Source: Phycisphaerales bacterium | Lineage (GTDB): Bacteria; Planctomycetota; Phycisphaerae; Phycisphaerales; UBA1924 | Length of the DNA stretch: 64,000 bases | Assembly: GCA_029260515.1 (NCBI GenBank) | Contig: JAJDDC010000019.1 | Span: 1 to 64,000 of the forward strand | Direction: 5' to 3' | Notes under the pieces: model-generated | Database searches by the model: none | Seen by the model: the letters and a program-made list of their open reading frames with translations, nothing else | What the model was told of the DNA's origin: nothing | Program-made: the position numbers and the translations under genes | Shown here: positions 1 through 64,000 of the stretch, piece after piece | How the letters are laid out: every line of letters begins with the position of its first letter | Position numbering within the stretch: the stretch's first letter is position 1

Positions 1-434
<434 letters not shown>

Positions 435-467
435 CGCCCGTCTCCACAGGAGGCGGGCGTTTTTTTT
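435..467 (+). terminator. Intrinsic terminator of the 16S transcript
   Basis: An 11-bp stem (CGCCCGTCTCC at 435-445 with GGAGGCGGGCG at 449-459, one G-U pair) has a 3-base loop and is followed directly by eight T residues (460-467). It sits between the 16S gene and the tail of the convergent membrane-protein gene, and marks the rRNA transcript as a 16S-only unit. Confidence 0.93.
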
Positions 468-473
468 ATCCGC

Positions 474-1457
474 TCAGGGTGATGGATCCAATCTTGTGGG
501 CGTCGCCTGCGGCCCTGGTTCCCACCGCATCAAATCCGCGGGAGCGACGCGCCGAATCGGGACATCCTCGAAGACGATCGATCGCCCGTCAACCAACTCG
601 ATCACGACGTCCAGAACGCTTAGATCGTCCGCAGGAAAATCGTCCGGCACGCCGATGAGGGCGCCCATGTGGATCTTCGAGTAGTCGGTCGTTGCGTTTA
701 TGGGCAGTCCCACTTTCCCGAGCTGGATTTCTTGATCTTCGAACCGCCAGAAAACGTCGCCCACCATCGGAACGGCGATCCCCCGAGTCAACACGGCGAT
801 GCCGATGCGTGACATCCCTGGGGCCGGAGGCTCCGCCGCGATTTCCGGGTGCTCGACGCGGACGGTCGCGGCGATGATCCTCCATTCCTCCTTGGGCGTA
901 ATCGTGCCCGCGTTGACGACCTCTGCATAAAGCAGCCACCAGCCCGCGTCGTCGATGCGGCGATCGAACGGCGTCGACAGCCGGCCCATTAACCGCGTGA
1001 TCGCCAATGAGTTGACCCGGTCTCGTTCTTTCTGGGACAGGCTCGCGGCTTGCCACCTCACAGCGAGTTCCCTCGCCGCGTCAGCCGATCCGAGCTCGGC
1101 CTGCGCCACTAACCACCCTGTCGGCATCCGCTGTTGGAGCCACCCGCCTATTGCTCCCGGCTGCACGACCAGCACACCGAACGCCAGCCCGAATGCAATC
1201 ATCACGGCGCCGATTGAGATCGTCCGTCTGCTGCGCCGGCGTCGACCTGTGCGCGTTGCTCCCGCGCGATTGAGTTTGGCGCCGCACTCGGGACATATGC
1301 CCAACTCAGCTTCGCCACCCCCAAGGCCGACGACGTCGAAACCGCACGCCCGGCATATGGGGTGATCGTCGATCCGCCTCCCCCGTAGCCCCGCGACAAC
1401 GAGGACGGCGCCGGAACCGACCAGCGCGCCTGTCAGTGTGGTCGCCCATGTGAACAC
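474..1457 (-). CDS. Zinc-ribbon membrane protein of unknown function
   Basis: 327 aa. The N-terminus has a membrane segment at about 6-24. A zinc-ribbon-like pair follows: CRAC-G at 35-39 and CPECG near 54-58. After an Arg-rich loop there is a second membrane segment at about 79-100. The remainder (about 105-327) looks soluble, with a helical first half and a beta-rich second half. The start is GTG; a TAGACT hexamer ends exactly six bases upstream, so the message is probably leaderless. Two-CxxC rubredoxin-like ribbons beside membrane helices recur in Phycisphaerae proteins without known function. I do not recognise a more specific family. Confidence 0.8.
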   Translation of the reverse strand: MFTWATTLTGALVGSGAVLVVAGLRGRRIDDHPICRACGFDVVGLGGGEAELGICPECGAKLNRAGATRTGRRRRSRRTISIGAVMIAFGLAFGVLVVQPGAIGGWLQQRMPTGWLVAQAELGSADAARELAVRWQAASLSQKERDRVNSLAITRLMGRLSTPFDRRIDDAGWWLLYAEVVNAGTITPKEEWRIIAATVRVEHPEIAAEPPAPGMSRIGIAVLTRGIAVPMVGDVFWRFEDQEIQLGKVGLPINATTDYSKIHMGALIGVPDDFPADDLSVLDVVIELVDGRSIVFEDVPIRRVAPADLMRWEPGPQATPTRLDPSP

Positions 1458-1463
1458 GCACGC

Positions 1464-1469
1464 AGTCTA
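1464..1469 (-). promoter_or_regulatory. -10 hexamer TAGACT, leaderless start
   Basis: On the minus strand TAGACT ends six bases before the GTG start at 1457, placing the predicted transcription start on the start codon. There is no Shine-Dalgarno sequence in the gap and no convincing -35 box. Confidence 0.6.
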
Positions 1470-1511
1470 CAGGCGCCTCGTCGCAACCAGGTCTCTATAC
1501 CGGACTGCGGC

Positions 1512-2237
1512 TCACGCCGCCGGGCCCGCCGGCGGGCGCCGGCGCTTCTTCTCGTGCCGGATGATCTCGCCCGTCACCAGGTACACCACGTCCTCGGCGA
1601 TGTTTTCCATCAGGTCCCCGACACGCTCGAGCTCGCGCCCGATCCGGTAGATGAACAGCGCGTCCGGCGCCCGGTCCGGCTCGCTGCTCAGGCGCTCGAG
1701 GACCTCCTCGAACAGGCGGTCGTCCAGGCGGTCGATCATCTTGTCGCGCTTGACGATCTCGCGGGCGCCGTCGATGTCCTCGCTCAGCACCGCCCGCAGC
1801 AGGTCGTAGCACATCAGGGGCACGCGTTCGCCCAGCTCGACCAGCGCCGTGGGCCACCTCGGCGGCGGGAGCGAGATCCGCTGGGTCAGCTTCGCGACCG
1901 AGCTGGCGTGGTCTGCGACCCGCTCGATGTCCGCGTTCACCCGCAGGCAGAACGCGATCTGGCGCAGGTCGGCGCCGACCGGGTTCTGCAGGGCGAGCAG
2001 GCGGAGGCACTCTTCCTCGATCTCGACCTCCTCGCGGTCCACGCGGTCGTCGCGGGCCCGGACCTCGCGGGCCGACTCGACGTCGAGCGACCAGAGGGCG
2101 CCCAGCGCAGACTCGAGCATCCCGATCGCGATGCTCGCCTCGCGCATGAGGCGTCGGCGGAGCGCGATCAGCTCGCGTTCGAACGACGTGGGCGTCGCCC
2201 GCCTGGGTCCCGGGATCGGCGCGTTTGCCTGCGACAT
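1512..2237 (-). CDS. phoU: Phosphate signalling protein PhoU
   Basis: 241 aa, the usual length. Two repeated three-helix PhoU domains are visible, each with an acidic metal-binding motif: the ARDDRVDREEVEIEEE stretch near 61-76 and KRDKMIDRLDDRLFEE further on, plus the repeated NADIERVADHA and GRELERVGDLMENIAED segments. PhoU normally represses the Pho regulon through PstSCAB and PhoR in the cytoplasm. No pst or phoBR genes are adjacent, so it is a stand-alone copy here. A TATACT box about 60 bases upstream on the minus strand is a plausible promoter. GGAGG abuts the ATG with no spacer, which is unusual. Confidence 0.95.
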   Translation of the reverse strand: MSQANAPIPGPRRATPTSFERELIALRRRLMREASIAIGMLESALGALWSLDVESAREVRARDDRVDREEVEIEEECLRLLALQNPVGADLRQIAFCLRVNADIERVADHASSVAKLTQRISLPPPRWPTALVELGERVPLMCYDLLRAVLSEDIDGAREIVKRDKMIDRLDDRLFEEVLERLSSEPDRAPDALFIYRIGRELERVGDLMENIAEDVVYLVTGEIIRHEKKRRRPPAGPAA

Positions 2238-2352
2238 CCTCCGCCCGTCCTGCGCCGGACAAGCCTCCTGGGCGCCCCGGCGCGCTGGCGCACACGCGGA
2301 GTATACGTGTTCCCCCCGCGACGATGCCTCTCCCCCACCGCCGTTGTCGCGG

Positions 2353-5300
2353 TCAGCCGACGCCCGCCGCGGCCGGTCGCGGATCGCCCCTGCCCAGGCG
2401 GTGCGCGAGCACCCTGGGCAACGACTCCGGGCTCATGTAGCTGGTCGGCGGGCGCCAGTAGACCTCCGCGAGTGGCGCACCCTTTTCGGTGCGTGCGTTG
2501 GTCTGCGCGAGCGAGGGCGGGATCACGCGGACCGTGCCCGGCGCGTCCGCCAGCGCCGCGACCAGGGGCGCGGCGTCGGGCAGCGCGAAGACGATGTCCT
2601 GCTCACGCCGCGCGATCGCCCGCACGCCCAGGGCCGCGGCCGCCGCACGCACGCGGGCGAGCTCGGCGAGCACCCGCACCGCCGACGGGGGCTGGCCGTA
2701 GGCGCTGGTCAGGTCCTCCTCGACGCGGTCGATCTCGCCCGCGGAGCCCGCGGCCGCGAGGCGCCGGTACGCCTCCAGGCGACGCTGGTCCGAGGGGATG
2801 TACACCTTGGGGATCAGCCCCGAGACCCCGATCTCCACCGCGCACGACTCGGCCCGGGCCGCGTCGGGCGACTCGGTCAGCTCGTGCACCGCGCGGTCCA
2901 GCAGGCGGCAGAACATCTCGTACCCGACCGCGGCGATATGCCCGGACTGCTCGGCGCCGAGCAGATTGCCCGCGCCCCGGATCTCCAGGTCCCGCATCGC
3001 GATCTTGAACCCCGCCCCGAGCATCGAGTACTGCTCGATCGCCTTGAGCCGCTTCTGGGCGACCTCCTTGAGCGGGCGATCGACCGGCAACAGCATGTAG
3101 CAGTACGCCCGGTGCTTGTACCGACCGACACGCCCGCGGAGCTGGTGCAGGTCCGCGAGGCCGAAGCGGTCGGCGTCGTTGATGACCATGGTGTTCGCGG
3201 TCGGGATGTCGATGCCAGACTCGATGATCGTCGTCGAGACGAGGATGTCCGCCTGGCGGCGCATAAAGGTCAGCATGACCTCCTCGAGCTCCTTGGGGGG
3301 CATCTGGCCGTGCCCGAAGACGACCCTCGCGTTCGGCGCCAGCTTCTGCACCTCGTCGGCGACCGTCTTGATGTTGTGCACGCGGTTGTGCACGAAAAAG
3401 ACCTGCCCCTCGCGGGCAAGCTCCCGCTTGATCGCCTGGGCGATCCGCTTCTCGTTGTACGGGATGACCTCGGTCACGATCGCCCGTCGGTCCAGCGGCG
3501 GCGTGGTCAGCGAGCTGATATCCCGCAGGCCCAGCATCGCCATGTGCAGCGTCCGCGGGATCGGCGTCGCGCTCAGGGTAAGCACGTCAACGGTCATCCG
3601 CAGCTGGAGCAGTCGCTCCTTGTGCTCGACGCCGAAGCGCTGCTCCTCGTCGATCACGACCAGGCCAAGGTCTGAGAAATGGACGTCCTTGGACAGCAGC
3701 CGGTGTGTGCCGATGACGACGTCGATCTCGCCCCGGCGGACCGCCTTGAGGGTCGCGTTGATCTCCTTGGTCGTCTTGAAGCGGCTCAGCGACTCGACCT
3801 TGAACGGGTAGTCGGCAAACCGCTGGCGGAAGGTCCGCTCGTGCTGCTCGGCGAGCACCGTCGTGGGCACCAGGACCGCGACCTGGCGGCCGAACTCGCA
3901 CGCCTTGAACGCGGCCCGGATCGCTAGTTCGGTCTTGCCGAACCCGACGTCGCCGCACAGGAGGCGGTCCATCGGTCGGGGCGAAGTCATGTCCTTCTTG
4001 ATCTCCGCGAGGGCCGCGAGCTGGTCCTCGGTCTCCTGATACGGGAACTCGGCCTCGAACTCCTTCTGCCAGGCGGTGTCGTGCGGGTACTGCACGCCGG
4101 GCATGTGCTCGCGGGCGGCGCGGACGCGGAGCAGCTCGCCCGCAAGGTCACGCACGCTCTCGGCGACCCTCGCCTTCTGGTTCTTCCACTTCGTGCCGCC
4201 CATGTGCGACAGGGGTGGCTTGCCCTTGAACCCGCCGACGTACTTCTGCACCAGGTCGATCCGCGCGCACGGCACGTGCAGCTTCGAGCCGCCCGCGAAC
4301 TCGAGTGTCAGGAACTCCTGGGCGTCGGGCTCGGATTTTCGTGCCGAGCGGGTCGCGCCGGGTCGCATGACCTGCATCCCGACGAACCTGGCGATGCCGT
4401 GGTCGGCGTGGACGACGTAGTCCCCCGGCGCGATGTCCAGGAACGTGTCCATCGCACGCCCGGCCCGGAGGCGCGACGCCCTCCGGCGCGTGTCGTACCT
4501 GTGCAGCAGCTCGTGCGAGGGCGCCAGCGCGACGCGGCCCGGGTCGTCGCCCCAGACGAAGCCGCGGTGGACGTAGCGGACGACCAGCTCGATCGACGGG
4601 GCGGCGTCCGGCGCGTGCTGGGCGAGCAGCTCGCCAAGCCTCGCCCGCTCGCCGTCGTTGAGGCACGTGACGATGACGCGGGCCGCGGCGGACATCTCGC
4701 CCAGCTCCCCCACCGCCGCCGACGCGTCACGCTCGAACGCGGGCAGGGGTTCGACGGGCAGCGTGATCCGCGCATCCGCGTCGGCCGCGCCCGCGGAGAA
4801 CTGGTTGACCTCCGCCAGCGCGCCGAACCGCTCGCCCAGACGTTTGAGCACCGCCGGCGGGCCCTCGATCCCGCGTGCGTCGGTCACACGCTCGTAATAC
4901 CCCCGCCCCTGCTCGACAACCTCCTGCGTCTCGGCGAGCACGACCACCGATTCGCGGGGCAGCAGGTCCAGCGCGCTCATCCCAGCATCGCTGGGCGTGA
5001 GCAGCGCCGGGTCCACCGCGATCAGATCCACGCGATCGATCGCCCTGTCCGAGCCCATCGTGTCCGGGTCGATCTCGCGGATGGACTCGACCTCGTCGCC
5101 GAAGAAGTCCAGGCGCACCGGCGCGGTCATCCCCTCGACGCCCGCGGGGGGGAACACATCCAGGATCCCGCCCCGCAGGGCCAGGTCGCCCGGCTCCTCG
5201 ATCGCGTCCAGGCGCTTGTACCCCGCGCCCACGAGCCACTCGACAAGCTCGGACGGATCGACCGGGTCCCCGACGTGCACGCTCCGCAGCAGCCCGAGCA

Positions 5301-5715
5301 GCGCGTCAGGCGTCGGGACCAGCTGCATCAGCGACGCGATCGGGCAGACGATCACCACCGCCTCGCCCGCCTCGACCTCGCCCAGGCGTTTGACGACCCG
5401 GGCCCGCCTGGCGAACTGCTCGGCCCCGCCCTCACCCGGCAGCGCCTCGAGCGCGGGCAGCGCCACCGCCAGCCCCTCGCGGACCGCGTTGAGCTCGTCG
5501 GCGATCTCGTCGCCCTCGTCGGCGTGCGCGACCACGAGCACGACCGGGCGGGACACCTCGCCCGCCAGGGCCCCGGCGACGAAGGACGTTGACGAGCCGA
5601 CGGCGCCGGTTGCAACAACCCGGCGCCCGTCGGACAGCGCGCGCGCCAGCGCTTTGAACTGCTCGTGGGCGGCGATCGGGCTCAGGGGATGCATGTCTCG
5701 GCTCGGTGCGCGCAC
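2353..5715 (-). CDS. mfd: Transcription-repair coupling factor Mfd
   Basis: 1120 aa, typical length. It releases RNA polymerase stalled at DNA lesions and recruits UvrA. Order: UvrB-like N-terminal modules (about 10-330, including GGILDVFPP near 182-190), a CarD-like RNA-polymerase-interacting domain (about 427-495, GDYVVHADHGIARF), then the translocase with Walker A GDVGFGKT at 588-595 and DEEQ at 689-692, the second RecA lobe with the QLRGRVGR helicase motif VI, and a C-terminal TRCF domain. Met-8 (base 5694) is an alternative start. The gene stands alone between phoU and comEA on the same strand; a TAAACT hexamer about 70 bases upstream could be its -10. Confidence 0.97.
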   Translation of the reverse strand: MRAPSRDMHPLSPIAAHEQFKALARALSDGRRVVATGAVGSSTSFVAGALAGEVSRPVVLVVAHADEGDEIADELNAVREGLAVALPALEALPGEGGAEQFARRARVVKRLGEVEAGEAVVIVCPIASLMQLVPTPDALLGLLRSVHVGDPVDPSELVEWLVGAGYKRLDAIEEPGDLALRGGILDVFPPAGVEGMTAPVRLDFFGDEVESIREIDPDTMGSDRAIDRVDLIAVDPALLTPSDAGMSALDLLPRESVVVLAETQEVVEQGRGYYERVTDARGIEGPPAVLKRLGERFGALAEVNQFSAGAADADARITLPVEPLPAFERDASAAVGELGEMSAAARVIVTCLNDGERARLGELLAQHAPDAAPSIELVVRYVHRGFVWGDDPGRVALAPSHELLHRYDTRRRASRLRAGRAMDTFLDIAPGDYVVHADHGIARFVGMQVMRPGATRSARKSEPDAQEFLTLEFAGGSKLHVPCARIDLVQKYVGGFKGKPPLSHMGGTKWKNQKARVAESVRDLAGELLRVRAAREHMPGVQYPHDTAWQKEFEAEFPYQETEDQLAALAEIKKDMTSPRPMDRLLCGDVGFGKTELAIRAAFKACEFGRQVAVLVPTTVLAEQHERTFRQRFADYPFKVESLSRFKTTKEINATLKAVRRGEIDVVIGTHRLLSKDVHFSDLGLVVIDEEQRFGVEHKERLLQLRMTVDVLTLSATPIPRTLHMAMLGLRDISSLTTPPLDRRAIVTEVIPYNEKRIAQAIKRELAREGQVFFVHNRVHNIKTVADEVQKLAPNARVVFGHGQMPPKELEEVMLTFMRRQADILVSTTIIESGIDIPTANTMVINDADRFGLADLHQLRGRVGRYKHRAYCYMLLPVDRPLKEVAQKRLKAIEQYSMLGAGFKIAMRDLEIRGAGNLLGAEQSGHIAAVGYEMFCRLLDRAVHELTESPDAARAESCAVEIGVSGLIPKVYIPSDQRRLEAYRRLAAAGSAGEIDRVEEDLTSAYGQPPSAVRVLAELARVRAAAAALGVRAIARREQDIVFALPDAAPLVAALADAPGTVRVIPPSLAQTNARTEKGAPLAEVYWRPPTSYMSPESLPRVLAHRLGRGDPRPAAAGVG

Positions 5716-5804
5716 GGGCGTGCCCAGGCGATCCCCACGCGGGGCCCGCCGGGCTCGGTCTGGTTGGGCTCAGTTTAGGTCTTCGGGCGGGGCGGGCGAC
5801 GGGA

Positions 5805-6524
5805 TCAGTCGAACCGGACGTGCTCGCCCATCTTCGCCGCGGTTTTGGGCCCGATGCCCCGGACGCGTTGCAGGTCTCCGAGGTCTCGGAACGGGCCGTT
5901 GGCCGTGCGTTCATCGATGATCCGCTGGGCGATCACCGGGCCGACGCCGGGGAGCAGGTCGAGCTGCTCGGCGGTCGCGGTGTTCACGTGTATGCGCGTT
6001 GCGATGCTCGGTTGCGTCTGCGGAGCCGGCGTTGCCTCGGGCTCGGGCGCGGGCTCGGTGTCGCGCACAACCGACGGCGCCGGGGATCGCCGGGTGGCCG
6101 GCGTCGGTGTGCGCACGGGCGCGGGCGATGGCTCGACGACGCGCGGGCGCTGCTGCTCAACATACGGCGCCAGCGTCGAGGCGCCGGCCTCGGGCGCCGC
6201 CGTCAGCGCGAGCGAGCGCGGATCGAAGGCGGGTGTCGGCGCGGGCCGGTCCCGGGAGTCGTCCTGGATCGGGGCCGGGCTCTGGACAAGGTCCGTCGTG
6301 GGCCTCGCGCCGGCGGACGGCGAGGCGTCGTGTCCCGCCCCAGGCGCCGCACGGACGATTGTCACCGGTCCCGCGGAGGTGCTGAAGATCGGCGCGGGAA
6401 CACGCGCGGTGAGCACCCAGACCAGCCCGACCAGCGACGCGCCAGCGAGCACACCGCCCGCGGCCCATTTGGCCGGCCCGGTCGTCCAGTCGGTACCCAG
6501 CACTGTCCCGGCGTTGTCGCTCAT
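5805..6524 (-). CDS. ComEA-like helix-hairpin-helix DNA-binding protein
   Basis: 239 aa. A membrane anchor lies at about 19-40, then a long Pro/Ala-rich low-complexity linker (about 50-180), then a C-terminal double helix-hairpin-helix domain at about 182-239 (VNTATAEQLDLLPGVGP and LQRVRGIGPKTAAKM). This is the ComEA layout: membrane-tethered, DNA-binding, used in natural transformation in other bacteria. The linker is much longer than in Bacillus ComEA. No comEC or comF lies nearby, so a competence role is inference. A G-rich stretch 8-14 bases upstream may serve as ribosome binding site, with TAGACT about 21 bases upstream as -10. Confidence 0.85.
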   Translation of the reverse strand: MSDNAGTVLGTDWTTGPAKWAAGGVLAGASLVGLVWVLTARVPAPIFSTSAGPVTIVRAAPGAGHDASPSAGARPTTDLVQSPAPIQDDSRDRPAPTPAFDPRSLALTAAPEAGASTLAPYVEQQRPRVVEPSPAPVRTPTPATRRSPAPSVVRDTEPAPEPEATPAPQTQPSIATRIHVNTATAEQLDLLPGVGPVIAQRIIDERTANGPFRDLGDLQRVRGIGPKTAAKMGEHVRFD

Positions 6525-6594
6525 AGCCCGAAGCCCCCCGCCCCGAGTCTAGAGGCTGGGACCCGCCGCGCCCAGCGGCTCGATCGCCGACGCG

Positions 6595-8367
6595 TCAGGT
6601 GTGCGCCTGCTCGGCGGCGGCCGGGGAGGCGAGCCGGGCGGGGACGGCCGCCGCGTGGACCGCCCCCCGCAGCTCCGCCAGACGCTCGACCCCCGGGCGG
6701 GCGGCCCCTGAAGCGTCCACGAGAGCACCCGAGACCATCTCCGGGCGGCTGGACGACTCGGAGAGCGACTGCCAGCAGACACTCTGGACGTAGGGCTTGG
6801 AAAGGGCGATCGAGCAGACGGCGCTGAGCCAGTCCGCCTGCGTCCCCGGGCTCCAGGGCGCCCGCCAGCGCCCGGGCGAGGGGGACAGCTCGTCGGGGTC
6901 GTCGGGGGGCGTCGCGGGCTCGGTCAGGGGCGCCGAGGGCGCGCCGACGGCCGAGATCGCCAGGGGCTTGTCCAGGGCCGCGTACCGGTCGAGCATCGCG
7001 CTGATCGACATCAGGTGGCGCGCGCACAATCCCCGCTCGGGCGCCCCCATCTGCAGGCGTACCGCGAACGCGTCGATCTGCACGCCCGCCTGGGTGAGCA
7101 TCTCCGCGTACAGCGACGGGGGAAGCGACCGGCGGTTGTGCGTGTGGTACTCGCCCCATGGACGCGAGATCTCCACCTGGACCTTGCCCTGGGGGTGCAG
7201 CTTTCGGACCACGTGCACGCAGATGCGTGTCAGGTCCATCATCTGCTCGAACGAGAGCTGGAAGTTCTCGTTGGAGTGGAGCCCCGAGCAGACGGTCCAG
7301 CGTGAGATCGTGCGTCGGTACCGCGTCACGAGCGAGCGGACGTGCTCGTACACCAGCTCGCGGAGCGTCTCGTAGTCGTTCTCCCAGATGTACAGCCAGT
7401 CGGGCACCGAGGTCGAGCGGAAGTCGATCAGGGGGCCCGCGACGACGGGGAGGCGCGCGCGCCGCACCGCCCACTCGATCCAGCGGTCCGTGTCCGCGTA
7501 CGCGTACCGCCCCTCGCTCGGCTCCATGTCGATCCAGCGCATGGGCGTGGTGATGAAGTCGCACGAGCCCTGGACGACTTTCTGGAGCGCCTCGGTCGGG
7601 GCGCCGGGCGCGACGGCGCACCCGATCGCCGGGCGCATAGGGAGGGTCACCCCCGCGCGCTCGCCCCCGATGACGGGGCGCATCTGGCGGGGCTTGGGCG
7701 GGGCGCCGGTCAACCGTTCGACGATGTGCGCGTAGGTGCGCCCGCTCATGCGGTCCTCGAAGTCCGTCGCTGCGTTGCACAGCGCCAGCCGCTCGCCCGC
7801 CTCCACCGCCAGACGCAGCGCCTGGCGTGCGATCGCGTCGGCCTTGGGGCAGTAGCCCGCGATCGCGCCGGCTTCCTTCGAACGCTGTGCAACCAGCGCA
7901 CGCGTGAACGCGTGGCGGGCCGACTCGAACGCCCGCATCGGGCCGGACTCGGGCGGCAGGTCGAACAGACGCCACTCCTCCAGGCAGTTGAGGAAGACCA
8001 TGATCTGGCGCCGGGCCAGTTCGAGGCTCAGCAGGTACGGCTCGTCGCGCTCGGGCAGCAGGCACGTCTGGAGCACCAGCGAGCCCAGGGGTGGCATCGG
8101 CGCGGACGACTCGTCGTCGGTGGGCGGGTCGCCCAGCAGCCACTCGAGGGGGGACCGCGCCTCGGGCGCCTCGTCCTCGTCCAGGTCCACCTGCAGCGAA
8201 AGGCCCGCGGCCTCGCCCGTCGTCTTCATGCACACCACCATCCCGGCGGCGGGATCGTGGTCGATCTCGCCGGCGATGGGCACATCCTCGGGCCCAACGA
8301 GGTGGGCCGCGCGGAGCATCTGCGCCACGCGGTCGGGGTCGGATTCGAAGAGGACGAAGGAGAGCAT
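6595..8367 (-). CDS. Degenerate GH10-fold (xylanase-like) protein
   Basis: 590 aa from the ATG at 8367. A longer reading to 8577 exists, but its N-terminal 70 residues are Arg/Pro-rich shadow sequence. The C-terminal half follows the order of a GH10 (beta/alpha)8 barrel: FITTPMRWIDMEPSEGRYAY at 271-290 matches the MKW...P..G.f.f strand; WTVCSGLHSNENFQ (357-370) carries an Asn-Glu at 366-367 where the acid/base Glu sits; KPLAISAVGAPS (467-478) matches the nucleophile strand but has Ala-473 where Glu is expected. The N-terminal 240 residues are a separate unknown domain. There is no signal peptide, so it looks cytoplasmic. Catalysis as a classical xylanase is unlikely; glycan binding or another activity is possible. 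Confidence 0.78.
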   Translation of the reverse strand: MLSFVLFESDPDRVAQMLRAAHLVGPEDVPIAGEIDHDPAAGMVVCMKTTGEAAGLSLQVDLDEDEAPEARSPLEWLLGDPPTDDESSAPMPPLGSLVLQTCLLPERDEPYLLSLELARRQIMVFLNCLEEWRLFDLPPESGPMRAFESARHAFTRALVAQRSKEAGAIAGYCPKADAIARQALRLAVEAGERLALCNAATDFEDRMSGRTYAHIVERLTGAPPKPRQMRPVIGGERAGVTLPMRPAIGCAVAPGAPTEALQKVVQGSCDFITTPMRWIDMEPSEGRYAYADTDRWIEWAVRRARLPVVAGPLIDFRSTSVPDWLYIWENDYETLRELVYEHVRSLVTRYRRTISRWTVCSGLHSNENFQLSFEQMMDLTRICVHVVRKLHPQGKVQVEISRPWGEYHTHNRRSLPPSLYAEMLTQAGVQIDAFAVRLQMGAPERGLCARHLMSISAMLDRYAALDKPLAISAVGAPSAPLTEPATPPDDPDELSPSPGRWRAPWSPGTQADWLSAVCSIALSKPYVQSVCWQSLSESSSRPEMVSGALVDASGAARPGVERLAELRGAVHAAAVPARLASPAAAEQAHT

Positions 8368-8552
8368 CTGGGCAGTCGATCTTGTCTGGACGCCGGGATC
8401 GGGCGCCCGGGCCCGGCGTCGGGGTCGTCGCGTCCCGGGCGGGTTGGTCGGCGCGGGCCCACACGGCCCTCGCCCGGGCGCCCGGGGCCACAAGGCTAGC
8501 AGCCAACCCGCCCGACGCGCTCTGGACAAGGACACGCGGCGTCCTCCGGCAA

Positions 8553-8558
8553 TATCCT
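8553..8558 (+). promoter_or_regulatory. -10 hexamer TATCCT, leaderless purC start
   Basis: TATCCT ends exactly six bases before the purC ATG at 8565, so transcription is predicted to begin on the start codon. No Shine-Dalgarno sequence fits in between. Confidence 0.65.
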
Positions 8559-8564
8559 GTGCCC

Positions 8565-9542
8565 ATGCACGCATCACCCGCTCGTTCGGAGGCGCCCGGC
8601 GCCGTTTTCGATACCCGCCTCGACCTGCCCGGGCGCCGCCAGGGCAAGGTCCGTGATATCTACCGCCTGCCCGACCAGCCTGGGGGCGAGCGGCTGCTCA
8701 TCGTTGCCAGCGACCGGATCTCGGCCTTCGACGTCGTCCTTCCCACCCCGATCCCGGGCAAGGGGCGGCTGCTCACGGGCGTCGCCGAGTTCTGGCTCCG
8801 GTGGATCGACGAGAGGGGACTGAGCACGACCCACCTGGTCTCGACTGACGCGGGCGATGTGCCCGAACACGCCTTCGTGAAGGGAGGGACGCGGCGCGAG
8901 GACCTGGCCGGTCGGATCATGATCGGGCGGCGGTGCGAGGTCATCCCGATCGAGTTCGTGGTCCGCGGCTACCTCGAGGGATCGGGCCTGCGCGAGTACC
9001 GCAAGACCGGCGCGGTCTGCGGCGTGAAGCTGCCCGCGGGCCTCACCCAGTGCGCCCGCCTGCCCGAGCCGATCTTCACACCCGCGACCAAGGCCGACGA
9101 GGGGCACGACGAGAACATCGATTTCGAGACAGCCTGCAGCGTCGCGGGGCGCGAGCTGATGACGATGCTGCGCGACCGGTCGCTGGCGATCTACAAGGCC
9201 GCGAGCGAGTACGCGCTGGCCCGCGGGATCATCATCGCGGACACCAAGTTCGAGTTCGGCCTCCCGGTGGATGGGTCGGGCAAGGCGACGGGCGAGGGCC
9301 CGATCCTGATCGACGAGGCGCTCACGCCCGACAGCTCGCGGTTCTGGCCCGCCGACGAGTACGAGGCGGGGCGCGCCCAGCGGAGCTTCGACAAGCAGTT
9401 CGTCCGCGAGTATCTCCAGGGGCTCGTGGACAGCGGCGCGTGGGACAAGACGCCGCCCGGGCCCGATCTGCCGGGCGATGTGGTCGGGGGCACGCTCGCG
9501 CGGTACGCCGAGGCCCGCGACCGCCTGGGCGACGGCGCCTGA
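8565..9542 (+). CDS. purC: SAICAR synthase (purine biosynthesis)
   Basis: 325 aa. It joins CAIR and aspartate with ATP to form SAICAR in de novo purine synthesis. Family signatures are present: GKVRDIY near 21-27, the SDRISAFDVV segment, IPIEFVVRGYLEGSG (the IPLEVVVRNYAAGS-type motif), and ADTKFEFG followed by ILIDEALTPDSSRFW for substrate and metal binding. The length fits the longer yeast-type enzyme rather than the short 240-aa bacterial type. It is transcribed alone, divergent from the GH10-like gene, and ends tail-to-tail with the next operon across an 18-base palindrome. The start is fixed by its leaderless-type promoter. Confidence 0.97.
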   Translation: MHASPARSEAPGAVFDTRLDLPGRRQGKVRDIYRLPDQPGGERLLIVASDRISAFDVVLPTPIPGKGRLLTGVAEFWLRWIDERGLSTTHLVSTDAGDVPEHAFVKGGTRREDLAGRIMIGRRCEVIPIEFVVRGYLEGSGLREYRKTGAVCGVKLPAGLTQCARLPEPIFTPATKADEGHDENIDFETACSVAGRELMTMLRDRSLAIYKAASEYALARGIIIADTKFEFGLPVDGSGKATGEGPILIDEALTPDSSRFWPADEYEAGRAQRSFDKQFVREYLQGLVDSGAWDKTPPGPDLPGDVVGGTLARYAEARDRLGDGA

Positions 9543-9560
9543 GGCGGGCGGCCGCCCGCC
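9543..9560. terminator. 18-bp perfect palindrome filling the convergent gap
   Basis: GGCGGGCGGCCGCCCGCC is its own reverse complement and occupies every base between the purC stop codon and the stop of the convergent TPR gene. It could fold on both transcripts as a bidirectional, U-less terminator or mRNA 3'-end stabiliser. Confidence 0.55.
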
Positions 9561-11579
9561 CTACTTGCGCTCGAGCCCCTGGTCCTCGCGTGCCCGGCGG
9601 CGCGCGATCTCCTGCTCGAACCAGACGCGGAACTCGTCCATCCCATCCGGCTGGGGGAAGACCTCGTCGAACGTCCGGCCCCGGGCGTCTGTGTCGCCCG
9701 CGCCCGCGAACTGCTCGCGGAACCGCTCGACGAGCGGGTCGTAGGCGAAGCGCAGGACGCCCGGGCCCTCGGCGTTCGAGACCTGTGTGTAGAGCGTCTC
9801 GGCATCATCGAGCGAGAGGCTCGCGATCGTTGACGCGAGCACGTTGCCCACGACAAAGCGGAAGTCCCGGTCGAGGTACTCCATGCGGCTCACGCCCGGG
9901 TCGGCGGTGACGTCGCGGCGCTGCTTGTCGATGTACCACTTGTGGGCGGTCTGCGCGAAGTCCATCATCCCCGCGTACAGGTCCTGGTCGCCCGCGAGCA
10001 GGCCCTCGGTGAACGCCGCCTGGATCGAGGCGGTGATCTGGTTGACCGCGACGTACGGCGAGTCCCAGCTCTCGTACGTCTCCTGGGCCGCGAACTCCTC
10101 GAGCGTGCCCGCGAGCTGGCTGCTCCACCAGTCGGTCGCGATGTCCTGCGAGCGGTGCGTGCGGACCTTCTGGTACCACATCTCGGCCAGCGGGCGGTAC
10201 CGCGGGCCGCGACGGTAGTAATACAAGACCGCCTGCCTCAGGAAGTTGGTGTACCCGGCGCTGAACGCCCGGACGGCGCGCCGCTCGTCGCCGAAGATAC
10301 CAACGGCGTCGTGCGCGTCGTCGAGGATGTCGCCGTACGCCTCGATGAAGTACATGTTGGGCATGGGCTGGTAGCGGGCGCTGCCGGTCTCGGCCCAGTC
10401 GAGGAAGTTGAAGTACAGGTCGCCGTACCGCGCGAGTTCCTGGATCGACTGCATCATCACGCGGTAGGTATTCACGAAGTCGAAGGAGGTCGAGTTGTGC
10501 TCGTCGACCTCCATCCGCCCGACCTCGACGCCGCGTGAGGCCCAGTACAGCGAGTGGGCGGGCGCGAGGCGCCAGTCGATTGGCCCGAACGCGCGGACGA
10601 GCCGCTGCATCCGCAGGGGCTCCATGTGGTACTTGTCCACCAGGACGCGCTTGCGGGAGTACGCGACAAGGTCGTCCCAGGCGCCGCCCCACTCGGGGTC
10701 GTCGAGAAGCTCCGCGAAGCGCTGGCCCTTCTCGCCCAGGCCCCGGACGCTCACGCCCGCCCGCTTCTCGTTGATCTGCGTCTGGTACGTGTACCTCGCC
10801 AGCAGGCCCAGGCCGACCGGCTCGCCCATCGCCCGCTCGTACGCCCGGGCCAGATCCGCGGCCTGGGGGTTGGCCTCGCGCAGGCCAGAGATCGTCTGGG
10901 GCGCGTCGATGATCGCCTGGAGTCGGTCTGCGAACACCGCCGTCACGCGTTCGCGCTCCTGCTCGAGGTTGATGGGCGTGTTGTCGCCCTCCTCGCGCGG
11001 CGGCGGGCGCATCGCGGGCGGCTCGCCCAGCACCACCGTCCACTCCTCGGCGACCTTCCGCTTGTAGTACTGGTTCGCGTCGTCGGTGTAGCCGGCGATC
11101 TTGTGCAGGTAGATCCAGCCCAGCTCCTTGTGCAGGAGCATGTCGTTCGGGTTCGCCTCGAGTCCCTCGTCACGCAGCAGGTCGATCCCGGCGTTGACCC
11201 ACTGCCAGCGTTCCTCGGGCGTCTGCGTCGTGACCGAGATGTTGTACGCCATGTTCCAGGCGTGGAAGGCCCAGACCTGCGGGAACCGCGGCTGGAGCTT
11301 GGTGATCGCGCTCGACAGCTCGATCGCCTCGTGGTACTTGCCGGCCTCCTTGAGCTCGTTGGCCCGGATCCACAGGATGTTCACGAACAGCCCGCGGAAC
11401 GCGCCCATCGCGATGCCCAGGGCGACCTGGGGCGGGTCGCCCTCCTCGGCGGTGTCCGCGTACGTCAGGTCGTGGCGCCCGACCGAGGCCGCGATCATCG
11501 GGTTCAACGCGCCCGCGACGACGAGGCAGACGAGGATCACGCCCGTCGCGATCAGCCTGACCAGTGAATCGTGCCGCAT
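9561..11579 (-). CDS. TPR-like membrane-anchored protein of the SPFH/ABC operon
   Basis: 672 aa. One N-terminal membrane segment (about 8-31) is followed by a large, mostly helical domain that should face the outside. Residues 75-175 resemble TPR hairpins (WIRANELKEAGKYHEAIEL, then FHAWNMAYNISVTTQTPEERWQWVNAG). The rest is helical with many aromatic residues and no catalytic motif I recognise. It is the last gene of a six-gene minus-strand operon, 40 bases after the ABC permease, with an AG-rich GAGGGGACC ribosome binding site. Its position suggests an accessory subunit of the ABC system; this is inferred from context only. Confidence 0.8.
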   Translation of the reverse strand: MRHDSLVRLIATGVILVCLVVAGALNPMIAASVGRHDLTYADTAEEGDPPQVALGIAMGAFRGLFVNILWIRANELKEAGKYHEAIELSSAITKLQPRFPQVWAFHAWNMAYNISVTTQTPEERWQWVNAGIDLLRDEGLEANPNDMLLHKELGWIYLHKIAGYTDDANQYYKRKVAEEWTVVLGEPPAMRPPPREEGDNTPINLEQERERVTAVFADRLQAIIDAPQTISGLREANPQAADLARAYERAMGEPVGLGLLARYTYQTQINEKRAGVSVRGLGEKGQRFAELLDDPEWGGAWDDLVAYSRKRVLVDKYHMEPLRMQRLVRAFGPIDWRLAPAHSLYWASRGVEVGRMEVDEHNSTSFDFVNTYRVMMQSIQELARYGDLYFNFLDWAETGSARYQPMPNMYFIEAYGDILDDAHDAVGIFGDERRAVRAFSAGYTNFLRQAVLYYYRRGPRYRPLAEMWYQKVRTHRSQDIATDWWSSQLAGTLEEFAAQETYESWDSPYVAVNQITASIQAAFTEGLLAGDQDLYAGMMDFAQTAHKWYIDKQRRDVTADPGVSRMEYLDRDFRFVVGNVLASTIASLSLDDAETLYTQVSNAEGPGVLRFAYDPLVERFREQFAGAGDTDARGRTFDEVFPQPDGMDEFRVWFEQEIARRRAREDQGLERK

Positions 11580-11619
11580 GGTGGTCCCCTCGGGGCTCTG
11601 GGGCCCCGGGTCGTACGCG

Positions 11620-13536
11620 TCAGTGCCCGGAATAGATCGCCAGTTCCCGCCTGCGGAAGATCATGACGCTCGAGACGAACAGGGCGCCCGTGACGATCCC
11701 GAGCACGATCACACCCCTGGCGACCTCGCCCCACGAGAGCAGGCGCCCGTCCACGAGCCGCTGTGTGGGCCTGAGGTCGGCGTAGACACGAAAGAGCCCG
11801 CTGACGGCGGAGGCGATCGTGGACACGACCAGTTTCAGGGGGACGACGTTCCCCCGGCGGTCCGTCGTGCCGTACATCTCGAGCGAGCTTGTGATGAACC
11901 CCGCGCCCTCGGCGACGAGGAAGATGAACACGGCCAGGATGCACGCGACGGGGAAGTTGAGAAACGTCGCCGCGAAGATCGCGACCATCGACAGGAACGC
12001 CAGCTTCAGCCACAGCACGAGCATGACGCGGAAGAAGTTCGTGTGGTATCCGCCCGCGGCGTACGAGACCTCGAGCCCGCCGGGCGGGAACGTGAGTGTC
12101 CGCTGGGGCTCGCCGTCGGCGTTGAGGTACGCGACCGAGAGCCCGCCCCGGTCGGGGTACAGCTCGCCGTTGATCACCTCGACCGTCAGGCGCCCGTCGT
12201 TGTCGATGTAGCTGGGCGAGAGAGGGAGAGTGTGTGTGTACCCGAGCGAGATCTCGCGGACGAGGTACGCCCCGTCGGGCAGGATGAGCGTGATGCGGTA
12301 GAAACGGTCGGGGCGGTTGCCCTCGGCGTCGGCGCGGTAGCGGAGCGTGATGGGCAGCCCCGAGTCGCGGGCGGCGCCCAGCCCATCGAACACGAATCGC
12401 TCGCCCCGCGCCCCCTCGATCGAGCGGTACGTCTGCGACGCCTGCTTGTACAGGTCGATGCGGACGCGGGCGCGGTTCTCGGGGGTGTCGGCGTACGCCT
12501 CGCCCTCTTCCAGGCTCTGACGCTCCACCTCGATCCGCGCCTGGACCGCCGTCGTGAACGCGGCATCCTCGATCGAGAACGGCATCGTGATCCCGACCGA
12601 GCGGCGTGCCGACAGGACCTGCGTCTCGAGTATGAGGCGGTCCTCGGAGATGTCCCCCCCGTCGGCGGTCGCCTCGTAGGGCACGACCTCGCCCTGGGCT
12701 GGCTGGCGGCGCAGGTACTCTGTCGAGAGGAACACGCCCGCGGCCGACACCGCGAGCAGCACGCCCACGAGCCCGACGACGCCCACCCACTTGCCCAGGA
12801 TGTACTGCCAGGGCGCGACCGGCTTGGTCATCGTCTGCCAGATGATCTTGTCGCGCTGCTCGAAGGCGACGGTCGCGGCGCTGAAGAACACAGTGAGCAG
12901 CGCGATGATCCAGAACGAGCCCCCGGTCGCGTACTGCAGGAACGACTGCACCCGGTAGCGCAGTGGCTGGGCCTCGTTGAGCAGCTCGGGGATCGACGCC
13001 AGCGCCAGCACCAGCATCACGATGAAGACCAGCGAGAGCTTCAGGCGGACAGCCTCGGCCAGCACCGTGCGGGAGATGGCGAGCACCGGCCCGGGCGCCG
13101 AGAACACCAGCCGCAGGCCCTGGAGCAACGCCGTGAACGAGATCGTGAGCGCGACCGCTGCGAGCAGTGCCGAGCCGTAGGGCTCGGTCCGCTCGAACAT
13201 AAGCAGCGGGACGCCAAGCGCGACCCCCAGCGTCAGCAGCGCCAGGTAGGTCAGCGCCAGCCCGAGCCAGACGACGACGAGGCTGACCGCCAACGCCGCG
13301 AGGACGCCCGTCACAACGAGCGTGTGCGAGGCCGAGCCGGACAGGACGTTGCCGATGAGTTCGACCCGGTGGTCGCCCGGGGGCGCGTCGGCGGCGGGAT
13401 CAACCCCGGCGTGCGAGGTGAAGAGCAGGACGCCGACGACGACCGCGATCGCCGCGAGCGTGACGACGATAGACGCCACCACCTTGAACGGCGTGGTGCG
13501 CTGGGCCCGGTTGAGCGTGCGGAGCAGCTCGCGCAT
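11620..13536 (-). CDS. ABC-2 type transporter permease with large extracytoplasmic domain
   Basis: 638 aa. Hydrophobic segments lie near 18-40, 72-120, 124-145, 168-186, 203-222 and 246-268, then a soluble insert of about 210 residues (275-485), then further segments near 490-545 and 595-615. EQRDKIIWQTMTKPVAPWQY followed by ILGKW is the cytoplasmic E..t...l..P coupling segment of ABC-2 permeases. Three bases separate it from the upstream ATPase gene, so the two are surely co-translated. The insert is rich in beta-strand-like sequence. Substrate and direction (probably export) are not evident. A second, unlinked-strand permease of the same class begins at 19862. Confidence 0.88.
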   Translation of the reverse strand: MRELLRTLNRAQRTTPFKVVASIVVTLAAIAVVVGVLLFTSHAGVDPAADAPPGDHRVELIGNVLSGSASHTLVVTGVLAALAVSLVVVWLGLALTYLALLTLGVALGVPLLMFERTEPYGSALLAAVALTISFTALLQGLRLVFSAPGPVLAISRTVLAEAVRLKLSLVFIVMLVLALASIPELLNEAQPLRYRVQSFLQYATGGSFWIIALLTVFFSAATVAFEQRDKIIWQTMTKPVAPWQYILGKWVGVVGLVGVLLAVSAAGVFLSTEYLRRQPAQGEVVPYEATADGGDISEDRLILETQVLSARRSVGITMPFSIEDAAFTTAVQARIEVERQSLEEGEAYADTPENRARVRIDLYKQASQTYRSIEGARGERFVFDGLGAARDSGLPITLRYRADAEGNRPDRFYRITLILPDGAYLVREISLGYTHTLPLSPSYIDNDGRLTVEVINGELYPDRGGLSVAYLNADGEPQRTLTFPPGGLEVSYAAGGYHTNFFRVMLVLWLKLAFLSMVAIFAATFLNFPVACILAVFIFLVAEGAGFITSSLEMYGTTDRRGNVVPLKLVVSTIASAVSGLFRVYADLRPTQRLVDGRLLSWGEVARGVIVLGIVTGALFVSSVMIFRRRELAIYSGH

Positions 13537-13539
13537 AGG

Positions 13540-14811
13540 TCAGGTCTTGGCGCCCGCGTCGGGCCCGTCCTTGGGGTCGAGCAGTGAGCTGATCACGTCG
13601 TCGTCCACGTCTTTCGAGGCGAGGCCCCCGGGCGCCCCCGCGTCCCTGGGCACGGGCGGCGGCGCGGGCGGGGTGGGCTCGTCGGACTCAACGAGCGATT
13701 GGATGAGCGAGTCGTCCGCGCCCTCGGGCTTGGGTGGCGCGTCCGCCACTCCTTCGACACGCGCGGGGCGGACGTCGCCCGACCCGGGATCGTCGGTCCG
13801 GACCAAGCGGTCGATGAGTGCCTGGCCGTCCTCGGGCTCGGCGCGGAGGAACGCGGCCGTCGCCCCGCCGTCCTGCGCGCCCGCGGTCTCCAGGCGTTCG
13901 GCCCGGGCCTGCTCGACGATGCCCAGGAAGAGTTCTTCGAGCTTCTGGCGCGGGTGTGAAACCTTGAGCACGCTCTTGTCGCCGCCGGTTCGTTTGCGGA
14001 TCAGCGCGTCGATCTCGGCGAGGGTCTGCTCGTCGAGGGTGTCGGTCTCGATGGTGGTGCGGTTGTGCTTCTCGAGCAGGCCGTCGCAGGTCCCCTCGCC
14101 GCGGATCTTGCCGCCGTAGAGGATGACCATGCGATCGACGACGTCCTCGACGTCGGAGAGCAGGTGGCTCGAGAGGATCACGGTCTTGCCGCGACGCCCG
14201 AGCTCGATGATCAGGTCCTTGACCTGGCGGGTGCCGATCGGGTCGAGGCCGGTCGTGGGCTCGTCGAGGATCAGCAGGTCCGGGTCGTTGATGAGCGCCT
14301 GTGCGATGCCGATGCGTCGGGCCATGCCCTTGGAGTACTCGCGGACGGGGCGGAACTGGGCGTGGGCGAGGCCGACCATCTCGAGCAGCTCGTCGATCCG
14401 CTTGGTGCGTGTGCGTCGGTCGAGCTCGAAGAGCTTTGCGTAGTAGTCGAGCGTCTCGCGGGCGTTGAGGAACGGGTAGAGGTGGCTCTCCTCGGGCAGG
14501 TACCCGATGCGTTTCTTGGTCGCGACGTCGGAGGGGCGTTTTCCGAACACCACGAGCCGCCCGGAGGTCGGGCGGAGCAGGCCCAGGATGAGCTTGATGG
14601 TGGTGGACTTGCCCGAGCCGTTGGGCCCAAGCAGGCCGAAGATCTCGCGCTGGTGGACGTCGAAGGTGATGCCGTCCACGGCCTTGGCCCGCGAGCGCAT
14701 CCAGAAGTCGCGGAACGTCTTGGTGAGCCGCTGGGCCGCGATGACCGGGCGCTGCTCGGGCGCGACCGCGCCGCCGCCCGCCCCGGATGTCGTCGTCGTC
14801 GCCTGGGTCAC
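13540..14811 (-). CDS. ABC transporter ATP-binding protein with repeat-bearing C-terminal tail
   Basis: 423 aa; start GTG. The nucleotide-binding domain spans about 22-245: Walker A GPNGSGKST at 62-70, signature YSKGM at 159-163 (for the usual LSGGQ), Walker B LLILDEP at 179-185 and H-loop SSH near 214-216. The subfamily is that of ABC-2 exporters. Beyond residue 300 is a 120-residue acidic, Pro-rich tail not usual in the family. It holds three copies of a short motif, LIDRLVRTDDP, LIQSLVESDEP and VISSLLDPKDG, at about 332-342, 369-379 and 406-416. The motifs look like docking peptides. The gene sits between the SPFH genes and its permease in one operon. Confidence 0.92.
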   Translation of the reverse strand: MTQATTTTSGAGGGAVAPEQRPVIAAQRLTKTFRDFWMRSRAKAVDGITFDVHQREIFGLLGPNGSGKSTTIKLILGLLRPTSGRLVVFGKRPSDVATKKRIGYLPEESHLYPFLNARETLDYYAKLFELDRRTRTKRIDELLEMVGLAHAQFRPVREYSKGMARRIGIAQALINDPDLLILDEPTTGLDPIGTRQVKDLIIELGRRGKTVILSSHLLSDVEDVVDRMVILYGGKIRGEGTCDGLLEKHNRTTIETDTLDEQTLAEIDALIRKRTGGDKSVLKVSHPRQKLEELFLGIVEQARAERLETAGAQDGGATAAFLRAEPEDGQALIDRLVRTDDPGSGDVRPARVEGVADAPPKPEGADDSLIQSLVESDEPTPPAPPPVPRDAGAPGGLASKDVDDDVISSLLDPKDGPDAGAKT

Positions 14812-14827
14812 GCGTGGGTGTCCTGTG

Positions 14828-16258
14828 TCAGAGTTCCTCGCCCGTCTGGATGCCCTCGTCGGTGCGGAAGCGGGCGCGGTCGAGGTCCTGCATCCGCAGC
14901 TCGCGGGCGCGATCCAGCTCTCCCTGCTTGGCCGCCCGGTCGAGGCCGCGGGCGATGTCCGGGTCCTCGTTGATGATCAGCTCGAGCACATGCCCGGGGG
15001 GGACCTGGAAGGCCTGCACGTACGCCTTGTTGCGGAACTCGAGGTACGCGCTGCCCCAGTCGCGGGCGATCATGAGGCTGGGCGAGGCGTTGAACTGCTC
15101 GAGCTTGGCCCGGAAGATCGCCGCGTCGGCGCGGGCCCGGTTGACCAGCGCCGACCGCTGGTTGGCGGCGCTGTTGAGCAGCTCGGAGACCTCGCCCGAG
15201 GCGAGCCCCTCGAGCACCACGCCGTCGATCTCGACGGGCCTGCCCTCGAGCAACGCGTCGATCCGCGCGAGGACCTCGCGCTGCTGGGCCTCGTCGCCCA
15301 GCTCGGTCGCCCGCTCGTACAGGTCGATCTGCGCGATCAGCGGCTCGGCCGCGGCGCCCGCGACCGCGTTGAGCATCTCGACCCGCTGCCTGGCCGCCTG
15401 CTCGCGCGCCTGGCCCACGTTCTGCGCCTGGTTCGAGACCTGGTTGAACTTCTCGTACAGCGTCACCGGCGGTAACGGGCTGCGCGTCAGCGAGAGCTGG
15501 TCGATCTCGATCCCCGTGCCCAGGTCGTTGAACATCCGCTGCGCGGTCTCGCGGGCCGCGGCCTCGACCGAGACCGTGTCCGTCTGCGTCGTCTTGAGCA
15601 GCTCGTCGATCGTAACCTCCGCCGTTGCGTGCACGACCGCGCGCTGCACGACCAGGCGCACCAGCCGGCGTTCGGCGGCAAGCGCGTCGCCCGGGCGGAC
15701 GTTCTCGATGTACTGCCCCAGGCTCACGCGCCGGTAGTACACGCTCCACTGGGTGTGGGCGATGTTCAGGTCCGCCGTGATCAGCGAGCCGTCTCGGGCC
15801 GGGTTGAGCGCGTTGGTGCTGGGCAGGCGGTCGATCTCGCGGCCCTCGTCGCCCCGCTCGACCCACGGGAAGAACGCGCGGTTGACCTGCTGGGGTGTCG
15901 AGCCCGTGTCCACCTTGACCAGCTCGCCCAGGGGGTACGGCCAGGCCCACTGTGCGCCGGGCGAGAGGTTCGCCTGCTGGATTTTGCCGAACAGCAGTCG
16001 CACGCCCCGCTGGCCCTCGCCGACCGTCCGGAAGCCGGAGGCCAGGAACAGCACCAGCAGTACAACCATGCCCGCCTGCACGAGGCGGTAGGTGATCTTG
16101 AGCGCGTCGGCCAGCGACTGGTTCGCCGGGTCCATCCGCTCGGCGATCTCCGCCCGCGCGCTCTCGCCACCGTCTCGGAGCGTGACCGAGGAGGCCCGCC
16201 CGCTCCGCCGCGGCTCGGCGCCGGGGTCGCCCGGGTCTTTGGGGTCGAACTCGCTCAT
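14828..16258 (-). CDS. HflK-like SPFH-domain membrane protein
   Basis: 476 aa. A cytoplasmic N-terminus of about 60 residues, rich in acidic and Arg residues, precedes one membrane segment (about 62-79). An SPFH (prohibitin-homology) domain follows at about 80-290, starting VGEGQRGVRLLFGKI, then an Ala/Glu/Arg-rich coiled coil (about 290-440). In E. coli HflK and HflC form a periplasmic cage around FtsH. The start ATG overlaps the stop of the upstream HflC-like gene by four bases (ATGA), typical of a coupled HflK/HflC pair though in reversed order. FtsH is not in the window. Confidence 0.88.
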   Translation of the reverse strand: MSEFDPKDPGDPGAEPRRSGRASSVTLRDGGESARAEIAERMDPANQSLADALKITYRLVQAGMVVLLVLFLASGFRTVGEGQRGVRLLFGKIQQANLSPGAQWAWPYPLGELVKVDTGSTPQQVNRAFFPWVERGDEGREIDRLPSTNALNPARDGSLITADLNIAHTQWSVYYRRVSLGQYIENVRPGDALAAERRLVRLVVQRAVVHATAEVTIDELLKTTQTDTVSVEAAARETAQRMFNDLGTGIEIDQLSLTRSPLPPVTLYEKFNQVSNQAQNVGQAREQAARQRVEMLNAVAGAAAEPLIAQIDLYERATELGDEAQQREVLARIDALLEGRPVEIDGVVLEGLASGEVSELLNSAANQRSALVNRARADAAIFRAKLEQFNASPSLMIARDWGSAYLEFRNKAYVQAFQVPPGHVLELIINEDPDIARGLDRAAKQGELDRARELRMQDLDRARFRTDEGIQTGEEL

Positions 16259-17247
16259 TCACCCGTCCCCTGGCTCGAGGGTGCGCCGGGGCGCGTCGGG
16301 TCGCCGCCTGGGCTGGGCAGGCGCCCGGCCTCGAGCTCACGCATGACGTCCTGCGAGAAGATGTTCATGCCGAAATCCTCGGTCGAGAGGATCAGCGTCA
16401 TCCGCTTGGCCATTGCGTTGCGGAGCAGTTCGATCTGCTGCAGGAACACAGCCAGCTCCTGGTTGGCGGCCTGAGCCTCCAGGTAGGGCACCGACTCCAT
16501 GTCGCCGCGCGCGATGATCTCCTGCGCACGACGGTTCGTGAACTCGCGGATCCGGTCCGCGTCCGAACGCGCCTTTGACACCGTCCGGCGCACCTCGGCC
16601 TGCCCGCCCGCCTCCAACTCCTTCGACAGCTTGTCCCGCCCTGCGCCCATCCGCTGGATGACGGCCGACGTCGTCGCCTCGGGCAACCGGACACGCGAGA
16701 TCCCGATGCCCAGGGGCGTGATGCCGTACTCGCCCAGCCCCCCCTCCCCCGAGACCTGCGTCAGCACCTGGTCCTCCAAGTCGCCCAGACGCGAGGCGCC
16801 ACGCTCGGGCGTGAACAGCTCGCCCATGCTGAACTTGCTCACCTCGCCCAGTGCCGAACGCAAGCGGTCGCGGATGACGTCCTCGGCCCGGGCGTAGTGG
16901 TCCTCGGCCCGCTCGCCCGCGTTGCCGAACCGCTGGTAAAAGACCAGGGGGTCCGACACGCGGTACGTGATGAAGCTCTCGACGATGATCTGGAACTCGT
17001 CGCGGGTGAGCTGCGTCTCCGAGCGTGTCTCGACAACGCGGAGGCGCTTGTCGTACTTGGTCACCCGCTGGATCGGGTAGAACCACTTGAGGTAGAGGCC
17101 CGCGTCGTTTTTGATCGAGCCCTCGCCGGCCTTGCCGAATGTCGTCACCACCGCCGTCTCGTTGAACCGGACGGTGTACGTCACGGTGAACGAGAGGATG
17201 GCGCCGACGAACACTAGGGCCAGGATCACGGTCATCAGTTTCTTCAC
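16255..17247 (-). CDS. HflC-like SPFH-domain membrane protein
   Basis: 330 aa; start GTG with GGAG eight bases upstream. An N-terminal signal-anchor (about 5-24) is followed by an SPFH domain with the HflC order: TVRFNETAVVTTFGKA at 26-41, GLYLKWFYPIQRVTKYDKRL, then EFQIIVESFITYRVSDP. The C-terminal helical arm (about 200-290) includes ARSDADRIREFTNRRAQEI, close to the E. coli HflC arm. A Pro-rich tail ends the protein. It is the second of three SPFH genes in a row, 46 bases after the first. Confidence 0.9.
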   Translation of the reverse strand: MKKLMTVILALVFVGAILSFTVTYTVRFNETAVVTTFGKAGEGSIKNDAGLYLKWFYPIQRVTKYDKRLRVVETRSETQLTRDEFQIIVESFITYRVSDPLVFYQRFGNAGERAEDHYARAEDVIRDRLRSALGEVSKFSMGELFTPERGASRLGDLEDQVLTQVSGEGGLGEYGITPLGIGISRVRLPEATTSAVIQRMGAGRDKLSKELEAGGQAEVRRTVSKARSDADRIREFTNRRAQEIIARGDMESVPYLEAQAANQELAVFLQQIELLRNAMAKRMTLILSTEDFGMNIFSQDVMRELEAGRLPSPGGDPTRPGAPSSQGTGE

Positions 17248-17293
17248 GGCGTCTGCTCCGACGTGCCGCCCCGATCCGGGGCGGGCTGGTCTC

Positions 17294-19399
17294 TTACTCT
17301 TGCTGCTGGCCCGTGCTGAAGTCGAGGTCCGTCAGCGCGCCCTGGCGCTCCTCGAGGTTGAGGCGGACCTTCGTTTCCGGGACGGTGTTGATGAACACAC
17401 GCGAGTCGAGCATCGCGTCCGACAACGCCTGGAAGTACAGCTTCGTGCGGTACAACTCGGGGGCGGCCTCGTACGCCGCGACCTGCGCCGCGAACCGTGT
17501 CGCCTTGGACCGCTCGCCCATGTGCCGACGCCAGCGCTCGGCGCCCGCGACGATCAGCAGCTCGCCCGCCTCGCCACCCGCCTGCTCGAGCAGGCGCTGG
17601 ACCTCCAGGTTCATCGCGATCAGCTCGTCCTCGTCCGCGCCGCCCGACTCGCTCAAACGGTCGATCGCGTCGAGCTGGGCGATGATCTCCCGCGCCAGGC
17701 CGACCGACCCGGCGATCTGCGTCAGGATCTCGATCTCCTGCATCCGCCCGATCTCGGCGAGCCCCTCGACGTTCTGGCGGGCCTGGATCAGGCTCTCGAA
17801 GTTCGGCGCGACCGCCTTGGGCGGGTGCACCCCCCCCACGCCCACGAACACGAGCTCGATCCCCGCGCCCGCGCCGCCGTTCAAACGCCCGTACGTCTGC
17901 TCGAGATCCGCCCGCAGCGCCTGGGCTAGGTCGGTCCGGCCTCCCGAGAGCACCGCGTCGATCCGCATCGACGCCAGGCGCCGCAGCACGACCCGCCGGC
18001 CCATGCTGGTCAGCACGTCCTCGCGCTCGCCGGGCCCGGCGAGGCGCTCGTAGAGCTCCAGGTCGCGGACGACGAACTGCACGGGCACCTCTGCCGCAAC
18101 AAGCGCCAGGTCACGCCCGCGCGCCTCCCCGTCGCCCTCGCCGACGAGCGAGGGCTGGACGATGTTGACGATTTCGCCGGGCGAGTGCTCCTCGGTCCAG
18201 AGGAGCGGCCCGTCGCCCGGGGTCGGGGGGTTGGCGCCAAGCTGCAGCGTGCGCACGCCGGTGGTCGTCCGTGTAACGACGAGGCGGCCCGAGGCGTCTC
18301 GCGCCGTGAACTCGGGCACGAGGACCTGGCCGAAGGGCCAGGGCCATTTGATGTGCAGGCCCGGGCCGACGTCGGTCTCGCCCTGCTGGCCGAAGCTGAC
18401 GATGGGCTTGGAGATCTTGCCGTTGGTGAGGACCAGCGCCCGCTGGTGGGGCTCGACGACGACGAACATCGTCAGCCCCCAGCCGATCACGATGCCCAGG
18501 ACGACGAGCGCCAGGACCCAGCGGCTGAGCAGGCGGTAGAACCACGATCCGGTGACGTCAACGCCGAACTGGTAGCTCAGCGCCTCGCCGACAGACTCGG
18601 CGATCCGGTCGGGGGCGGCGAGAAGGCCCAGCAGGCGTGAGTCGAACGCGGGCCGGAGGACCTGGCCCGGCTGACGCGGGCGGTAGAGATCAAGCAGGAA
18701 GTTGACGCCGATCTCGGCGCCGAGCAACATCATCGCGATCCCGAGCACCGCCGGCAGCCACCGGTTGAACGTGTCGGGGCCGACGGCCATGTCCACGAAG
18801 TTGGCGACGGCGACCGCAAGGCCGAGCAGTGCCGAGCCCGCGGCCTGGGCCGCCCCGGCCCGCAGCGCCGACCAGGCGGGCTGCTTGCCCATGCCCGAGA
18901 CGAACCGCGCGAAAATAAAACCGATGAACGCGACACCCAGCCCGATTGCGATGCCCCACCCGGCCAGCGCCGCTTCGCCGAATACGTCGTGCTCGATGAG
19001 CGGGCGCCCGGAGCGCCACCGGATGATCCCGACCCCGACCAGCGCGATCGCCAGGATGATCGCCAGCGCGGGCAGGACCCACTTCTGGACCGTCACGACC
19101 CGGCGGGCCGCGACGCGCAGGTCGTCGCTCTGCTCGAACGCACTGGACGCGCCCGCCTCGGACGCGAGCGCCTCGGCCTCCATCGACTCGATCCGCTCGC
19201 GCCGGTGCTGGTCGTACAGCAGCACGAGCCCGACCCAGACGATCAGGCCCAGGCCCATGAACACGGACGCGGTCACCGCGGCGTGGTCGCCGCCGAGGCG
19301 ACCGTAGATCAGCATCCCCAGCGCCAGACCCGCCTGGATCGCCAGTCCCAGGAAGCCAACGCCCGCGGCACGTCTGTAGGTCAGGTAATCGCCCCGCAT
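17294..19399 (-). CDS. Polytopic membrane protein with C-terminal SPFH domain
   Basis: 701 aa from the ATG at 19399, chosen because GGGAAGG lies three bases upstream; the upstream reading lacks hydrophobic or domain sequence. About seven membrane segments lie near 12-32, 41-61, 104-126, 146-168, 185-203, 210-233 and 295-318. The last leads directly into an SPFH domain (about 318-560: VEPHQRALVLTNGKISKPI, then GLHIKWPWPFGQV) and a helical arm. SPFH proteins of the HflK/prohibitin class usually have one anchor; the six-helix N-terminal addition is unusual. It is first in the operon and probably the scaffold for the following two SPFH proteins. Confidence 0.85.
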   Translation of the reverse strand: MRGDYLTYRRAAGVGFLGLAIQAGLALGMLIYGRLGGDHAAVTASVFMGLGLIVWVGLVLLYDQHRRERIESMEAEALASEAGASSAFEQSDDLRVAARRVVTVQKWVLPALAIILAIALVGVGIIRWRSGRPLIEHDVFGEAALAGWGIAIGLGVAFIGFIFARFVSGMGKQPAWSALRAGAAQAAGSALLGLAVAVANFVDMAVGPDTFNRWLPAVLGIAMMLLGAEIGVNFLLDLYRPRQPGQVLRPAFDSRLLGLLAAPDRIAESVGEALSYQFGVDVTGSWFYRLLSRWVLALVVLGIVIGWGLTMFVVVEPHQRALVLTNGKISKPIVSFGQQGETDVGPGLHIKWPWPFGQVLVPEFTARDASGRLVVTRTTTGVRTLQLGANPPTPGDGPLLWTEEHSPGEIVNIVQPSLVGEGDGEARGRDLALVAAEVPVQFVVRDLELYERLAGPGEREDVLTSMGRRVVLRRLASMRIDAVLSGGRTDLAQALRADLEQTYGRLNGGAGAGIELVFVGVGGVHPPKAVAPNFESLIQARQNVEGLAEIGRMQEIEILTQIAGSVGLAREIIAQLDAIDRLSESGGADEDELIAMNLEVQRLLEQAGGEAGELLIVAGAERWRRHMGERSKATRFAAQVAAYEAAPELYRTKLYFQALSDAMLDSRVFINTVPETKVRLNLEERQGALTDLDFSTGQQQE

Positions 19400-19861
19400 A
19401 AACCTTCCCGGTTGGTCGTCCGCACCCTCGATGATCCGTGACCCGCGCCGCGCGGGGTCCCGGTGTACCAGACCCGCCCCGATCGGGAACACGGGCGATC
19501 GCCCGGCGCCGTTCCCGGGCGACGGGCGGCTATTCTGGGCGCCTTGTGCCCGGCTTTCCACCAAACACACAACGCGCCATCGATCCCCGGGCCGTCGGAC
19601 GCCGAGGGCCGAGGGCCGATCTCGCTCTGCTCCCGCCCCTGCGGCATGGTGAGACACCTCCGTTGAGCCCGGTGCGCGCGCACCCCGGGCCCCCGGTTGA
19701 ACCACCCCTACGAGGCGGATCCGCCCCGCGTTCGCCGATCTCGCCCAGAATCTCGCACGAGGGCGCCGATCGGGTGAACGAGGGCGCCGTCGTCGGCGTG
19801 TAAGACCAGCCCGTCCCGGGCCCGGGGACCGCCCGGGCGGCGTCTACGATCCGCCCACACG
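19400..19861. other. Divergent intergenic region of the SPFH/ABC cluster
   Basis: 462 bases without a convincing gene lie between the first SPFH gene and the divergent permease. It must hold promoters for both. On the plus strand TATTCT (19531-19536) and TACGAT (19845-19850, 11 bases before the permease ATG) are possible -10 boxes. A G/C-rich inverted sequence lies near 19668-19690. I see no tRNA or clear riboswitch. Confidence 0.5.
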
Positions 19862-21391
19862 ATGCTGACCACGACACTCGCCATCGCCCGCAACGCCTTC
19901 GTGGAGAGCATCCGCCAGCCCGTCTTCCTGGGCCTGGTGGTCCTCTCGGGCGTCCTCCAGCTGCTCAATACCTGGGCGACCGGTTTCTCGATGGGCTACC
20001 GCAACACGCCGGGCGAGGTCACGGGCGACAACAAGCTGCTGTTCGACGTGGGCCTGGCGACGGTTTTCGTGTGCGGGCTGCTCATCGCCGCGTTCATCTC
20101 CACGAGCGTCATCTCCCGCGAGATCGAGAACAAGACGATCCTGACCGTGGTCTCCAAGCCCATCGGGCGCGCCCGCGTCATCATCGGGAAGTACCTGGGC
20201 GTCTCGGTCGCGATGGTCATCGCGATCATCATCATGCTCGTCTTCCTCATGTTCGGTATCAGGCACGGCGTGATGAGCACCGCCGCCGACGACGTGGACA
20301 TGCCCGTCGTCGTCTTCGCGCTGGGCTCGGTCTTCCTCTCGATCTTCCTCGCCAGCGCCGCCAACTACCTCTACGGCTGGTCGTTCGCGCAGACGGGCGT
20401 CGTCGCGATGCTCCCGCTCACACTCGTCGCGTACGTGATCGTGCTGTTCGTGGGCAAGGAGTGGGCGCTCCAGCCACTGGCGACGGACTTCAAGCCCCAG
20501 ATCCTGCTCGCGTGCACCGCGCTCTCGATGGCACTGCTCGTCGTCGCGGCCATCGCGACCGCCGTCTCGACACGACTGGGGCAGGTCATGACGATCGTGA
20601 TCTGCGCCGGCGTCTTTGTTCTCGGCCTGCTCTCCAACCACCTGATCGGGCGGCACGCCTACGACAACCCCGCGATCGGTGTCATCGGCGACGCGCGGTC
20701 GGCGACGGACCTGAACCTCCGACAGGCCGTGGGCACGCGAGTCGCCGCGCTGGCGGCACAGCGGGCGGGCGTCAGCGTCGAGGAGTTCCTCGAGCGTCCC
20801 GAGCTCCGCTCCACCGACTACGTGAGCAAGTGGGAAGTACTCGCGATGGTCGAGGAGGGCGCCGCCGACGACCCCACCCTCCGCGAGCTGCTCCTGCGGA
20901 ATGTGGGCTCGGAGTACATCCTGATCCTCGCGGCCTCGCCCCGCGAGCGCGTCGAGGTCGGTTCCCCGCTCTTCTACGGGCCCGCGCCCAACGGCGTCGC
21001 GCTCGTCCCCCCGCCGTTCGATGCGCCGGCGCCGGGCGTTGATCTGGACGCGGACATTTATCCCGCGGGCACGCCCTCGGCGCTGGTCGTGACCGCCGCC
21101 GACGGGCCGTACATCGTGGTGCGGAACATCGGCGCCGAGCCCCTCGCGCTGTCGCGTCCGCCGATGAAGGGCGACTTCGTTTTCGTGCGCGCGACCCACG
21201 TGCACCCGTTCGCGCTCTCGCTCTGGGCGGTTGTCCCGAACATGCAGTCGTTCTGGCTCGTGGACGCGATCACGCAGGCCCAGCCCATCCCCGGGTCGCA
21301 CATCGCCCTCGTCGCGCTGTACTCGCTCACGCAGATCACGATGTACCTGGCACTGGGCGTCGCGCTCTTCCAGGGACGCGACGTCGGGTAG
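19862..21391 (+). CDS. ABC-2 type transporter permease
   Basis: 509 aa. Membrane segments lie near 18-36, 65-85, 112-134, 155-172, 178-198, 212-234 and at the C-terminus (about 480-502). ISREIENKTILTVVSKPIGR, followed by ARVIIGKYLG (about 84-113), is the coupling helix region of ABC-2 permeases. A soluble domain of about 220 residues (255-475) interrupts the last two segments, the same architecture as the permease at 11620. It has no ATPase of its own nearby other than the divergent operon's, so the two permeases may share that ATPase as a heteromeric exporter. This is inferred from proximity and shared layout. Confidence 0.87.
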   Translation: MLTTTLAIARNAFVESIRQPVFLGLVVLSGVLQLLNTWATGFSMGYRNTPGEVTGDNKLLFDVGLATVFVCGLLIAAFISTSVISREIENKTILTVVSKPIGRARVIIGKYLGVSVAMVIAIIIMLVFLMFGIRHGVMSTAADDVDMPVVVFALGSVFLSIFLASAANYLYGWSFAQTGVVAMLPLTLVAYVIVLFVGKEWALQPLATDFKPQILLACTALSMALLVVAAIATAVSTRLGQVMTIVICAGVFVLGLLSNHLIGRHAYDNPAIGVIGDARSATDLNLRQAVGTRVAALAAQRAGVSVEEFLERPELRSTDYVSKWEVLAMVEEGAADDPTLRELLLRNVGSEYILILAASPRERVEVGSPLFYGPAPNGVALVPPPFDAPAPGVDLDADIYPAGTPSALVVTAADGPYIVVRNIGAEPLALSRPPMKGDFVFVRATHVHPFALSLWAVVPNMQSFWLVDAITQAQPIPGSHIALVALYSLTQITMYLALGVALFQGRDVG

Positions 21392-21400
21392 CGGCGTGTC

Positions 21401-22846
21401 CTACTCCGCGCCCGCGATCGCCCGCCCGTAGACCTTTACAGCCTTCTCCGCCGCCCCGTCCCACGTCAGACGCCGGCACTCGAACACGCCGTGCTCGCGG
21501 AGCGTCTGGCTCAGGGGCGGGTACTTCAGGACGGCGACAATCTTGTTGGCCATCTCCTCGACGTCCCAGAAATCAACCTTGAGCGCGTGCGTCAGCACCT
21601 CGCTCACCCCCGACTGCTTGGAGATGATCACGGGCACGTCGCGGCTCATCGCCTCCAGGGGCGCGATCCCGAAAGGCTCGGACACGCTGGGCATGACGTA
21701 CAGGTCCGCCATCCGGAAGACCTTGTCCACGTCACGCCCGCGGAGGAAACCGGTGAACAGCACCTTGTGCCCGATGCCCAGGGAGGCGGCCTCCTCGATC
21801 ATCCGCACCGCCATGTCCCCCGAGCCCGCGACGACGAACTTGATGTTGTCCATCTTCTCCAGGGCCCGGGCCGCCGCGCGCACGAAGTACTCGGGCCCCT
21901 TCTGCATCGTGATCCGCCCGAGGAACAGCACGATCTTGTCCTTGCGGTCGATGCGGTCGACATCGGTCGGCTGTGCGCCCTCCTGCTCGACGCCGTTGTA
22001 GACCACATCCACCCTGCCCGCGTCCACGCCGTACTTGTTGACCGCGATCGACTTGGTCAGGCGGGAGACCGTGATGACCCGGTCGGCCGCGTGCATCCCG
22101 GCGCGCTCGATGTCGTACACCTGCTGGTTGATGTGATCGCCCGAGCGATCGAACTCGGTCGCGTGCACGTGCGCGACGAGAGGCTTGCCCGTCAACGCCC
22201 GCGCCGCGATACCCGCCGGGTACGCCAGCCAGTCGTGCGCGTGGATGACGTCGAACTTCTCACGGGCCGCGAGCCCGCACACGAGCCTCGCGTAGCGCTG
22301 CGCGTCGCCGTAGAGATCGGCCCCGTAGTGATGGTCCGCGCCGCCCTCGGGCCGGACCTCGTAGAGAATGGTCTCGAGCGCGCCGAGCAGGCGCGTCGCG
22401 GAGCGTGAGCGGAGGCCTGTCAGGTCGATACCGCCCCCGCCACCATCTTCATCGGCGCTGTGCATCGCGCCCAGGAAACGCGACGCGTCGCCCCCGGCGA
22501 CAAACTCGCGGTACGGGCTCTCGAACCCCGCCTCGATCTCGTAGAACCGGGCCCGCTCGGAGACGCCCTCGGGCCTGGCGGTCTCTCGGACGCCGCCTGG
22601 TTCGCCCGTCGGGCCGCCCTCGGGCTCGCGGGCTGCCTCGCCCCGGACCTGCTCGACGAGCCTGGGCAGCGCGTCGGCGCCCAGCAGGCGAACGTGCGAC
22701 GCCGTCGCGCCGCCGATCGATTTGGGCAGCACGAAGACGACCTCGTGCCCGAGGCGGTCGAGGCCCTTGGTGAGACCGGCGCACGCCGTGCCAAGCCCAC
22801 CTGCGATGAACGGCGGGAACTCCCAGCCCAGCATCAGGATCCGCAT
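21401..22846 (-). CDS. Glycosyltransferase family 4 / glycogen-synthase-like
   Basis: 481 aa with a GT-B fold. The N-terminal Rossmann lobe opens with MLGWEFPPFIAGGLGTACAGL (4-24), whose Gly-Gly-Leu loop is typical of GT5/GT4 synthases that bind ADP- or UDP-glucose. The HAHDW motif follows. The C-terminal lobe has FLGRITMQKGPEYFV and the donor-site SEPFGIAPLEAMSRDVPVI motif with its conserved E-x7-E. A 90-residue Gly/Pro-rich insert (about 60-150) is unusual. It acts in the cytoplasm; the acceptor could be an alpha-glucan, trehalose-type sugar or glycoconjugate. It lies 34 bases after the small gene at 22881 on the same strand, with a GAGGGG ribosome binding site. Confidence 0.9.
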   Translation of the reverse strand: MRILMLGWEFPPFIAGGLGTACAGLTKGLDRLGHEVVFVLPKSIGGATASHVRLLGADALPRLVEQVRGEAAREPEGGPTGEPGGVRETARPEGVSERARFYEIEAGFESPYREFVAGGDASRFLGAMHSADEDGGGGGIDLTGLRSRSATRLLGALETILYEVRPEGGADHHYGADLYGDAQRYARLVCGLAAREKFDVIHAHDWLAYPAGIAARALTGKPLVAHVHATEFDRSGDHINQQVYDIERAGMHAADRVITVSRLTKSIAVNKYGVDAGRVDVVYNGVEQEGAQPTDVDRIDRKDKIVLFLGRITMQKGPEYFVRAAARALEKMDNIKFVVAGSGDMAVRMIEEAASLGIGHKVLFTGFLRGRDVDKVFRMADLYVMPSVSEPFGIAPLEAMSRDVPVIISKQSGVSEVLTHALKVDFWDVEEMANKIVAVLKYPPLSQTLREHGVFECRRLTWDGAAEKAVKVYGRAIAGAE

Positions 22847-22880
22847 GCCAAGCCCCTCGCCCGCCGCGCCCGATCGTGCG

Positions 22881-23354
22881 TCATTCTTCCGTCTCTTGTG
22901 CGCTCATGTCCCCGATCTGGCTGAAGCACTGCTCGTAGGCCAGCAGCCACTTGCCCGCGGTCGGGGCGTTGGCCGCCGCCTCGTCCGGCGCGAAGGGCAG
23001 CCTCGATCGGAACGTGAAGAGCATGTCGTCGGAGCGGTAGTGCTGCACGGGCGCAACCGCGCCGTCGTACCCCACATCGACCAGTTCCTCTTCCAGCAAC
23101 TCTTCGAGCTTGTCGCCCGAGTGCATGAGCCCCGCCTCGATCGACTCGCTCAGCCAGCGGTCCCGCATGACGAGGCTGACCCACAACGCGCCCTCGTCGT
23201 GCTCGACGTGGTAGAACGCCGGCTCGGCCGAGGCCCGCGCCCGGCAGACCAGCCGCCCGTCCTCGACGCCCACGTCCGCGAACGCCCCGCTTGTGCGCGC
23301 GATCGTCGCGACGCTGTCGAGGAAATCTTGAAGGTTGTTCGTCTCGGTGCTCAT
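22881..23354 (-). CDS. Conserved-looking small acidic protein, function unknown
   Basis: 157 aa from the ATG at 23354, chosen for the GGAGG five bases upstream; the longer upstream reading is compositional shadow and crosses the tRNA gene. The product is acidic with alternating strand and helix segments, one domain and no signal peptide or motif I recognise. It probably shares a transcript with the following glycosyltransferase gene. Its TAGGCT -10 candidate lies about 70 bases upstream. Confidence 0.75.
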   Translation of the reverse strand: MSTETNNLQDFLDSVATIARTSGAFADVGVEDGRLVCRARASAEPAFYHVEHDEGALWVSLVMRDRWLSESIEAGLMHSGDKLEELLEEELVDVGYDGAVAPVQHYRSDDMLFTFRSRLPFAPDEAAANAPTAGKWLLAYEQCFSQIGDMSAQETEE

Positions 23355-23518
23355 GCGTCCTCCGGGCGGCGTCCGACCGGATCGCCCGACCCCCGCGGAC
23401 CCCGCCGCGGGCGTGCGCGCCAAGCCTAGGCGATGGCGTGCGACGCGGCGTCGGACGCACACGATCCACGAGCCGTGTCGGCGTGGCGACGAGCAGCGGT
23501 CCCCACGCCGCCGGGGGC

Positions 23519-23524
23519 TATACT
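23519..23524 (+). promoter_or_regulatory. -10 hexamer TATACT of tRNA-Leu
   Basis: TATACT lies 33 bases before the first tRNA base, giving a predicted leader of about 27 bases. No clear -35 is visible. Confidence 0.45.
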
Positions 23525-23557
23525 CTCCGCCCGCGGGCCCCGGCCCGCGCGTCCCGA

Positions 23558-23641
23558 GCCCAGGTGGCGGAATTGGCAGACGCGCTACCTTGAGGTGGTA
23601 GTCCCGGTAACGGGGTGGAGGTTCGAGTCCTCTCCTGGGCA
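23558..23641 (+). tRNA. tRNA-Leu (anticodon GAG)
   Basis: 84 nt, class II. The 7-bp acceptor stem GCCCAGG (23558-23564) pairs with CCTGGGC (23634-23640), with discriminator A at 23641. The anticodon stem CTACC/GGTAG encloses the loop TTGAGGT with anticodon GAG at 23592-23594. A long variable arm and the T-arm GGTTCGAGTCC are present. CCA is not encoded. It reads CUC and CUU leucine codons. Confidence 0.97.
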
Positions 23642-23829
23642 TTTCTCGGGGCGGGGCGGGCATCGCCCGACCCCCGCCGTGCTCGCCGCACGAATCAGGC
23701 GACCCCCCAAATCCTGTTTCGTCGCCCGCCGATCCCGGATGAAGTCGGGCCGTTGCCCTGTCGATACCCACCCGGGTGACGCCGCGGCCGCGCGTCGACT
23801 CCCCACGACACCCTCCCGGGAGACGCGAT

Positions 23830-24327
23830 ATGACCCAGAGCGTGACACCGCCGGCGCACACGCCGCTCGCACACAGCGCCCTCCGCGTCCTCGACGCCAT
23901 GCTCCAGGAGCACGGCGAGCCGGGCGTCCCGGAGGTCTGCGACCGCCTCGAGGTCGGCGACGGCGTCGCCGCGGTCTTCGAGCTCTGGGGCTCGGCCAAC
24001 GGCATCGTGGGCGTCTGCTTCCCCCGCGACGCCGCCGAGCACATCATCCAGCTCGCCACCGGCCAGCCGCCCGCCTTCGGCGCCCCCAGCTTCGACGACG
24101 CCATCGCCGAGATCGCCGACACGATCGTCGCCGGCGCCCGCGACGCGATCGGCGGGCCCGACACCGGCGTCTCCCGCCCCCGCCTTGTCTACGAGGGATC
24201 GCTCGACGCGGGCGCCCCGGGTGTGTGCGTCCCGGTCTGGACAGAATCGGGCACGTTCTTCATCTGGACCGCGATCACAGTGTCCGCCGCCACCCCCGAC
24301 AACACCACCACCGGCGGGAGGGCATGA
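23830..24327 (+). CDS. CheX-like protein with altered phosphatase motif
   Basis: 165 aa; start ATG with GGGAG upstream. The fold order matches the CheC/CheX/FliY family, whose members remove phosphate from CheY~P using an E-x2-N motif. Here the motif helix reads AIAEIADTIVAGARDAI (91-107), with Glu-94 present but Asp-97 in place of Asn. The gene overlaps the next one, a CheY-type receiver, by four bases (ATGA). The two products therefore very likely act together. No cheA, mcp or flagellar genes are in view, so the signalling path is unknown. Confidence 0.78.
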   Translation: MTQSVTPPAHTPLAHSALRVLDAMLQEHGEPGVPEVCDRLEVGDGVAAVFELWGSANGIVGVCFPRDAAEHIIQLATGQPPAFGAPSFDDAIAEIADTIVAGARDAIGGPDTGVSRPRLVYEGSLDAGAPGVCVPVWTESGTFFIWTAITVSAATPDNTTTGGRA

Positions 24328-24698
24328 GCATGCGCACGCTCCTCGTTGACGACTCTCGCACCATGCGCGGGATCATCCGATCGATCATGACACCCCTGCG
24401 CCTCGACGAGGTCGAAGAGGCCGAGGACGCGCCCGAGGCGATCGCCGCCCTCGACGCGACGACCACCGACCTGGCAATCATCGACGGCGGGCTCGACGGC
24501 GCGCTCGACCTGGTCCGCGAGGCCAGGCGGCGCAACGCGCACATGCCCATCGTGATGCTCTGTGCCGACACGGGCGCCGACCGGATCCGAGCGGCCCGGG
24601 CCGCGGGTGTGACCCGGTACGTCGTCAAGCCGTTCACCCCGGACATTCTGAGCCAGCACCTCGACGAGGTGATCGACGGCGCGACCAGCCGGGCCTAG
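24324..24698 (+). CDS. Single-domain response regulator (CheY-like)
   Basis: 124 aa, receiver domain only. The acidic pair Asp-9/Asp-10, phosphoacceptor Asp-54 and Lys-102 (VVKPF) are present. The conserved Thr/Ser that switches conformation on phosphorylation is replaced by Cys-80 (VMLCAD). With no output domain it must act by binding a partner. Translation is coupled to the CheX-like gene by an ATGA overlap, suggesting a phosphorelay pair with its own phosphatase or binding protein. Confidence 0.9.
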   Translation: MSMRTLLVDDSRTMRGIIRSIMTPLRLDEVEEAEDAPEAIAALDATTTDLAIIDGGLDGALDLVREARRRNAHMPIVMLCADTGADRIRAARAAGVTRYVVKPFTPDILSQHLDEVIDGATSRA

Positions 24699-24786
24699 CC
24701 GAGCACGATCGACCGCGCCCGCCCGCGTCCGCCCCGGTTTTCGCCCATTTCGCGCCCCCGGCACAACCGCGCCCCCGCCGCCCGCC

Positions 24787-24792
24787 TATAGA
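24787..24792 (+). promoter_or_regulatory. -10 hexamer TATAGA, leaderless start
   Basis: TATAGA ends five bases before the ATG at 24798 (CTATAG would end six before). No ribosome binding site is present. Confidence 0.55.
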
Positions 24793-24797
24793 CGCCC

Positions 24798-26138
24798 ATG
24801 GGAGTACGCCCCGGGCGATCGGTCATTGTGAGTCTCGGCAGGCTGGCGGCATCGACCGCGGGCGCTGGGGCGGCGATCACCCTCGCCGCCGTCATGCTCG
24901 CCGCCCCGCCCGCCCAACGCCCCACGCTCGTGCTCGTCGCGGCCCAGCCCGAGAGCGTCAACCCCGAGCCCGGCGCGGGCATCGAGTGCGTCATCCTCAA
25001 GCGAGACGGGGGCGAGGTCTCGGGCATCCTCGTCGAACGCACGGACGAGCACATCGTCCTGAGCATCGCGGGCATCCGGACCAATATCGCCCGCGATGAC
25101 ATCGCCGGGACCCGCTTCCTTGCGCCCGTCGAGGAGCGGTACGAGCAGCTGCGGGCCGCGATCGACAACACCGACATCGAGGGTCGCCTGCACCTGGCCG
25201 AGTGGCTCCGCGACCGCCAGCGGTACCGCCTGGCGCTCGACGAGATCGAGGGCGTCCTGGAGATCGAGTCGTTCAACAAGACCGCCCGAACCATGCGCAC
25301 ATGGCTCGAGGCACAGCTCAGGCTCGCCCAGCGCGAGACGACGCCGGGCCCGGACCGCGGCACGGCGACCATCCGCGACCACGCGACCGACCGCAACCGC
25401 CAGAGCTTCCCCCTCCTGTCGCGCGACGAGGTCAACATCATCCGCGTCTACGAGGTGGACCTCTCGGACCCGCCGAAGATGCTCATCGGGCGCGACGTCA
25501 TCCAACGCCTCATGGAGGAGAACGCCGCCAGCGACCTCATCCCCGCCACCCGCGACGGGCGTGAGGCCCTCTTCCGCGCCCCGCCCCACCGCGTGCTCGA
25601 GCTCATGTTCCGCCTGCAGGCGCGTGACATGTACAACGAGGTCCGCGTGCTCGACGACCCCGACTCCATGCGCCGCTTCAAGAAGGACCTGCACGCGACC
25701 TGGTTCGCCAACGCCTGCGCCTCGGCCCGATGCCACGGCGGCGAGCAGGCCGGGCGGCTCTGGGTCCACGACAAGAGCGTCAACTCCGACCAGACCGCCT
25801 ACACAAACTTCCTCATCCTCGACCGCTTCGCCCTCGACGACGGCACCCCCCTGATCAACTGGACCGAGCCCGCGCGCTCGCCCCTGCTCCAGATGGCACT
25901 GCCCAGGGGCGTGAGCCTGTACCCGCACCCCGAGGTCGGCTCCGGCCGGGGCACCCGGGCCTGGCGCCCCGTCTTCAGGTCCACCGACGACCGACGATTC
26001 CAGGACGCCCTCGCCTGGATCGACTCGATGTACCGCCCCCGCCCGGACTACCGGATCGACTACATGCCCCCGGTTCCCGCGGGCGAGCGCCAGCGTGAGC
26101 AGGCCGGCCTCGACGAGGACGAGCCGATCGAACGCTGA
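24798..26138 (+). CDS. Secreted protein with C-x4-C-H heme motif
   Basis: 446 aa. An N-terminal hydrophobic stretch (about 10-36) looks like a signal peptide or anchor. Residues 60-115 form a small beta-barrel-like module (CVILKRDGGEVSGILVER, then HIVLSIAGIRTNIARDDI). A TPR-like helical hairpin follows (130-180). The C-terminal third contains Cys-307, Cys-312 and His-313, a C-x4-C-H variant of the c-type heme site as known from cytochrome c3, followed by a His-Pro (SLYPHPEV) that could supply a ligand. The order resembles planctomycete cytochrome-like secreted proteins. Heme attachment is inference. It is transcribed from a leaderless-type promoter. Confidence 0.72.
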   Translation: MGVRPGRSVIVSLGRLAASTAGAGAAITLAAVMLAAPPAQRPTLVLVAAQPESVNPEPGAGIECVILKRDGGEVSGILVERTDEHIVLSIAGIRTNIARDDIAGTRFLAPVEERYEQLRAAIDNTDIEGRLHLAEWLRDRQRYRLALDEIEGVLEIESFNKTARTMRTWLEAQLRLAQRETTPGPDRGTATIRDHATDRNRQSFPLLSRDEVNIIRVYEVDLSDPPKMLIGRDVIQRLMEENAASDLIPATRDGREALFRAPPHRVLELMFRLQARDMYNEVRVLDDPDSMRRFKKDLHATWFANACASARCHGGEQAGRLWVHDKSVNSDQTAYTNFLILDRFALDDGTPLINWTEPARSPLLQMALPRGVSLYPHPEVGSGRGTRAWRPVFRSTDDRRFQDALAWIDSMYRPRPDYRIDYMPPVPAGERQREQAGLDEDEPIER

Positions 26139-26229
26139 GCCCCGCCCCGGGCCACCCCCGACGGCTAGAGTCCCCGCCACGCCCGCGCCCCGTCCCAAGG
26201 CCGACCGGGGGCGCCAAGGACACCATCCG

Positions 26230-27681
26230 ATGACGACGCGCGACCACACGAATCTGGGACGAGCCGCCCTCGGACGGGCCGCCCGTCTGGCCCTTCTCGC
26301 GGGCCTGGCCCCCGCCCTGGCCGCCGGCGGGTGCGGCGGGGAGACCGAGTCCGAGACCGCCGTCCGCGACGCGGCCATCGTGTTGACCACGGGCGACGGA
26401 TCTGGCGAGAACGCCGAGTCCATGAGCGAGTTCCGCCAGGCCCGGTACACGCAGGCGGCGAACGGTTTGTCCGCGCACGTCGGCGACGACGGGTTCGGCT
26501 CCGCCGCGGCCGTGCTCTCTGGGCTCGCCCACCAGGGCCTGGGCGCCGAGGCGTTCGGCAAGCTCGTCATCGACCTGGGCGAGGTCCAGCGCCGCCTGAC
26601 GGTCCTGCGCGGCTCGGCCGGCGCGTGGCGGACGCACCGGGCGCTCTCGGAGGCCGCCTCGACCTACGACCCCCAGCCGCGGATCACCTCGCTCGACCAG
26701 CTCGACGCGACACTCAGGAGCGACCTCGAGCAGGCGCAGCGGGTCTCCAAGCTCGTCAACGATCAGATCGCGGAGTTCGAGTCACGCATCGCCCAGGCCG
26801 AGGCCAGCGCCGCCGGCGAGCGGAACGTCGCGGGCGAACTGCAGCTCGAGTCCAGCACCAAGCCCGCGGCCGAGGCGGCGCTGATGGCCGAGCGGATCCG
26901 CGAGCACACACGCCGCGCCGACCGGTTCGAGTTCGAGGCCCAGCGGGTCAGGACGCGTGCCGACCAGCTCCGCCCGGACGCGGCCGAGAAGTCTGCGCAC
27001 ATCGAGCGGATCGGGGCGCAGCTGGCGTTGGTCGAGGAAGCCCGCCGGGGCGTCGCGACGCGGACGCAGGCCTCGAACCGCCACCACGCCGAGGCGTTGC
27101 AGAGCGCCGCCCAGACCAGGGGCGACATCGTCGAGCAGCTCGACGCGCTCGAGCGCTACATCGCTGGCGAGCTCGAGACTGCGAGGTCGCTGACCGCGCG
27201 TGAGCTGCGCGAGGCGTCGAGCGCCGCGTCCCGCGCGGGCCAGGCGACGCAGGACAGCGCAAGCCTCGTCCGCGCCTCGTCCGCCCAGCGTCTGGGCGAG
27301 CTGCACGAGTCCGTCGCCGCGATGCACGCCTCGGTCGCCGCCGCGCTCGAGCACATGATCGAGATCGGCCTCGACGAGGACGGCGCGATGGCCCGCCTCG
27401 CCCAGACCCACCGCCAGAGCGAGGCCGACGCCCGCGACGAGGCGACCGACGCCTACGCCGACGCCGCCGCCGCCCTGCGTCGCGTCCGCGTCCGCGGCGA
27501 GACCAAGGACCGCCTCAACGAGCTGGCCGACCGCCTCGAGGGCATCGAGCCCGACCCCTCTCCCGAGGACTTCGGCGCCGAACCCGACGACGGCACGGGC
27601 GACGAGTTCACCGACGAGATGTCCACGGACGAGGGCGAGGGGTTCCCCGAGGACAACACGCCCGAGGACGAGGCGCCTTGA
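26230..27681 (+). CDS. Putative lipoprotein with long coiled coil
   Basis: 483 aa from ATG 26230. An N-terminal Arg/Ala-rich signal peptide ends at AAGGC, making Cys-35 a possible lipid attachment site, though the residue at -3 is not the usual Leu. The middle (about 150-440) is a long, Glu/Arg/Ala-rich heptad-like coiled coil. The C-terminal 50 residues are a highly acidic, Pro-rich tail. It likely spans part of the periplasm. Its stop overlaps the TTG start of the ferredoxin-NADP reductase gene (TTGA), yet no functional link is obvious. A TAGAGT -10 candidate lies about 60 bases upstream. Confidence 0.8.
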   Translation: MTTRDHTNLGRAALGRAARLALLAGLAPALAAGGCGGETESETAVRDAAIVLTTGDGSGENAESMSEFRQARYTQAANGLSAHVGDDGFGSAAAVLSGLAHQGLGAEAFGKLVIDLGEVQRRLTVLRGSAGAWRTHRALSEAASTYDPQPRITSLDQLDATLRSDLEQAQRVSKLVNDQIAEFESRIAQAEASAAGERNVAGELQLESSTKPAAEAALMAERIREHTRRADRFEFEAQRVRTRADQLRPDAAEKSAHIERIGAQLALVEEARRGVATRTQASNRHHAEALQSAAQTRGDIVEQLDALERYIAGELETARSLTARELREASSAASRAGQATQDSASLVRASSAQRLGELHESVAAMHASVAAALEHMIEIGLDEDGAMARLAQTHRQSEADARDEATDAYADAAAALRRVRVRGETKDRLNELADRLEGIEPDPSPEDFGAEPDDGTGDEFTDEMSTDEGEGFPEDNTPEDEAP

Positions 27682-28673
27682 CCAACGCGGCCAGCAGGCG
27701 AGAGGGCAGCGCACGCGCCGCCTCCCCGGGCGAGCCCGTGATGCCCGAGGTCGAGCAGCACCTGCTCACGCCCGCGTCGCCGGGCGTTGGGCGGGTGGTC
27801 GAGACGCGCCCGTGCACCGCGGGGCGCAAGGCCGCCGGCTTTGTCAGACACATCTGCATCGACGTCTCGGGCACACCCCTGGCCGGGCGGTTCCGCCCCG
27901 GCCAGTCCTTCGGCGTCATCCCCCCGGGCCTCACCGAGCGCGGCAAGCCCCACAAGCTCCGTCTCTACTCGATCGCCAGCCCCTCGCGGGGCGAGGACGG
28001 CGCGGGCCAGACGCTCTCGACCACGGTCAAGCGCACCATCGACGAGCACTGGGACGACCACACCCTGTTCCTGGGCGTCGCGAGCAACTACCTCTGCGAC
28101 CTCAAGGAGGGCGACGAGGTGGCCATCACGGGCCCGGCGGGCAAGCGGTTCGTGCTCCCCGCGGACACCGGCGCCCACGACTACGTCTTCTTCGCCACCG
28201 GCACGGGCATCGCTCCCTTCCGCGCGATGCTGCTCGAGCTGTTCGGGACCGAGGGGCCGGCGACCAGCCGCGTCGCGCTGGTTATGGGCGCCCCGTACGC
28301 GACCGACCTGCTCTACCACGACGAGCTGAGCGAGCTCGCCGAACGCCACGAGAACTTCACGTACCTGACCGCGATCTCCCGCGAGCGCGACGCGGCCGAG
28401 GGCAAGGGCCTGTACGTGCAGGACCGCCTGCGGACGCACGCGGGCGAGCTCACGCCGATGCTCGACTCGGACCGCACCATCGTCTACATCTGCGGCATCG
28501 CGGGCATGGAGCTGGGGATCCTCCAGGCGATGGGGCGGGCGCTCGACCCCGCCCGCCTGAGCCAGTACCTCACGCTCGCCGACGAGGCGCCGACCGACCC
28601 CCTGCAGTGGGATCGGCGTATGATCCCGCGCACGCTGCGCCCGACGAGAAGGGTGCTGATGGAGGTCTACTAG
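27678..28673 (+). CDS. Ferredoxin-NADP(+) reductase, plant/cyanobacterial type
   Basis: 331 aa from TTG; the ATG at 27741 (310 aa) is an alternative start. It exchanges electrons between NADPH and ferredoxin or flavodoxin. The FAD domain carries RLYSIAS at 95-101 (R-x-Y-S) and the NADP domain GTGIAPFR at 175-182. CGIAGMELGI lies near the nicotinamide site, and the chain ends in Glu-Val-Tyr, the terminal Tyr that stacks on FAD in the plastidic type. The loop KGLYVQDRL agrees with this class. No ferredoxin gene is adjacent. Confidence 0.94.
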   Translation: MTNAASRREGSARAASPGEPVMPEVEQHLLTPASPGVGRVVETRPCTAGRKAAGFVRHICIDVSGTPLAGRFRPGQSFGVIPPGLTERGKPHKLRLYSIASPSRGEDGAGQTLSTTVKRTIDEHWDDHTLFLGVASNYLCDLKEGDEVAITGPAGKRFVLPADTGAHDYVFFATGTGIAPFRAMLLELFGTEGPATSRVALVMGAPYATDLLYHDELSELAERHENFTYLTAISRERDAAEGKGLYVQDRLRTHAGELTPMLDSDRTIVYICGIAGMELGILQAMGRALDPARLSQYLTLADEAPTDPLQWDRRMIPRTLRPTRRVLMEVY

Positions 28674-28720
28674 CCTCCGCCCCGCGCACGCGTCGCGACA
28701 CCGCCACGAGGTCCGCCCCC

Positions 28721-29845
28721 ATGAAGATCAACCGACGCTCCACGCCGCTCCGCCGCCTCGCTCTGCTCGCGCCGCTGGCGGTCCTCGCGTGCGGCGCGAC
28801 CGCCCAGCAGGGCACGCTCGACCCGGGCGTGGTCAGCTCGAACAACCTCGACGCGGGTGCGGTCAGCGCGATCGAGCAGCACGCCAGCACCTGGGCGCCG
28901 CAGCTTGCCGACGCGGACGCGTCCACGGCTTCGAACGCCCGCGACCGGCTCACGCAGCCGCTCACCTCGTCGAGCGCCTCGGTCGCGTTCCGCCTGGCGT
29001 ACTCGGGCGTGCTCACGCCGCAACTCACGGGACTCGCCGCCTCGCCCGAGATCGGCGCGCGCCTGGGCGCGCTCCGCGTCGCGGGCATGCTCGCGACCGA
29101 CGAGTCCAGCGCGATTGTTCTGGGCGCGATGACCGATGACGAGCCCTCGGTCCGCCTCTTCGCCGCCGCCCAGCTCGGCGAGACGCTCGCCGCGTCGCGT
29201 ACAGGCGCCCCCGCGCTCACGCCCGAGGGCGCCGACGAGATTGTCCGTGCGCTGGGCGAGATGATCGCCTCGGCCGACAGCCCGCTCGAGGCCGCCGCCG
29301 CCGTCCGCGCCCTGGCGGTGGGCACACGCATCGAGCAGCGTGGCTTCGACGCGGTCCGCAACCTCGCGGCCTCCCAGCTCGGCGCCCGCACGGGCGAGCG
29401 CGTCAGGCGTCTCGGCGCCGATAGCGCCGACGAGCTTGAGATCATCGTCGCCCTCGAGGCCTGCGCCGCGGGGCGGACCGCCGTGACCGCCGCGACCTCC
29501 CGTCCCGACGCTAACGCGACCACGCAGATCATCGGCATGGGCGCCGACGTCATGGCCTGGGCGCTGTCGCGTTGGGTCGGCAAGCACATGCCCCCGGTGG
29601 GTGAACGCGGGCTCGAGTCCCAAGCCGTCGGCGCGGCCGAGAACGTCATCTACTTCGCCCGCCAGCACGCCGCCCGCCTCAAGGGCCAATCGCCCGCCTC
29701 GAACCCGCCCCGCATCGCCCAGTCGCTCCGCGACGGCGACGACCGCGCCTTCCGCACCGCCGCCCTCGCCCTCCTGGGCAGCGACGGCGATCTGGTCCGC
29801 GAGTTCGCATTCAAGGCCGACCGCTTCACGAACCGCGCGCCCTGA
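28721..29845 (+). CDS. Secreted repeat-rich protein, function unknown
   Basis: 374 aa from ATG 28721, with GAGG eight bases upstream. The signal peptide ends near LACGATAQ; Cys-25 could be lipidated. The mature part is Ala-rich and almost entirely helical. It contains HEAT-like helical pairs (for example LGALRVAGMLATDESSAIVL with SVRLFAAAQLGETL). No catalytic motif is visible. A protein-protein interaction role in the periplasm is a reasonable guess from the fold type only. Confidence 0.75.
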   Translation: MKINRRSTPLRRLALLAPLAVLACGATAQQGTLDPGVVSSNNLDAGAVSAIEQHASTWAPQLADADASTASNARDRLTQPLTSSSASVAFRLAYSGVLTPQLTGLAASPEIGARLGALRVAGMLATDESSAIVLGAMTDDEPSVRLFAAAQLGETLAASRTGAPALTPEGADEIVRALGEMIASADSPLEAAAAVRALAVGTRIEQRGFDAVRNLAASQLGARTGERVRRLGADSADELEIIVALEACAAGRTAVTAATSRPDANATTQIIGMGADVMAWALSRWVGKHMPPVGERGLESQAVGAAENVIYFARQHAARLKGQSPASNPPRIAQSLRDGDDRAFRTAALALLGSDGDLVREFAFKADRFTNRAP

Positions 29846-29901
29846 CATCCCCGCACCCCCCGCTCCCGCTCGCCCGACACCCCCCGCCGCCCGCCCCGCG
29901 G

Positions 29902-29907
29902 TAAGGT
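29902..29907 (+). promoter_or_regulatory. -10 hexamer TAAGGT, leaderless oppA start
   Basis: TAAGGT ends exactly six bases before the ATG at 29914, preceded by a very C-rich tract and with no ribosome binding site in the gap. Confidence 0.6.
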
Positions 29908-29913
29908 GACCGC

Positions 29914-31821
29914 ATGCTCCGCCTGCTCGTCCCCTTCGTCCTGCTCGCGGCCCTGGTCGGGGCGACCATCCTGACCGACCCCCCGCCCAAGCCCGCGGAC
30001 CTCACATTCATCAACGGCACGGGCGAGATCAACACCCTCGACCCCCAACGCATGAGCTGGCAGCTCGACCTCCGCGCCGCGCGGTTGTACTTCGAGGGGC
30101 TCACCGCCAACGACGTGTTCACCTGGGGCTACGACATCATCCCCGCCGTCGCCGAGTCCTGGGATGTCACCGACGACGGGCGCGGGTACACGTTCCACCT
30201 GCGCGACGACGCGAAATGGTCCAACGGCGCCCCGGTGACCGCGCACGACTTTGTGTACTCCTGGCGACGTGCGCTGCTCCCGGACATCGCCTCCGACTAC
30301 ATCGCCTTCTTCCGCCTCATCGAGGGCGGGGGCGAGTTCTACGACTGGCGCCAAGAGGCGCTCGACGAGTACGAGCAGCGCCCGCCCTCGCAGCGGACGG
30401 CCCAGGCCGCCGAGACCCTCTGGCGCGATACACTCGAACACTTCGACGCGACGGTCGCGCTCGAGGCGGTGGACGACCGCACGCTGCGGATGCGCCTGAC
30501 CGAGCCAACGCCCTACTGGCTCGACATCTGCGCTTTCGCGGTCTTCTACCCGGTGTACGAGCCCCTGGTCAGCCAGTACGAACGCCCGAACCCGGACTCG
30601 GCACGCCTGGACCTCAAGTCCGGCTGGACAAAGCCCGGGCGCCTGGTCTGCAACGGCCCGTTCGTCGTCACCCGCTGGCGATTCAAACGCTCGATGCGCG
30701 CCGAGAAGAACCCCCACTACTGGAACCGCGACTCGCTCGCGATCGACTCGATCGAGATGCCCGTCATCGAGGAGCCCAACGCGATGGTGCTCGCCTTCGA
30801 GACCGGAGCCGTGGACTGGGCGACGGACGTGACCGTGGGCTACCGCGCCGACATCATCCAAAAAAAGAAGAACTTCTACGAGGAGAACCGCGCGGCCTAC
30901 GAGGCGCTCAAGGCCCAGGGCCTCGACCAGTTCGAGATCGACCGCCGCCTGCCCGACGACCCACGCAAGAACATCCACGTCATCCCCGCGTTCGCGACGT
31001 ACTGGTACAACTTCAACTGCCTGCCCAAGCTCCACGACGGGCGGGACAACCCGTTCCATGACCCACGCGTCAGGCGCGCATTCGCCATGAGCGTGGACAA
31101 GCAGACCCTCGTCGATCAGGTCAAACGCACGGGCGAGCCCGTCGCCGGCTCGCTCATCCCCCCCAACTCCATCGGCGGCTACACCCCGCCCGAGGGGCTG
31201 GGCTACGACCCCGCCGCCGCCCGCGAGCTGCTGGCCGAGGCCGGCTGGCCAGACCCCGCCCGCTTCCCGACCGTCGAGATCATGTTCAACAAGGACGCGG
31301 GGCACGACCTGATCGCACAGGCCGTCGCCAAGGACTGGCAACGCAACCTCGGCGTCTCGGTCAGCCTCGACCAGAAGGAACTCAAGGTCTACCGCAACGA
31401 CCTCAAGAACGCCAACTACATGGTCACCCGCGCCGGCTGGTACGCAGACTACGGCGACCCGACGACGTTCCTCGAGGTCAACCGCACGGGCGACGGCAAC
31501 AACGACCGCAAGTACTCCAACCCCGTCTACGACGACCTGCTCGACCAGGCCCGCGTCGAGACCGACCCCGCCAGGCGCATGGCGATCCTCAGCGAGGCAG
31601 AGCGCATCATCATGGAGGAGGACCTGCCCATGGTCCCCTTCTACCACTACGTCACGGTCTATATGTTCGACCCCGACAAGCTCGGCGGCATCAACCCCCA
31701 CCCCCGCGCGACCCAGAACGTCTTCCTGCTCGACGTCCTGGGCGACGGCAAGGGCCCCGACGTCGCGCGCACCATGCCGGTCCTCCCGCCATCGCCCGCG
31801 CCCGGGGCCGACACCCCATGA
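29914..31821 (+). CDS. oppA: Peptide ABC transporter substrate-binding protein
   Basis: 635 aa, SBP_bac_5 family. A short hydrophobic N-terminal segment (about 4-20) lacks a clear lipobox, so it may be an uncleaved anchor. Family landmarks: LTFINGTGEINTLDPQRM (30-47), the WDVTDDGRGYTFHLRDDAKWSNGAPVTAHDFVYSW region (about 78-112), and the late GYDPAAARELLAEAGWPD motif. It captures peptides outside the inner membrane for OppB-class permeases. About 90 residues longer than E. coli OppA, with an acidic insert near 140-175. The downstream permease starts inside its stop codon (ATGA). Confidence 0.93.
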   Translation: MLRLLVPFVLLAALVGATILTDPPPKPADLTFINGTGEINTLDPQRMSWQLDLRAARLYFEGLTANDVFTWGYDIIPAVAESWDVTDDGRGYTFHLRDDAKWSNGAPVTAHDFVYSWRRALLPDIASDYIAFFRLIEGGGEFYDWRQEALDEYEQRPPSQRTAQAAETLWRDTLEHFDATVALEAVDDRTLRMRLTEPTPYWLDICAFAVFYPVYEPLVSQYERPNPDSARLDLKSGWTKPGRLVCNGPFVVTRWRFKRSMRAEKNPHYWNRDSLAIDSIEMPVIEEPNAMVLAFETGAVDWATDVTVGYRADIIQKKKNFYEENRAAYEALKAQGLDQFEIDRRLPDDPRKNIHVIPAFATYWYNFNCLPKLHDGRDNPFHDPRVRRAFAMSVDKQTLVDQVKRTGEPVAGSLIPPNSIGGYTPPEGLGYDPAAARELLAEAGWPDPARFPTVEIMFNKDAGHDLIAQAVAKDWQRNLGVSVSLDQKELKVYRNDLKNANYMVTRAGWYADYGDPTTFLEVNRTGDGNNDRKYSNPVYDDLLDQARVETDPARRMAILSEAERIIMEEDLPMVPFYHYVTVYMFDPDKLGGINPHPRATQNVFLLDVLGDGKGPDVARTMPVLPPSPAPGADTP

Positions 31822-32825
31822 TCGGCCTGATCCTCCGACGCCTGCTCGCCCTGCCCGTGATCCTGATCGTGGTCTACACAATCACGCTGACGCTCGCGTG
31901 GGCGGCGCCGGGCAACCCGCTCGAGAACCCCGAGGGGCGCCAGCCGCCCGCCGAGGTCATGGAGGCGATGAAGCGCCAGTACAACCTCGACAGCTTCTGG
32001 CGGTTCTACATCTCGTACCTCGACAGCGCCAGCGGCGCCGAGTACGCCCGCGACCTGGTCACCGGGCGCATCGCCCGCGAGCACAACCTTGCCGCCCAGA
32101 CCGACATCGCCGCCCGCTCGCGCCCCGTGTTCGACTTCGGGCCATCGCTCCAGTACGAGGACTGGACCGTCAACGAGATCATCGCCGGCGCGATGCCCGT
32201 ATCCATCACCCTGGGCGCGCTGGCCATCCTCATCGCCCTGGGCATCGGGATCACCGCCGGCGTCGTCGGCGCGGTCAGGCCCAACTCCTTCGCCGACCTG
32301 GCCACCCTCACCGTCGCGCTCATCGGCATCTCGCTGCCCACGTTCGTCATCGGCACGGTCCTGCTGCTCGTCTTCGGCGTCTGGTGGCCGATCCTCCCCG
32401 TCGGCGGCTGGGGCGGGCTCGCCCAGCTCGTCATGCCCTCGCTGACCCTCTCGCTCCCGTTCGCCGCGTACATCGCCCGCCTCACACGGATGGGCATGAT
32501 CGAGTCGCTCGGCTCGGACTACGTCCGCACCGCCCGGGCCAAGGGCATGGGTGAACGGCGCGTGCTGCTCGCGCACGCGCTCAAGAACGCGTTCCTGCCC
32601 GTGCTCAGCTTCCTGGGCCCCGCGACCGCCCTGGCGATGACCGGCTCGTTCATCGTCGAGCGCGTCTTCAACGTGCCGGGCATGGGCCAGCACTTCGTCA
32701 ACGCGGTCCTCAACAAGGACCTGTTCCTGATCATGGGCGTCGTGCTGATCTTTGCGACGATGCTGATCGTCTTCAACCTGGCCGTGGACGTCATGTACCG
32801 CTGGGTGGACCCGCGGATCGCGTGA
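31818..32825 (+). CDS. oppB: Peptide ABC transporter permease (OppB/DppB type)
   Basis: 335 aa. Six membrane segments are visible. The EAA loop DYVRTARAKGMGERRVLLAHALKNA, where the ATPase docks, lies at about 234-258. The C-terminus (MYRWVDPRI) is the standard DppB ending. It overlaps oppA by four bases. The partner permease OppC and the ATPases OppD/OppF do not follow: the next gene is on the opposite strand three bases away. The remaining subunits must be encoded elsewhere. Confidence 0.95.
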   Translation: MIGLILRRLLALPVILIVVYTITLTLAWAAPGNPLENPEGRQPPAEVMEAMKRQYNLDSFWRFYISYLDSASGAEYARDLVTGRIAREHNLAAQTDIAARSRPVFDFGPSLQYEDWTVNEIIAGAMPVSITLGALAILIALGIGITAGVVGAVRPNSFADLATLTVALIGISLPTFVIGTVLLLVFGVWWPILPVGGWGGLAQLVMPSLTLSLPFAAYIARLTRMGMIESLGSDYVRTARAKGMGERRVLLAHALKNAFLPVLSFLGPATALAMTGSFIVERVFNVPGMGQHFVNAVLNKDLFLIMGVVLIFATMLIVFNLAVDVMYRWVDPRIA

Positions 32826-32828
32826 GCG

Positions 32829-33281
32829 TCACTCCACCAGCGTGAACGTCGCCCCGCGCTCCACGTCGAAGCTCACGAACTGCCCGGGCTCGAACATCCC
32901 CGCCTTCTGGCGCGTGTCCATCAGCGCGCACACCAGCGGCGCCCCCGCCCCCACCGTGATCGTGGCGCCCTTCTCGTTCACGCTCAGGATCGAGCCCTGC
33001 ACGCGGCGCGGGCGCCCGTGCACCGGCTCGACGTACCGCCCGCCGGCGCCGACGACGTCCACCCGCTTGGCCCGCGCGTGGATCCGCCCGACAACGCCCT
33101 TGCCGACGTGCTCGCTGAACCGCTCGACACCGCCGGCCGGCTCCAGACGCAGGCGGTAGCTCGTGTTGGGGAAGCTCACCACGAGCAACGCGTGGTGCGT
33201 CGCGCTGGCCGGGAGGATCTCCTCCAGGCGCCCGCGGGCGAGGTCTGGGTCGATCTTGGTCGTCGGCGCGGGCTTGAGCAT
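32829..33281 (-). CDS. Small beta-rich protein, function unknown
   Basis: 150 aa from the ATG at 33281. A longer reading to 33377 runs through a REP-like hairpin and is rejected. The sequence is rich in short beta strands: VSFPNTSYRLRLEPAGGVERF, then GRIHARAKRVDVVGAGGRYVEPVHGRPRRVQGSI, then a final FVSFDVERGATFTLVE. The basic HGRPRRVQG stretch could bind nucleic acid or a nucleotide. I considered PilZ but the RxxxR and (D/N)xSxxG motifs are not there. Its TACCCT -10 ends six bases before the ATG. Confidence 0.75.
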   Translation of the reverse strand: MLKPAPTTKIDPDLARGRLEEILPASATHHALLVVSFPNTSYRLRLEPAGGVERFSEHVGKGVVGRIHARAKRVDVVGAGGRYVEPVHGRPRRVQGSILSVNEKGATITVGAGAPLVCALMDTRQKAGMFEPGQFVSFDVERGATFTLVE

Positions 33282-33287
33282 GGGGCA

Positions 33288-33293
33288 AGGGTA
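33288..33293 (-). promoter_or_regulatory. -10 hexamer TACCCT, leaderless start
   Basis: Read on the minus strand, TACCCT ends six bases before the ATG at 33281, supporting that start over the longer reading. Confidence 0.55.
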
Positions 33294-33338
33294 CGCGCAA
33301 ACCCACCGATCGTCCGCCCAACGCCAGAGCCAGCCGAC

Positions 33339-33417
33339 AACGAGCCCCTCGCGCAAGCGAGGGGACGCGAGCGACATGGCGGCTCCCGGTTCCCCTCGCT
33401 TGCGCGAGGGGCTCGTC
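33339..33417. repeat. REP-like paired hairpin element
   Basis: Two inverted copies of a small palindrome face each other. The left hairpin is CCCCTCGCGCAAGCGAGGGG (33345-33364), an 8-bp stem with a GCAA tetraloop. The right copy (33392-33411) is its reverse complement. The arms match perfectly over about 26 bases and are separated by 26-27 bases. The pair lies between the tail of pabA and the head of the next minus-strand gene. The layout is that of a BIME made from two REP units. I saw no other copy in this window. Confidence 0.8.
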
Positions 33418-33458
33418 GGACACGCAACGGGCTCGCCGGACGCCGGGTTTCTCTCCGC

Positions 33459-34154
33459 TCAGGCGCCCGCCGCGAGCCTCGTCGTACGCCCGCCCGCGCC
33501 CATCGCCAGGAAGTTCGCCAGCAGACGCGGCCCCTCGGGCGTCATAAAGCTCTCGGGGTGGAACTGCACCCCCTCCAGGGGCGCCCTGCCCTCGTCCGCC
33601 CACACCCGACGCAGGCCCATCACGACCTCGAGCCCCGGCGCCGCGGACCCGTCCCGCTCCACGCTCCGCGCGCTCACCACCCAGCCGTCCTCGCCTGCCC
33701 TCGGCGCCGCCGGCACGCTGTCACACGTCACCACCAGCGAGTGGTACCGGGTTGCGACCATCGGGCTCTCGATGCCCGCGAACAGGCCCTCGCCGTCGTG
33801 CTCGACCGGGCTGGTCTTGCCGTGCATGAGGACCGGGTGCCGCTCGACGCGCATCGCGTGCAGCGCCCCGAGGCACTGGTGCCCGAGGCACACGCCCAGC
33901 ACCGGCACGCGCCCCGCGAACCGCTCGATCATCGACGCCGAGATGCCCGCCTCCGCGGGCGTGCATGGTCCGGGCGAGATGATGACGTGCGACGGCCCGC
34001 GCCCGGCGTCGAGCCGCTCCGCCTCGTCGGGCGTGATCTCGTCGTTGCGCGCGACCACCAGGTCGCGCCCCGGCTCGAGCGTCGGGTCCAGCTCGCCCAG
34101 ACGCTGCACGAGGTTCCAGGTAAAGCTGTCGTAGTTGTCGATCAGGAGGATCAC
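33459..34154 (-). CDS. Glutamine amidotransferase, PabA/TrpG type
   Basis: 231 aa; start GTG. Class I glutamine amidotransferase subunit that supplies ammonia to chorismate-using synthases (aminodeoxychorismate for folate, or anthranilate for tryptophan). NYDSFTWNLVQRLGE (7-21), PGPCTPAEAG, the nucleophile GVCLGHQ (Cys near 94) and VQFHPES complete the triad. The partner PabB/TrpE is not nearby, so the choice between folate and tryptophan is open; one subunit often serves both. An insert near 155-180 lengthens it slightly. A TAGACT hexamer six bases upstream implies a leaderless mRNA. Confidence 0.93.
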   Translation of the reverse strand: MILLIDNYDSFTWNLVQRLGELDPTLEPGRDLVVARNDEITPDEAERLDAGRGPSHVIISPGPCTPAEAGISASMIERFAGRVPVLGVCLGHQCLGALHAMRVERHPVLMHGKTSPVEHDGEGLFAGIESPMVATRYHSLVVTCDSVPAAPRAGEDGWVVSARSVERDGSAAPGLEVVMGLRRVWADEGRAPLEGVQFHPESFMTPEGPRLLANFLAMGAGGRTTRLAAGA

Positions 34155-34160
34155 GGGGCA

Positions 34161-34166
34161 AGTCTA
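34161..34166 (-). promoter_or_regulatory. -10 hexamer TAGACT, leaderless pabA/trpG start
   Basis: On the minus strand TAGACT ends six bases before the GTG at 34154. It is one half of a divergent pair packed into 57 bases with the nucleosidase promoter. Confidence 0.65.
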
Positions 34167-34199
34167 CCCAAGACCCGACCCCTCACGCCCCCGGCGCAC

Positions 34200-34205
34200 T
34201 ACGCT
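34200..34205 (+). promoter_or_regulatory. -10 hexamer TACGCT, leaderless nucleosidase start
   Basis: TACGCT ends six bases before the ATG at 34212. Its -35 region would overlap the divergent promoter on the other strand. Confidence 0.6.
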
Positions 34206-34211
34206 GGCCCC

Positions 34212-34985
34212 ATGCTCACGGGCGTCATGTTCGCGATGCCGCAGGAGGGCGCCGCCCTCATCGCCGCGTTGGTCGGCGGGCCGGGCTCGGGCGTGCAGCG
34301 CGTCGAGCACGGCGGGCGGGCCTTCCACACCGGTCGCATCTGGGGCGCCGACGTCGTGCTCGTCGGCGCCCGTGTGGGCAAGGTCGCCGCAGCCACGACC
34401 GCGACCGAGCTGGTGACCCGGTTCGCCGTGGACAGGCTGCTGTTCACGGGCCTGGCGGGTGGGGTCGCGCCGGGTGTCAACATCGGCGATCTCGTTGTCG
34501 CCGACCGCCTGGTCCAGCACGATCTGGACGCCTCGCCCCTGTTTGCGCCCCTGGAGATCCCGCTGCTGGGGTGCAGCGAACTTCCGACGGACCCCGACAT
34601 CACGCGTTCGCTCGTGTGCGCGTGCGAGTCGTTTATCGCCGACGCGCCGGGCGAGGGGCTCACCGAACCCGACCGTGATGCCCTGCACGTGCGCGACCCG
34701 GCCGTCCACGTCGGGCTCATCGCCTCTGGCGACCGGTTCGTCTCGACCGACGCCGAGCGCGACGCACTGCGTTCGCGCGTGCCCGGCGCACTCTGTGTCG
34801 AGATGGAGGGGGCGGCGGTCGCCCAGGTCGCGTTCGAGTACGATGTGCCCCTCGGCGTCGTCCGGGCTGTCTCGGACGCGGCCGACGATCACGCTGGCGC
34901 GCACTTCCCCGAGTCGCTCGGGCGCCTGGCCGCGGGGTGCGCGCACGGTGTGCTCGAGCGGTTTTTCTCAGGAGAGCGACGATGA
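34212..34985 (+). CDS. mtnN: 5'-methylthioadenosine/S-adenosylhomocysteine nucleosidase
   Basis: 257 aa. It hydrolyses MTA and SAH to adenine plus the thio-ribose, recycling SAM by-products in the cytoplasm. Family motifs: GVMFAMPQEGAAL (4-16), FTGLAGGVAPGVNIGDLVVADRL, CVEMEGAAVAQVA with the substrate-binding Met-Glu, and VRAVSDAADDHA with catalytic Asp. An extra loop of about 30 residues (about 110-155) makes it longer than the 232-aa E. coli enzyme. It overlaps the cupin gene (ATGA), and that overlaps ogt, forming a three-gene operon. Confidence 0.93.
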   Translation: MLTGVMFAMPQEGAALIAALVGGPGSGVQRVEHGGRAFHTGRIWGADVVLVGARVGKVAAATTATELVTRFAVDRLLFTGLAGGVAPGVNIGDLVVADRLVQHDLDASPLFAPLEIPLLGCSELPTDPDITRSLVCACESFIADAPGEGLTEPDRDALHVRDPAVHVGLIASGDRFVSTDAERDALRSRVPGALCVEMEGAAVAQVAFEYDVPLGVVRAVSDAADDHAGAHFPESLGRLAAGCAHGVLERFFSGERR

Positions 34986-35431
34986 AGACGGCCGTGATAC
35001 TCGTGGCGATGGCGCCGCTCGCCCTCGCGTGCCTGTGCGTGTTCGCCGCCGCCGCGGGCGCGGGGCACGCGCCAGAAGACGAACCCCGTAAGGCATTTGC
35101 GGCGTTCACAATGAAAGAGCTCGCCCAGAGCCGTGCGCGCAGCGGGCGGGAGTACCTCTCGTTCTTCGCGAACGACACGATGCACGCGGGTGTGTACGCG
35201 CTCGATGCGGGCGCACAAGACCGCCAGAGCCCCCACGACGAGGACGAGCTGTACCACGTGGTCCGCGGCAGGGCCAGTTTCACGGCGGGCGACGAGACCG
35301 TCGAGGTCGCCCCGGGTTCGATCCTGTTCGTTGCCGCGGGCGTGCCCCACCGCTTCCACGACATCGAGGAGGACCTCGAGATCCTCGTCTTCTTCTCGCG
35401 AGCCGAGCCCGGCGGGGAGGCACAACCTTGA
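34982..35431 (+). CDS. Exported cupin-domain protein
   Basis: 149 aa from ATG 34982. A signal peptide or anchor covers about 1-25. A single cupin barrel follows: motif 1 near SPHDEDELYHVVRG (His, Asp/Glu metal ligands) and motif 2 PGSILFVAAGVPHRFHDI with its His. The domain is common to small-molecule-binding and dioxygenase-type proteins; which one cannot be told. Four-base overlaps on both sides tie it to the nucleosidase and alkyltransferase genes. Confidence 0.85.
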   Translation: MKTAVILVAMAPLALACLCVFAAAAGAGHAPEDEPRKAFAAFTMKELAQSRARSGREYLSFFANDTMHAGVYALDAGAQDRQSPHDEDELYHVVRGRASFTAGDETVEVAPGSILFVAAGVPHRFHDIEEDLEILVFFSRAEPGGEAQP

Positions 35432-35994
35432 CCACCGCACTCGTCACAACCGAGATCGGATCACCCCTGGGTGTGCTGCTGGCCGGCGCGTGCGCCCGGG
35501 GCGTGTGCCTGCTGGAGTTCGCCGCCCCCGAGCGGCGCGAGCGTGCGCTGGCGGACCTCGATCGGCTCCTCGATGACGAGTTCCACGTGGATCAGGAGCG
35601 CGAGGCGCGCGCGCACCTCGAGCAGTTGCGCGGGCAGCTCGATGGCTACTTCGCGGGCGCCGTGACGGACCTGTGCGTGCCCGTCCACGCGCCGGGGACC
35701 GAGTTTCAGCGGCGAGTCTGGGACGCGATGGGCGCGATCCCGTGCGGGCGGACGCTGTCGTACTCGGCGTTGGCCGAGCGGGTCGGCTCGCCCGGAGGCG
35801 CCCGGGCCGTCGGCGCCGCATCGGGCCAGAACCGCATCGCGATCCTCATCCCGTGCCACCGCGTGGTCGAGGCCGGCGGGGGGCTGCGTGGGTACGGCGG
35901 GGGGATCGACAAGAAGCGATGGCTGCTCGACCACGAGCAGGGAATGACCGGCGCCCAGACGCTCTTCGGGCACGCCGCGGGCGCGGCACGCTAG
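35428..35994 (+). CDS. ogt: Methylated-DNA--protein-cysteine methyltransferase
   Basis: 188 aa; TTG start inside the cupin stop codon (TTGA). It removes alkyl groups from O6-alkylguanine in DNA by irreversible transfer to its own cysteine. The active-site motif IPCHRV is at 141-146 (Cys-143), preceded by the NRIAIL segment and the helix-turn-helix FQRRVWDAMGAIPCGRTLSYSALA. An N-terminal ribonuclease-like domain occupies about 1-85. It ends overlapping the convergent thioredoxin-NHL gene by four bases. Confidence 0.95.
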   Translation: MTTALVTTEIGSPLGVLLAGACARGVCLLEFAAPERRERALADLDRLLDDEFHVDQEREARAHLEQLRGQLDGYFAGAVTDLCVPVHAPGTEFQRRVWDAMGAIPCGRTLSYSALAERVGSPGGARAVGAASGQNRIAILIPCHRVVEAGGGLRGYGGGIDKKRWLLDHEQGMTGAQTLFGHAAGAAR

Positions 35995-37670
35995 TCGCTG
36001 GCCTTGTCGGACTCCGGCTCTGGCGCTGAGCCGAGACCCTCGAAGGTGATCACGTCGTGCTCGCGCGTCGCGACGTCGATGCGGACGATCCGGTGGTTGT
36101 TGGTGTCGGCGACGAACAGGGTCGCCTTGCCGTCGGAGCCGACCGCGAGCGAGAGGCCCGCGGGCTCGTCGAGATCCAGGTCCGCGTGCGACCATGTCGT
36201 CGAGGACATCGTATGGGTGTCCACGTGCTTGATCTTGTTGTTGTACGTGTCGGCGACGAACAGCGTGTCGCCCAAGTCGCTCGGGAACAGTGTGACGCCC
36301 AGCGCGTGCTGGAGTTTCGCAACCCCCCTCACGCCGTCCACGTCGCCGAACTCGAAGAGCGACGAGTCCGTGAGCGGGCTCACGACCGAGCGCCCGATGA
36401 TCGTGTGTACCTCGTCGGAGTTGAACTCGAGGGCGCGGATCGCCGAGCCCTCGGAGTCGGCGAAGTAGAGGATGCCGGCGTCTGCCGAGAGCGCCAGGCC
36501 CGAGGGCTGGGCGAGGGCGGCCTTCATGGCGGGCCCGTCGTAGATGTTCTCGCGTCCGGAACCGGCGATCGCGCCCGCTTTGCCCGATCCCAAGTCCATC
36601 GACCAGAGCTGGTGTGTGCCCGCCATCGCGATGTAGAGCGTCTGGGATCCCTCGTCGAGGGCGAGGGCCCAGGGGGAGGCGAGGCCCTGGGCCGTGCCGT
36701 TCTTGCCGCCCTTGCGGTCGTAGGCCTGCTCGCCCGTGCCCGCGATGGTCGAGACGGCGCCCGTGCGGGCGTCGATCGCGCGGACCGCGTGGTTGCGCGT
36801 GTCGGCGACGTAGAGCGTGCCCGAGGCGCGGTCGTAGGCCATGCCCTGTGGGTCGTTAAAGGCCGCCATCGCGGCCGCACCGTCGTGGAACCCACGCTCG
36901 CCCGTGCCCACGATCCGATGCACACGCGCCATACCTTGTGCGTCGGGCCACGAGGCGATGATCACGCGGTCGTTGGACGAGTCGGCGACGAACAGGCGCC
37001 CCTCGCGATCGCCCGCCTGCGCGACGGCGAGCACCTTGCCCGGGTAGCGCAGGGGCGAGGAGGTCGGCGCCGCCGCCTCGGGCTCGATCTGAATGCGTTG
37101 CTCGGCGAGCGTGCCGTCCTCGCGTCCCTTGTCGAGGAGTTTCTGGATCGCCTCGTCGAGGACGTCGCGGTTGCCCTCGCCCGAGGCGACGCCGTAGACG
37201 TCGCCGGCGGTGTCGATGACCGCGAAGCTGGGCCACGAGCGGATGCCGTAGGACCGCCAGATCCGCATGCCCTCGTCCACAACGACCGGGTGCTGGATGT
37301 CGTAGCGGAGCATGGCGTCGCGGATCGCGTCGGGCTCGCCCTCGGCGTCGAACTTGGCCGAGTGGACGCCGATGACGACAACGGGTTCGTTCGCGTACTT
37401 CTCTTCCAGGTACTCGAGGTCGGGCAGGACGTGGATGCAGTTGATGCAGCAGTACGTCCAGAAATCGAGTACGACGACGTGCCCGCGCAGGTCGTCCTCC
37501 AGCGAGAGCGGGCGGTCGGTGTTGAGCCAGCCCTTGCTGGGCGCCAGCTCGGGCGCGGCGGCCTGGGCGCGGGCGACCGAGAGGGCGGCGGACGGGAACA
37601 TCCATGCGCCGGCGGCGGCGAGGAGGGCGCCGAGCGTCAGCGCCAGGGCGATGTGGTTCACGCGTCGCAT
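35991..37670 (-). CDS. Exported thioredoxin-fold / NHL-repeat protein
   Basis: 559 aa. A signal peptide covers about 1-36. A thioredoxin-like domain (about 45-190) carries DFWTYCCINCIHVLPDLEYLEEKY with the Cys-Cys-Ile-Asn-Cys motif (74-78), as in NHLRC2 proteins. NHL beta-propeller repeats fill about 215-540 (blades of the type GTLYVADTRNHAVRAIDARTG). The pairing is that of NHLRC2, whose biochemical role is unsettled. Here it is exported, so a periplasmic or surface redox-sensing or assembly role is possible. GGAG six bases upstream supports the start. Confidence 0.9.
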   Translation of the reverse strand: MRRVNHIALALTLGALLAAAGAWMFPSAALSVARAQAAAPELAPSKGWLNTDRPLSLEDDLRGHVVVLDFWTYCCINCIHVLPDLEYLEEKYANEPVVVIGVHSAKFDAEGEPDAIRDAMLRYDIQHPVVVDEGMRIWRSYGIRSWPSFAVIDTAGDVYGVASGEGNRDVLDEAIQKLLDKGREDGTLAEQRIQIEPEAAAPTSSPLRYPGKVLAVAQAGDREGRLFVADSSNDRVIIASWPDAQGMARVHRIVGTGERGFHDGAAAMAAFNDPQGMAYDRASGTLYVADTRNHAVRAIDARTGAVSTIAGTGEQAYDRKGGKNGTAQGLASPWALALDEGSQTLYIAMAGTHQLWSMDLGSGKAGAIAGSGRENIYDGPAMKAALAQPSGLALSADAGILYFADSEGSAIRALEFNSDEVHTIIGRSVVSPLTDSSLFEFGDVDGVRGVAKLQHALGVTLFPSDLGDTLFVADTYNNKIKHVDTHTMSSTTWSHADLDLDEPAGLSLAVGSDGKATLFVADTNNHRIVRIDVATREHDVITFEGLGSAPEPESDKASD

Positions 37671-37789
37671 CGTGGCTCCGTGCGATGGGTCGTGGGGCTG
37701 CGTTGGTGACGGTCACGAATCAGATCCATGCCCGCCAGCGGATTGTTCCCACGCCGGGTGGGCGTGCCGTCACGATCGATTAGAGCGGC

Positions 37790-38968
37790 TCAGGGCTCGA
37801 TATCGAGACGCTTGAACGGCACAACGCCCGGCGTGTCCACGGGCTCGGCCTGCCCGGCGCGGAGGGCGGCGATCAGCGCCCGCATGTCGTCGGGCACGGG
37901 CGCCGTGAAGGCGAGCGGCTCGCCCGTCGCGGGGTGCTCGAAGGCGAGCAGGGCGGCGTGGAGCATCTGGCGGTCGATCTCGCGCCCGCCCGCGAGCGTG
38001 AGCTTCCGCCCGGTGTACATCGTGTCGCCCACGATGGGCCAGCCCTCGGTGCTCAGGTGCACGCGGATCTGGTGGGTCCGCCCGGTCTTGAGCTCGAGTT
38101 CGACGAGCGAAAAGTCCTGGGCGCCGACCGGGCGGTCGTGGTCGCGGTACCGCTCGCGGACGCGGCAGATTGTCACGCTCGGCTTGCCCAGGTCGTCGTG
38201 GCGCACGACGTACTTCTCGCGGTACCCCTTCTCGCGCGACGGGTGCGGGCCCAGCGGCTTGTCGATGACCTGCGTGGACGGCTCGACGCGCCCCTGCACG
38301 ACCGCGAGGTAGCGCTTGTCCACGCTCCGGTGCTCGAACTGGCGCCCGATCTTCCAGTGCGCCTCGTCGGTCTTGGCGAAGACGATGCACCCGCTCGTGT
38401 CGCGGTCAAGGCGGTGGACCACGCCCGGTCGGGCGAACTGCTCGCCGACCGATGACAGCTCGCCCCCGGTGGGCGAGGCGTGGCGGAAGTGCCAGCTCAG
38501 GGCGTTGATCATCGTGCCGCGGAGTTCCGATCGGGCGGGGTGGACGATGATGTCGGGGCGCTTGTTGAGCACGATGATGTGCTCGTCCTCGAAGAGGATG
38601 TCGATGGGGATCTGCTCGGGCCTGATCGACTTGTCGGCCGGCGGCGGGAGCGAGACCGTCACCTCGTCGTTCTCGCGCAGGCGGGTCGAGGCCTTGGCCT
38701 CGCGCCCGTTGACTTCGACGGCGCCCGACTCGATGAGCCGCTGGAGCTGGTTGCGGCTCATAAACGTGATGCGGCTGGTCAGGTAGCGGTCCAGACGGGC
38801 CTTGAGGTCGCGCTGGAGTTCGAAAGTCACACGGACGTTGTGCGCTTCGTCCTCGCCCGCATCCTCGTCGCGGGTGCGGCTGGCGATCTGCTCGAACGCG
38901 CGGCGCACCGCCTCGGGGTCCACCTTCCCCCCGGGCAGGATCAGCCCCCGCTCGTCGGGCTCGCGCAT
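37790..38968 (-). CDS. RluA-family 23S rRNA pseudouridine synthase (RluD-like)
   Basis: 392 aa. After an acidic N-terminal extension of about 45 residues comes an S4 RNA-binding domain (about 56-110), then the catalytic domain with VVHRLDRDTSGCIVFAK; Asp-188 is the catalytic residue. TGRTHQIRVHL and GDTMY complete the RluA/RluD signature. It probably isomerises uridines in helix 69 of 23S rRNA, though the exact target cannot be told from sequence. Its ATG overlaps the preceding gene's TGA by one base. Confidence 0.93.
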   Translation of the reverse strand: MREPDERGLILPGGKVDPEAVRRAFEQIASRTRDEDAGEDEAHNVRVTFELQRDLKARLDRYLTSRITFMSRNQLQRLIESGAVEVNGREAKASTRLRENDEVTVSLPPPADKSIRPEQIPIDILFEDEHIIVLNKRPDIIVHPARSELRGTMINALSWHFRHASPTGGELSSVGEQFARPGVVHRLDRDTSGCIVFAKTDEAHWKIGRQFEHRSVDKRYLAVVQGRVEPSTQVIDKPLGPHPSREKGYREKYVVRHDDLGKPSVTICRVRERYRDHDRPVGAQDFSLVELELKTGRTHQIRVHLSTEGWPIVGDTMYTGRKLTLAGGREIDRQMLHAALLAFEHPATGEPLAFTAPVPDDMRALIAALRAGQAEPVDTPGVVPFKRLDIEP

Positions 38969-39867
38969 CAGGGCTGGTCGGGATCGTCCGCCGGCGGGGC
39001 CGCGTCGTCGCCCGCCGGTGGCGACCCCTCGCCCGCGTCGTCGGACTCGGCGGGTTCACCCGCGTCCGGATCGACCGGCGCCGGCGCCGCCTCTTCCGGG
39101 TCGGGCATCAGGTCTGGCGCGGGCTCGGGCTCGGGCGGCGCGGGCAGCTCGGGCAGGTCGGCGCGTGCGAGCAGGGGCCCGGGTGCTTCGGTCGTCAGCG
39201 ACTCGGTGCGCGAGCGGGCCAGGCGGGCAATGGCGGGGAACCCGGCCTGCTCGGCCAGCTCGACGACCAGGTCGAGCTGTTCGCGGGCGCGGTCGGCCTC
39301 GCCCTTGGTCTCGTAGACCGCGGCGAGCCCGAACGCCGCGTTGATCGCCAGCGTCTGCTTGCCTTCCTTGCCGCGCGTCGCGTCGAGCACGGAGGCGTAG
39401 AGCGACTGGGCCTGGTCGAGGAAGCGGGAACGCTCCTCGTCAGAGAGCAGCTCGCCCTCGGAGTTGACGTTGCCATCGGGGTCGATCTGGCCGACGCTGC
39501 CGTCGTTGTTGATCTGTGCGCCCGAGCGGATGCCCATGCGGACCGAGTCGAGCAGGACGTCGGCGCTCTTGATACGGGCCAGCTCGGCGACGGACTCGAC
39601 CCCCTCGTACTCGTCGGCGACACGTCGCAGCGCGTCGGGGTTCGGGTTCGCGCCACCGCCGGCGCCCTCGAGGGCCGCGAACGCCTCGTTGACCTTGGCG
39701 ACGCGCTGGCGTTCGAGCCACTGCATGCCCGCGTAGATCAGGGCGGCGACCGCCAGGGCCATCAGGATCCACGACCCCCACTTCTGGAGGAAGTCCACGA
39801 GGTCCTGGTTGATCCGGGAGTCTTCGAGGCCGGCGCCGGCCTTGATCTGCTGTTGACGTTCGTCCAT
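38968..39867 (-). CDS. YfgM-like membrane-anchored TPR protein
   Basis: 299 aa from ATG 39867 (GAGG upstream). A cytoplasmic N-terminus of about 30 residues, one membrane segment (about 31-50, WILMALAVAALIYAGM), then a TPR-like helical domain (50-225) and an acidic Pro-rich tail (about 235-299). The layout matches YfgM, an ancillary SecYEG/periplasmic-chaperone partner in E. coli. An internal stretch DGSVGQIDPDGNVNSEGELL is an odd insertion between helices. It is co-transcribed with the pseudouridine synthase. Confidence 0.8.
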   Translation of the reverse strand: MDERQQQIKAGAGLEDSRINQDLVDFLQKWGSWILMALAVAALIYAGMQWLERQRVAKVNEAFAALEGAGGGANPNPDALRRVADEYEGVESVAELARIKSADVLLDSVRMGIRSGAQINNDGSVGQIDPDGNVNSEGELLSDEERSRFLDQAQSLYASVLDATRGKEGKQTLAINAAFGLAAVYETKGEADRAREQLDLVVELAEQAGFPAIARLARSRTESLTTEAPGPLLARADLPELPAPPEPEPAPDLMPDPEEAAPAPVDPDAGEPAESDDAGEGSPPAGDDAAPPADDPDQP

Positions 39868-39907
39868 TGGGGCCTCTTGCGCGGCTCTGGCGGGCTGGGC
39901 CGCAATG

Positions 39908-40933
39908 CTAGGGGCGCGGGTTGGGCGGGGCCCAGAACCGCCACGGACGCGGGTCGCCCAACGCCGCGTCCGGGACGAGGGCGGCTCGGACCGCCGCGGC
40001 CAGTTCCGCCAGCCCCTCGCCCCGAACCGCGCAGACCCGGGCGTCGTGCCCGCCCTGCGCCTCGCCCAGGTCCGCCCGCGTCGCGATCCGGAGAACAGGC
40101 GTGCCGACGCGTAGCGGCAGGGAGGACGGATCGGGGGCGGGGGCCGTCGCGTCGTTGCACACGAGCACGAGGTCGGCGATCGCGAGCGCTCCGCGCGCCG
40201 CGCGCTGGGCGTCGCGCCCAAGGTTGTCCCCGGCGTCCGCGATGCCGGGGGTGTCGAGGTAGTGGACGGCCAGGCCGTCGAGCTCGAGGACAACCCCGAC
40301 GCTGTCGCGTGTCACGCCCGGCTCGTCGGCGACGATCGAGACCGACCGCCCGGCCAGGGCGTTGACAAGGGTGGACTTGCCCACGTTGGGCGCGCCGACC
40401 GCGACGAGGAGGGGTGGGTGGATCAGGCGCCCGAGCGCCGCGCCGTCGGCGAGTTGGTCGTCGGGCGCGTCCTCGTCCACGCCCGACCAGCGCCTCGGCT
40501 GGTCGAGCAGCAGGTCGATCGCCCTCGGGCTCGCGGCCCGGGCCAGCGCGTCGAGCATCCTCGCCTCGACCACCGACGACGCCTCGGGGTACATCGCGAC
40601 CGGGTCGAACGCGTCCGCCCGCCTGAGTCCGACACGCTCGAGTTCGTCCGAGAGGCGGCGCACAAGGTGGCGCCCGCCGTGGGGCGTTATATCAACGCGG
40701 TCCTGGCTCCATCTTGCGGCCAGCCCCCGGTCCACGCCCAGCAGATCCGCGAGGCGGACCTCGCCCACGCGCAACGCGGGCAGACCCAACGCCTCGAGCG
40801 TCGCGTCCATGTCCTGCGCGTGGATCGAGACCACTGCGATCGCGCCCGGGGCGGCGCTCGACGTCGCGATGGTGTGGCGGGCGTCGCCCGCGCGTGTCGT
40901 GTCCACGGGTTCAGGCGTCGTCGGCGAGTGCAT
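39908..40933 (-). CDS. Truncated MnmE-like GTPase
   Basis: 341 aa, against about 450 for MnmE. The N-terminus [17 protein letters not shown] (21-37) and [13 protein letters not shown] (86-98) match the MnmE tetrahydrofolate-binding domain. The helical domain before the G domain is short (about 120-175). The G domain has G1 GAPNVGKS (180-187), G3 DTPG (227-230) and a degenerate G4 TRAD (285-288) in place of NKxD. The C-terminal helices and the C-x-G-K-[FI]-C motif that MnmE needs for tRNA modification are absent. The ATG overlaps coaX by 23 bases; GTG at 40906 would avoid that. MnmG, the usual partner, is at 60696. Confidence 0.83.
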
Positions 40934-41687
40934 CGGGGGCGCCGGCCTTCTCGACGCATGCGTGGATACCCACGAGCTGGAGGTCGGGCACGAAGTGCTC
41001 GATCAGCCCGTCGTCCTCGAGCACGCCCATGTCCCCGCCGGTCGCGATGATCTGGGGGTAGCCCTCGTAAAAATCTGCGTACCGCTCGGCGGCGAATCGG
41101 ACCAGGCCGCGGACCGCGTACGACACGCCCAGACGCATCGCGTGGACGGTGTCGAGGCCGAATGGCCCGCGCTCCGAATCGGGCGACTCGTACCGGAGCG
41201 AGGGGAGGGCGGCGGTCTGCTCGTGCAGTGCACGGAGCATCATGTTCAGGCCCGGGGCGATGACCCCGCCGTGGAACACGCCCTGGCCGTCCACGAAGTC
41301 CACGCTGACGGCGGTGCCCACGTCCACGATCACGCACGCCTGCTCGGCAACCGCGTACGCGCCCATCGCGTTGAGCACGCGGTCCTGGCCCAGGGTCGAG
41401 GCGTCGTCGAGCGTGTGGCTCAGGCGGACGGGCACGTCGCGCCCGATGCGTGCCGGGCTCGCGCCCGCCGCGCCCAGGGCACGCTCCAGCTCGCCCGCGA
41501 CCGGGTCGTTGACCGACGCGATGACGGGGACGGCGTCGGGGGCGGCCTCGACCAGCTCGCGGGCCCGGGCCAGCAGGTCGTCGGGGTCGTTGTTGACGAC
41601 GGTCTGTGTCCGCGTCGGCTCGCCCGCGTCGAACAGGCCCAGGCGTGTGCGGGTGTTGCCGACGGCGATGGCGATCAGGCGTGCCAT
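40911..41687 (-). CDS. coaX: Type III pantothenate kinase
   Basis: 258 aa. It phosphorylates pantothenate, the first step of CoA synthesis. An ASKHA fold is evident: the opening strand reads [15 protein letters not shown] (5-19), where the usual DxGNT has Ala-8 instead of Asp; [11 protein letters not shown] (100-110) supplies the catalytic Asp-102; [12 protein letters not shown] (122-133) and GGVIAPG (140-146) follow. The Asp-to-Ala change in the phosphate loop is worth noting, since the rest is well kept. TAGGCT six bases upstream indicates a leaderless mRNA. It is followed by the MnmE-like gene. Confidence 0.9.
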
Positions 41688-41693
41688 GCGACA

Positions 41694-41699
41694 AGCCTA
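41694..41699 (-). promoter_or_regulatory. -10 hexamer TAGGCT, leaderless coaX start
   Basis: On the minus strand TAGGCT ends six bases before the ATG at 41687. It sits in a 79-base divergent gap shared with the gene at 41767, whose own candidate is TACGCT near 41727. Confidence 0.6.
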
Positions 41700-41766
41700 C
41701 GCCCGCCGGGGGGTGGGGCCGGTGTCTACGCTGGGACGCCGAACACCGGAGGGGGTCCACGCCCGG

Positions 41767-42771
41767 ATGAGCCGATGCCAGCTCGATGACAGCCTGACTC
41801 GCCTGGAGGTGGGCGCGGTACGTTTCCCGCTGGGTGTGTACCCGGTCGAGGCGATCGAACCGCTGCAGGGGTACCTGCTCGAGTTCGAGCCCTCCGACGG
41901 CGACGAGGGCGAGGGCGAGTGGGAGGAGTGGCCCGACCGGTACGTGTTCGACATCGTGATCACGTCCGAGCGGGTCGAGCCGTTGTGCCGCCAGCTGTTC
42001 GCGCTGCTGCCCGGGCGCGTCTACCCGATCCTGGACTACATCGGGCACGACGCGTACCGCGAGATCGACCCGTACATCGGGTACGACCTGATCGGCCAGG
42101 ACCGGTTCATGGACGCGGTCCGGCGCTTCCGAGATTTCTTCTACGAGGACGGGATGGTGGGCTTCGGCGCCCAGTGCGACGACCCGTTCGCGTACGTGTT
42201 CGTGGACGAGCACAAGATCGTTACCGTCCGTGTGCCGCCCGAGCTCAAGGAATCGGTCGAGCAGATCCTCCGGGCATTCGATCTCGAGGAGGTCCCCGAG
42301 CCGCGGGGCGCGGACGCGGCGGCCCACGAGCACCGGGGCGTGCTGCTCGCGCCGCAGGACCGCCCGGAGTTGATGAACGGTGAAGAAATCGTCGAGCGGC
42401 TCCGCGACGAATGGCGTCTGGTGCTGAACGTGGACGCGGAGCACAACCTGGACGACGAGGGCGAGGATCTGGGGGTCACCGACTGGCGGTGCCTGGTTCG
42501 GTGTGCCACGGAGAACGAACCGCGTGAGCGGTACGCCGAGGTGCTCGTGCGGGGGGCCTCGCTGGTGGAGGCCGAGGACCTCGCGAGCGAGGCGGCATCG
42601 GACCGGATCGACCGCGACAAGGCCGGTTCCTGGGTGGATCTGGTGATCGTGGCGGCGGACCGGATGGCGCCCGAGCAGGCGCAAGAGGTGCTCGCCGCGG
42701 CCAGGCAGGCGGGGGGGGCCGACGGGGGCAAAGACGCGGGGCGGGGCGTCCTGAGCATGCGATGGCTGTGA
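41767..42771 (+). CDS. Acidic two-part protein, function unknown
   Basis: 334 aa from ATG 41767, with GGAGGGGG about 11-18 bases upstream. Very acidic throughout. Residues 1-180 include aromatic strands (LPGRVYPILDYIGHDAYREIDPYIGYD, then FGAQCDDPFAYVFVDEHKIVTVRV) and look like one alpha/beta domain. Residues 200-320 form a second, with WRCLVRCATENEPRERYAEVLVRG. No signal peptide, membrane segment or catalytic motif is evident. I do not recognise the family. It stands alone, divergent from coaX. Confidence 0.75.
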   Translation: MSRCQLDDSLTRLEVGAVRFPLGVYPVEAIEPLQGYLLEFEPSDGDEGEGEWEEWPDRYVFDIVITSERVEPLCRQLFALLPGRVYPILDYIGHDAYREIDPYIGYDLIGQDRFMDAVRRFRDFFYEDGMVGFGAQCDDPFAYVFVDEHKIVTVRVPPELKESVEQILRAFDLEEVPEPRGADAAAHEHRGVLLAPQDRPELMNGEEIVERLRDEWRLVLNVDAEHNLDDEGEDLGVTDWRCLVRCATENEPRERYAEVLVRGASLVEAEDLASEAASDRIDRDKAGSWVDLVIVAADRMAPEQAQEVLAAARQAGGADGGKDAGRGVLSMRWL

Positions 42772-43147
42772 AGAGGGGAGGGAACCGTGGGCCTGACGCC
42801 GGCGAACGGTCGGGAGCCGGATGTGTCCGCGGCCCCGCATCCACGGACCAGGCACAGGCCCCTGTGGGGGGGCCCGCCGGGGGCAAGAACGGGAAAGTCG
42901 CCCCCAGAGGTTTGCGATCCCTAGCGAGCGTGGGTATCTTCTCGGCCCTGGGCCGAGACAGGTCCACGACGCCCAGGGGACCGGGCCAGGCCCGGGGCCT
43001 CGCCGGCGACAACTGCGGGCCGGGTCAGTGACGCCGAACGCTGACCTGTCCGCCGGCCATGACCGGCGCACGGATGGACCCGCACGAGGCAGGCGCATGA
43101 GGCGCCGCAACACACCACGAACTTCCTTCTGTCCTGTGGAGATCGGG
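42772..43147 (+). promoter_or_regulatory. Leader and promoter region of the secretin gene
   Basis: 376 bases without a gene. A good housekeeping-type promoter is present: TTGCGA (42912-42917), a 17-base spacer, TATCTT (42935-42940). Transcription would start near 42947 and give a leader of about 200 bases. The initial transcribed region overlaps a strong hairpin, TCTCGGCC/GGCCGAGA with a 3-base loop (42940-42958). I looked for known riboswitch cores and saw none. Confidence 0.6.
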
Positions 43148-46100
43148 ATGACACACAACGCGTATGGCGCCGCTCGTTCCCTCGTGCTCGCGGCCGCGAT
43201 GTTCTCGGGCGGTACGTTCCCGGCGACGGCCCTCGCGGGGCCTGAGCCCGGCGCGACGCAGGGCGAACCGCGGGTCGTGCTCGAGCGCGCCGGCGAGCTG
43301 ATGACCAGCGGGAAGCTGATCCAGGCCCGCGCGATGCTCAACGAGCTCTCCAGGGCCTCGGCACAGCTCCCGATGAGCGACGCCGAGAGCAAGCGTCACT
43401 TCGAACTCATCGTGCAGGTCGAGCGCCGCCTGAACGCGTGCGACCCAATCGACGTTAACCTGCAGAAGGCCGAGCATGCTCTCATGCTCGAGGATCTGGT
43501 CGCGGCCGAGCGCTATGCCCGGTCCGTGTCCCGGGCCCCCCGCGCGACCAACGACCAGGCCGAGGCGGCCCAGACGGTGCTGACGCTGGCCCAGGGGCAG
43601 CGACGCGCGATGGCGCCCGCGATGGCCGGGCTGGCCGACGCCGCCCTCGCGGCGTTCGAGGCCCGCGACTACGCGACGTCGAAGGCGGCGCTGCAGCGGG
43701 TGAGCCGCGTCGGCGCGGACATCGGCGCCGACCGCCAGGTCCGCGTCGAGCGGACGCTCGATCGGATCGTCGAGCTGGAGCTGGCGACGGGCGAGAGCTT
43801 CGAGACCGACCGCGTTGACCTGGGCGTGCTCGAGCTCGAGCCGGGCGCCGGCGCCGACTGGCTCGTCGCCCAGCCCGAGGACTCGGGCGTGACCGAGGTC
43901 ACGCCGACCGACGACGCAACGCCCGCGGCCCAACCGGCCGCGGACCCGGGCGTGGAGCTGGTCGAGGTGGACGTCTCGCAGCCGGACCTGCAGGAGGCGG
44001 CGAGGGACTACCAGGCCCACACGCTGATGCAGGAGGCGGACCAGGCCTTCGACGCCAGCCGGTACAACGACGCGGCCGACAAGTACCAGACCCTGCTGGC
44101 CCAGCACGCGGTGTACCTGGACGAGTCGGAGCTGGCGCACGTCCGGTCGCGTCTGAACATGGCCAACGCCGAGCTGAACCGCCAGCCGGGCGACCAGCCG
44201 CTTCTCGACACGATCACCGACCGCGGCCTGGCGAAGCAACGTGCCGAGGCGCAGTACGCGAACCAGATCGAGCAGGCGCGTCGGGCGCTGAGCACGGGCG
44301 ACCCCGCGTCGGCACGCAACCTGGCGGCCCAGGCGCAGCTGACGGTCAACCAGAACGCCTCGCTGCTCGACGAGTCCACAGTCGAGGCGTACAACGACGA
44401 GATCGCGGGCCTGCGGGCGCAGATCGACCAGCGCGAGGAGCAGATCCGCATCCAGGCGCAGACCGACCGCGACCGGATCATCGCCGACCAGGCCCGGAAC
44501 GACCTGGCCCAGCAGCGGGCCGAACGCGACCAGGAGATCGTCGCGCTGCTCGAGCGGGTGCGTGAGCTGCAGGTCGAGATGAAGTACCGCGAATCGCTGG
44601 ACGTGATCGACCAGATCCTGTTCCTGGACCCGATCAACCCCGCGGGCCTGCTGCTGCGTGACGTGATCGAGGACACGATCATCTACGTTGAGTACATGAA
44701 GATCCAGCGGGACAAGAAGCACGGCTACGCCAGCGAGTTGGTCGAGAACGACCGGGCGCTCATCATCCCCGAGCGGATCGTCGCGTACCCGGACGACTGG
44801 CCAGCGATCAGCTTCAGGCGGGGCGAGCCGAGCCAGTTCGCCGAGAGCGCCGCCAACCGGGCCGCGCTCGCCTCCATCGAGGAGAAGAGCACCCAGATCA
44901 CGTTCGACGACAACCCGCTGATCGACGTGCTCGCGTTCGTCGAGTCGATCGCCGGCGTGAACATGGACATCGACTGGGTCAGCCTCGAGGACGTGGGCGT
45001 TGACCGCGAGACGCCCGTCAGCCTCCGCCTCAACAACGTGACCATCGAGACCGCGCTCAACCGCGTGCTCGAGAAGGTGTCGGACCCCGACCTGCCCGCG
45101 GGGTGGTCGATCGAGGACGGCATCCTGACCATCGCCTCCGACGAGGTCCTGCGCCGCAACACCTCGCTCGAGCTCTACGACATCCGCGACCTGCTCATCG
45201 AGATCCCGGACTACTCCGACGCGCCCGAGTTCGACCTCCAGTCTGTGCTCCAGTCCTCGCAGGGCGGCGGCGGCGGCGGCGGCCAGAGCCCCTTCTCGGG
45301 CCAGACACAGGACCGCGAGATCCGCCCACGCGACGAGCGCGTCCAGGAGATCGTGGACATCGTCCAGGCGACCATCGATCCCGACGGCTGGACCGACCTG
45401 GGCGGGGACACCTCTTCCATCCAGGAACTCAACGGCAACCTCGTCATCACCTCGACGCCCAAGATCCACAGGCAGATCAACGGGCTGCTGGGCAAGCTCC
45501 GACAGGTCCGCTCGCTGCAGATCAACGTCGAGACCCGCTTCCTGCTCGTCAACCAGGACTTCTTCGAGCAGATCGGCTTCGACCTCGACGTCGTCTGGAA
45601 TGCGCAGAGCAACCTCTCGCGGGCCGCGCGCACGTTCGACCCGGGCCTCTACCCCTCCGACTTCTTCGACCCCGAGTCCGGGCGCCCGCGCCGCTTCGTC
45701 GGCTCGGGCCTGTTCGACCTCGACGGCGACGGCACCGTCGAGGGCGTCGTGCCCGGCGGCGACTTGGTCCCGTTCTTCGGGCCCGACCTGGTCGGCGACG
45801 AGTTCACACCCGTCCAGACCGCCCAGAACTCTCTTGGCATCACCAACGCGCTGGCCGCCTCCAACGCCTTCGCGGGCAACATCCTGGGCATGGGCCCGGC
45901 CCTGTCGATCGCGGGCACATTCCTCGACGACGTCCAGGTGGACTTCCTGGTCCAGGCGACACAGGCCGACCAGCGATCGGTCACCCTGACCGCGCCCCGC
46001 CTGACGTTCACCAACGGCCAGTTCGCCAACGTCGTGGTCGCGACGCAGACCGCGTTCGTCTCGGGCCTGACCCCGGTCGTGTCCGACTCGGCCGCCGCCT

Positions 46101-46570
46101 TCGACCCGCAGATCGGCGTGATCTCCGAGGGCGTCCGCCTGCTGATCGACGGCGTCGTGTCCTCGGACAGGCGGTACGTGACGCTCAACGTGGACGCCCA
46201 GATCGCCGAGCTGGTGGACTTCCAGGAGCAGACCGTCACCGCCATCGCCGGCGGCCAGCTGGTCAGCTCCCAGGAAGTCGGCTCGGTGGTCCAGCTGCCG
46301 ATCGTGACCGTGACCGCGGTGCAGACGACCGCGACCGTGCCCGACCAGGGGACGATCCTGCTGGGCGGCCAGCGGATCGTCAACGAGCTCGAGGTCGAGT
46401 CGGGCGTGCCCGTCCTGAGCAAGATCCCGATCCTCAACCGCTTCTTCTCGAACCGGGTGGACGTCCGCCAGGAGCAGACGCTGCTGATCCTGCTCAAGCC
46501 GACGATCCTGATCCAGAACGAGGAGGAGGAGCGGAACTTCCCGGGCCTGCTCGACTCGCTGCCGTACTGA
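43148..46570 (+). CDS. Secretin (GspD/PilQ superfamily) with TPR/coiled-coil N-terminus
   Basis: 1140 aa from ATG 43148 (GGAG seven bases upstream; an upstream ATG at 43097 lacks one). A signal peptide ends near PATALA. Residues 40-560 are helical, with TPR-like units and an Ala/Gln/Arg coiled coil. An STN/N0-like domain lies at about 585-675, then a Gly7-containing linker near 705, and the secretin beta-barrel domain at about 790-1125 ending VPVLSKIPILNRFF followed by LLILLKPTIL. It would form an outer-membrane pore for type II secretion or type IV pili. The long N-terminal helical part replaces the usual N1-N3 repeats. No other secretion genes adjoin. Confidence 0.92.
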   Translation: MTHNAYGAARSLVLAAAMFSGGTFPATALAGPEPGATQGEPRVVLERAGELMTSGKLIQARAMLNELSRASAQLPMSDAESKRHFELIVQVERRLNACDPIDVNLQKAEHALMLEDLVAAERYARSVSRAPRATNDQAEAAQTVLTLAQGQRRAMAPAMAGLADAALAAFEARDYATSKAALQRVSRVGADIGADRQVRVERTLDRIVELELATGESFETDRVDLGVLELEPGAGADWLVAQPEDSGVTEVTPTDDATPAAQPAADPGVELVEVDVSQPDLQEAARDYQAHTLMQEADQAFDASRYNDAADKYQTLLAQHAVYLDESELAHVRSRLNMANAELNRQPGDQPLLDTITDRGLAKQRAEAQYANQIEQARRALSTGDPASARNLAAQAQLTVNQNASLLDESTVEAYNDEIAGLRAQIDQREEQIRIQAQTDRDRIIADQARNDLAQQRAERDQEIVALLERVRELQVEMKYRESLDVIDQILFLDPINPAGLLLRDVIEDTIIYVEYMKIQRDKKHGYASELVENDRALIIPERIVAYPDDWPAISFRRGEPSQFAESAANRAALASIEEKSTQITFDDNPLIDVLAFVESIAGVNMDIDWVSLEDVGVDRETPVSLRLNNVTIETALNRVLEKVSDPDLPAGWSIEDGILTIASDEVLRRNTSLELYDIRDLLIEIPDYSDAPEFDLQSVLQSSQGGGGGGGQSPFSGQTQDREIRPRDERVQEIVDIVQATIDPDGWTDLGGDTSSIQELNGNLVITSTPKIHRQINGLLGKLRQVRSLQINVETRFLLVNQDFFEQIGFDLDVVWNAQSNLSRAARTFDPGLYPSDFFDPESGRPRRFVGSGLFDLDGDGTVEGVVPGGDLVPFFGPDLVGDEFTPVQTAQNSLGITNALAASNAFAGNILGMGPALSIAGTFLDDVQVDFLVQATQADQRSVTLTAPRLTFTNGQFANVVVATQTAFVSGLTPVVSDSAAAFDPQIGVISEGVRLLIDGVVSSDRRYVTLNVDAQIAELVDFQEQTVTAIAGGQLVSSQEVGSVVQLPIVTVTAVQTTATVPDQGTILLGGQRIVNELEVESGVPVLSKIPILNRFFSNRVDVRQEQTLLILLKPTILIQNEEEERNFPGLLDSLPY

Positions 46571-46600
46571 CGCGGCGGGGCTGATGAGGGTTTGAACCAC

Positions 46601-46641
46601 GCCGACGCCGGGGCAGCGCTCCCGGCGTCGGCTTTGTCTTT
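46601..46641 (+). terminator. Intrinsic terminator after the secretin gene
   Basis: A perfect 12-bp stem (GCCGACGCCGGG with CCCGGCGTCGGC) and an 8-base loop are followed by TTTGTCTTT. It separates the secretin transcript from the STAS gene. Confidence 0.9.
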
Positions 46642-46763
46642 GGGGGTGTGTTTTTGGGGTGATTCACAGGCCCGTGTGCGGGCGCGGGGGGGCGGCGGAT
46701 CCCCTATAGTCCCGTCCCCCGCGGCGGCAGAGGCCGGTCGCGGCGATTCACCGGAGCATGCCG

Positions 46764-47117
46764 ATGGCCGAGTCCCGCTTGCGGATCTCGAACGTTGACG
46801 CCGTGACGCACGTCGAGTTCGTCGATCGCAACATCCTCGACGAGGCCAACATCCAGGCCATCGCCGACGAGATCACACGCGTCGTCGAGCAGGCCAGCGA
46901 GCCGAAACTGCTGCTGAACTTCGCCAACGTCGATCACCTCTCGTCGGCGGCCCTCGGGGCGTTGATCACGATCAACAGCAAGGTCAAGGAGCGGTCCGGC
47001 GCGCTCCGCCTGGCCAACATCGACCCGCAGATCTACGAGGTGTTCCTGATCACCCGCCTCAACAAGCTCTTCGAGATCCACGAGACCGCCGAGGAAGCGC
47101 TCGAGAGTTTCGCCTGA
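46764..47117 (+). CDS. STAS-domain anti-sigma factor antagonist
   Basis: 117 aa from the second ATG (46764), which has GGAG at a 7-base distance; the ATG at 46758 is too close to it. The whole protein is a STAS domain, with the phosphorylatable serine in VDHLSSAALGALITI. It belongs to the SpoIIAA/RsbV type. The next gene encodes an RsbW-type kinase, giving a two-component partner switch. A TATAGT box near 46703 may be the -10. No RsbU-type phosphatase or alternative sigma gene adjoins. Confidence 0.92.
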   Translation: MAESRLRISNVDAVTHVEFVDRNILDEANIQAIADEITRVVEQASEPKLLLNFANVDHLSSAALGALITINSKVKERSGALRLANIDPQIYEVFLITRLNKLFEIHETAEEALESFA

Positions 47118-47184
47118 TCCCGAGTCTCCCCCCAGCAAGCCCCGAGCGTTCCTCCCCGAAGGCCACCACGAGCCGTCCCACGCG

Positions 47185-47631
47185 ATGAGCAACTCCTGCG
47201 CCGACAACCCCGGTCCCGGCCCCGACGTGGTGCGCGTCGGGACGTCGTACGACCGCGAGTACATCGACCAGATCGAGGGGCGCCTGCTCGAAGCCGTCGA
47301 GCGGGCCGGGTACGAGAAGGCGTCGCGGTTCGCGATCAAGCTCGCGTTCGAGGAGGCCGTGATCAACGCCTTCACGCACGGGCACGCCGGGCTGGGCGAG
47401 GACCTGGAGATCCGCATCGAGTACCGGGTGACGCCGCAGGAGGTGTACATCGCGGTCGAGGATCAGGGCCCGGGCTTCGCGCCCGGGGGCATCCCAGACC
47501 CCACGCTCGACGAGAACCTCGCCAAACCCACCGGGCGCGGCCTGATGCTCATGAAGGCGTACATGACCGAGGTCACGCACAACACGGCGGGCAACCGCGT
47601 CGAGATGCGGTACGTCCGTCCGGGCGGCTGA
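47185..47631 (+). CDS. RsbW/SpoIIAB-type serine kinase (anti-sigma-like)
   Basis: 148 aa, HATPase_c fold. ATP-lid motifs are visible: N-box KLAFEEAVINAFTHGH, G1 VEDQGPGF and G2 PTGRGLMLMKAYM. It phosphorylates a STAS partner and, in known systems, sequesters a sigma factor or another output protein. It is 67 bases after the STAS gene. No clear ribosome binding site precedes the ATG. Confidence 0.92.
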   Translation: MSNSCADNPGPGPDVVRVGTSYDREYIDQIEGRLLEAVERAGYEKASRFAIKLAFEEAVINAFTHGHAGLGEDLEIRIEYRVTPQEVYIAVEDQGPGFAPGGIPDPTLDENLAKPTGRGLMLMKAYMTEVTHNTAGNRVEMRYVRPGG

Positions 47632-47789
47632 CCCCTCCCCCCCGCTGGCCCGGGATCCCTTGTCGCGGTGGGCGTCGATCCCTACGATTGGCTGGAATGA
47701 TTCTAAGTCTTTAGGCGCCCGACTCCGGGCCCCGGCCCGCCCCGAGGATCGGCGGCGACCGGGGCGAAGAGCGGGAGGGAACAGGCACG

Positions 47790-49028
47790 ATGACGCTCAA
47801 GCTGCCCATGTACTTCGACCACGCCGCCACGACGCCGACCGACCCGCGTGTCGTCGAGGCGATGCTGCCCTACTTCACCGAGAAGTTCGGCAACCCGGGC
47901 TCGCGGAATCACTGCTTCGGCTGGGAGGCGGAGGACGCGACGAAGCTCGCCCGCAAGCAGGTGGCCGACCTGATCGGCGCCGACCCCAAGGAAATCATCT
48001 TCACCTCGGGCTCGACCGAGGCGAACAACATCGCGATCAAGGGCGGGGCGTCGATGTACGCCCGCAAGCCCGCGGGCGAGGCGGGCCGCGGGCACGTCAT
48101 CACGGACATCATCGAGCACAAGGCCGTCCTCGATCCGTGCAAGCGTTTGCAGAAAGAGGGCTTCGACGTCACGTACCTCGAGCCCGGGCCAGACGGGATC
48201 ATCACGCGGCGGATGGTCGAGAACGCGATGCGCGACGACACCATCCTCGTCTCGATCATGTGGGCCAACAACGAGATCGGGACGATCAACGAGGTCCCGC
48301 AGATCGGCGCGTTGTGCCACGAGAAGAGCGTCATCTTCCACACCGACGCGACGCAGTGGGTCGGCAAGATGCCAACCGACGTCAACGCCGACGGCATCGA
48401 CCTGCTCTCGTTCTCCGGGCACAAGATGTACGGGCCCAAGGGTGTGGGCGCGCTGTACGTCCGGCGCCGGCGCCCGCGCGTCCGCCTCGTCGCCCTCCAG
48501 GAGGGCGGCGGCCAGGAACGCGGCTTCCGTTCGGGCACGCTCAACGTCCCCGGGATCGTCGGCCTGGGCACGGCGTGCGAGATCTGCACGAACGAGATGG
48601 ACAGCGAGCGCGAACGCCTGCTCGCCCTGCGCATCCGCCTCGAGGACGGCATCGTCGCGAAGGTGCCCGAGGTCCAGATCAACGGGCACGCCGACAAGCG
48701 CCTGCCCCACCTGACCAATATCTCCTTCGGCTTCGTCGAGGGCGAGAGCCTGATGATGGAGTGCAAGGACATCGCCATGTCCTCGGGCTCGGCGTGCACC
48801 AGCGCGTCCCTCGAGCCCAGCTATGTCTTGAAGGGCCTGGGCGTGGGCGACGAGCTGGCACACAGCTCGCTGCGGATGAGCCTTGGGCGGTGGTCCAGCG
48901 AGCAGGAGATCGACTACGCGATCGAGACGATCGCCAAGGGCGTCGAGCGCCTCCGGGCCCTGAGCCCGCTGTGGGACATGCACAACGAGGGAATCGACAT
49001 CAGCAAGATCGAGTGGGCGGCGCACTGA
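47790..49028 (+). CDS. iscS: Cysteine desulfurase IscS
   Basis: 412 aa. PLP enzyme that takes sulfur from cysteine for Fe-S assembly and tRNA thiolation. DHAATTPTDPRV (10-21), the PLP lysine in SFSGHKMYGPKG, RSGTLNVPGIVGLG and the mobile-loop cysteine in SSGSACTSASLEPSYVL are all present; the long loop puts it in the IscS (group I) class. It opens an iscS-iscU-iscA cluster. GGGAGGGA about ten bases upstream is the ribosome binding site. Confidence 0.97.
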   Translation: MTLKLPMYFDHAATTPTDPRVVEAMLPYFTEKFGNPGSRNHCFGWEAEDATKLARKQVADLIGADPKEIIFTSGSTEANNIAIKGGASMYARKPAGEAGRGHVITDIIEHKAVLDPCKRLQKEGFDVTYLEPGPDGIITRRMVENAMRDDTILVSIMWANNEIGTINEVPQIGALCHEKSVIFHTDATQWVGKMPTDVNADGIDLLSFSGHKMYGPKGVGALYVRRRRPRVRLVALQEGGGQERGFRSGTLNVPGIVGLGTACEICTNEMDSERERLLALRIRLEDGIVAKVPEVQINGHADKRLPHLTNISFGFVEGESLMMECKDIAMSSGSACTSASLEPSYVLKGLGVGDELAHSSLRMSLGRWSSEQEIDYAIETIAKGVERLRALSPLWDMHNEGIDISKIEWAAH

Positions 49029-49075
49029 GGCGCCGGCAGGAATCACGACCGGACCCATCACCCACGAGGTGAATC

Positions 49076-49495
49076 ATGGCATACAGCAGCAAAGTCATCG
49101 ACCATTACGAGAAGCCGCGGAACGTCGGCTCCTTCGGCACACAGAAGGAGATCAAGGAGCGCAAGGACGTGGGCGTGGGCCTCGTCGGTGCGCCCGAGTG
49201 CGGCGACGTCATGCAGCTGCAGATCAAGGTGGACGAGGCGGGCAACATCGAGGACGCCAAGTTCAAGTGCTTCGGGTGCGGCTCGGCGATCGCCTCCTCG
49301 TCGCTGGCGACCGAGTGGCTCAAGGGCAAGAGCGTTGACGACGGGCTCAAGATCAAGAACACGATGATCGTCGAGGAGCTGGCGCTGCCCCCGGTCAAGA
49401 TCCACTGCTCGGTGCTCGCCGAGGACGCGATCAGGGCGGCCATCGCCGACTACAAGGCCAAGAACGGCGTCCCCGAGGAAGCCAAGGCACACTGA
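49076..49495 (+). CDS. iscU: Fe-S scaffold protein IscU
   Basis: 139 aa. Three ligand cysteines are in APECGDVM, KCFGCGSAIASSS and KIHCSVLAEDA, with the Asp next to the first. The LPPVK motif (ALPPVKIHC) recognised by HscA chaperones is intact, though hscA/hscB are not in the window. It builds [2Fe-2S] clusters from IscS sulfur. It lies 47 bases after iscS, with GAGGTG before its ATG. Confidence 0.97.
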   Translation: MAYSSKVIDHYEKPRNVGSFGTQKEIKERKDVGVGLVGAPECGDVMQLQIKVDEAGNIEDAKFKCFGCGSAIASSSLATEWLKGKSVDDGLKIKNTMIVEELALPPVKIHCSVLAEDAIRAAIADYKAKNGVPEEAKAH

Positions 49496-49611
49496 GCGGG
49501 CGGCCCGGGAACCCGCTTCTCGGACCCAGCGGCTCAAGCCCCCGGGCGAACCGGCCGATCCCGCGGGGCGTACGATCCATGCAGCGCGACGACGCGCGGG
49601 GAAGCAGACGA

Positions 49612-49980
49612 ATGACCACGACACAGACCAGCACCGACACCGCCCAGAGCGACGTGATCCTCTCCGAATCCGCGGCCCGCGAGGTCAAGAAGATCATCGC
49701 CGAGCAGGAGCTCGACGCCGACAAGGTCCGACTCCGCGTGGGCGTCAAGGGCGGCGGGTGCTCGGGCTTCAGCTACATCCTCGACCTGACCGAGTCGAAG
49801 AAGGACACCGACGAGGAGTTCGAGCAGCACGGCGTGAAGGTCATCTGCGACCCCAAGAGCCTGCTCTACCTCGCGGGCGTGACCGTGGACTTCAAGGACG
49901 AGATCATGGGGCGGGGCTTCGTGTTCAACAACCCGAACGCCACGACCTCGTGCGGGTGCGGCTCGAGCTTCGCCGTCTGA
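49612..49980 (+). CDS. iscA: A-type Fe-S carrier protein (IscA/ErpA family)
   Basis: 122 aa from ATG 49612. The HesB/IscA fold has its three conserved cysteines: GGGCSGFSY and the C-terminal SCGCGSSF. It transfers Fe-S clusters from IscU to target proteins. It completes a minimal isc cluster without iscR, hscBA or fdx. A terminator follows. Confidence 0.95.
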   Translation: MTTTQTSTDTAQSDVILSESAAREVKKIIAEQELDADKVRLRVGVKGGGCSGFSYILDLTESKKDTDEEFEQHGVKVICDPKSLLYLAGVTVDFKDEIMGRGFVFNNPNATTSCGCGSSFAV

Positions 49981-50303
49981 CTCGGCGGCCTGGCCCCACC
50001 CCCGAACCGATCGATTCTCCTCTCGAACGCCCCTGGTCGGGGCGTTTTTTTCCGCGCCGCCCAGGGGCTCTGGCGCGCCAGTGCGTCGGGCGGCCCGGCG
50101 CAGGGGGCCGGGGTCGCCTATTTTGACGCCCCGGGGTTGTCGCCCGTGCGCCAGCGTGGGTAGATTGGGTGGTTGAACGGTCAGCCGGCGCCAGCGGGGA
50201 GCCACGAGAGGGAGCAACGGGGTGGGCTGGCGACTCCGGCCGCCCGATACGCGACTCGCCGCCCGGGGCGGCGCGTGGCCGGTCCAGAGCCTGAAGGGGC
50301 CGC
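49981..50303 (+). other. Intergenic region between iscA and the ACT-domain gene
   Basis: 323 bases. It contains the isc terminator (50027-50051) and a promoter candidate: TTGTCG (50137-50142), 18 bases, TAGATT (50161-50166), giving a leader of about 130 bases for the ACT-domain gene. No gene or known RNA motif is seen in the rest. Confidence 0.55.
50027..50051 (+). terminator. Intrinsic terminator of the isc cluster
   Basis: ACGCCCC (50027-50033) pairs with GGGGCGT (50039-50045) around a 5-base loop, followed by a run of T to 50051. Confidence 0.93.
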
Positions 50304-50783
50304 ATGAGCAGCAGCGAGGCAGTGACGCCCGAGACCGCGCGTGGATTCGCGCCGCCGACCGTGACGCAGTTCAGCGTCTTCCTCTCCAACAAGGTCGGCA
50401 AGCTGCTGGATCTCGTCGAAAACTTCGACGAGTCGCCCTGCCATATCTGCGCCATCTCGGTGCACGAGGCGTCGGACCACGCCGTCGTCCGCATCATCGC
50501 CAACAACGCGGCGACCGCGAAGAAGATGCTCCGCGAGGACGGGCTGCCGTTCTCCGAGCACGACGTGCTCGTCGTCGAGCTGGGCGAGGGGCACTCGCTG
50601 TCGAGCATGTGCCTGTGCCTGCTGGGCGCCGAGTTGAACATCCATTTCGCGTACCCCCTGATGACCAAGCCCGGCGGGTCGGCGACCATCGCCCTGGCCG
50701 TCGACGACCCGACGCTGGGCGGGCAGATCCTGCGCCGCAAGGGCTTCACGCTCTACGGCGAAGCCGATCTGCCGTCGGTCTGA
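50304..50783 (+). CDS. ACT-domain protein
   Basis: 159 aa, two tandem ACT-like units of the beta-alpha-beta-beta-alpha-beta type: VTQFSVFLSNKVGKLLDLVENFDE then, after a break, SMCLCLLGAELNIHFAYPLM. ACT pairs bind amino acids as allosteric sensors. There is no catalytic domain, so it must regulate a partner; the partner is not evident from neighbours. AAGGGG upstream supports the start. Confidence 0.87.
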   Translation: MSSSEAVTPETARGFAPPTVTQFSVFLSNKVGKLLDLVENFDESPCHICAISVHEASDHAVVRIIANNAATAKKMLREDGLPFSEHDVLVVELGEGHSLSSMCLCLLGAELNIHFAYPLMTKPGGSATIALAVDDPTLGGQILRRKGFTLYGEADLPSV

Positions 50784-50812
50784 GCGCGCCCCGCCCCCCC
50801 GGTCAGGGCGCG
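50784..50812. terminator. Possible bidirectional terminator hairpin
   Basis: GCGCGCCC (50784-50791) pairs with GGGCGCGC (50805-50812) in the 19-base gap and stop codon between two convergent genes. No T-tract follows, so efficiency is uncertain. Confidence 0.45.
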
Positions 50813-51756
50813 CCCGGGATATCGAACCCCTCGATCACAGCAAGCCCGAACCCCTGCTCCCCGCCCTCGAGGCGCATGAAGCACACGATCGAGCGCCCGT
50901 CCGGCGTCCAGAGGGGATGCTGGGCGTCGTTGTACTCGCTGATCCGGATGGGCTCGCCGCCTTGCGCGGGGCGCACAAAGACCGCGTATTGACCGGTCCG
51001 CCCGCCTTCGGGGGACTCGTAGGCGATCCAACGCCCGTCGGGCGAGTACGACGGAGCCCGAGCGACTCCCTGTGTGACCTGCTCGATCCGACCCTCGGCT
51101 GTGCGTCTGAGCAGCATGTTCCGCGTCTGGTCGTACGGCCTTCCGTCGTTGAACTGGCCCGCGAAGACGATGTCGCCGTCGGGCGACTCCCACGCACGCC
51201 CGGCGAGGATCTTGTCCGGGTCCGTCAACGCCTCGACCTCGCCGGTCTCGAGCGTCACGCGTTTGATCACGCCGCGTGATTGGCTGTCGAACTCCGTGAC
51301 GATGTACGAGCCGCCGTCACGCGACCAGCACGGGTAGAACGTGTGCCGCCCCAGGTCGTCGGTGTGGGGGTCGTCGAGCGCTGCGCCCTCGGCGTCGATC
51401 ATGCGGACGGTCGTCTCGCCATTGGGCTCGATCGACGTGAACAGGATCCGGTCCGTCGCCCAGTGCCAGTTGGGCCTCGTGGGCTCGTATCCGGCGTGCG
51501 CATCGATCAGCGGTCGGGCGTCGCCGCCGGCGATGGGGACCAGCATCAGCTCGAACGAGGCGAGATCGCCCGAGCGACAGAACAGGACGTGGCTTCCGTC
51601 CGGGCTGATCGCGGGCCACACGTCGAAGATTCCGGGCGTGCCGGTCAGGAAACGGGGTTCGGGGACGCCTGGCGTCGCCTGCTCCGGGCCGGCACAGACG
51701 CACAGCCCGAGCGTGAGCAGGGCGTAGATCAGCAGGGTCGGGCTCTTACGGATCAT
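50803..51756 (-). CDS. Exported TolB-like beta-propeller protein
   Basis: 317 aa from ATG 51756 (AGGGGG upstream); the longer reading to 52503 crosses the divergent redoxin gene and is rejected. A signal peptide with Cys-rich end (GLCVCAG) may be a lipobox. WD40-like/PD40 blades repeat about six times, with SPDGSHVLF, SRDGGSYIV, SPDGDIVF and SPDGRWIAYE as signature strands. Such propellers are protein-protein or polysaccharide-binding platforms. It is transcribed divergently from the first redoxin gene across 84 bases. Confidence 0.88.
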   Translation of the reverse strand: MIRKSPTLLIYALLTLGLCVCAGPEQATPGVPEPRFLTGTPGIFDVWPAISPDGSHVLFCRSGDLASFELMLVPIAGGDARPLIDAHAGYEPTRPNWHWATDRILFTSIEPNGETTVRMIDAEGAALDDPHTDDLGRHTFYPCWSRDGGSYIVTEFDSQSRGVIKRVTLETGEVEALTDPDKILAGRAWESPDGDIVFAGQFNDGRPYDQTRNMLLRRTAEGRIEQVTQGVARAPSYSPDGRWIAYESPEGGRTGQYAVFVRPAQGGEPIRISEYNDAQHPLWTPDGRSIVCFMRLEGGEQGFGLAVIEGFDIPGAP

Positions 51757-51812
51757 CGCGGGCCCCCTGGGCCCCCAGCGCCGCATCCCCAGGCGCGGGG
51801 GGGTGGTACAAA

Positions 51813-51841
51813 TGTTCACGATTATGGTATAGGAGTGAACA
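51813..51841. promoter_or_regulatory. Inverted repeat over the redoxin promoter/start (possible operator)
   Basis: TGTTCAC (51813-51819) and GTGAACA (51835-51841) form a 7-bp inverted repeat with a 15-base spacer; its last base is the A of the redoxin ATG. The spacer holds -10-like sequence (TATGGT, TATAGG) and AGGAG. A dimeric repressor bound here would block transcription of this gene. Confidence 0.5.
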
Positions 51842-52896
51842 TGCGCCGGCAACACCTCTTCCCCGGGATCGCCCTGCTCGCCCTGATTGCTTGCACGGCG
51901 TACGCGGGCCCGTACGCGCCACACGTCACGCCCGAGACGTCCCGCGAGATCATCCAGGGCGTGCGTGAGGCGTTCCGCCCGCCCGCACTGCTGATCGGCG
52001 ATCGGGCGCCCGCGTTCGAGCCACGGGCGTGGGCCAGGGGCGAGCCTATCGGCACGTTCGCGCCCGGGCATGTGTACGTCCTCGACTTCTGGGCGAGCTG
52101 GTGCGCGCCGTGTATCGCCGCGATGCCCCACATCAGCCGGCTGCAAGAGCAGCACACCGACGACGCCGTCATGATCGCCGTCAACGTCCGCGAGGTCGAA
52201 CCCGGATCGGGGCGGATGCTCGACGCGGCGGCGCCCGAGGACGTCGCGGTGTCTCTTGAGAAAATGGGCGACAAGCTGCGCCTGCCGGTCGCGATCGGCG
52301 ACCGCGCCCTGGACGCCGCCTGGATCGGCGACGCCGGGCGATCGACGCTCCCGACGTACGCCGTCATCGACCAGGAGACGAGGCTCGCGTGGATCGGCGG
52401 CGACGCCGAGGGCGTCGGGGAGGTCGTCGAGCGCCTCGTCGCGGGGGCGTACGACACTGACGCGGCGCGGCGAGAGCAGCTGGGCGCCGCCCGCGTCCAG
52501 CACCTGGGTCGCACGATCAACGAGGCCGCGGTGAACGGGAACGCCGAGGGCGACCTATCGCGTTTCTACGAGCTGTGCGCGGCGTTGTCGTACGCGGCGG
52601 AAGCCGGCGAGGCGCGGTACCTGGCCTCGATCATGGACACGGTGCTGACACACCCGCTGCTGGACGGGCGACGCGACCTTGCGACTGCGCAGCGGGGCAG
52701 CCTGCTCGCGTGCGAGCTGACCGCGTGGCGCGACCCGGAGGCGATCCGGGTTCACGCCCTCGCGACGCACATGGGCGACGACACACCCAGCGCGATCCGC
52801 CTGTGCGAGCGGGCGCTGGACGCCGCCGACGCGGACGACGTGGACACACGCGCGCGGATCACGGCGGACCTGGAGCGGTACCGGACGGGCGGGTAG
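51841..52896 (+). CDS. Exported TlpA-type thioredoxin with helical C-terminus (first of three)
   Basis: 351 aa. The signal peptide ends near ACTAYAG. The thioredoxin domain (about 50-205) has FWASWCAPCIAAMPH with Cys-88/Cys-91 and the cis-proline segment STLPTYAVID. Residues 205-351 are helical and TPR-like. TlpA-type proteins keep periplasmic cysteines reduced or serve in cytochrome maturation. Ala-Pro between the cysteines is common for TlpA/ResA. It starts a series of three related genes. Confidence 0.92.
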   Translation: MRRQHLFPGIALLALIACTAYAGPYAPHVTPETSREIIQGVREAFRPPALLIGDRAPAFEPRAWARGEPIGTFAPGHVYVLDFWASWCAPCIAAMPHISRLQEQHTDDAVMIAVNVREVEPGSGRMLDAAAPEDVAVSLEKMGDKLRLPVAIGDRALDAAWIGDAGRSTLPTYAVIDQETRLAWIGGDAEGVGEVVERLVAGAYDTDAARREQLGAARVQHLGRTINEAAVNGNAEGDLSRFYELCAALSYAAEAGEARYLASIMDTVLTHPLLDGRRDLATAQRGSLLACELTAWRDPEAIRVHALATHMGDDTPSAIRLCERALDAADADDVDTRARITADLERYRTGG

Positions 52897-52930
52897 GGCG
52901 CCCTGGCGAGAACTCGAACAGGAGCACGAC

Positions 52931-53974
52931 ATGCGGACGACGCGCGGGACATTCAGATACACGGCGTTTGTGGTGTTGCTCTGCCCGGCGATCGTGGTCG
53001 CGCAGCCCGATCCCGCGCACAGATCCGCCCCGGACGGTGTACGGGTCGAGGCCCTCGCGGATATCGTGGAGTTTGAGAGGCCCGAAGTCTGGATCGGCAC
53101 GCGCGCGCCCGCGCTGCGCCTCGAGCGGTTCTTCAAGGGCGAGGCCGTCGAGCGCTTCGAGCGCGGGCGGGTGTACGTGGTCGAACTCTGGGCGACGTGG
53201 TGCGCGCCGTGCATCGCGGGTTTCCCCCACATGACGCGCCTCCAGGAGCGGTACGCCGACGCCGTCACGTTCATCGGCGTGGACATCTGGGATGTGCAGG
53301 AGAACGAGCCCGCGCCGGACCGGATCGAGCGTGTCGGCGCGTTCGTCGAGGCCCAGGGCGAGCGGATGGGGTACCGCGTTGCGATCGAGCGCGAGGGGGA
53401 GATGGTCGAGTCCTGGCTGACCGCGTCGAGCCAGACCGGCATCCCGATGGCGTACATCGTCGATGCGTCGGGGGCCGTCGCGTGGATGGGGTCTCCGATG
53501 GACATCGATGCGCCGCTCGCCGACGTCGTGTCGGGCGAGCACGACTACGAGAAGACCGCCGAATCTCTGCGCCACGGGCTGTTCGTGGTCCAGGCGGACC
53601 AGGCGTTCCGGGAGGGTGTGCGCTCGCCCGACGAAGACGAGGCCGCGCGGGCGTACAGGATCGGGCGGGCGCTGGCGCGGGAGGATTACGCGGGCGAGTG
53701 GGGGCGGCAGAATCTGATGGCGTGGCACGTGCTCCACGATGATCAGATCGTGCACCGCGACCTCGGGTTCGCGTACGAGATCGCCCGCAACGCCTACGAG
53801 CTGAGCGAGGGGGAGAAGGCGATCGCGTTGTACTGCTACGCGCTCGCGTCGTTCAGAGTCGGGCAACGCGAGCAGGCGGTCGAGCTGCAGACACGGGCGA
53901 TCGAGCTGCTCGAGCACGAGCAGATGCGAGGCATGTTCGAGGACCGCCTCGCGGAGTACTCGCGCGAGGAGTAG
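52931..53974 (+). CDS. Exported TlpA-type thioredoxin with helical C-terminus (second of three)
   Basis: 347 aa. The signal peptide covers about 1-24. The thioredoxin domain opens with VWIGTRAPALRLERFFKGEAVERFERGRVYVVELWATWCAPC, giving Cys-91/Cys-94, and continues to GIPMAYIVDASGAVAWMG with its cis-proline. The helical C-terminus (about 215-347) shares the pattern ALASFRVGQREQAVELQTRAIELLE with the third paralogue, so these two are closer to each other than to the first. AGGAG eight bases upstream; 34 bases after the first gene. Confidence 0.92.
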   Translation: MRTTRGTFRYTAFVVLLCPAIVVAQPDPAHRSAPDGVRVEALADIVEFERPEVWIGTRAPALRLERFFKGEAVERFERGRVYVVELWATWCAPCIAGFPHMTRLQERYADAVTFIGVDIWDVQENEPAPDRIERVGAFVEAQGERMGYRVAIEREGEMVESWLTASSQTGIPMAYIVDASGAVAWMGSPMDIDAPLADVVSGEHDYEKTAESLRHGLFVVQADQAFREGVRSPDEDEAARAYRIGRALAREDYAGEWGRQNLMAWHVLHDDQIVHRDLGFAYEIARNAYELSEGEKAIALYCYALASFRVGQREQAVELQTRAIELLEHEQMRGMFEDRLAEYSREE

Positions 53975-54126
53975 TCCGCCCCCGGCACGACGACGGGTCC
54001 GCCGACGACGCGTACGCCCCGCCCGGGTTTCGGGCGAGCCTCCTGACGCCCTGCGCCCGATCTGCGCCGGAATAGCACCCCCACACCTACAGTTGTCCAC
54101 CCGACAGGGGCTCTCTGGGCAGGGAT

Positions 54127-54154
54127 CGTTCGGGCGGTCTGCGTGGCCCGAACG
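54127..54154 (+). promoter_or_regulatory. Hairpin in the leader of the third redoxin gene
   Basis: CGTTCGGGC pairs perfectly with GCCCGAACG around a 10-base loop, 58 bases before the ATG, in a 237-base gap. There is no T-tract. It may be an attenuator-like or mRNA-stabilising element; a TACAGT hexamer lies upstream near 54088. Confidence 0.4.
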
Positions 54155-54211
54155 CCGCCCCAACAGCCTGGCCACGGCCCGGATGGGCCTGCCCCACACA
54201 GGAGTGCCCCG

Positions 54212-55366
54212 ATGCGTATGAACCTGACGAACACCCTCGGCGCCGTGCTGCTCGGCGCGTGCGTCCTGCCGGCTGCCGCCCAGGACGCCAAACCCCAGAC
54301 CGCCGAAGACACGATCAAGGAGGCCTGCCCCGCGGGCTGCGAGAAAGCCTGCTGCGCCGAGGCGTGCGCCGACGACTGCGAGAAGGCGTGCTGCGCACAG
54401 GAGTGCGCCGCGGACTGCGCCGAGGCGTGCTGCGCCGACCTGTCCAAGATGGTCAAGGGTTTCAAGCAGCCCGAGCTGTGGGTCGGCGACAAGGCGCCGA
54501 ACCTGCACCTGGCCAAGTTCGTCAAGGGCGACTCGGTCCAGGGCTTCGAAGCGGGGCGGACGTACGTCGTCGAGTTCTGGGCGACCTGGTGCCGCCCGTG
54601 CATCGAGGCGTTCCCGCACCTGAGCAAGCTGCAGGAAGAGCACGCCGACAATGTGACGTTCATGGGCATTAACATTTTCGACACCAAGCGGGGCGAGGCG
54701 CAGGGCGCCCGCGTCGAGCGTGTTACCGAGTTCGTCGCCGACCAGGGCGACCGGATGGGCTACACCGTCGCGATCGAGGACGGCGAGAAGATGGGCAACG
54801 CCTGGATGAAGCCCTCGGGGCAGAACAGCATCCCCGCCGCATTCATCGTTGACGGCGAGGGCAAGATCGCCTGGATCGGGCACCCCATGGGCATGGACAA
54901 GCCCCTGGCCCAGATCGCCGCGGGCGAGTTCGACCGCGAGGCCGCGGCCATCGAGTCGCGGAACCAGAAGCTCGCCCAGACCGGATTCCAGCAGTTCGGC
55001 AAGGGCATCACCCAGGGCACCGCCGAGGAGGCCCGGGACGCGTACAAACTCGCCCGAGCCATGGCCCGCCAGGTCTTCTGGGACGAGCCCGGAGCACTCA
55101 ACGCGATGGCCTGGCCCGTGCTCGATCACCCGGCGGTAAAACACCGCGACTACGAGTTCGCGCTCTTCGCAGCGAACCGCGCCTTTGAGGTGACCAAGGG
55201 CGAGGACCCCACGGTCCTCGACACATTCGCACTCGCCCAGTTCAAGACGGGCGACTCCGCGGGCGCGATCAAGACCCAGACCAGGGCGCTCGAGTTGCTC
55301 GAGGGCGACGAGGGTCGCGACGAGATGGTCACCCGCCTCGACGAGTACAAGGCCGCCAAGCCCTGA
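54212..55366 (+). CDS. Exported TlpA-type thioredoxin with tandem Cys-rich domain (third of three)
   Basis: 384 aa from ATG 54212 (AGGAG at eight bases). The signal peptide ends near PAAAQ. Residues 39-76 are three tandem 13-residue units of form C-x3-C-x3-C-C-x3, with Cys at 39, 43, 47, 48, 52, 56, 60, 61, 65, 69, 73 and 74. The thioredoxin domain (about 85-245) has FWATWCRPCIEAFPH with Cys-127/Cys-130. A TPR-like helical C-terminus completes it. The first two redoxins lack the Cys-rich part. The repeat could bind metal or act as a cysteine relay; neither can be settled from sequence. Confidence 0.9.
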   Translation: MRMNLTNTLGAVLLGACVLPAAAQDAKPQTAEDTIKEACPAGCEKACCAEACADDCEKACCAQECAADCAEACCADLSKMVKGFKQPELWVGDKAPNLHLAKFVKGDSVQGFEAGRTYVVEFWATWCRPCIEAFPHLSKLQEEHADNVTFMGINIFDTKRGEAQGARVERVTEFVADQGDRMGYTVAIEDGEKMGNAWMKPSGQNSIPAAFIVDGEGKIAWIGHPMGMDKPLAQIAAGEFDREAAAIESRNQKLAQTGFQQFGKGITQGTAEEARDAYKLARAMARQVFWDEPGALNAMAWPVLDHPAVKHRDYEFALFAANRAFEVTKGEDPTVLDTFALAQFKTGDSAGAIKTQTRALELLEGDEGRDEMVTRLDEYKAAKP

Positions 55367-55377
55367 CCGACGCGGGC

Positions 55378-55406
55378 AACCGAGTCACACAAAAACCGAG
55401 TCACAC
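55378..55406. repeat. Short direct repeat before a terminator
   Basis: AACCGAGTCACAC occurs twice, at 55378-55390 and 55394-55406, 16 bases apart, between the redoxin stop codon and its terminator. It looks like a small tandem duplication. Confidence 0.8.
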
Positions 55407-55411
55407 GAGCT

Positions 55412-55438
55412 CGCCCCGGTCCGCCGGGGCGTTTCTAT
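55412..55438 (+). terminator. Intrinsic terminator of the redoxin cluster
   Basis: CGCCCCGG (55412-55419) pairs with CCGGGGCG (55424-55431) around TCCG, followed by TTTCTATT. Confidence 0.85.
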
Positions 55439-55472
55439 TGCGGGAAAGAGCCGCATTCCGCATGGCCCGCGC

Positions 55473-56477
55473 TCACGCCAGCCCGCGGGCGCCCAGATCG
55501 TGCTCGGCGTCCAGGGCCGCCTGGCAGCCCATGCCCGCCGCGGTCACCGCCTGGCGGTAGGTCGCGTCCGCGACGTCGCCCGCGGCGTAGACGCCCGCGA
55601 TGTTGGTCCGGCTCGACCTCGACCCGAGCTCGATGTACCCCGCGTCGTCGAACTCGAGCCCGGATTCACGCAGGAACCTCGTCGCCGGCGTGTGCCCGAT
55701 CGCGATGAACAGCCCCCCCACCTCCAGCTCGCTCTGCTCGCCCGTGACCGTGTCCTCGAGGAGGACCGCCCGGATCTTCTCGGCGCCCATGTCGTCGGTG
55801 CGGCTGAGCACGTCCACAACCGTCTTGTTCCAGAGGACCTCGGCGTTGTCCTTGGCGAGCAGACGCTCCTGCATCGTCTTGCTCGCCCGGAAGGCGTCGC
55901 GCCGGTGGATGATGTAGACGGTGCTGGCGAACTTGGTGAGGTAGTTCGCCTCCTCCATCGCCGTGTCCCCGCCCCCGACGACAGCCATGGGCTGGTCGCG
56001 GAACATGGGCAGGGCGCCGTCACAGACCGCGCACGCGCTCACGCCCCCGCCCGCGGTCGCGAGGCGCAGCTCGCTCTCGAGGCCCAGCCAGTTGGCCGTC
56101 GCCCCGGTCGCGATAATGACGGCGTGGGCTCGCACACTCGTGCCGTCCGAGATGTGCAGGGTGTGGGGCGAACCGTCGCGCGAGAACTCGACCCGCTCGA
56201 CGTCCTCGCCGACGATCTGGGTCCCGAACCGCTCGGCCTGCTGCTGGAAGCCGGCCATCATCTCGGGCCCCGCGACACCATCCGGAAATCCAGGGTAGTT
56301 CTCGACGTCGGTCGTCAGCATCAGCTGGCCCCCGGGCAGGATCGGGCCCGGGTCCTGCTTGGGCACGCCCACGTAGACCACGGGGTCGAGGCTGGCCCGG
56401 GCGGCGTAGATCGCCGCGGTCCACCCGGCGGGGCCGGACCCGATGATCACCAGTTTCTTGACGTCGTTGTCATTCAC
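55473..56477 (-). CDS. trxB: Thioredoxin reductase
   Basis: 334 aa. It passes electrons from NADPH through FAD to thioredoxin in the cytoplasm. FAD-binding GSGPAGWTAA (13-22), the redox motif CAVCDG (Cys-149/Cys-152), NADP-binding GGGDTAMEEA, the HRR(D) loop and the C-terminal GVYAAGDV segment are in place. An unusual PKQDPGPILPGGQ insert follows the first helix. It lies tail-to-tail with the redoxin cluster; direct reduction of those exported proteins would need a membrane relay such as CcdA, which is not in view. Confidence 0.95.
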   Translation of the reverse strand: MNDNDVKKLVIIGSGPAGWTAAIYAARASLDPVVYVGVPKQDPGPILPGGQLMLTTDVENYPGFPDGVAGPEMMAGFQQQAERFGTQIVGEDVERVEFSRDGSPHTLHISDGTSVRAHAVIIATGATANWLGLESELRLATAGGGVSACAVCDGALPMFRDQPMAVVGGGDTAMEEANYLTKFASTVYIIHRRDAFRASKTMQERLLAKDNAEVLWNKTVVDVLSRTDDMGAEKIRAVLLEDTVTGEQSELEVGGLFIAIGHTPATRFLRESGLEFDDAGYIELGSRSSRTNIAGVYAAGDVADATYRQAVTAAGMGCQAALDAEHDLGARGLA

Positions 56478-56604
56478 GGGGCGTCCTCCCTCGCGTTGCC
56501 CAGACCCGATACGAACCCGACAGCGTGCGGCGCTGTTCCCTGGCGGGTCCCGATCGTAGGGGGCGGGTCGCGGGGCGTCGGCGCGACTCGGCGCCGGCTT
56601 CCGG

Positions 56605-56644
56605 GCGCAAAAAGAAGGCGGGCCGGCGGCGTGCGCCGGCCCGC
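56605..56644 (-). terminator. Intrinsic terminator of the sigma factor gene
   Basis: On the minus strand a perfect 10-bp stem (56618-56627 with 56635-56644) around a 7-base loop is followed by CTTCTTTTT. It lies 31 bases past the sigma factor stop codon. Confidence 0.8.
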
Positions 56645-56675
56645 TTCACACTCCTCCCAAGACCGTTCCTGGGGG

Positions 56676-57656
56676 TCAGCCCGCCTTGGAGGCGGCGCCG
56701 AACGAGCCACCGACCGATGCGTCACCCACCCGACGCACGGGCCGCTCGTCTCGTTCATCGATATCTTCCACGGGCAGCGCGTCCCGTCGGAAGAACTGGC
56801 TGGGCTTGGAGTCCGTCAGACGCTCGTGCAGGCGCTCGAGCGCTTCCTCGACGATCTGGCGGACGCGCTCACGCGAGATCCCGACGTGGTCGGCGATCTG
56901 CTTGAGTGTCAGGGGCTCCTGGCCGTCGAGACCGAACCGCAGGCGCAGGATCTTTGCCTCGCGGTCGTCGATCGTCTCCATCAGGCGACGGAGGATGCCC
57001 AGTTCCTCGGCGTGCAGCGTGCGGTCGTCGGGCGTGCCGATCTTCTCGTCGGCGATCAGCGCGCCCAAGCCCACCAGGTCGCCGTCGGCGTTCGTCGGCT
57101 CCTGGTTGGGCGTCTTGAAGGCCTTGACCGCCCGCTTGATGATGCGGACCTTCTTGACCGGCAGCTCCATCGAGTCGGCCAGTTCCTCGATGGTCGGCGT
57201 ACGCCCAAGCTCGCCCTCGAGCTTGCGGGACGCGACCTTCCACTTGGCGATCAGCTCGACCATGTAGGCCGGGATGTGGATGGGTTGGGTCGCGTTGATC
57301 AGGGCGCGCTTGATCGCCTGCTTGATCCACCACGAGCCGTAGGTGCTGAACCTCGCGCCCTGCGCGGGGTCGAAGCCCTCGACGGCTCTGAGCAGGCCGA
57401 TGTTGCCCTCCTCGATCAGATCGGTGATCGGGAGGCCTCGACCCGTGTAGTGCTTTGCGATGGAGACAACCAGTCGGAGGTTGGAGCGGATCATCCGCTC
57501 CCGGGCCTCCGGGCAGTTGTCGTTGATGATGCGCCAGCCGAGCTCCTTCTCCTCATCAGCGGTGAGGAGCGGGACCCGGTTGATCTCACGAAGGTAGACC
57601 TGCAGATCAGACTGCAGACCTGAACCACGCGCAGTGGAAGCGTGCGAACGACTCAC
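56676..57656 (-). CDS. Primary-type RNA polymerase sigma factor (RpoD/SigA family)
   Basis: 326 aa; GTG start with AGGA upstream. Regions 1.2 to 4.2 follow in order: [21 protein letters not shown] (1.2), region 2 with [37 protein letters not shown], region 3, and region 4.2 [18 protein letters not shown]. Region 1.1 is absent and the length is that of a group 2 or compact group 1 sigma. It should read promoters with TANNNT -10 boxes of the kind seen in this window. The C-terminus after region 4 is a 50-residue Arg/Gly/Ser tail not usual in the family. Confidence 0.95.
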
Positions 57657-57958
57657 TTTTTCCTACCCACCTTTCCGCGATGAAAACCGCGGCCTATCTC
57701 TCCCGGGCTCTCGCCCGAGTTCCTCACCTGTCGATTCGCGAGCATATCCACACCGGTTCATCGACCGCCAAGGTTTTCCGATCAATCAGCCCGTCTTTCA
57801 CAGCCTTTTTTGACCCGATCAGCCGATGGTTTGGCCCGCCTGGATCGGCTGGTTCGGAAAGTCAACAATCTCACCCACCCATCCGGAATTTTCCTTGCCG
57901 GCCTCAAAATCCGGCGCACACTCTCAGGTTCGGCCCCTCCCGACCGACTCCCAGACGC
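57657..57958. other. Divergent region between the sigma factor and UVR-motif genes
   Basis: 302 bases, visibly richer in A/T than the surroundings. A weak minus-strand promoter candidate for the sigma gene is TTGGCG, 19 bases, TATGCT (57741-57746), which would give a leader of about 80 bases. A T6 run lies at 57806-57811. No RNA gene is recognised. Confidence 0.45.
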
Positions 57959-58825
57959 ATGGAACGCGACCTCTCCGAACTCCTCGACGAGTGGCCCTAC
58001 GAGTCGGGCAAGATCAACGTCCGCCTCATCCAGGGCGCCGACGGCGAGCCCCGCATCCAGGTCCGCGTTGACCTGGGCCTCCTCCAGATGTTCGCAGAGG
58101 GTCGCCCGGACGGCATGACCCCCCACGGCTACGGCTCGTACCTGGAGTACCAGGAGGCCCGCCTGGACCAGATCCTCCAGGGAGGGCCTGACACGCCCCC
58201 CCCGGGCCCCTACGCGTCCCCCGATCCAGAGGCCCTCGCGGGCCCCCCGGAGGCCGACGATGATGAGGGCCCCCAGCAGCCTCCCCCCGAGGGCGGCGAG
58301 GCGCCCCGCGTCCTGACGCCCGACGACTGCCGCGCGCTCCGCGAGGAGGCCCTGCAGTACTACCACCGCTATGTGGCGCTGCTGGTGCTCGAGGACTATG
58401 ACGGGGTGATCCGCGACACGACGCGGAACCTGCGTGTCCTGGACCTGTGCCGCGACCACGCCCGCGAGCCCCACGACCAGGAGGCGCTCGAGCAGTTCCG
58501 CCCCTACATCCTCATGATGCGGGCCAGGGCACTGGCGAGCCAGGCGATCAAGGACTCGGAGCCCAAGGCGGCGATCCATGCGATCGACGAGGGGCTCGAG
58601 GCGCTCAAGCGCCACTTCGAGGAAACGGGGCGGAGCGAGGAGCTCGAGGGCTCGCGGGAGCACGCCGCACTTCGTTCGATGCGCGAGGCGCTGGTGCCCA
58701 AGCTGCCCGTGAGCCAGAAGGCCGAGCTCAGGCAACGCCTGGGCGAGGCGCTCGCGTCTGAGAACTACGAGCTGGCGGCGATCCTGCGCGATGAGCTGCG
58801 GATGCTGCCCGACGAGACGGGGTGA
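57959..58825 (+). CDS. UVR-motif protein
   Basis: 288 aa from ATG 57959. The C-terminus (about 255-284, KAELRQRLGEALASENYELAAILRDELRM) is a UVR motif, the small helical hairpin by which UvrB contacts UvrA and UvrC and which also occurs in McsA and Clp-associated proteins. The N-terminal 70 residues look like a separate alpha/beta module; a Pro-rich linker (75-115) and a helical middle follow. No ribosome binding site precedes the ATG. Function is unassigned; a partner-binding role through the UVR hairpin is likely. Confidence 0.82.
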   Translation: MERDLSELLDEWPYESGKINVRLIQGADGEPRIQVRVDLGLLQMFAEGRPDGMTPHGYGSYLEYQEARLDQILQGGPDTPPPGPYASPDPEALAGPPEADDDEGPQQPPPEGGEAPRVLTPDDCRALREEALQYYHRYVALLVLEDYDGVIRDTTRNLRVLDLCRDHAREPHDQEALEQFRPYILMMRARALASQAIKDSEPKAAIHAIDEGLEALKRHFEETGRSEELEGSREHAALRSMREALVPKLPVSQKAELRQRLGEALASENYELAAILRDELRMLPDETG

Positions 58826-58828
58826 GGC

Positions 58829-60679
58829 TCACCCGTCGTCGGTGTGCGGCTCGAGCTCACGGTCGTGCCCGAGCGAGGCACGGAGCCCCCGTAGGCGCTT
58901 GAGCACACGCCGCGCCATGACCTCGGCGCTGGCCAGCTCCTCGACCACCACCTCGTCGGCGCCCAGCTCGCGGGCCTGGGCCGCCTTGGTCACGACGCTG
59001 GACCTGGCCGCGATGAACACGTCGGGACGCAGCGACCGGATCATCCGCACCGCGCGGAGGACGGCCTCCTCGTCGGGCATGGTCAGGACGACGGCGGAAG
59101 CCGAGTAGATCCCGGCGTGCTCGAGGACGTCGCGGTTGGTGATGTCGCCGTAGTAGGCACGACGCCCCAGGTCGAGCTGCATCCGCACGGTCTTGGCGTT
59201 GATCTCGATGACCGTGATCTGGGCGCCCGACTGCTCGAGGCGTTCGGCGCACGCCCACCCGACGGGCCCGAAGCCGGCGATGATGACGCGTGGGGAGGCG
59301 CCCGGCGCCGTCGCGTCGTGCTCGCTCGTCGCGGCGCCCTCCTCGCCCTCGTGCTCGGCGTCGGCCAACGCGGGCGTCTCGCGGAGCCCCGTGCGTGAAC
59401 CCCAGGGCGCCATCGGCAGGCGCGACATCGCCCGGGCGACGATCGCGCCCTGGCTGATCATCGCCGGCGTGATGAGCAGCGTGCACACGACGACCCCGAT
59501 CGTGCGCGCCTCGGCCGACGCGTCGATCACACCCGCCGCCGACGCGACCGAGAGGATCACCAGCGAGAACTCGCCGCCCTGGGCCAGCCAGAGCCCGGCG
59601 CGTCCGGCGATCGTCGGCGAGGCGCCCAGGCCCCACGAGACGCCCCCGATCACACCCGCTTTGAGCAAGACCATCCCGAGCGTCGCCAACCCCACCATCC
59701 ACCACGACTCGGCCAGTTCCGGGATCGATACCTTCAGCCCGACGGTCGTGAAGAACACCGCCATGAACAGGTCGCGCAGGGGCGTGATCTGCCCGGCGAG
59801 TTGGTACCGGAAGGGCGTGCCCGCGAGCAGGAAGCCGGCGAGGAACGCGCCCAGCTCCGGGCTCAGGCCCACGCCCGCGGTCGCGACCGCGGCGCCCAGC
59901 GCCGAGGCCGCCGCGATGACAAGCATGATCTCGGGCGAGGGCGAGCGCGACGCCTCGACCATGATCTTGGGCAGCAACACCTTGCCGACCAGCACGATCC
60001 CGAGCACCACCCCCACGCTCAGCGCCGCCTTCTCGGCCAGCTGAACCAGGTTCTGCGCGTCCATCATGTTGGCGGCGTCGGCGCTCTCTCCGCCCGCCCC
60101 CCCGCCCTGCACCTTCGCCAGGATCGGGATCGACGCGAGCATCGCGATCACCAGCATGTCCTGCATCAGCAGCACGCCAAGGCTCACACGCCCGGCGGCG
60201 GTGAACAGCTCGCGCCGTTGCTGCAGTATCCGAAGCACCACCGCGGTCGAGGACAGCGACAACGCCATCCCGATCGCCGCGCTGCCCGCCCATCCCATGC
60301 CCATCAGGTGCACGCACAGCGTGATGAGGGCGGCGGAGATGATGGTTGTGAGCAGACCGGCGGTGACGATCAGGGCGGCGCCGTGACGCAGCACGGACAC
60401 GTCCAGGTGCATCCCGATGCCGAACATCAGCAGCACCGTCGCCAGCGATGCGATGCCCTCGATGGTCTCGTCGCCCGCGACCAGGCCCAGGGCATGGGGG
60501 CCGATGATCGCCCCCGCGATGAGGTAGCCCGGGATCACCGCGACGCGGAGGCGCCCGAACACCAATGCCACCAGCCCGGCGCACGCGAGGATGAGCAGCA
60601 GATCGACCGCGAGTGCGGCGCCGGGGCCCGCGCCGGAGGCGAGTGTGAGTGTCGGCATCATGAGGGCGGCGTCCTGCAC
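58829..60679 (-). CDS. CPA2-family cation/proton antiporter with RCK domain
   Basis: 616 aa; GTG start, or ATG at 60661. Twelve to thirteen membrane segments span about 20-425, with the Na+/H+ exchanger core (LSLSSTAVVLRILQQ, then GLSPELGAFLAGFLLAGTPFR). A cytoplasmic RCK/TrkA-N domain (about 465-600, VIIAGFGPVGWACAERLEQSGAQITVIEIN) would gate transport by binding NAD(H) or a nucleotide. The layout is that of KefB/KefC or YbaL. A Glu-rich linker joins the two. It converges with the UVR-motif gene, only three bases apart. Confidence 0.93.
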   Translation of the reverse strand: MQDAALMMPTLTLASGAGPGAALAVDLLLILACAGLVALVFGRLRVAVIPGYLIAGAIIGPHALGLVAGDETIEGIASLATVLLMFGIGMHLDVSVLRHGAALIVTAGLLTTIISAALITLCVHLMGMGWAGSAAIGMALSLSSTAVVLRILQQRRELFTAAGRVSLGVLLMQDMLVIAMLASIPILAKVQGGGAGGESADAANMMDAQNLVQLAEKAALSVGVVLGIVLVGKVLLPKIMVEASRSPSPEIMLVIAAASALGAAVATAGVGLSPELGAFLAGFLLAGTPFRYQLAGQITPLRDLFMAVFFTTVGLKVSIPELAESWWMVGLATLGMVLLKAGVIGGVSWGLGASPTIAGRAGLWLAQGGEFSLVILSVASAAGVIDASAEARTIGVVVCTLLITPAMISQGAIVARAMSRLPMAPWGSRTGLRETPALADAEHEGEEGAATSEHDATAPGASPRVIIAGFGPVGWACAERLEQSGAQITVIEINAKTVRMQLDLGRRAYYGDITNRDVLEHAGIYSASAVVLTMPDEEAVLRAVRMIRSLRPDVFIAARSSVVTKAAQARELGADEVVVEELASAEVMARRVLKRLRGLRASLGHDRELEPHTDDG

Positions 60680-60695
60680 GGCTGATTGTTGCGGC

Positions 60696-62639
60696 TCAGG
60701 CCTCGGTGTGCGCTGGCAATCTTCCCATCCCGCGCGGGCCTCTGGCGATCAGCACACTCAGCAGATTCAGGTCCGCCGGGGTCACCCCCTCCAGGCGCCC
60801 CGCCTGGGCGTACGTCTCGGGACGGAATCGCGCCAGCGCCTGCGCCGCCTCCGCCCGCAGCCCCGGCAACGCCGTGTACTCGACCCACCCGGGCAGGCGC
60901 CGACGCTCAAGCTCCGACTGGCGCCGGATCTGTGCCCGCTGGCGGGCGATGTACGGCTCGTACACCCGCTCTGCGTGGACCGTCTCCCATACGCCCCGGG
61001 CGACACCCGCGTCGATCGGACCCGCGGCCCCGGCCAGCGCCGTCCGCAGATCCTCGACCGTGTACCCGGGGCGGCGGATCGCGCGGGCAAGGGGCTCGCC
61101 GTCGAGTGTCGCGCGGTCGACCTCGGCGTCGAGGCGCTCGACCCCCACGCGTCGGTCCTCGAAAAGGCGCTTCCGGCGCGCGCCCAGCTCGGTCGTGGTG
61201 AGCAGGCCCAGCTCGTCGGCGATCGGCGTCAGCCGGTCCGCGGCGTTGTCGGAACGGAGCAGCAGGCGGTGCTCGGCCCGGCTGGTGAACATGCGGTACG
61301 GCTCGCGCGGGGTCTTGGTCACCAGGTCGTCCATCAGCACGCCGATGTACGCCTGGTCGCGCCCGAGAACGAAGTCGCCCTCGGACCTGGCTCGACGCGC
61401 GGCGTTGACGCCCGCGACAAGGCCCTGGGCCGCGGCTTCCTCGTAGCCGCTGGTGCCGTTGATCTGGCCCGCCAGGAACAGGCCCGCGATCGCCTTGGTC
61501 TCGCACGTCGCACGGATCTGGTGCGGGCGGACCATGTCGTACTCGACGGCGTACCCGTATCGGACGATCCTGGCCCGCGCACACCCCGGCATCGTGCGCA
61601 CGAGCACGTCCTGCACGTCCTCGGGCAGGCTGGTGGAGATGCCGTTGCAGTAGACGACTCGGTCCCGGTGGCTCTCGGGCTCGAGGAAGACGCCGTGTGA
61701 CTCGCGGTCGGCGAAGCGGACGACCTTGTCCTCGATGCTCGGGCAGTACCTGGGCCCGGCCGACTCGATCTGCCCGCAGAACATCGGGGCGCGGTGCAGG
61801 TTGGCCCGGATCAGCTCATGCGCCACGGGCGAGGTCCGCGTCTGGCGGCAGGGGATCTGCTCGAGGCGGGGGAACGCGGACAGCTCGACCCCTGGGACCG
61901 ACCAGCCCGCGGGGGTCAGGTCGGAGAATGGGGCGGGGTCGGCGTCGCCGACCTGCTCGGGTAGCGAATCCCAGTCGATGGTGTCGCGGTCGAGGCGGGG
62001 GCAGGTACCAGTCTTGAGGCGCCCGAGCTCGAAGCCGAGGGATTCGAGGGACGCGGAGAGCGACGACGCTGGCGCCTCGCCGTGCCGACCGCCCGGCGTA
62101 CGGGTCGCGCCGGTGTGCATGAGGCCGCGCATGAAGGTGCCGGTCGTGATAACGACGGCGTCTGCCTCGAGCCGCACCGGGCCCTCGGGCGTCGCGACCT
62201 CGACGCCGGTGATCCGGCGCTCGGATGTGCCCGGGACGCGCTCGACGAGGAGCGTCTCGACCGCGCCCGCGACGGCGTCGATCTGCGGGCGCGAGGCGAC
62301 GAGCGCACGGACCGCCTCGGCGTACGCGTGCTTGTCGGACTGGCACCGGGGCCCCCGGACCGCGGGTCCCCTCGACGTGTTGAGCACCTTGAACATGACG
62401 CCCGTCGCGTCGGCGGCCAGGCCCATGAGCCCGCCCATGGCGTCGATCTCGCGGACGAGCTGGCCCTTGGCCAGCCCGCCGATCGCGGGGTTGCAGCTCA
62501 TGACGCCGACCTTGGAAGGGTCGAGCGTGACCAGGGCGACCGAGCACGCCTCGGGCAGCAGCGACGCGGCCGCCCACGCGGCCTCCACGCCCGCGTGCCC
62601 GCCCCCCACCACGATGACCCGGCTCCGGCGCGTCTTCAC
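60696..62639 (-). CDS. mnmG: tRNA uridine 5-carboxymethylaminomethyl modification enzyme MnmG
   Basis: 647 aa from the GTG at 62639, which is fixed by a TACGAT -10 six bases upstream. FAD-dependent enzyme that, with MnmE, modifies U34 of certain tRNAs. FAD-binding VVGGGHAGVEAA (8-19), PAIGGLAKGQLVREIDAMGG, SRGPAVRGPRCQSDK and the C-terminal GVTPADLNLLSVLI are standard. A longer reading to 62861 has no family match. Its usual partner MnmE is represented in this window only by the truncated protein at 39908. Confidence 0.96.
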   Translation of the reverse strand: MKTRRSRVIVVGGGHAGVEAAWAAASLLPEACSVALVTLDPSKVGVMSCNPAIGGLAKGQLVREIDAMGGLMGLAADATGVMFKVLNTSRGPAVRGPRCQSDKHAYAEAVRALVASRPQIDAVAGAVETLLVERVPGTSERRITGVEVATPEGPVRLEADAVVITTGTFMRGLMHTGATRTPGGRHGEAPASSLSASLESLGFELGRLKTGTCPRLDRDTIDWDSLPEQVGDADPAPFSDLTPAGWSVPGVELSAFPRLEQIPCRQTRTSPVAHELIRANLHRAPMFCGQIESAGPRYCPSIEDKVVRFADRESHGVFLEPESHRDRVVYCNGISTSLPEDVQDVLVRTMPGCARARIVRYGYAVEYDMVRPHQIRATCETKAIAGLFLAGQINGTSGYEEAAAQGLVAGVNAARRARSEGDFVLGRDQAYIGVLMDDLVTKTPREPYRMFTSRAEHRLLLRSDNAADRLTPIADELGLLTTTELGARRKRLFEDRRVGVERLDAEVDRATLDGEPLARAIRRPGYTVEDLRTALAGAAGPIDAGVARGVWETVHAERVYEPYIARQRAQIRRQSELERRRLPGWVEYTALPGLRAEAAQALARFRPETYAQAGRLEGVTPADLNLLSVLIARGPRGMGRLPAHTEA

Positions 62640-62645
62640 GCGGCA

Positions 62646-62651
62646 ATCGTA
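62646..62651 (-). promoter_or_regulatory. -10 hexamer TACGAT, leaderless mnmG start
   Basis: On the minus strand TACGAT ends six bases before the GTG at 62639; no ribosome binding site lies between. Confidence 0.6.
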
Positions 62652-62769
62652 GGGGATGAGGGGCGTTGTGCCCGCGATCTTGGCCCGCGGGCTGCTGTGC
62701 GGTAGGCTCTGGTGTCGGGGACCGCCCGCCCGAGTCGGGACGATCGGCGGCTCGGCCTGGAGCAACCAC

Positions 62770-64000
62770 ATGCGGAGCTGCACCACGCGTCTCGCCGGCA
62801 CCCTGGCCCTGACCATGGCCTGCGGCCTGGCGGCTGGTGAGGACGTGCTCGTCACGACCAAGAACCGGCGCTACGAGGGGCAGGTCGTCGATTCGACCGC
62901 GTCCAAGATCACGTTCAAGACGACGCTGCACGGCTTTGAGACCACGCTCACCTTCGCCCGCTCGGAGGTCGCCTCGCTCGAACTCGACGACGTGGACCCG
63001 GCGCCCGACGCCCCGCTTGTCGAGTCGGACCCGGTGGGCGAGTTCACGGCCGACCAGCTCCGCAAGGTGGGCGACGAGAAGGCGGCGCCGATGGAGGTCG
63101 TGAAGCGTGACGGGGTGCCTCTGTACCTCGAGGTCCCGCTCGAGGGGACGTTCGGCGAGGCGATATACCCCAAGGGCATCGCCGAGGCGCTCAAGTGGGC
63201 CCACGAGCACGAGGTGACCGACATCGTGTTCCGGATCGAGTCGCCGGGCGGGGCGGTCTGGTCCGCTGTCCGCATCGTCGAGCTGATGAACGAATACCGC
63301 GACGGGCTCCGCTACCACGCGCTGATCGAGAACTCGATCTCGGCGGCGATCTGGCCCACGTTCAGCTGCGACACGATCGTCATGGCGCCCCGGTCCACGT
63401 GGGGCGGGGCGGTGATCTTCCGGCACGACGCGAACACGGGCGAGTTCGAGGTTGACAAAAAGTTCAACTCGATCCAGATGGCCAAGCTCGCGACCCAGGC
63501 CGAGGAGAGCGGGCACGAGGGGCAGATCGCCCGGGCGATGATGATCACGGACCAGGAGCTGTACGCCGTGCGTGAGTCCGACGGCACGTACACCCTGACC
63601 GATTCCGAGCCCGCCGACGGCGTCATCGACCGCGACTACGTCCTCATCGACGGGCCCGAGACGATCCTGACGCTCACCGCCAACGACGCCGAGATGTACG
63701 GCATCGCACGCAAGCTCCACGAGAACGACCTGGACGAGCTGCGGGACGTGCTCGGGTACAGCGAGTGGGACAACGCGGGCGACGCGGGCGTACGCCTGAC
63801 CGAGCAGTGGGCCGACAAGTGCAGCGGCATGAGCCAGGAGATGCAGTCAAGGCAGGCGAGCATCATGGCCGGCTGGGGGCGCTACAGCAACGAGAAGTAC
63901 ATCCGCGGCGCCATCCGGGCGCTTGAGCAGATCAAGAAGGACATGATCGGGTACGACCGCCTGGCGCGCAAGGCCGACGACTACGAGATGGCGCCGTACG
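62770..64000 (+). CDS. Exported Clp/S49-fold protein, 3' end beyond the window
   Basis: At least 410 aa, open to the right edge. GGAG upstream of ATG 62770; the signal peptide ends near CGLAAG. Residues 25-75 form a small beta-barrel-like module (VTTKNRRYEGQVVDSTASK). Then a ClpP/crotonase-like domain: IVFRIESPGGAVWSA with the Pro-Gly-Gly oxyanion loop, and ENSISAAIWPTFSCDTIVMAP where Ser-191 aligns with the S49/NfeD nucleophile. The Ala-Ala-Ile-Trp following it differs from the usual Ala-Gly-(Gly/Ala). A helical C-terminal part begins near 330. A TAGGCT box at 62708 may be the promoter. Protease activity is likely but not proven. Confidence 0.83.
   Translation, partial: MRSCTTRLAGTLALTMACGLAAGEDVLVTTKNRRYEGQVVDSTASKITFKTTLHGFETTLTFARSEVASLELDDVDPAPDAPLVESDPVGEFTADQLRKVGDEKAAPMEVVKRDGVPLYLEVPLEGTFGEAIYPKGIAEALKWAHEHEVTDIVFRIESPGGAVWSAVRIVELMNEYRDGLRYHALIENSISAAIWPTFSCDTIVMAPRSTWGGAVIFRHDANTGEFEVDKKFNSIQMAKLATQAEESGHEGQIARAMMITDQELYAVRESDGTYTLTDSEPADGVIDRDYVLIDGPETILTLTANDAEMYGIARKLHENDLDELRDVLGYSEWDNAGDAGVRLTEQWADKCSGMSQEMQSRQASIMAGWGRYSNEKYIRGAIRALEQIKKDMIGYDRLARKADDYEMAPY

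Follow-up and report, generated by a model that had tools for sequence, protein, structure and literature searches.

The window, meaning the whole 64,000-nucleotide stretch of DNA that was analysed, contains a redoxin gene with a cysteine-rich tail at 54212–55366 on the plus strand. Its product, P0001, has 384 aa. The frame is open, has the codon-position G+C contrast typical of coding sequence, and starts at an ATG 7 nt past an AGGAG (54200–54204). The genome around it is a 3.8-Mb draft in 113 contigs. Residues 1–23 (54212–54280) comprise a signal peptide predicted by eye, ending in A-A-A before Q, and the aligned orthologs likewise have a signal-like start. The ortholog alignment then delimits a variable N-terminal tail of residues 24–86 (54281–54469). 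It contains three Cys units, CPAGCEKACC (54326–54355), CADDCEKACC (54365–54394), and CAADCAEACC (54404–54433), the third of which shares its position with the last unit of the orthologs L011 and L012 and with the single unit of L013. These features and the domains that follow are all on the plus strand.

The redoxin, or thioredoxin-like, domain covers residues 91–222 (54482–54877; PF08534, E 3.1e-11; PF00578, E 1.9e-10), with both Pfam scores above gathering (43.7 bits vs 26.6, and 41.2 vs 26). Its active site is W-C-R-P-C at residues 126–130 (54587–54601). C127 and C130 are invariant in the ortholog alignment, which consists of 27 of the 29 orthologs and a paralog, with L024 and L027 left out. 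Pro 208 (54833–54835) is also invariant and lies at what we take to be the usual cis-proline place of the redoxin fold. The best Foldseek neighbours are 4nmu, 3gl3, and 1st9, and the probability of 1.00 to the ResA-type structures 4nmu and 1st9 indicates a ResA/TlpA fold; TlpA (1jfu) and the TlpA complexes with ScoI and CoxB (4txo, 4txv) were also found. P0001 falls below every NCBIfam subfamily cut-off for TlpA, ResA, DsbE, and StoA (StoA 43.3 against 210, TlpA 33 against 230). Residues 242–381 (54935–55354) comprise an all-helical, TPR-like C-terminal domain, whose helices have high confidence in the AlphaFold model and whose TPR_12 match (E 0.022) is below cut-off. P0001 is thus similar to the TlpA/ResA/StoA/CcmG-type reductases in its redoxin fold, W-C-x-P-C motif, and signal-like N-terminus. 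In contrast, it carries a Cys tail and a helical C-terminal domain in addition, and its PDB sequence matches begin only at about residue 84. It is apparently an exported TlpA/ResA-like redoxin.

The tail cysteines occupy residues 39, 43, 47, 48, 52, 56, 60, 61, 65, 69, 73, and 74. They form three C-x3-C-x3-C-C units with three CC pairs and a period of 13 residues. A sequence-only reading of the window had reported this three-unit repeat on a thioredoxin-like protein at 54326–54433, and the reading frame, the Cys positions, and the presence of Cys units in all three genomes of the genus that were compared bear it out. Its count of twelve Cys in 36 residues is correct, while the span it gave, residues 39–76, is to be read as 39–74. 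The DNA beneath the array is a 39-nt repeat of 2.6 copies with 80% matches, and the units have 29–30 of 39 nt and 7–8 of 13 aa in common. TGC is the codon of all 15 Cys in the frame. The two-unit DNA pattern occurs in the genome solely at the array (2 overlapping matches; control 0). The single-unit DNA pattern was dropped as a detector, its match rate being near or below control (26 matches in the genome vs 82 for the reversed control).

No family in Pfam or NCBIfam covers the tail, and a PDB sequence search at E 10 gave no match to it. The suggestion that no described domain has this form is therefore indirectly supported for the tail and for the small unit-bearing proteins that were tested (see below). 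The enzyme itself is ordinary; within the reach of the searches, its tail is a variant that has not been described. The proposed placement of the Cys along one helix face fails. Plotted on a helix of 100 degrees per residue, the twelve Cys have a mean resultant of 0.08, below the 0.215 mean for random positions, and one unit alone spans 180 degrees. The best fit is 83 degrees per residue, which is not an alpha helix. The AlphaFold model is also against it, with pLDDT of 33–58 from residue 24 to about 65, short helices at 56–61 and 67–74, and no continuous helix, compared to mostly above 93 in the redoxin and C-terminal domains. Most of the Cys tail is thus predicted to be disordered in the apo model.

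Two further redoxin genes precede that of P0001 in tandem. The first (51838–52896, plus, start uncertain; PF08534) has 31% identity to P0001, and the second (52931–53974, plus; PF00578) has 45% identity over residues 81–380; both lack the Cys tail. The tandem redoxins at 51838–55366 would represent a local gene amplification in which copies 1 and 2 have strongly diverged. In the sister genome G284 and in G131, a single redoxin occupies the same place. A search for related loci among genome contigs gave a single remote one. Upstream lie IscS-like, IscU-like, IscA-like, and ACT_8 genes (47790–50783, plus; PF00266, PF01592, PF01521, PF19571), and a convergent thioredoxin-reductase-like flavoprotein gene follows at 55473–56477 on the minus strand (PF07992, E 3.1e-47). 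Among the 29 ortholog loci, an ACT_8-type motif is found upstream in 26 (contig ends account for two of the three misses), an IscA motif in 19, and a TrxB-type motif downstream in 8, within flanks of up to 1.5 kb. The gene order of the P0001 region is the same in L103 and also in L105, there without the TrxB gene. By their gene context, the orthologs of P0001 are one syntenic gene.

The isc-type genes and the four Cys of each unit raise the idea that the tail is an Fe-S cluster site loaded by its neighbours. The isc neighbourhood is, however, also kept in orthologs without a Cys tail, and the isc machinery presumably works in the cytosol, whereas P0001 is apparently exported. Pfam and NCBIfam find no Fe-S domain in P0001, and we know of no ferredoxin spacing that the C-x3-C-x3-C-C unit matches. 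An Fe-S site is consequently considered highly improbable. Metal binding, as put forward in the sequence-only reading, keeps indirect support from His-rich syntenic tails and from metal genes beside some unit-bearing proteins; its Fe-S version has no specific support, since the isc genes are the general neighbourhood of the redoxin, including members without a Cys tail.

Relatives were sought in 400 genomes of the order, 324 of which have a match at E 1e-20, and the best 29 ortholog loci were studied. Among the matches listed, a Cys unit precedes the redoxin in 4 of 163 genomes of the family, by a pattern that misses other spacings. All three genomes of the genus that were compared have Cys units in this gene; the two others (L011 and L012) have two units in the same place, 15 residues apart. 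In a second genus, G131 has one Cys unit in the ortholog. The unit count in the four Cys-tailed orthologs is thus 3, 2, 2, and 1, and the domain-proximal unit aligns in all four. A 13-residue period as a conserved property was rejected, since the spacing is 15 in the sister species L011/L012 and 16–21 in other two-unit proteins. The sequence comparison indicates that the conserved entity is the 10-residue unit and not a 13-residue repeat. In the tree, the three congeners cluster (98/93) while L013 is placed elsewhere with weak support (88/82). A single gain of the array followed by losses, or two gains, may both fit this tree, and the weakly supported placement of L013 does not separate them.

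The variable number and spacing of the units, the speed at which relatives gain and lose tail ligands, and the disorder of the tail in the AlphaFold model are what would be expected of a short Cys unit undergoing near-neutral tandem expansion in an unconstrained linker, with little function. Against this, a comparison of L011 with L012 finds none of the 8 Cys altered and an amino-acid change at 4 of 26 tail codons, although evidence for selection on the tail Cys is modest because this is one pair only. The last unit is also kept in L013, L011, and L012 at 49–59% protein identity, and the unit is present in other families and a second class. Expansion with little function is judged unlikely.

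The tails of the other orthologs are enriched in His. In the 26 orthologs without Cys units, His makes up 48 of 745 tail residues (6.4%) and 129 of 7717 (1.7%) in the rest, with tail starts set by hand and the counts not independent because the orthologs are related and many come from one genus. Shuffling within proteins gives a mean of 15.6 tail His (sd 3.7, maximum 30 in 5000 shuffles) against the 48 observed. At least two His are found in 13 of these tails and at least three in 7, while 7 have none. As a control, 32 other putatively exported open frames of the loci studied, chosen by a crude signal-peptide rule, have 1.6% His in their first 28 residues, with at least two His in 4 of 32 and at least three in none. 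In L016, H-x3-H-x3-H-H lines up exactly with the Cys unit of L013 and P0001, anchored on the following L-x-x-L-V-P; its shuffle P of 0.004 applies to that tail alone, which was picked after inspection. Across all 24 anchored tails, with L032 and L037 left out for having no anchor, the register excess is weak (14 vs 9.5 expected, P 0.06). At these register positions, L014, from the sister species of L016, lacks any ligand residue. From these alignments, the tail evolves fast, and where it carries anything, this tends to be metal-ligand residues.

These His-rich tails bear on two further explanations. If the tail were a thiol relay or redox buffer, its C-x3-C pairs and vicinal CC would cycle between thiol and disulfide and trade electrons with WCRPC, with metal being incidental. 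Such a role would suit twelve Cys beside a redoxin active site and an adjoining thioredoxin-reductase-like gene. Nevertheless, that TrxB-like enzyme is presumably cytosolic and so across the membrane, the unit also occurs in small exported-looking proteins without a redoxin domain, and the equivalent ortholog tail is often His-rich without Cys. Metal coordination is favoured over an electron relay because His replaces Cys in the tails and is incapable of disulfide chemistry; the relay is regarded as rather improbable. A disulfide-linked structural or anchoring tail, in which the Cys cross-link oligomers or an envelope layer, is consistent with the exported look and Cys-richness of the tails and with the lipoprotein-like appearance, by eye, of several unit-bearing proteins. 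The replacement of Cys by His in many ortholog tails argues against it, and structural disulfides seldom come in dense CC clusters, so that anchoring seems very unlikely.

P0001 is not the only home of the motif. An in-frame unit with a consensus of about C-[GA]-x-[DGN]-C-x-K-[APS]-C-C occurs in small, Cys-rich proteins with an exported or lipoprotein-like look, judged by eye. These are L100, L101, L102, L138–L143, L147, L149, L159, and L163, and none has a redoxin domain. The unit-bearing proteins span other Planctomycetota families and a second class, to which L102 belongs. Compared with P0001, the small Planctomycetota proteins have the C-x3-C-x-K-x-C-C unit and the export look in common, and differ in lacking the redoxin domain. 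Twenty pattern places were picked by eye for unit-like translation, 10 of which lie in plausible exported Cys-rich frames (L138–L143, L145–L147, L149) and 10 of which do not. Of the 29 units gathered from these and earlier places, 25 have G or A at position 2, 28 have D, G, or N at position 4, and 27 have A, P, or S at position 8, a consensus that is descriptive because the search pattern itself demanded Lys at position 7 and some of the set was picked by eye. Extra copies inside L101 and L163, outside the search pattern, keep the D/K/P pattern and give independent support.

Broader scans are noisier. Without Lys, the two-unit pattern has matches in 80 of 400 genomes, for the most part in TGY-rich low complexity; only G160 and G297 were recognised as real among the matches listed, and the P0001 genome, G284, and G389 are also counted. 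With one Lys, the two-unit pattern matches 2 of 392 genomes of the phylum (G000, G744), and the control has 1 match in another genome. Another unit scan gave 9 genomes with a match and a plausible exported protein in 3 (G744, G471, G779). The pattern search proposed in the sequence-only reading thus returned mostly raw DNA matches that are low-complexity or out of frame, and a coherent set of in-frame, exported-looking, Cys-rich proteins remains. No Pfam family was found for the four proteins tested (L100, L101, L102, L142), and no NCBIfam family for the six tested (the same four, L139, and L141), where L139 has a sub-cut-off E of 0.055. At E 10, L102 has no PDB match and L100 has only an unrelated synthetase (E 1.7). 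A tblastn search of L102 against plasmids gave no match, and no description of C-x3-C-x3-C-C or CX3CXKXCC was found in the open-access literature searched.

The genes beside the small proteins vary. In L101:6005-6932, L140:1763-2817, and L141:2435-3516, a Cys-unit lipoprotein is directly followed by a Cu/Zn superoxide dismutase (PF00080) on the same strand, so that the dismutase is downstream in all three loci of one genus. L142:1871-2971 contains small Cys-rich frames and then an HMA-domain lipoprotein (PF00403, E 1.5e-08), and by its gene content is possibly a metal-handling cluster. The L102 unit protein adjoins a CobW-type GTPase gene. L100, L145–L147, and L149, from another family, have a uvrC and/or pyrC-like gene around them, which is uninformative on metal, and no metal gene was found beside L138, L139, and L143 as far as their neighbours were scanned.

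Further proteins have compositions of their own. L138:1214-1769 has two adjacent lipoprotein-like frames on the minus strand with mixed His/Cys CGHGHDHGAKCCGKC and CPAGCDKPCC, next to a recO-like gene. L139:2199-2861 is exported-looking, with numerous repeats of the K-x-D-C-D-K type and two CAKDCxKPCC units, and the gene after it has a Clp-protease-like domain. L145:1497-2531 and L146:2205-3335 are exported-looking and 340–390 aa long. Their repeats centre on A-K-A-A-Q-V-A-Q-V-K-S and are separated by Cys or CC; both proteins end in CGPDCTKACC and have a pyrC-like gene nearby. L184:1268-1830 (G065:C28), from the same family as the P0001 genome, is exported-looking with a very Cys-rich mature part (CCVCCEEGCPCCEDGCSC and a CGGVCDAPCC unit), and from its composition looks like an exported metallothionein.

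The tail resembles metallothioneins such as SmtA and mycobacterial MymT in its dense Cys clusters, CC pairs, Lys beside Cys, and predicted unfolded apo state. Mammalian metallothionein contains C-K-K-S-C-C. In contrast to metallothioneins, the unit has a regular C-x3-C-x3-C-C spacing and is fused to an enzyme or carried by exported-looking proteins, the tail being a segment of a 384-aa protein. No homology of the tail to a known metallothionein was found (PDB at E 10, Pfam), and it is therefore not filed in that family, though it may work like one. The copper storage proteins Csp1 and Csp3 have many Cys for Cu(I), and Csp1 is exported, according to a passage of PMC7558416; the P0001 tail is also Cys-rich and exported-looking. 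The same passage places the Csp Cys inside a four-helix bundle, whereas the P0001 tail is not a continuous helix in the model and its Cys would be spread round a helix. It also distinguishes metallothioneins, which fold on metal binding, from Csps, which are preformed bundles (PMC7558416).

ScsC (suppressor of copper sensitivity C) and P0001 are both periplasmic-type thioredoxin-like proteins, and P0001 matches the redoxin/TlpA type (Pfam, NCBIfam, Foldseek). ScsC, a trimeric isomerase, is from a different thioredoxin-fold family from the TlpA type. A passage of PMC8900818 describes ScsC as a periplasmic thioredoxin-like disulfide isomerase that binds Cu(I) and mentions no Cys-repeat tail, and one of PMC6696091 names ScoI, a copper chaperone, and COX II as proteins that TlpA reduces. 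Taken together, a TlpA/ResA-type host, Cu(I) binding by ScsC, and a disordered, metallothionein-like apo tail lead to the reading of a tail that resembles a metallothionein and is held in the reduced state by its own redoxin, the likeliest metal being Cu(I).

With about even confidence, the segment is regarded as a flexible, fast-evolving tail of metal ligands at the N-terminus of an exported TlpA/ResA-like thiol-disulfide reductase. We infer that the protein is exported, that the tail binds metal and which metal, that the redoxin reduces the tail, and that metal is transferred. Each 10-residue unit would offer four clustered thiolates, and three units twelve. In the periplasm the tail would bind a soft metal, most likely Cu(I) and possibly Zn, and like a metallothionein would be unfolded without metal and fold on binding. 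The adjoining WCRPC redoxin would keep the tail thiols reduced or return them to the reduced state, and, in the way that TlpA acts on ScoI, may also reduce a client's Cys ligands ahead of metal handover. Partners would dock on the helical C-terminal domain. Against a metal tail, it is not conserved in the family, L014 has no in-register ligand residue, the register excess over the anchored His tails is weak, and several unit-bearing proteins have no metal gene beside them. The tail thiols may also simply be oxidised in the periplasm. A more tentative idea, which we hold as possible, is a self-reducing metallothionein, in which a periplasmic redoxin has an expandable metal-thiolate tail. Its portable unit would be a general exported soft-metal module in Planctomycetota, serving in the redoxin tail, in lipoproteins partnered with superoxide dismutase, and elsewhere, and would be swapped for His position for position in a related tail.

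Periplasmic thiols tend toward the oxidised state, and for this reason bacterial metal-thiolate proteins outside the cytosol are, to our knowledge, little known. With a Cys cluster of its own, a thiol reductase would offer a simple answer to thiol oxidation. The recurring unit provides a handle on small, exported-looking, Cys-rich proteins that have no family in the libraries searched, and is perhaps a clue to the metallation of extracytoplasmic Cu/Zn superoxide dismutase in these bacteria.
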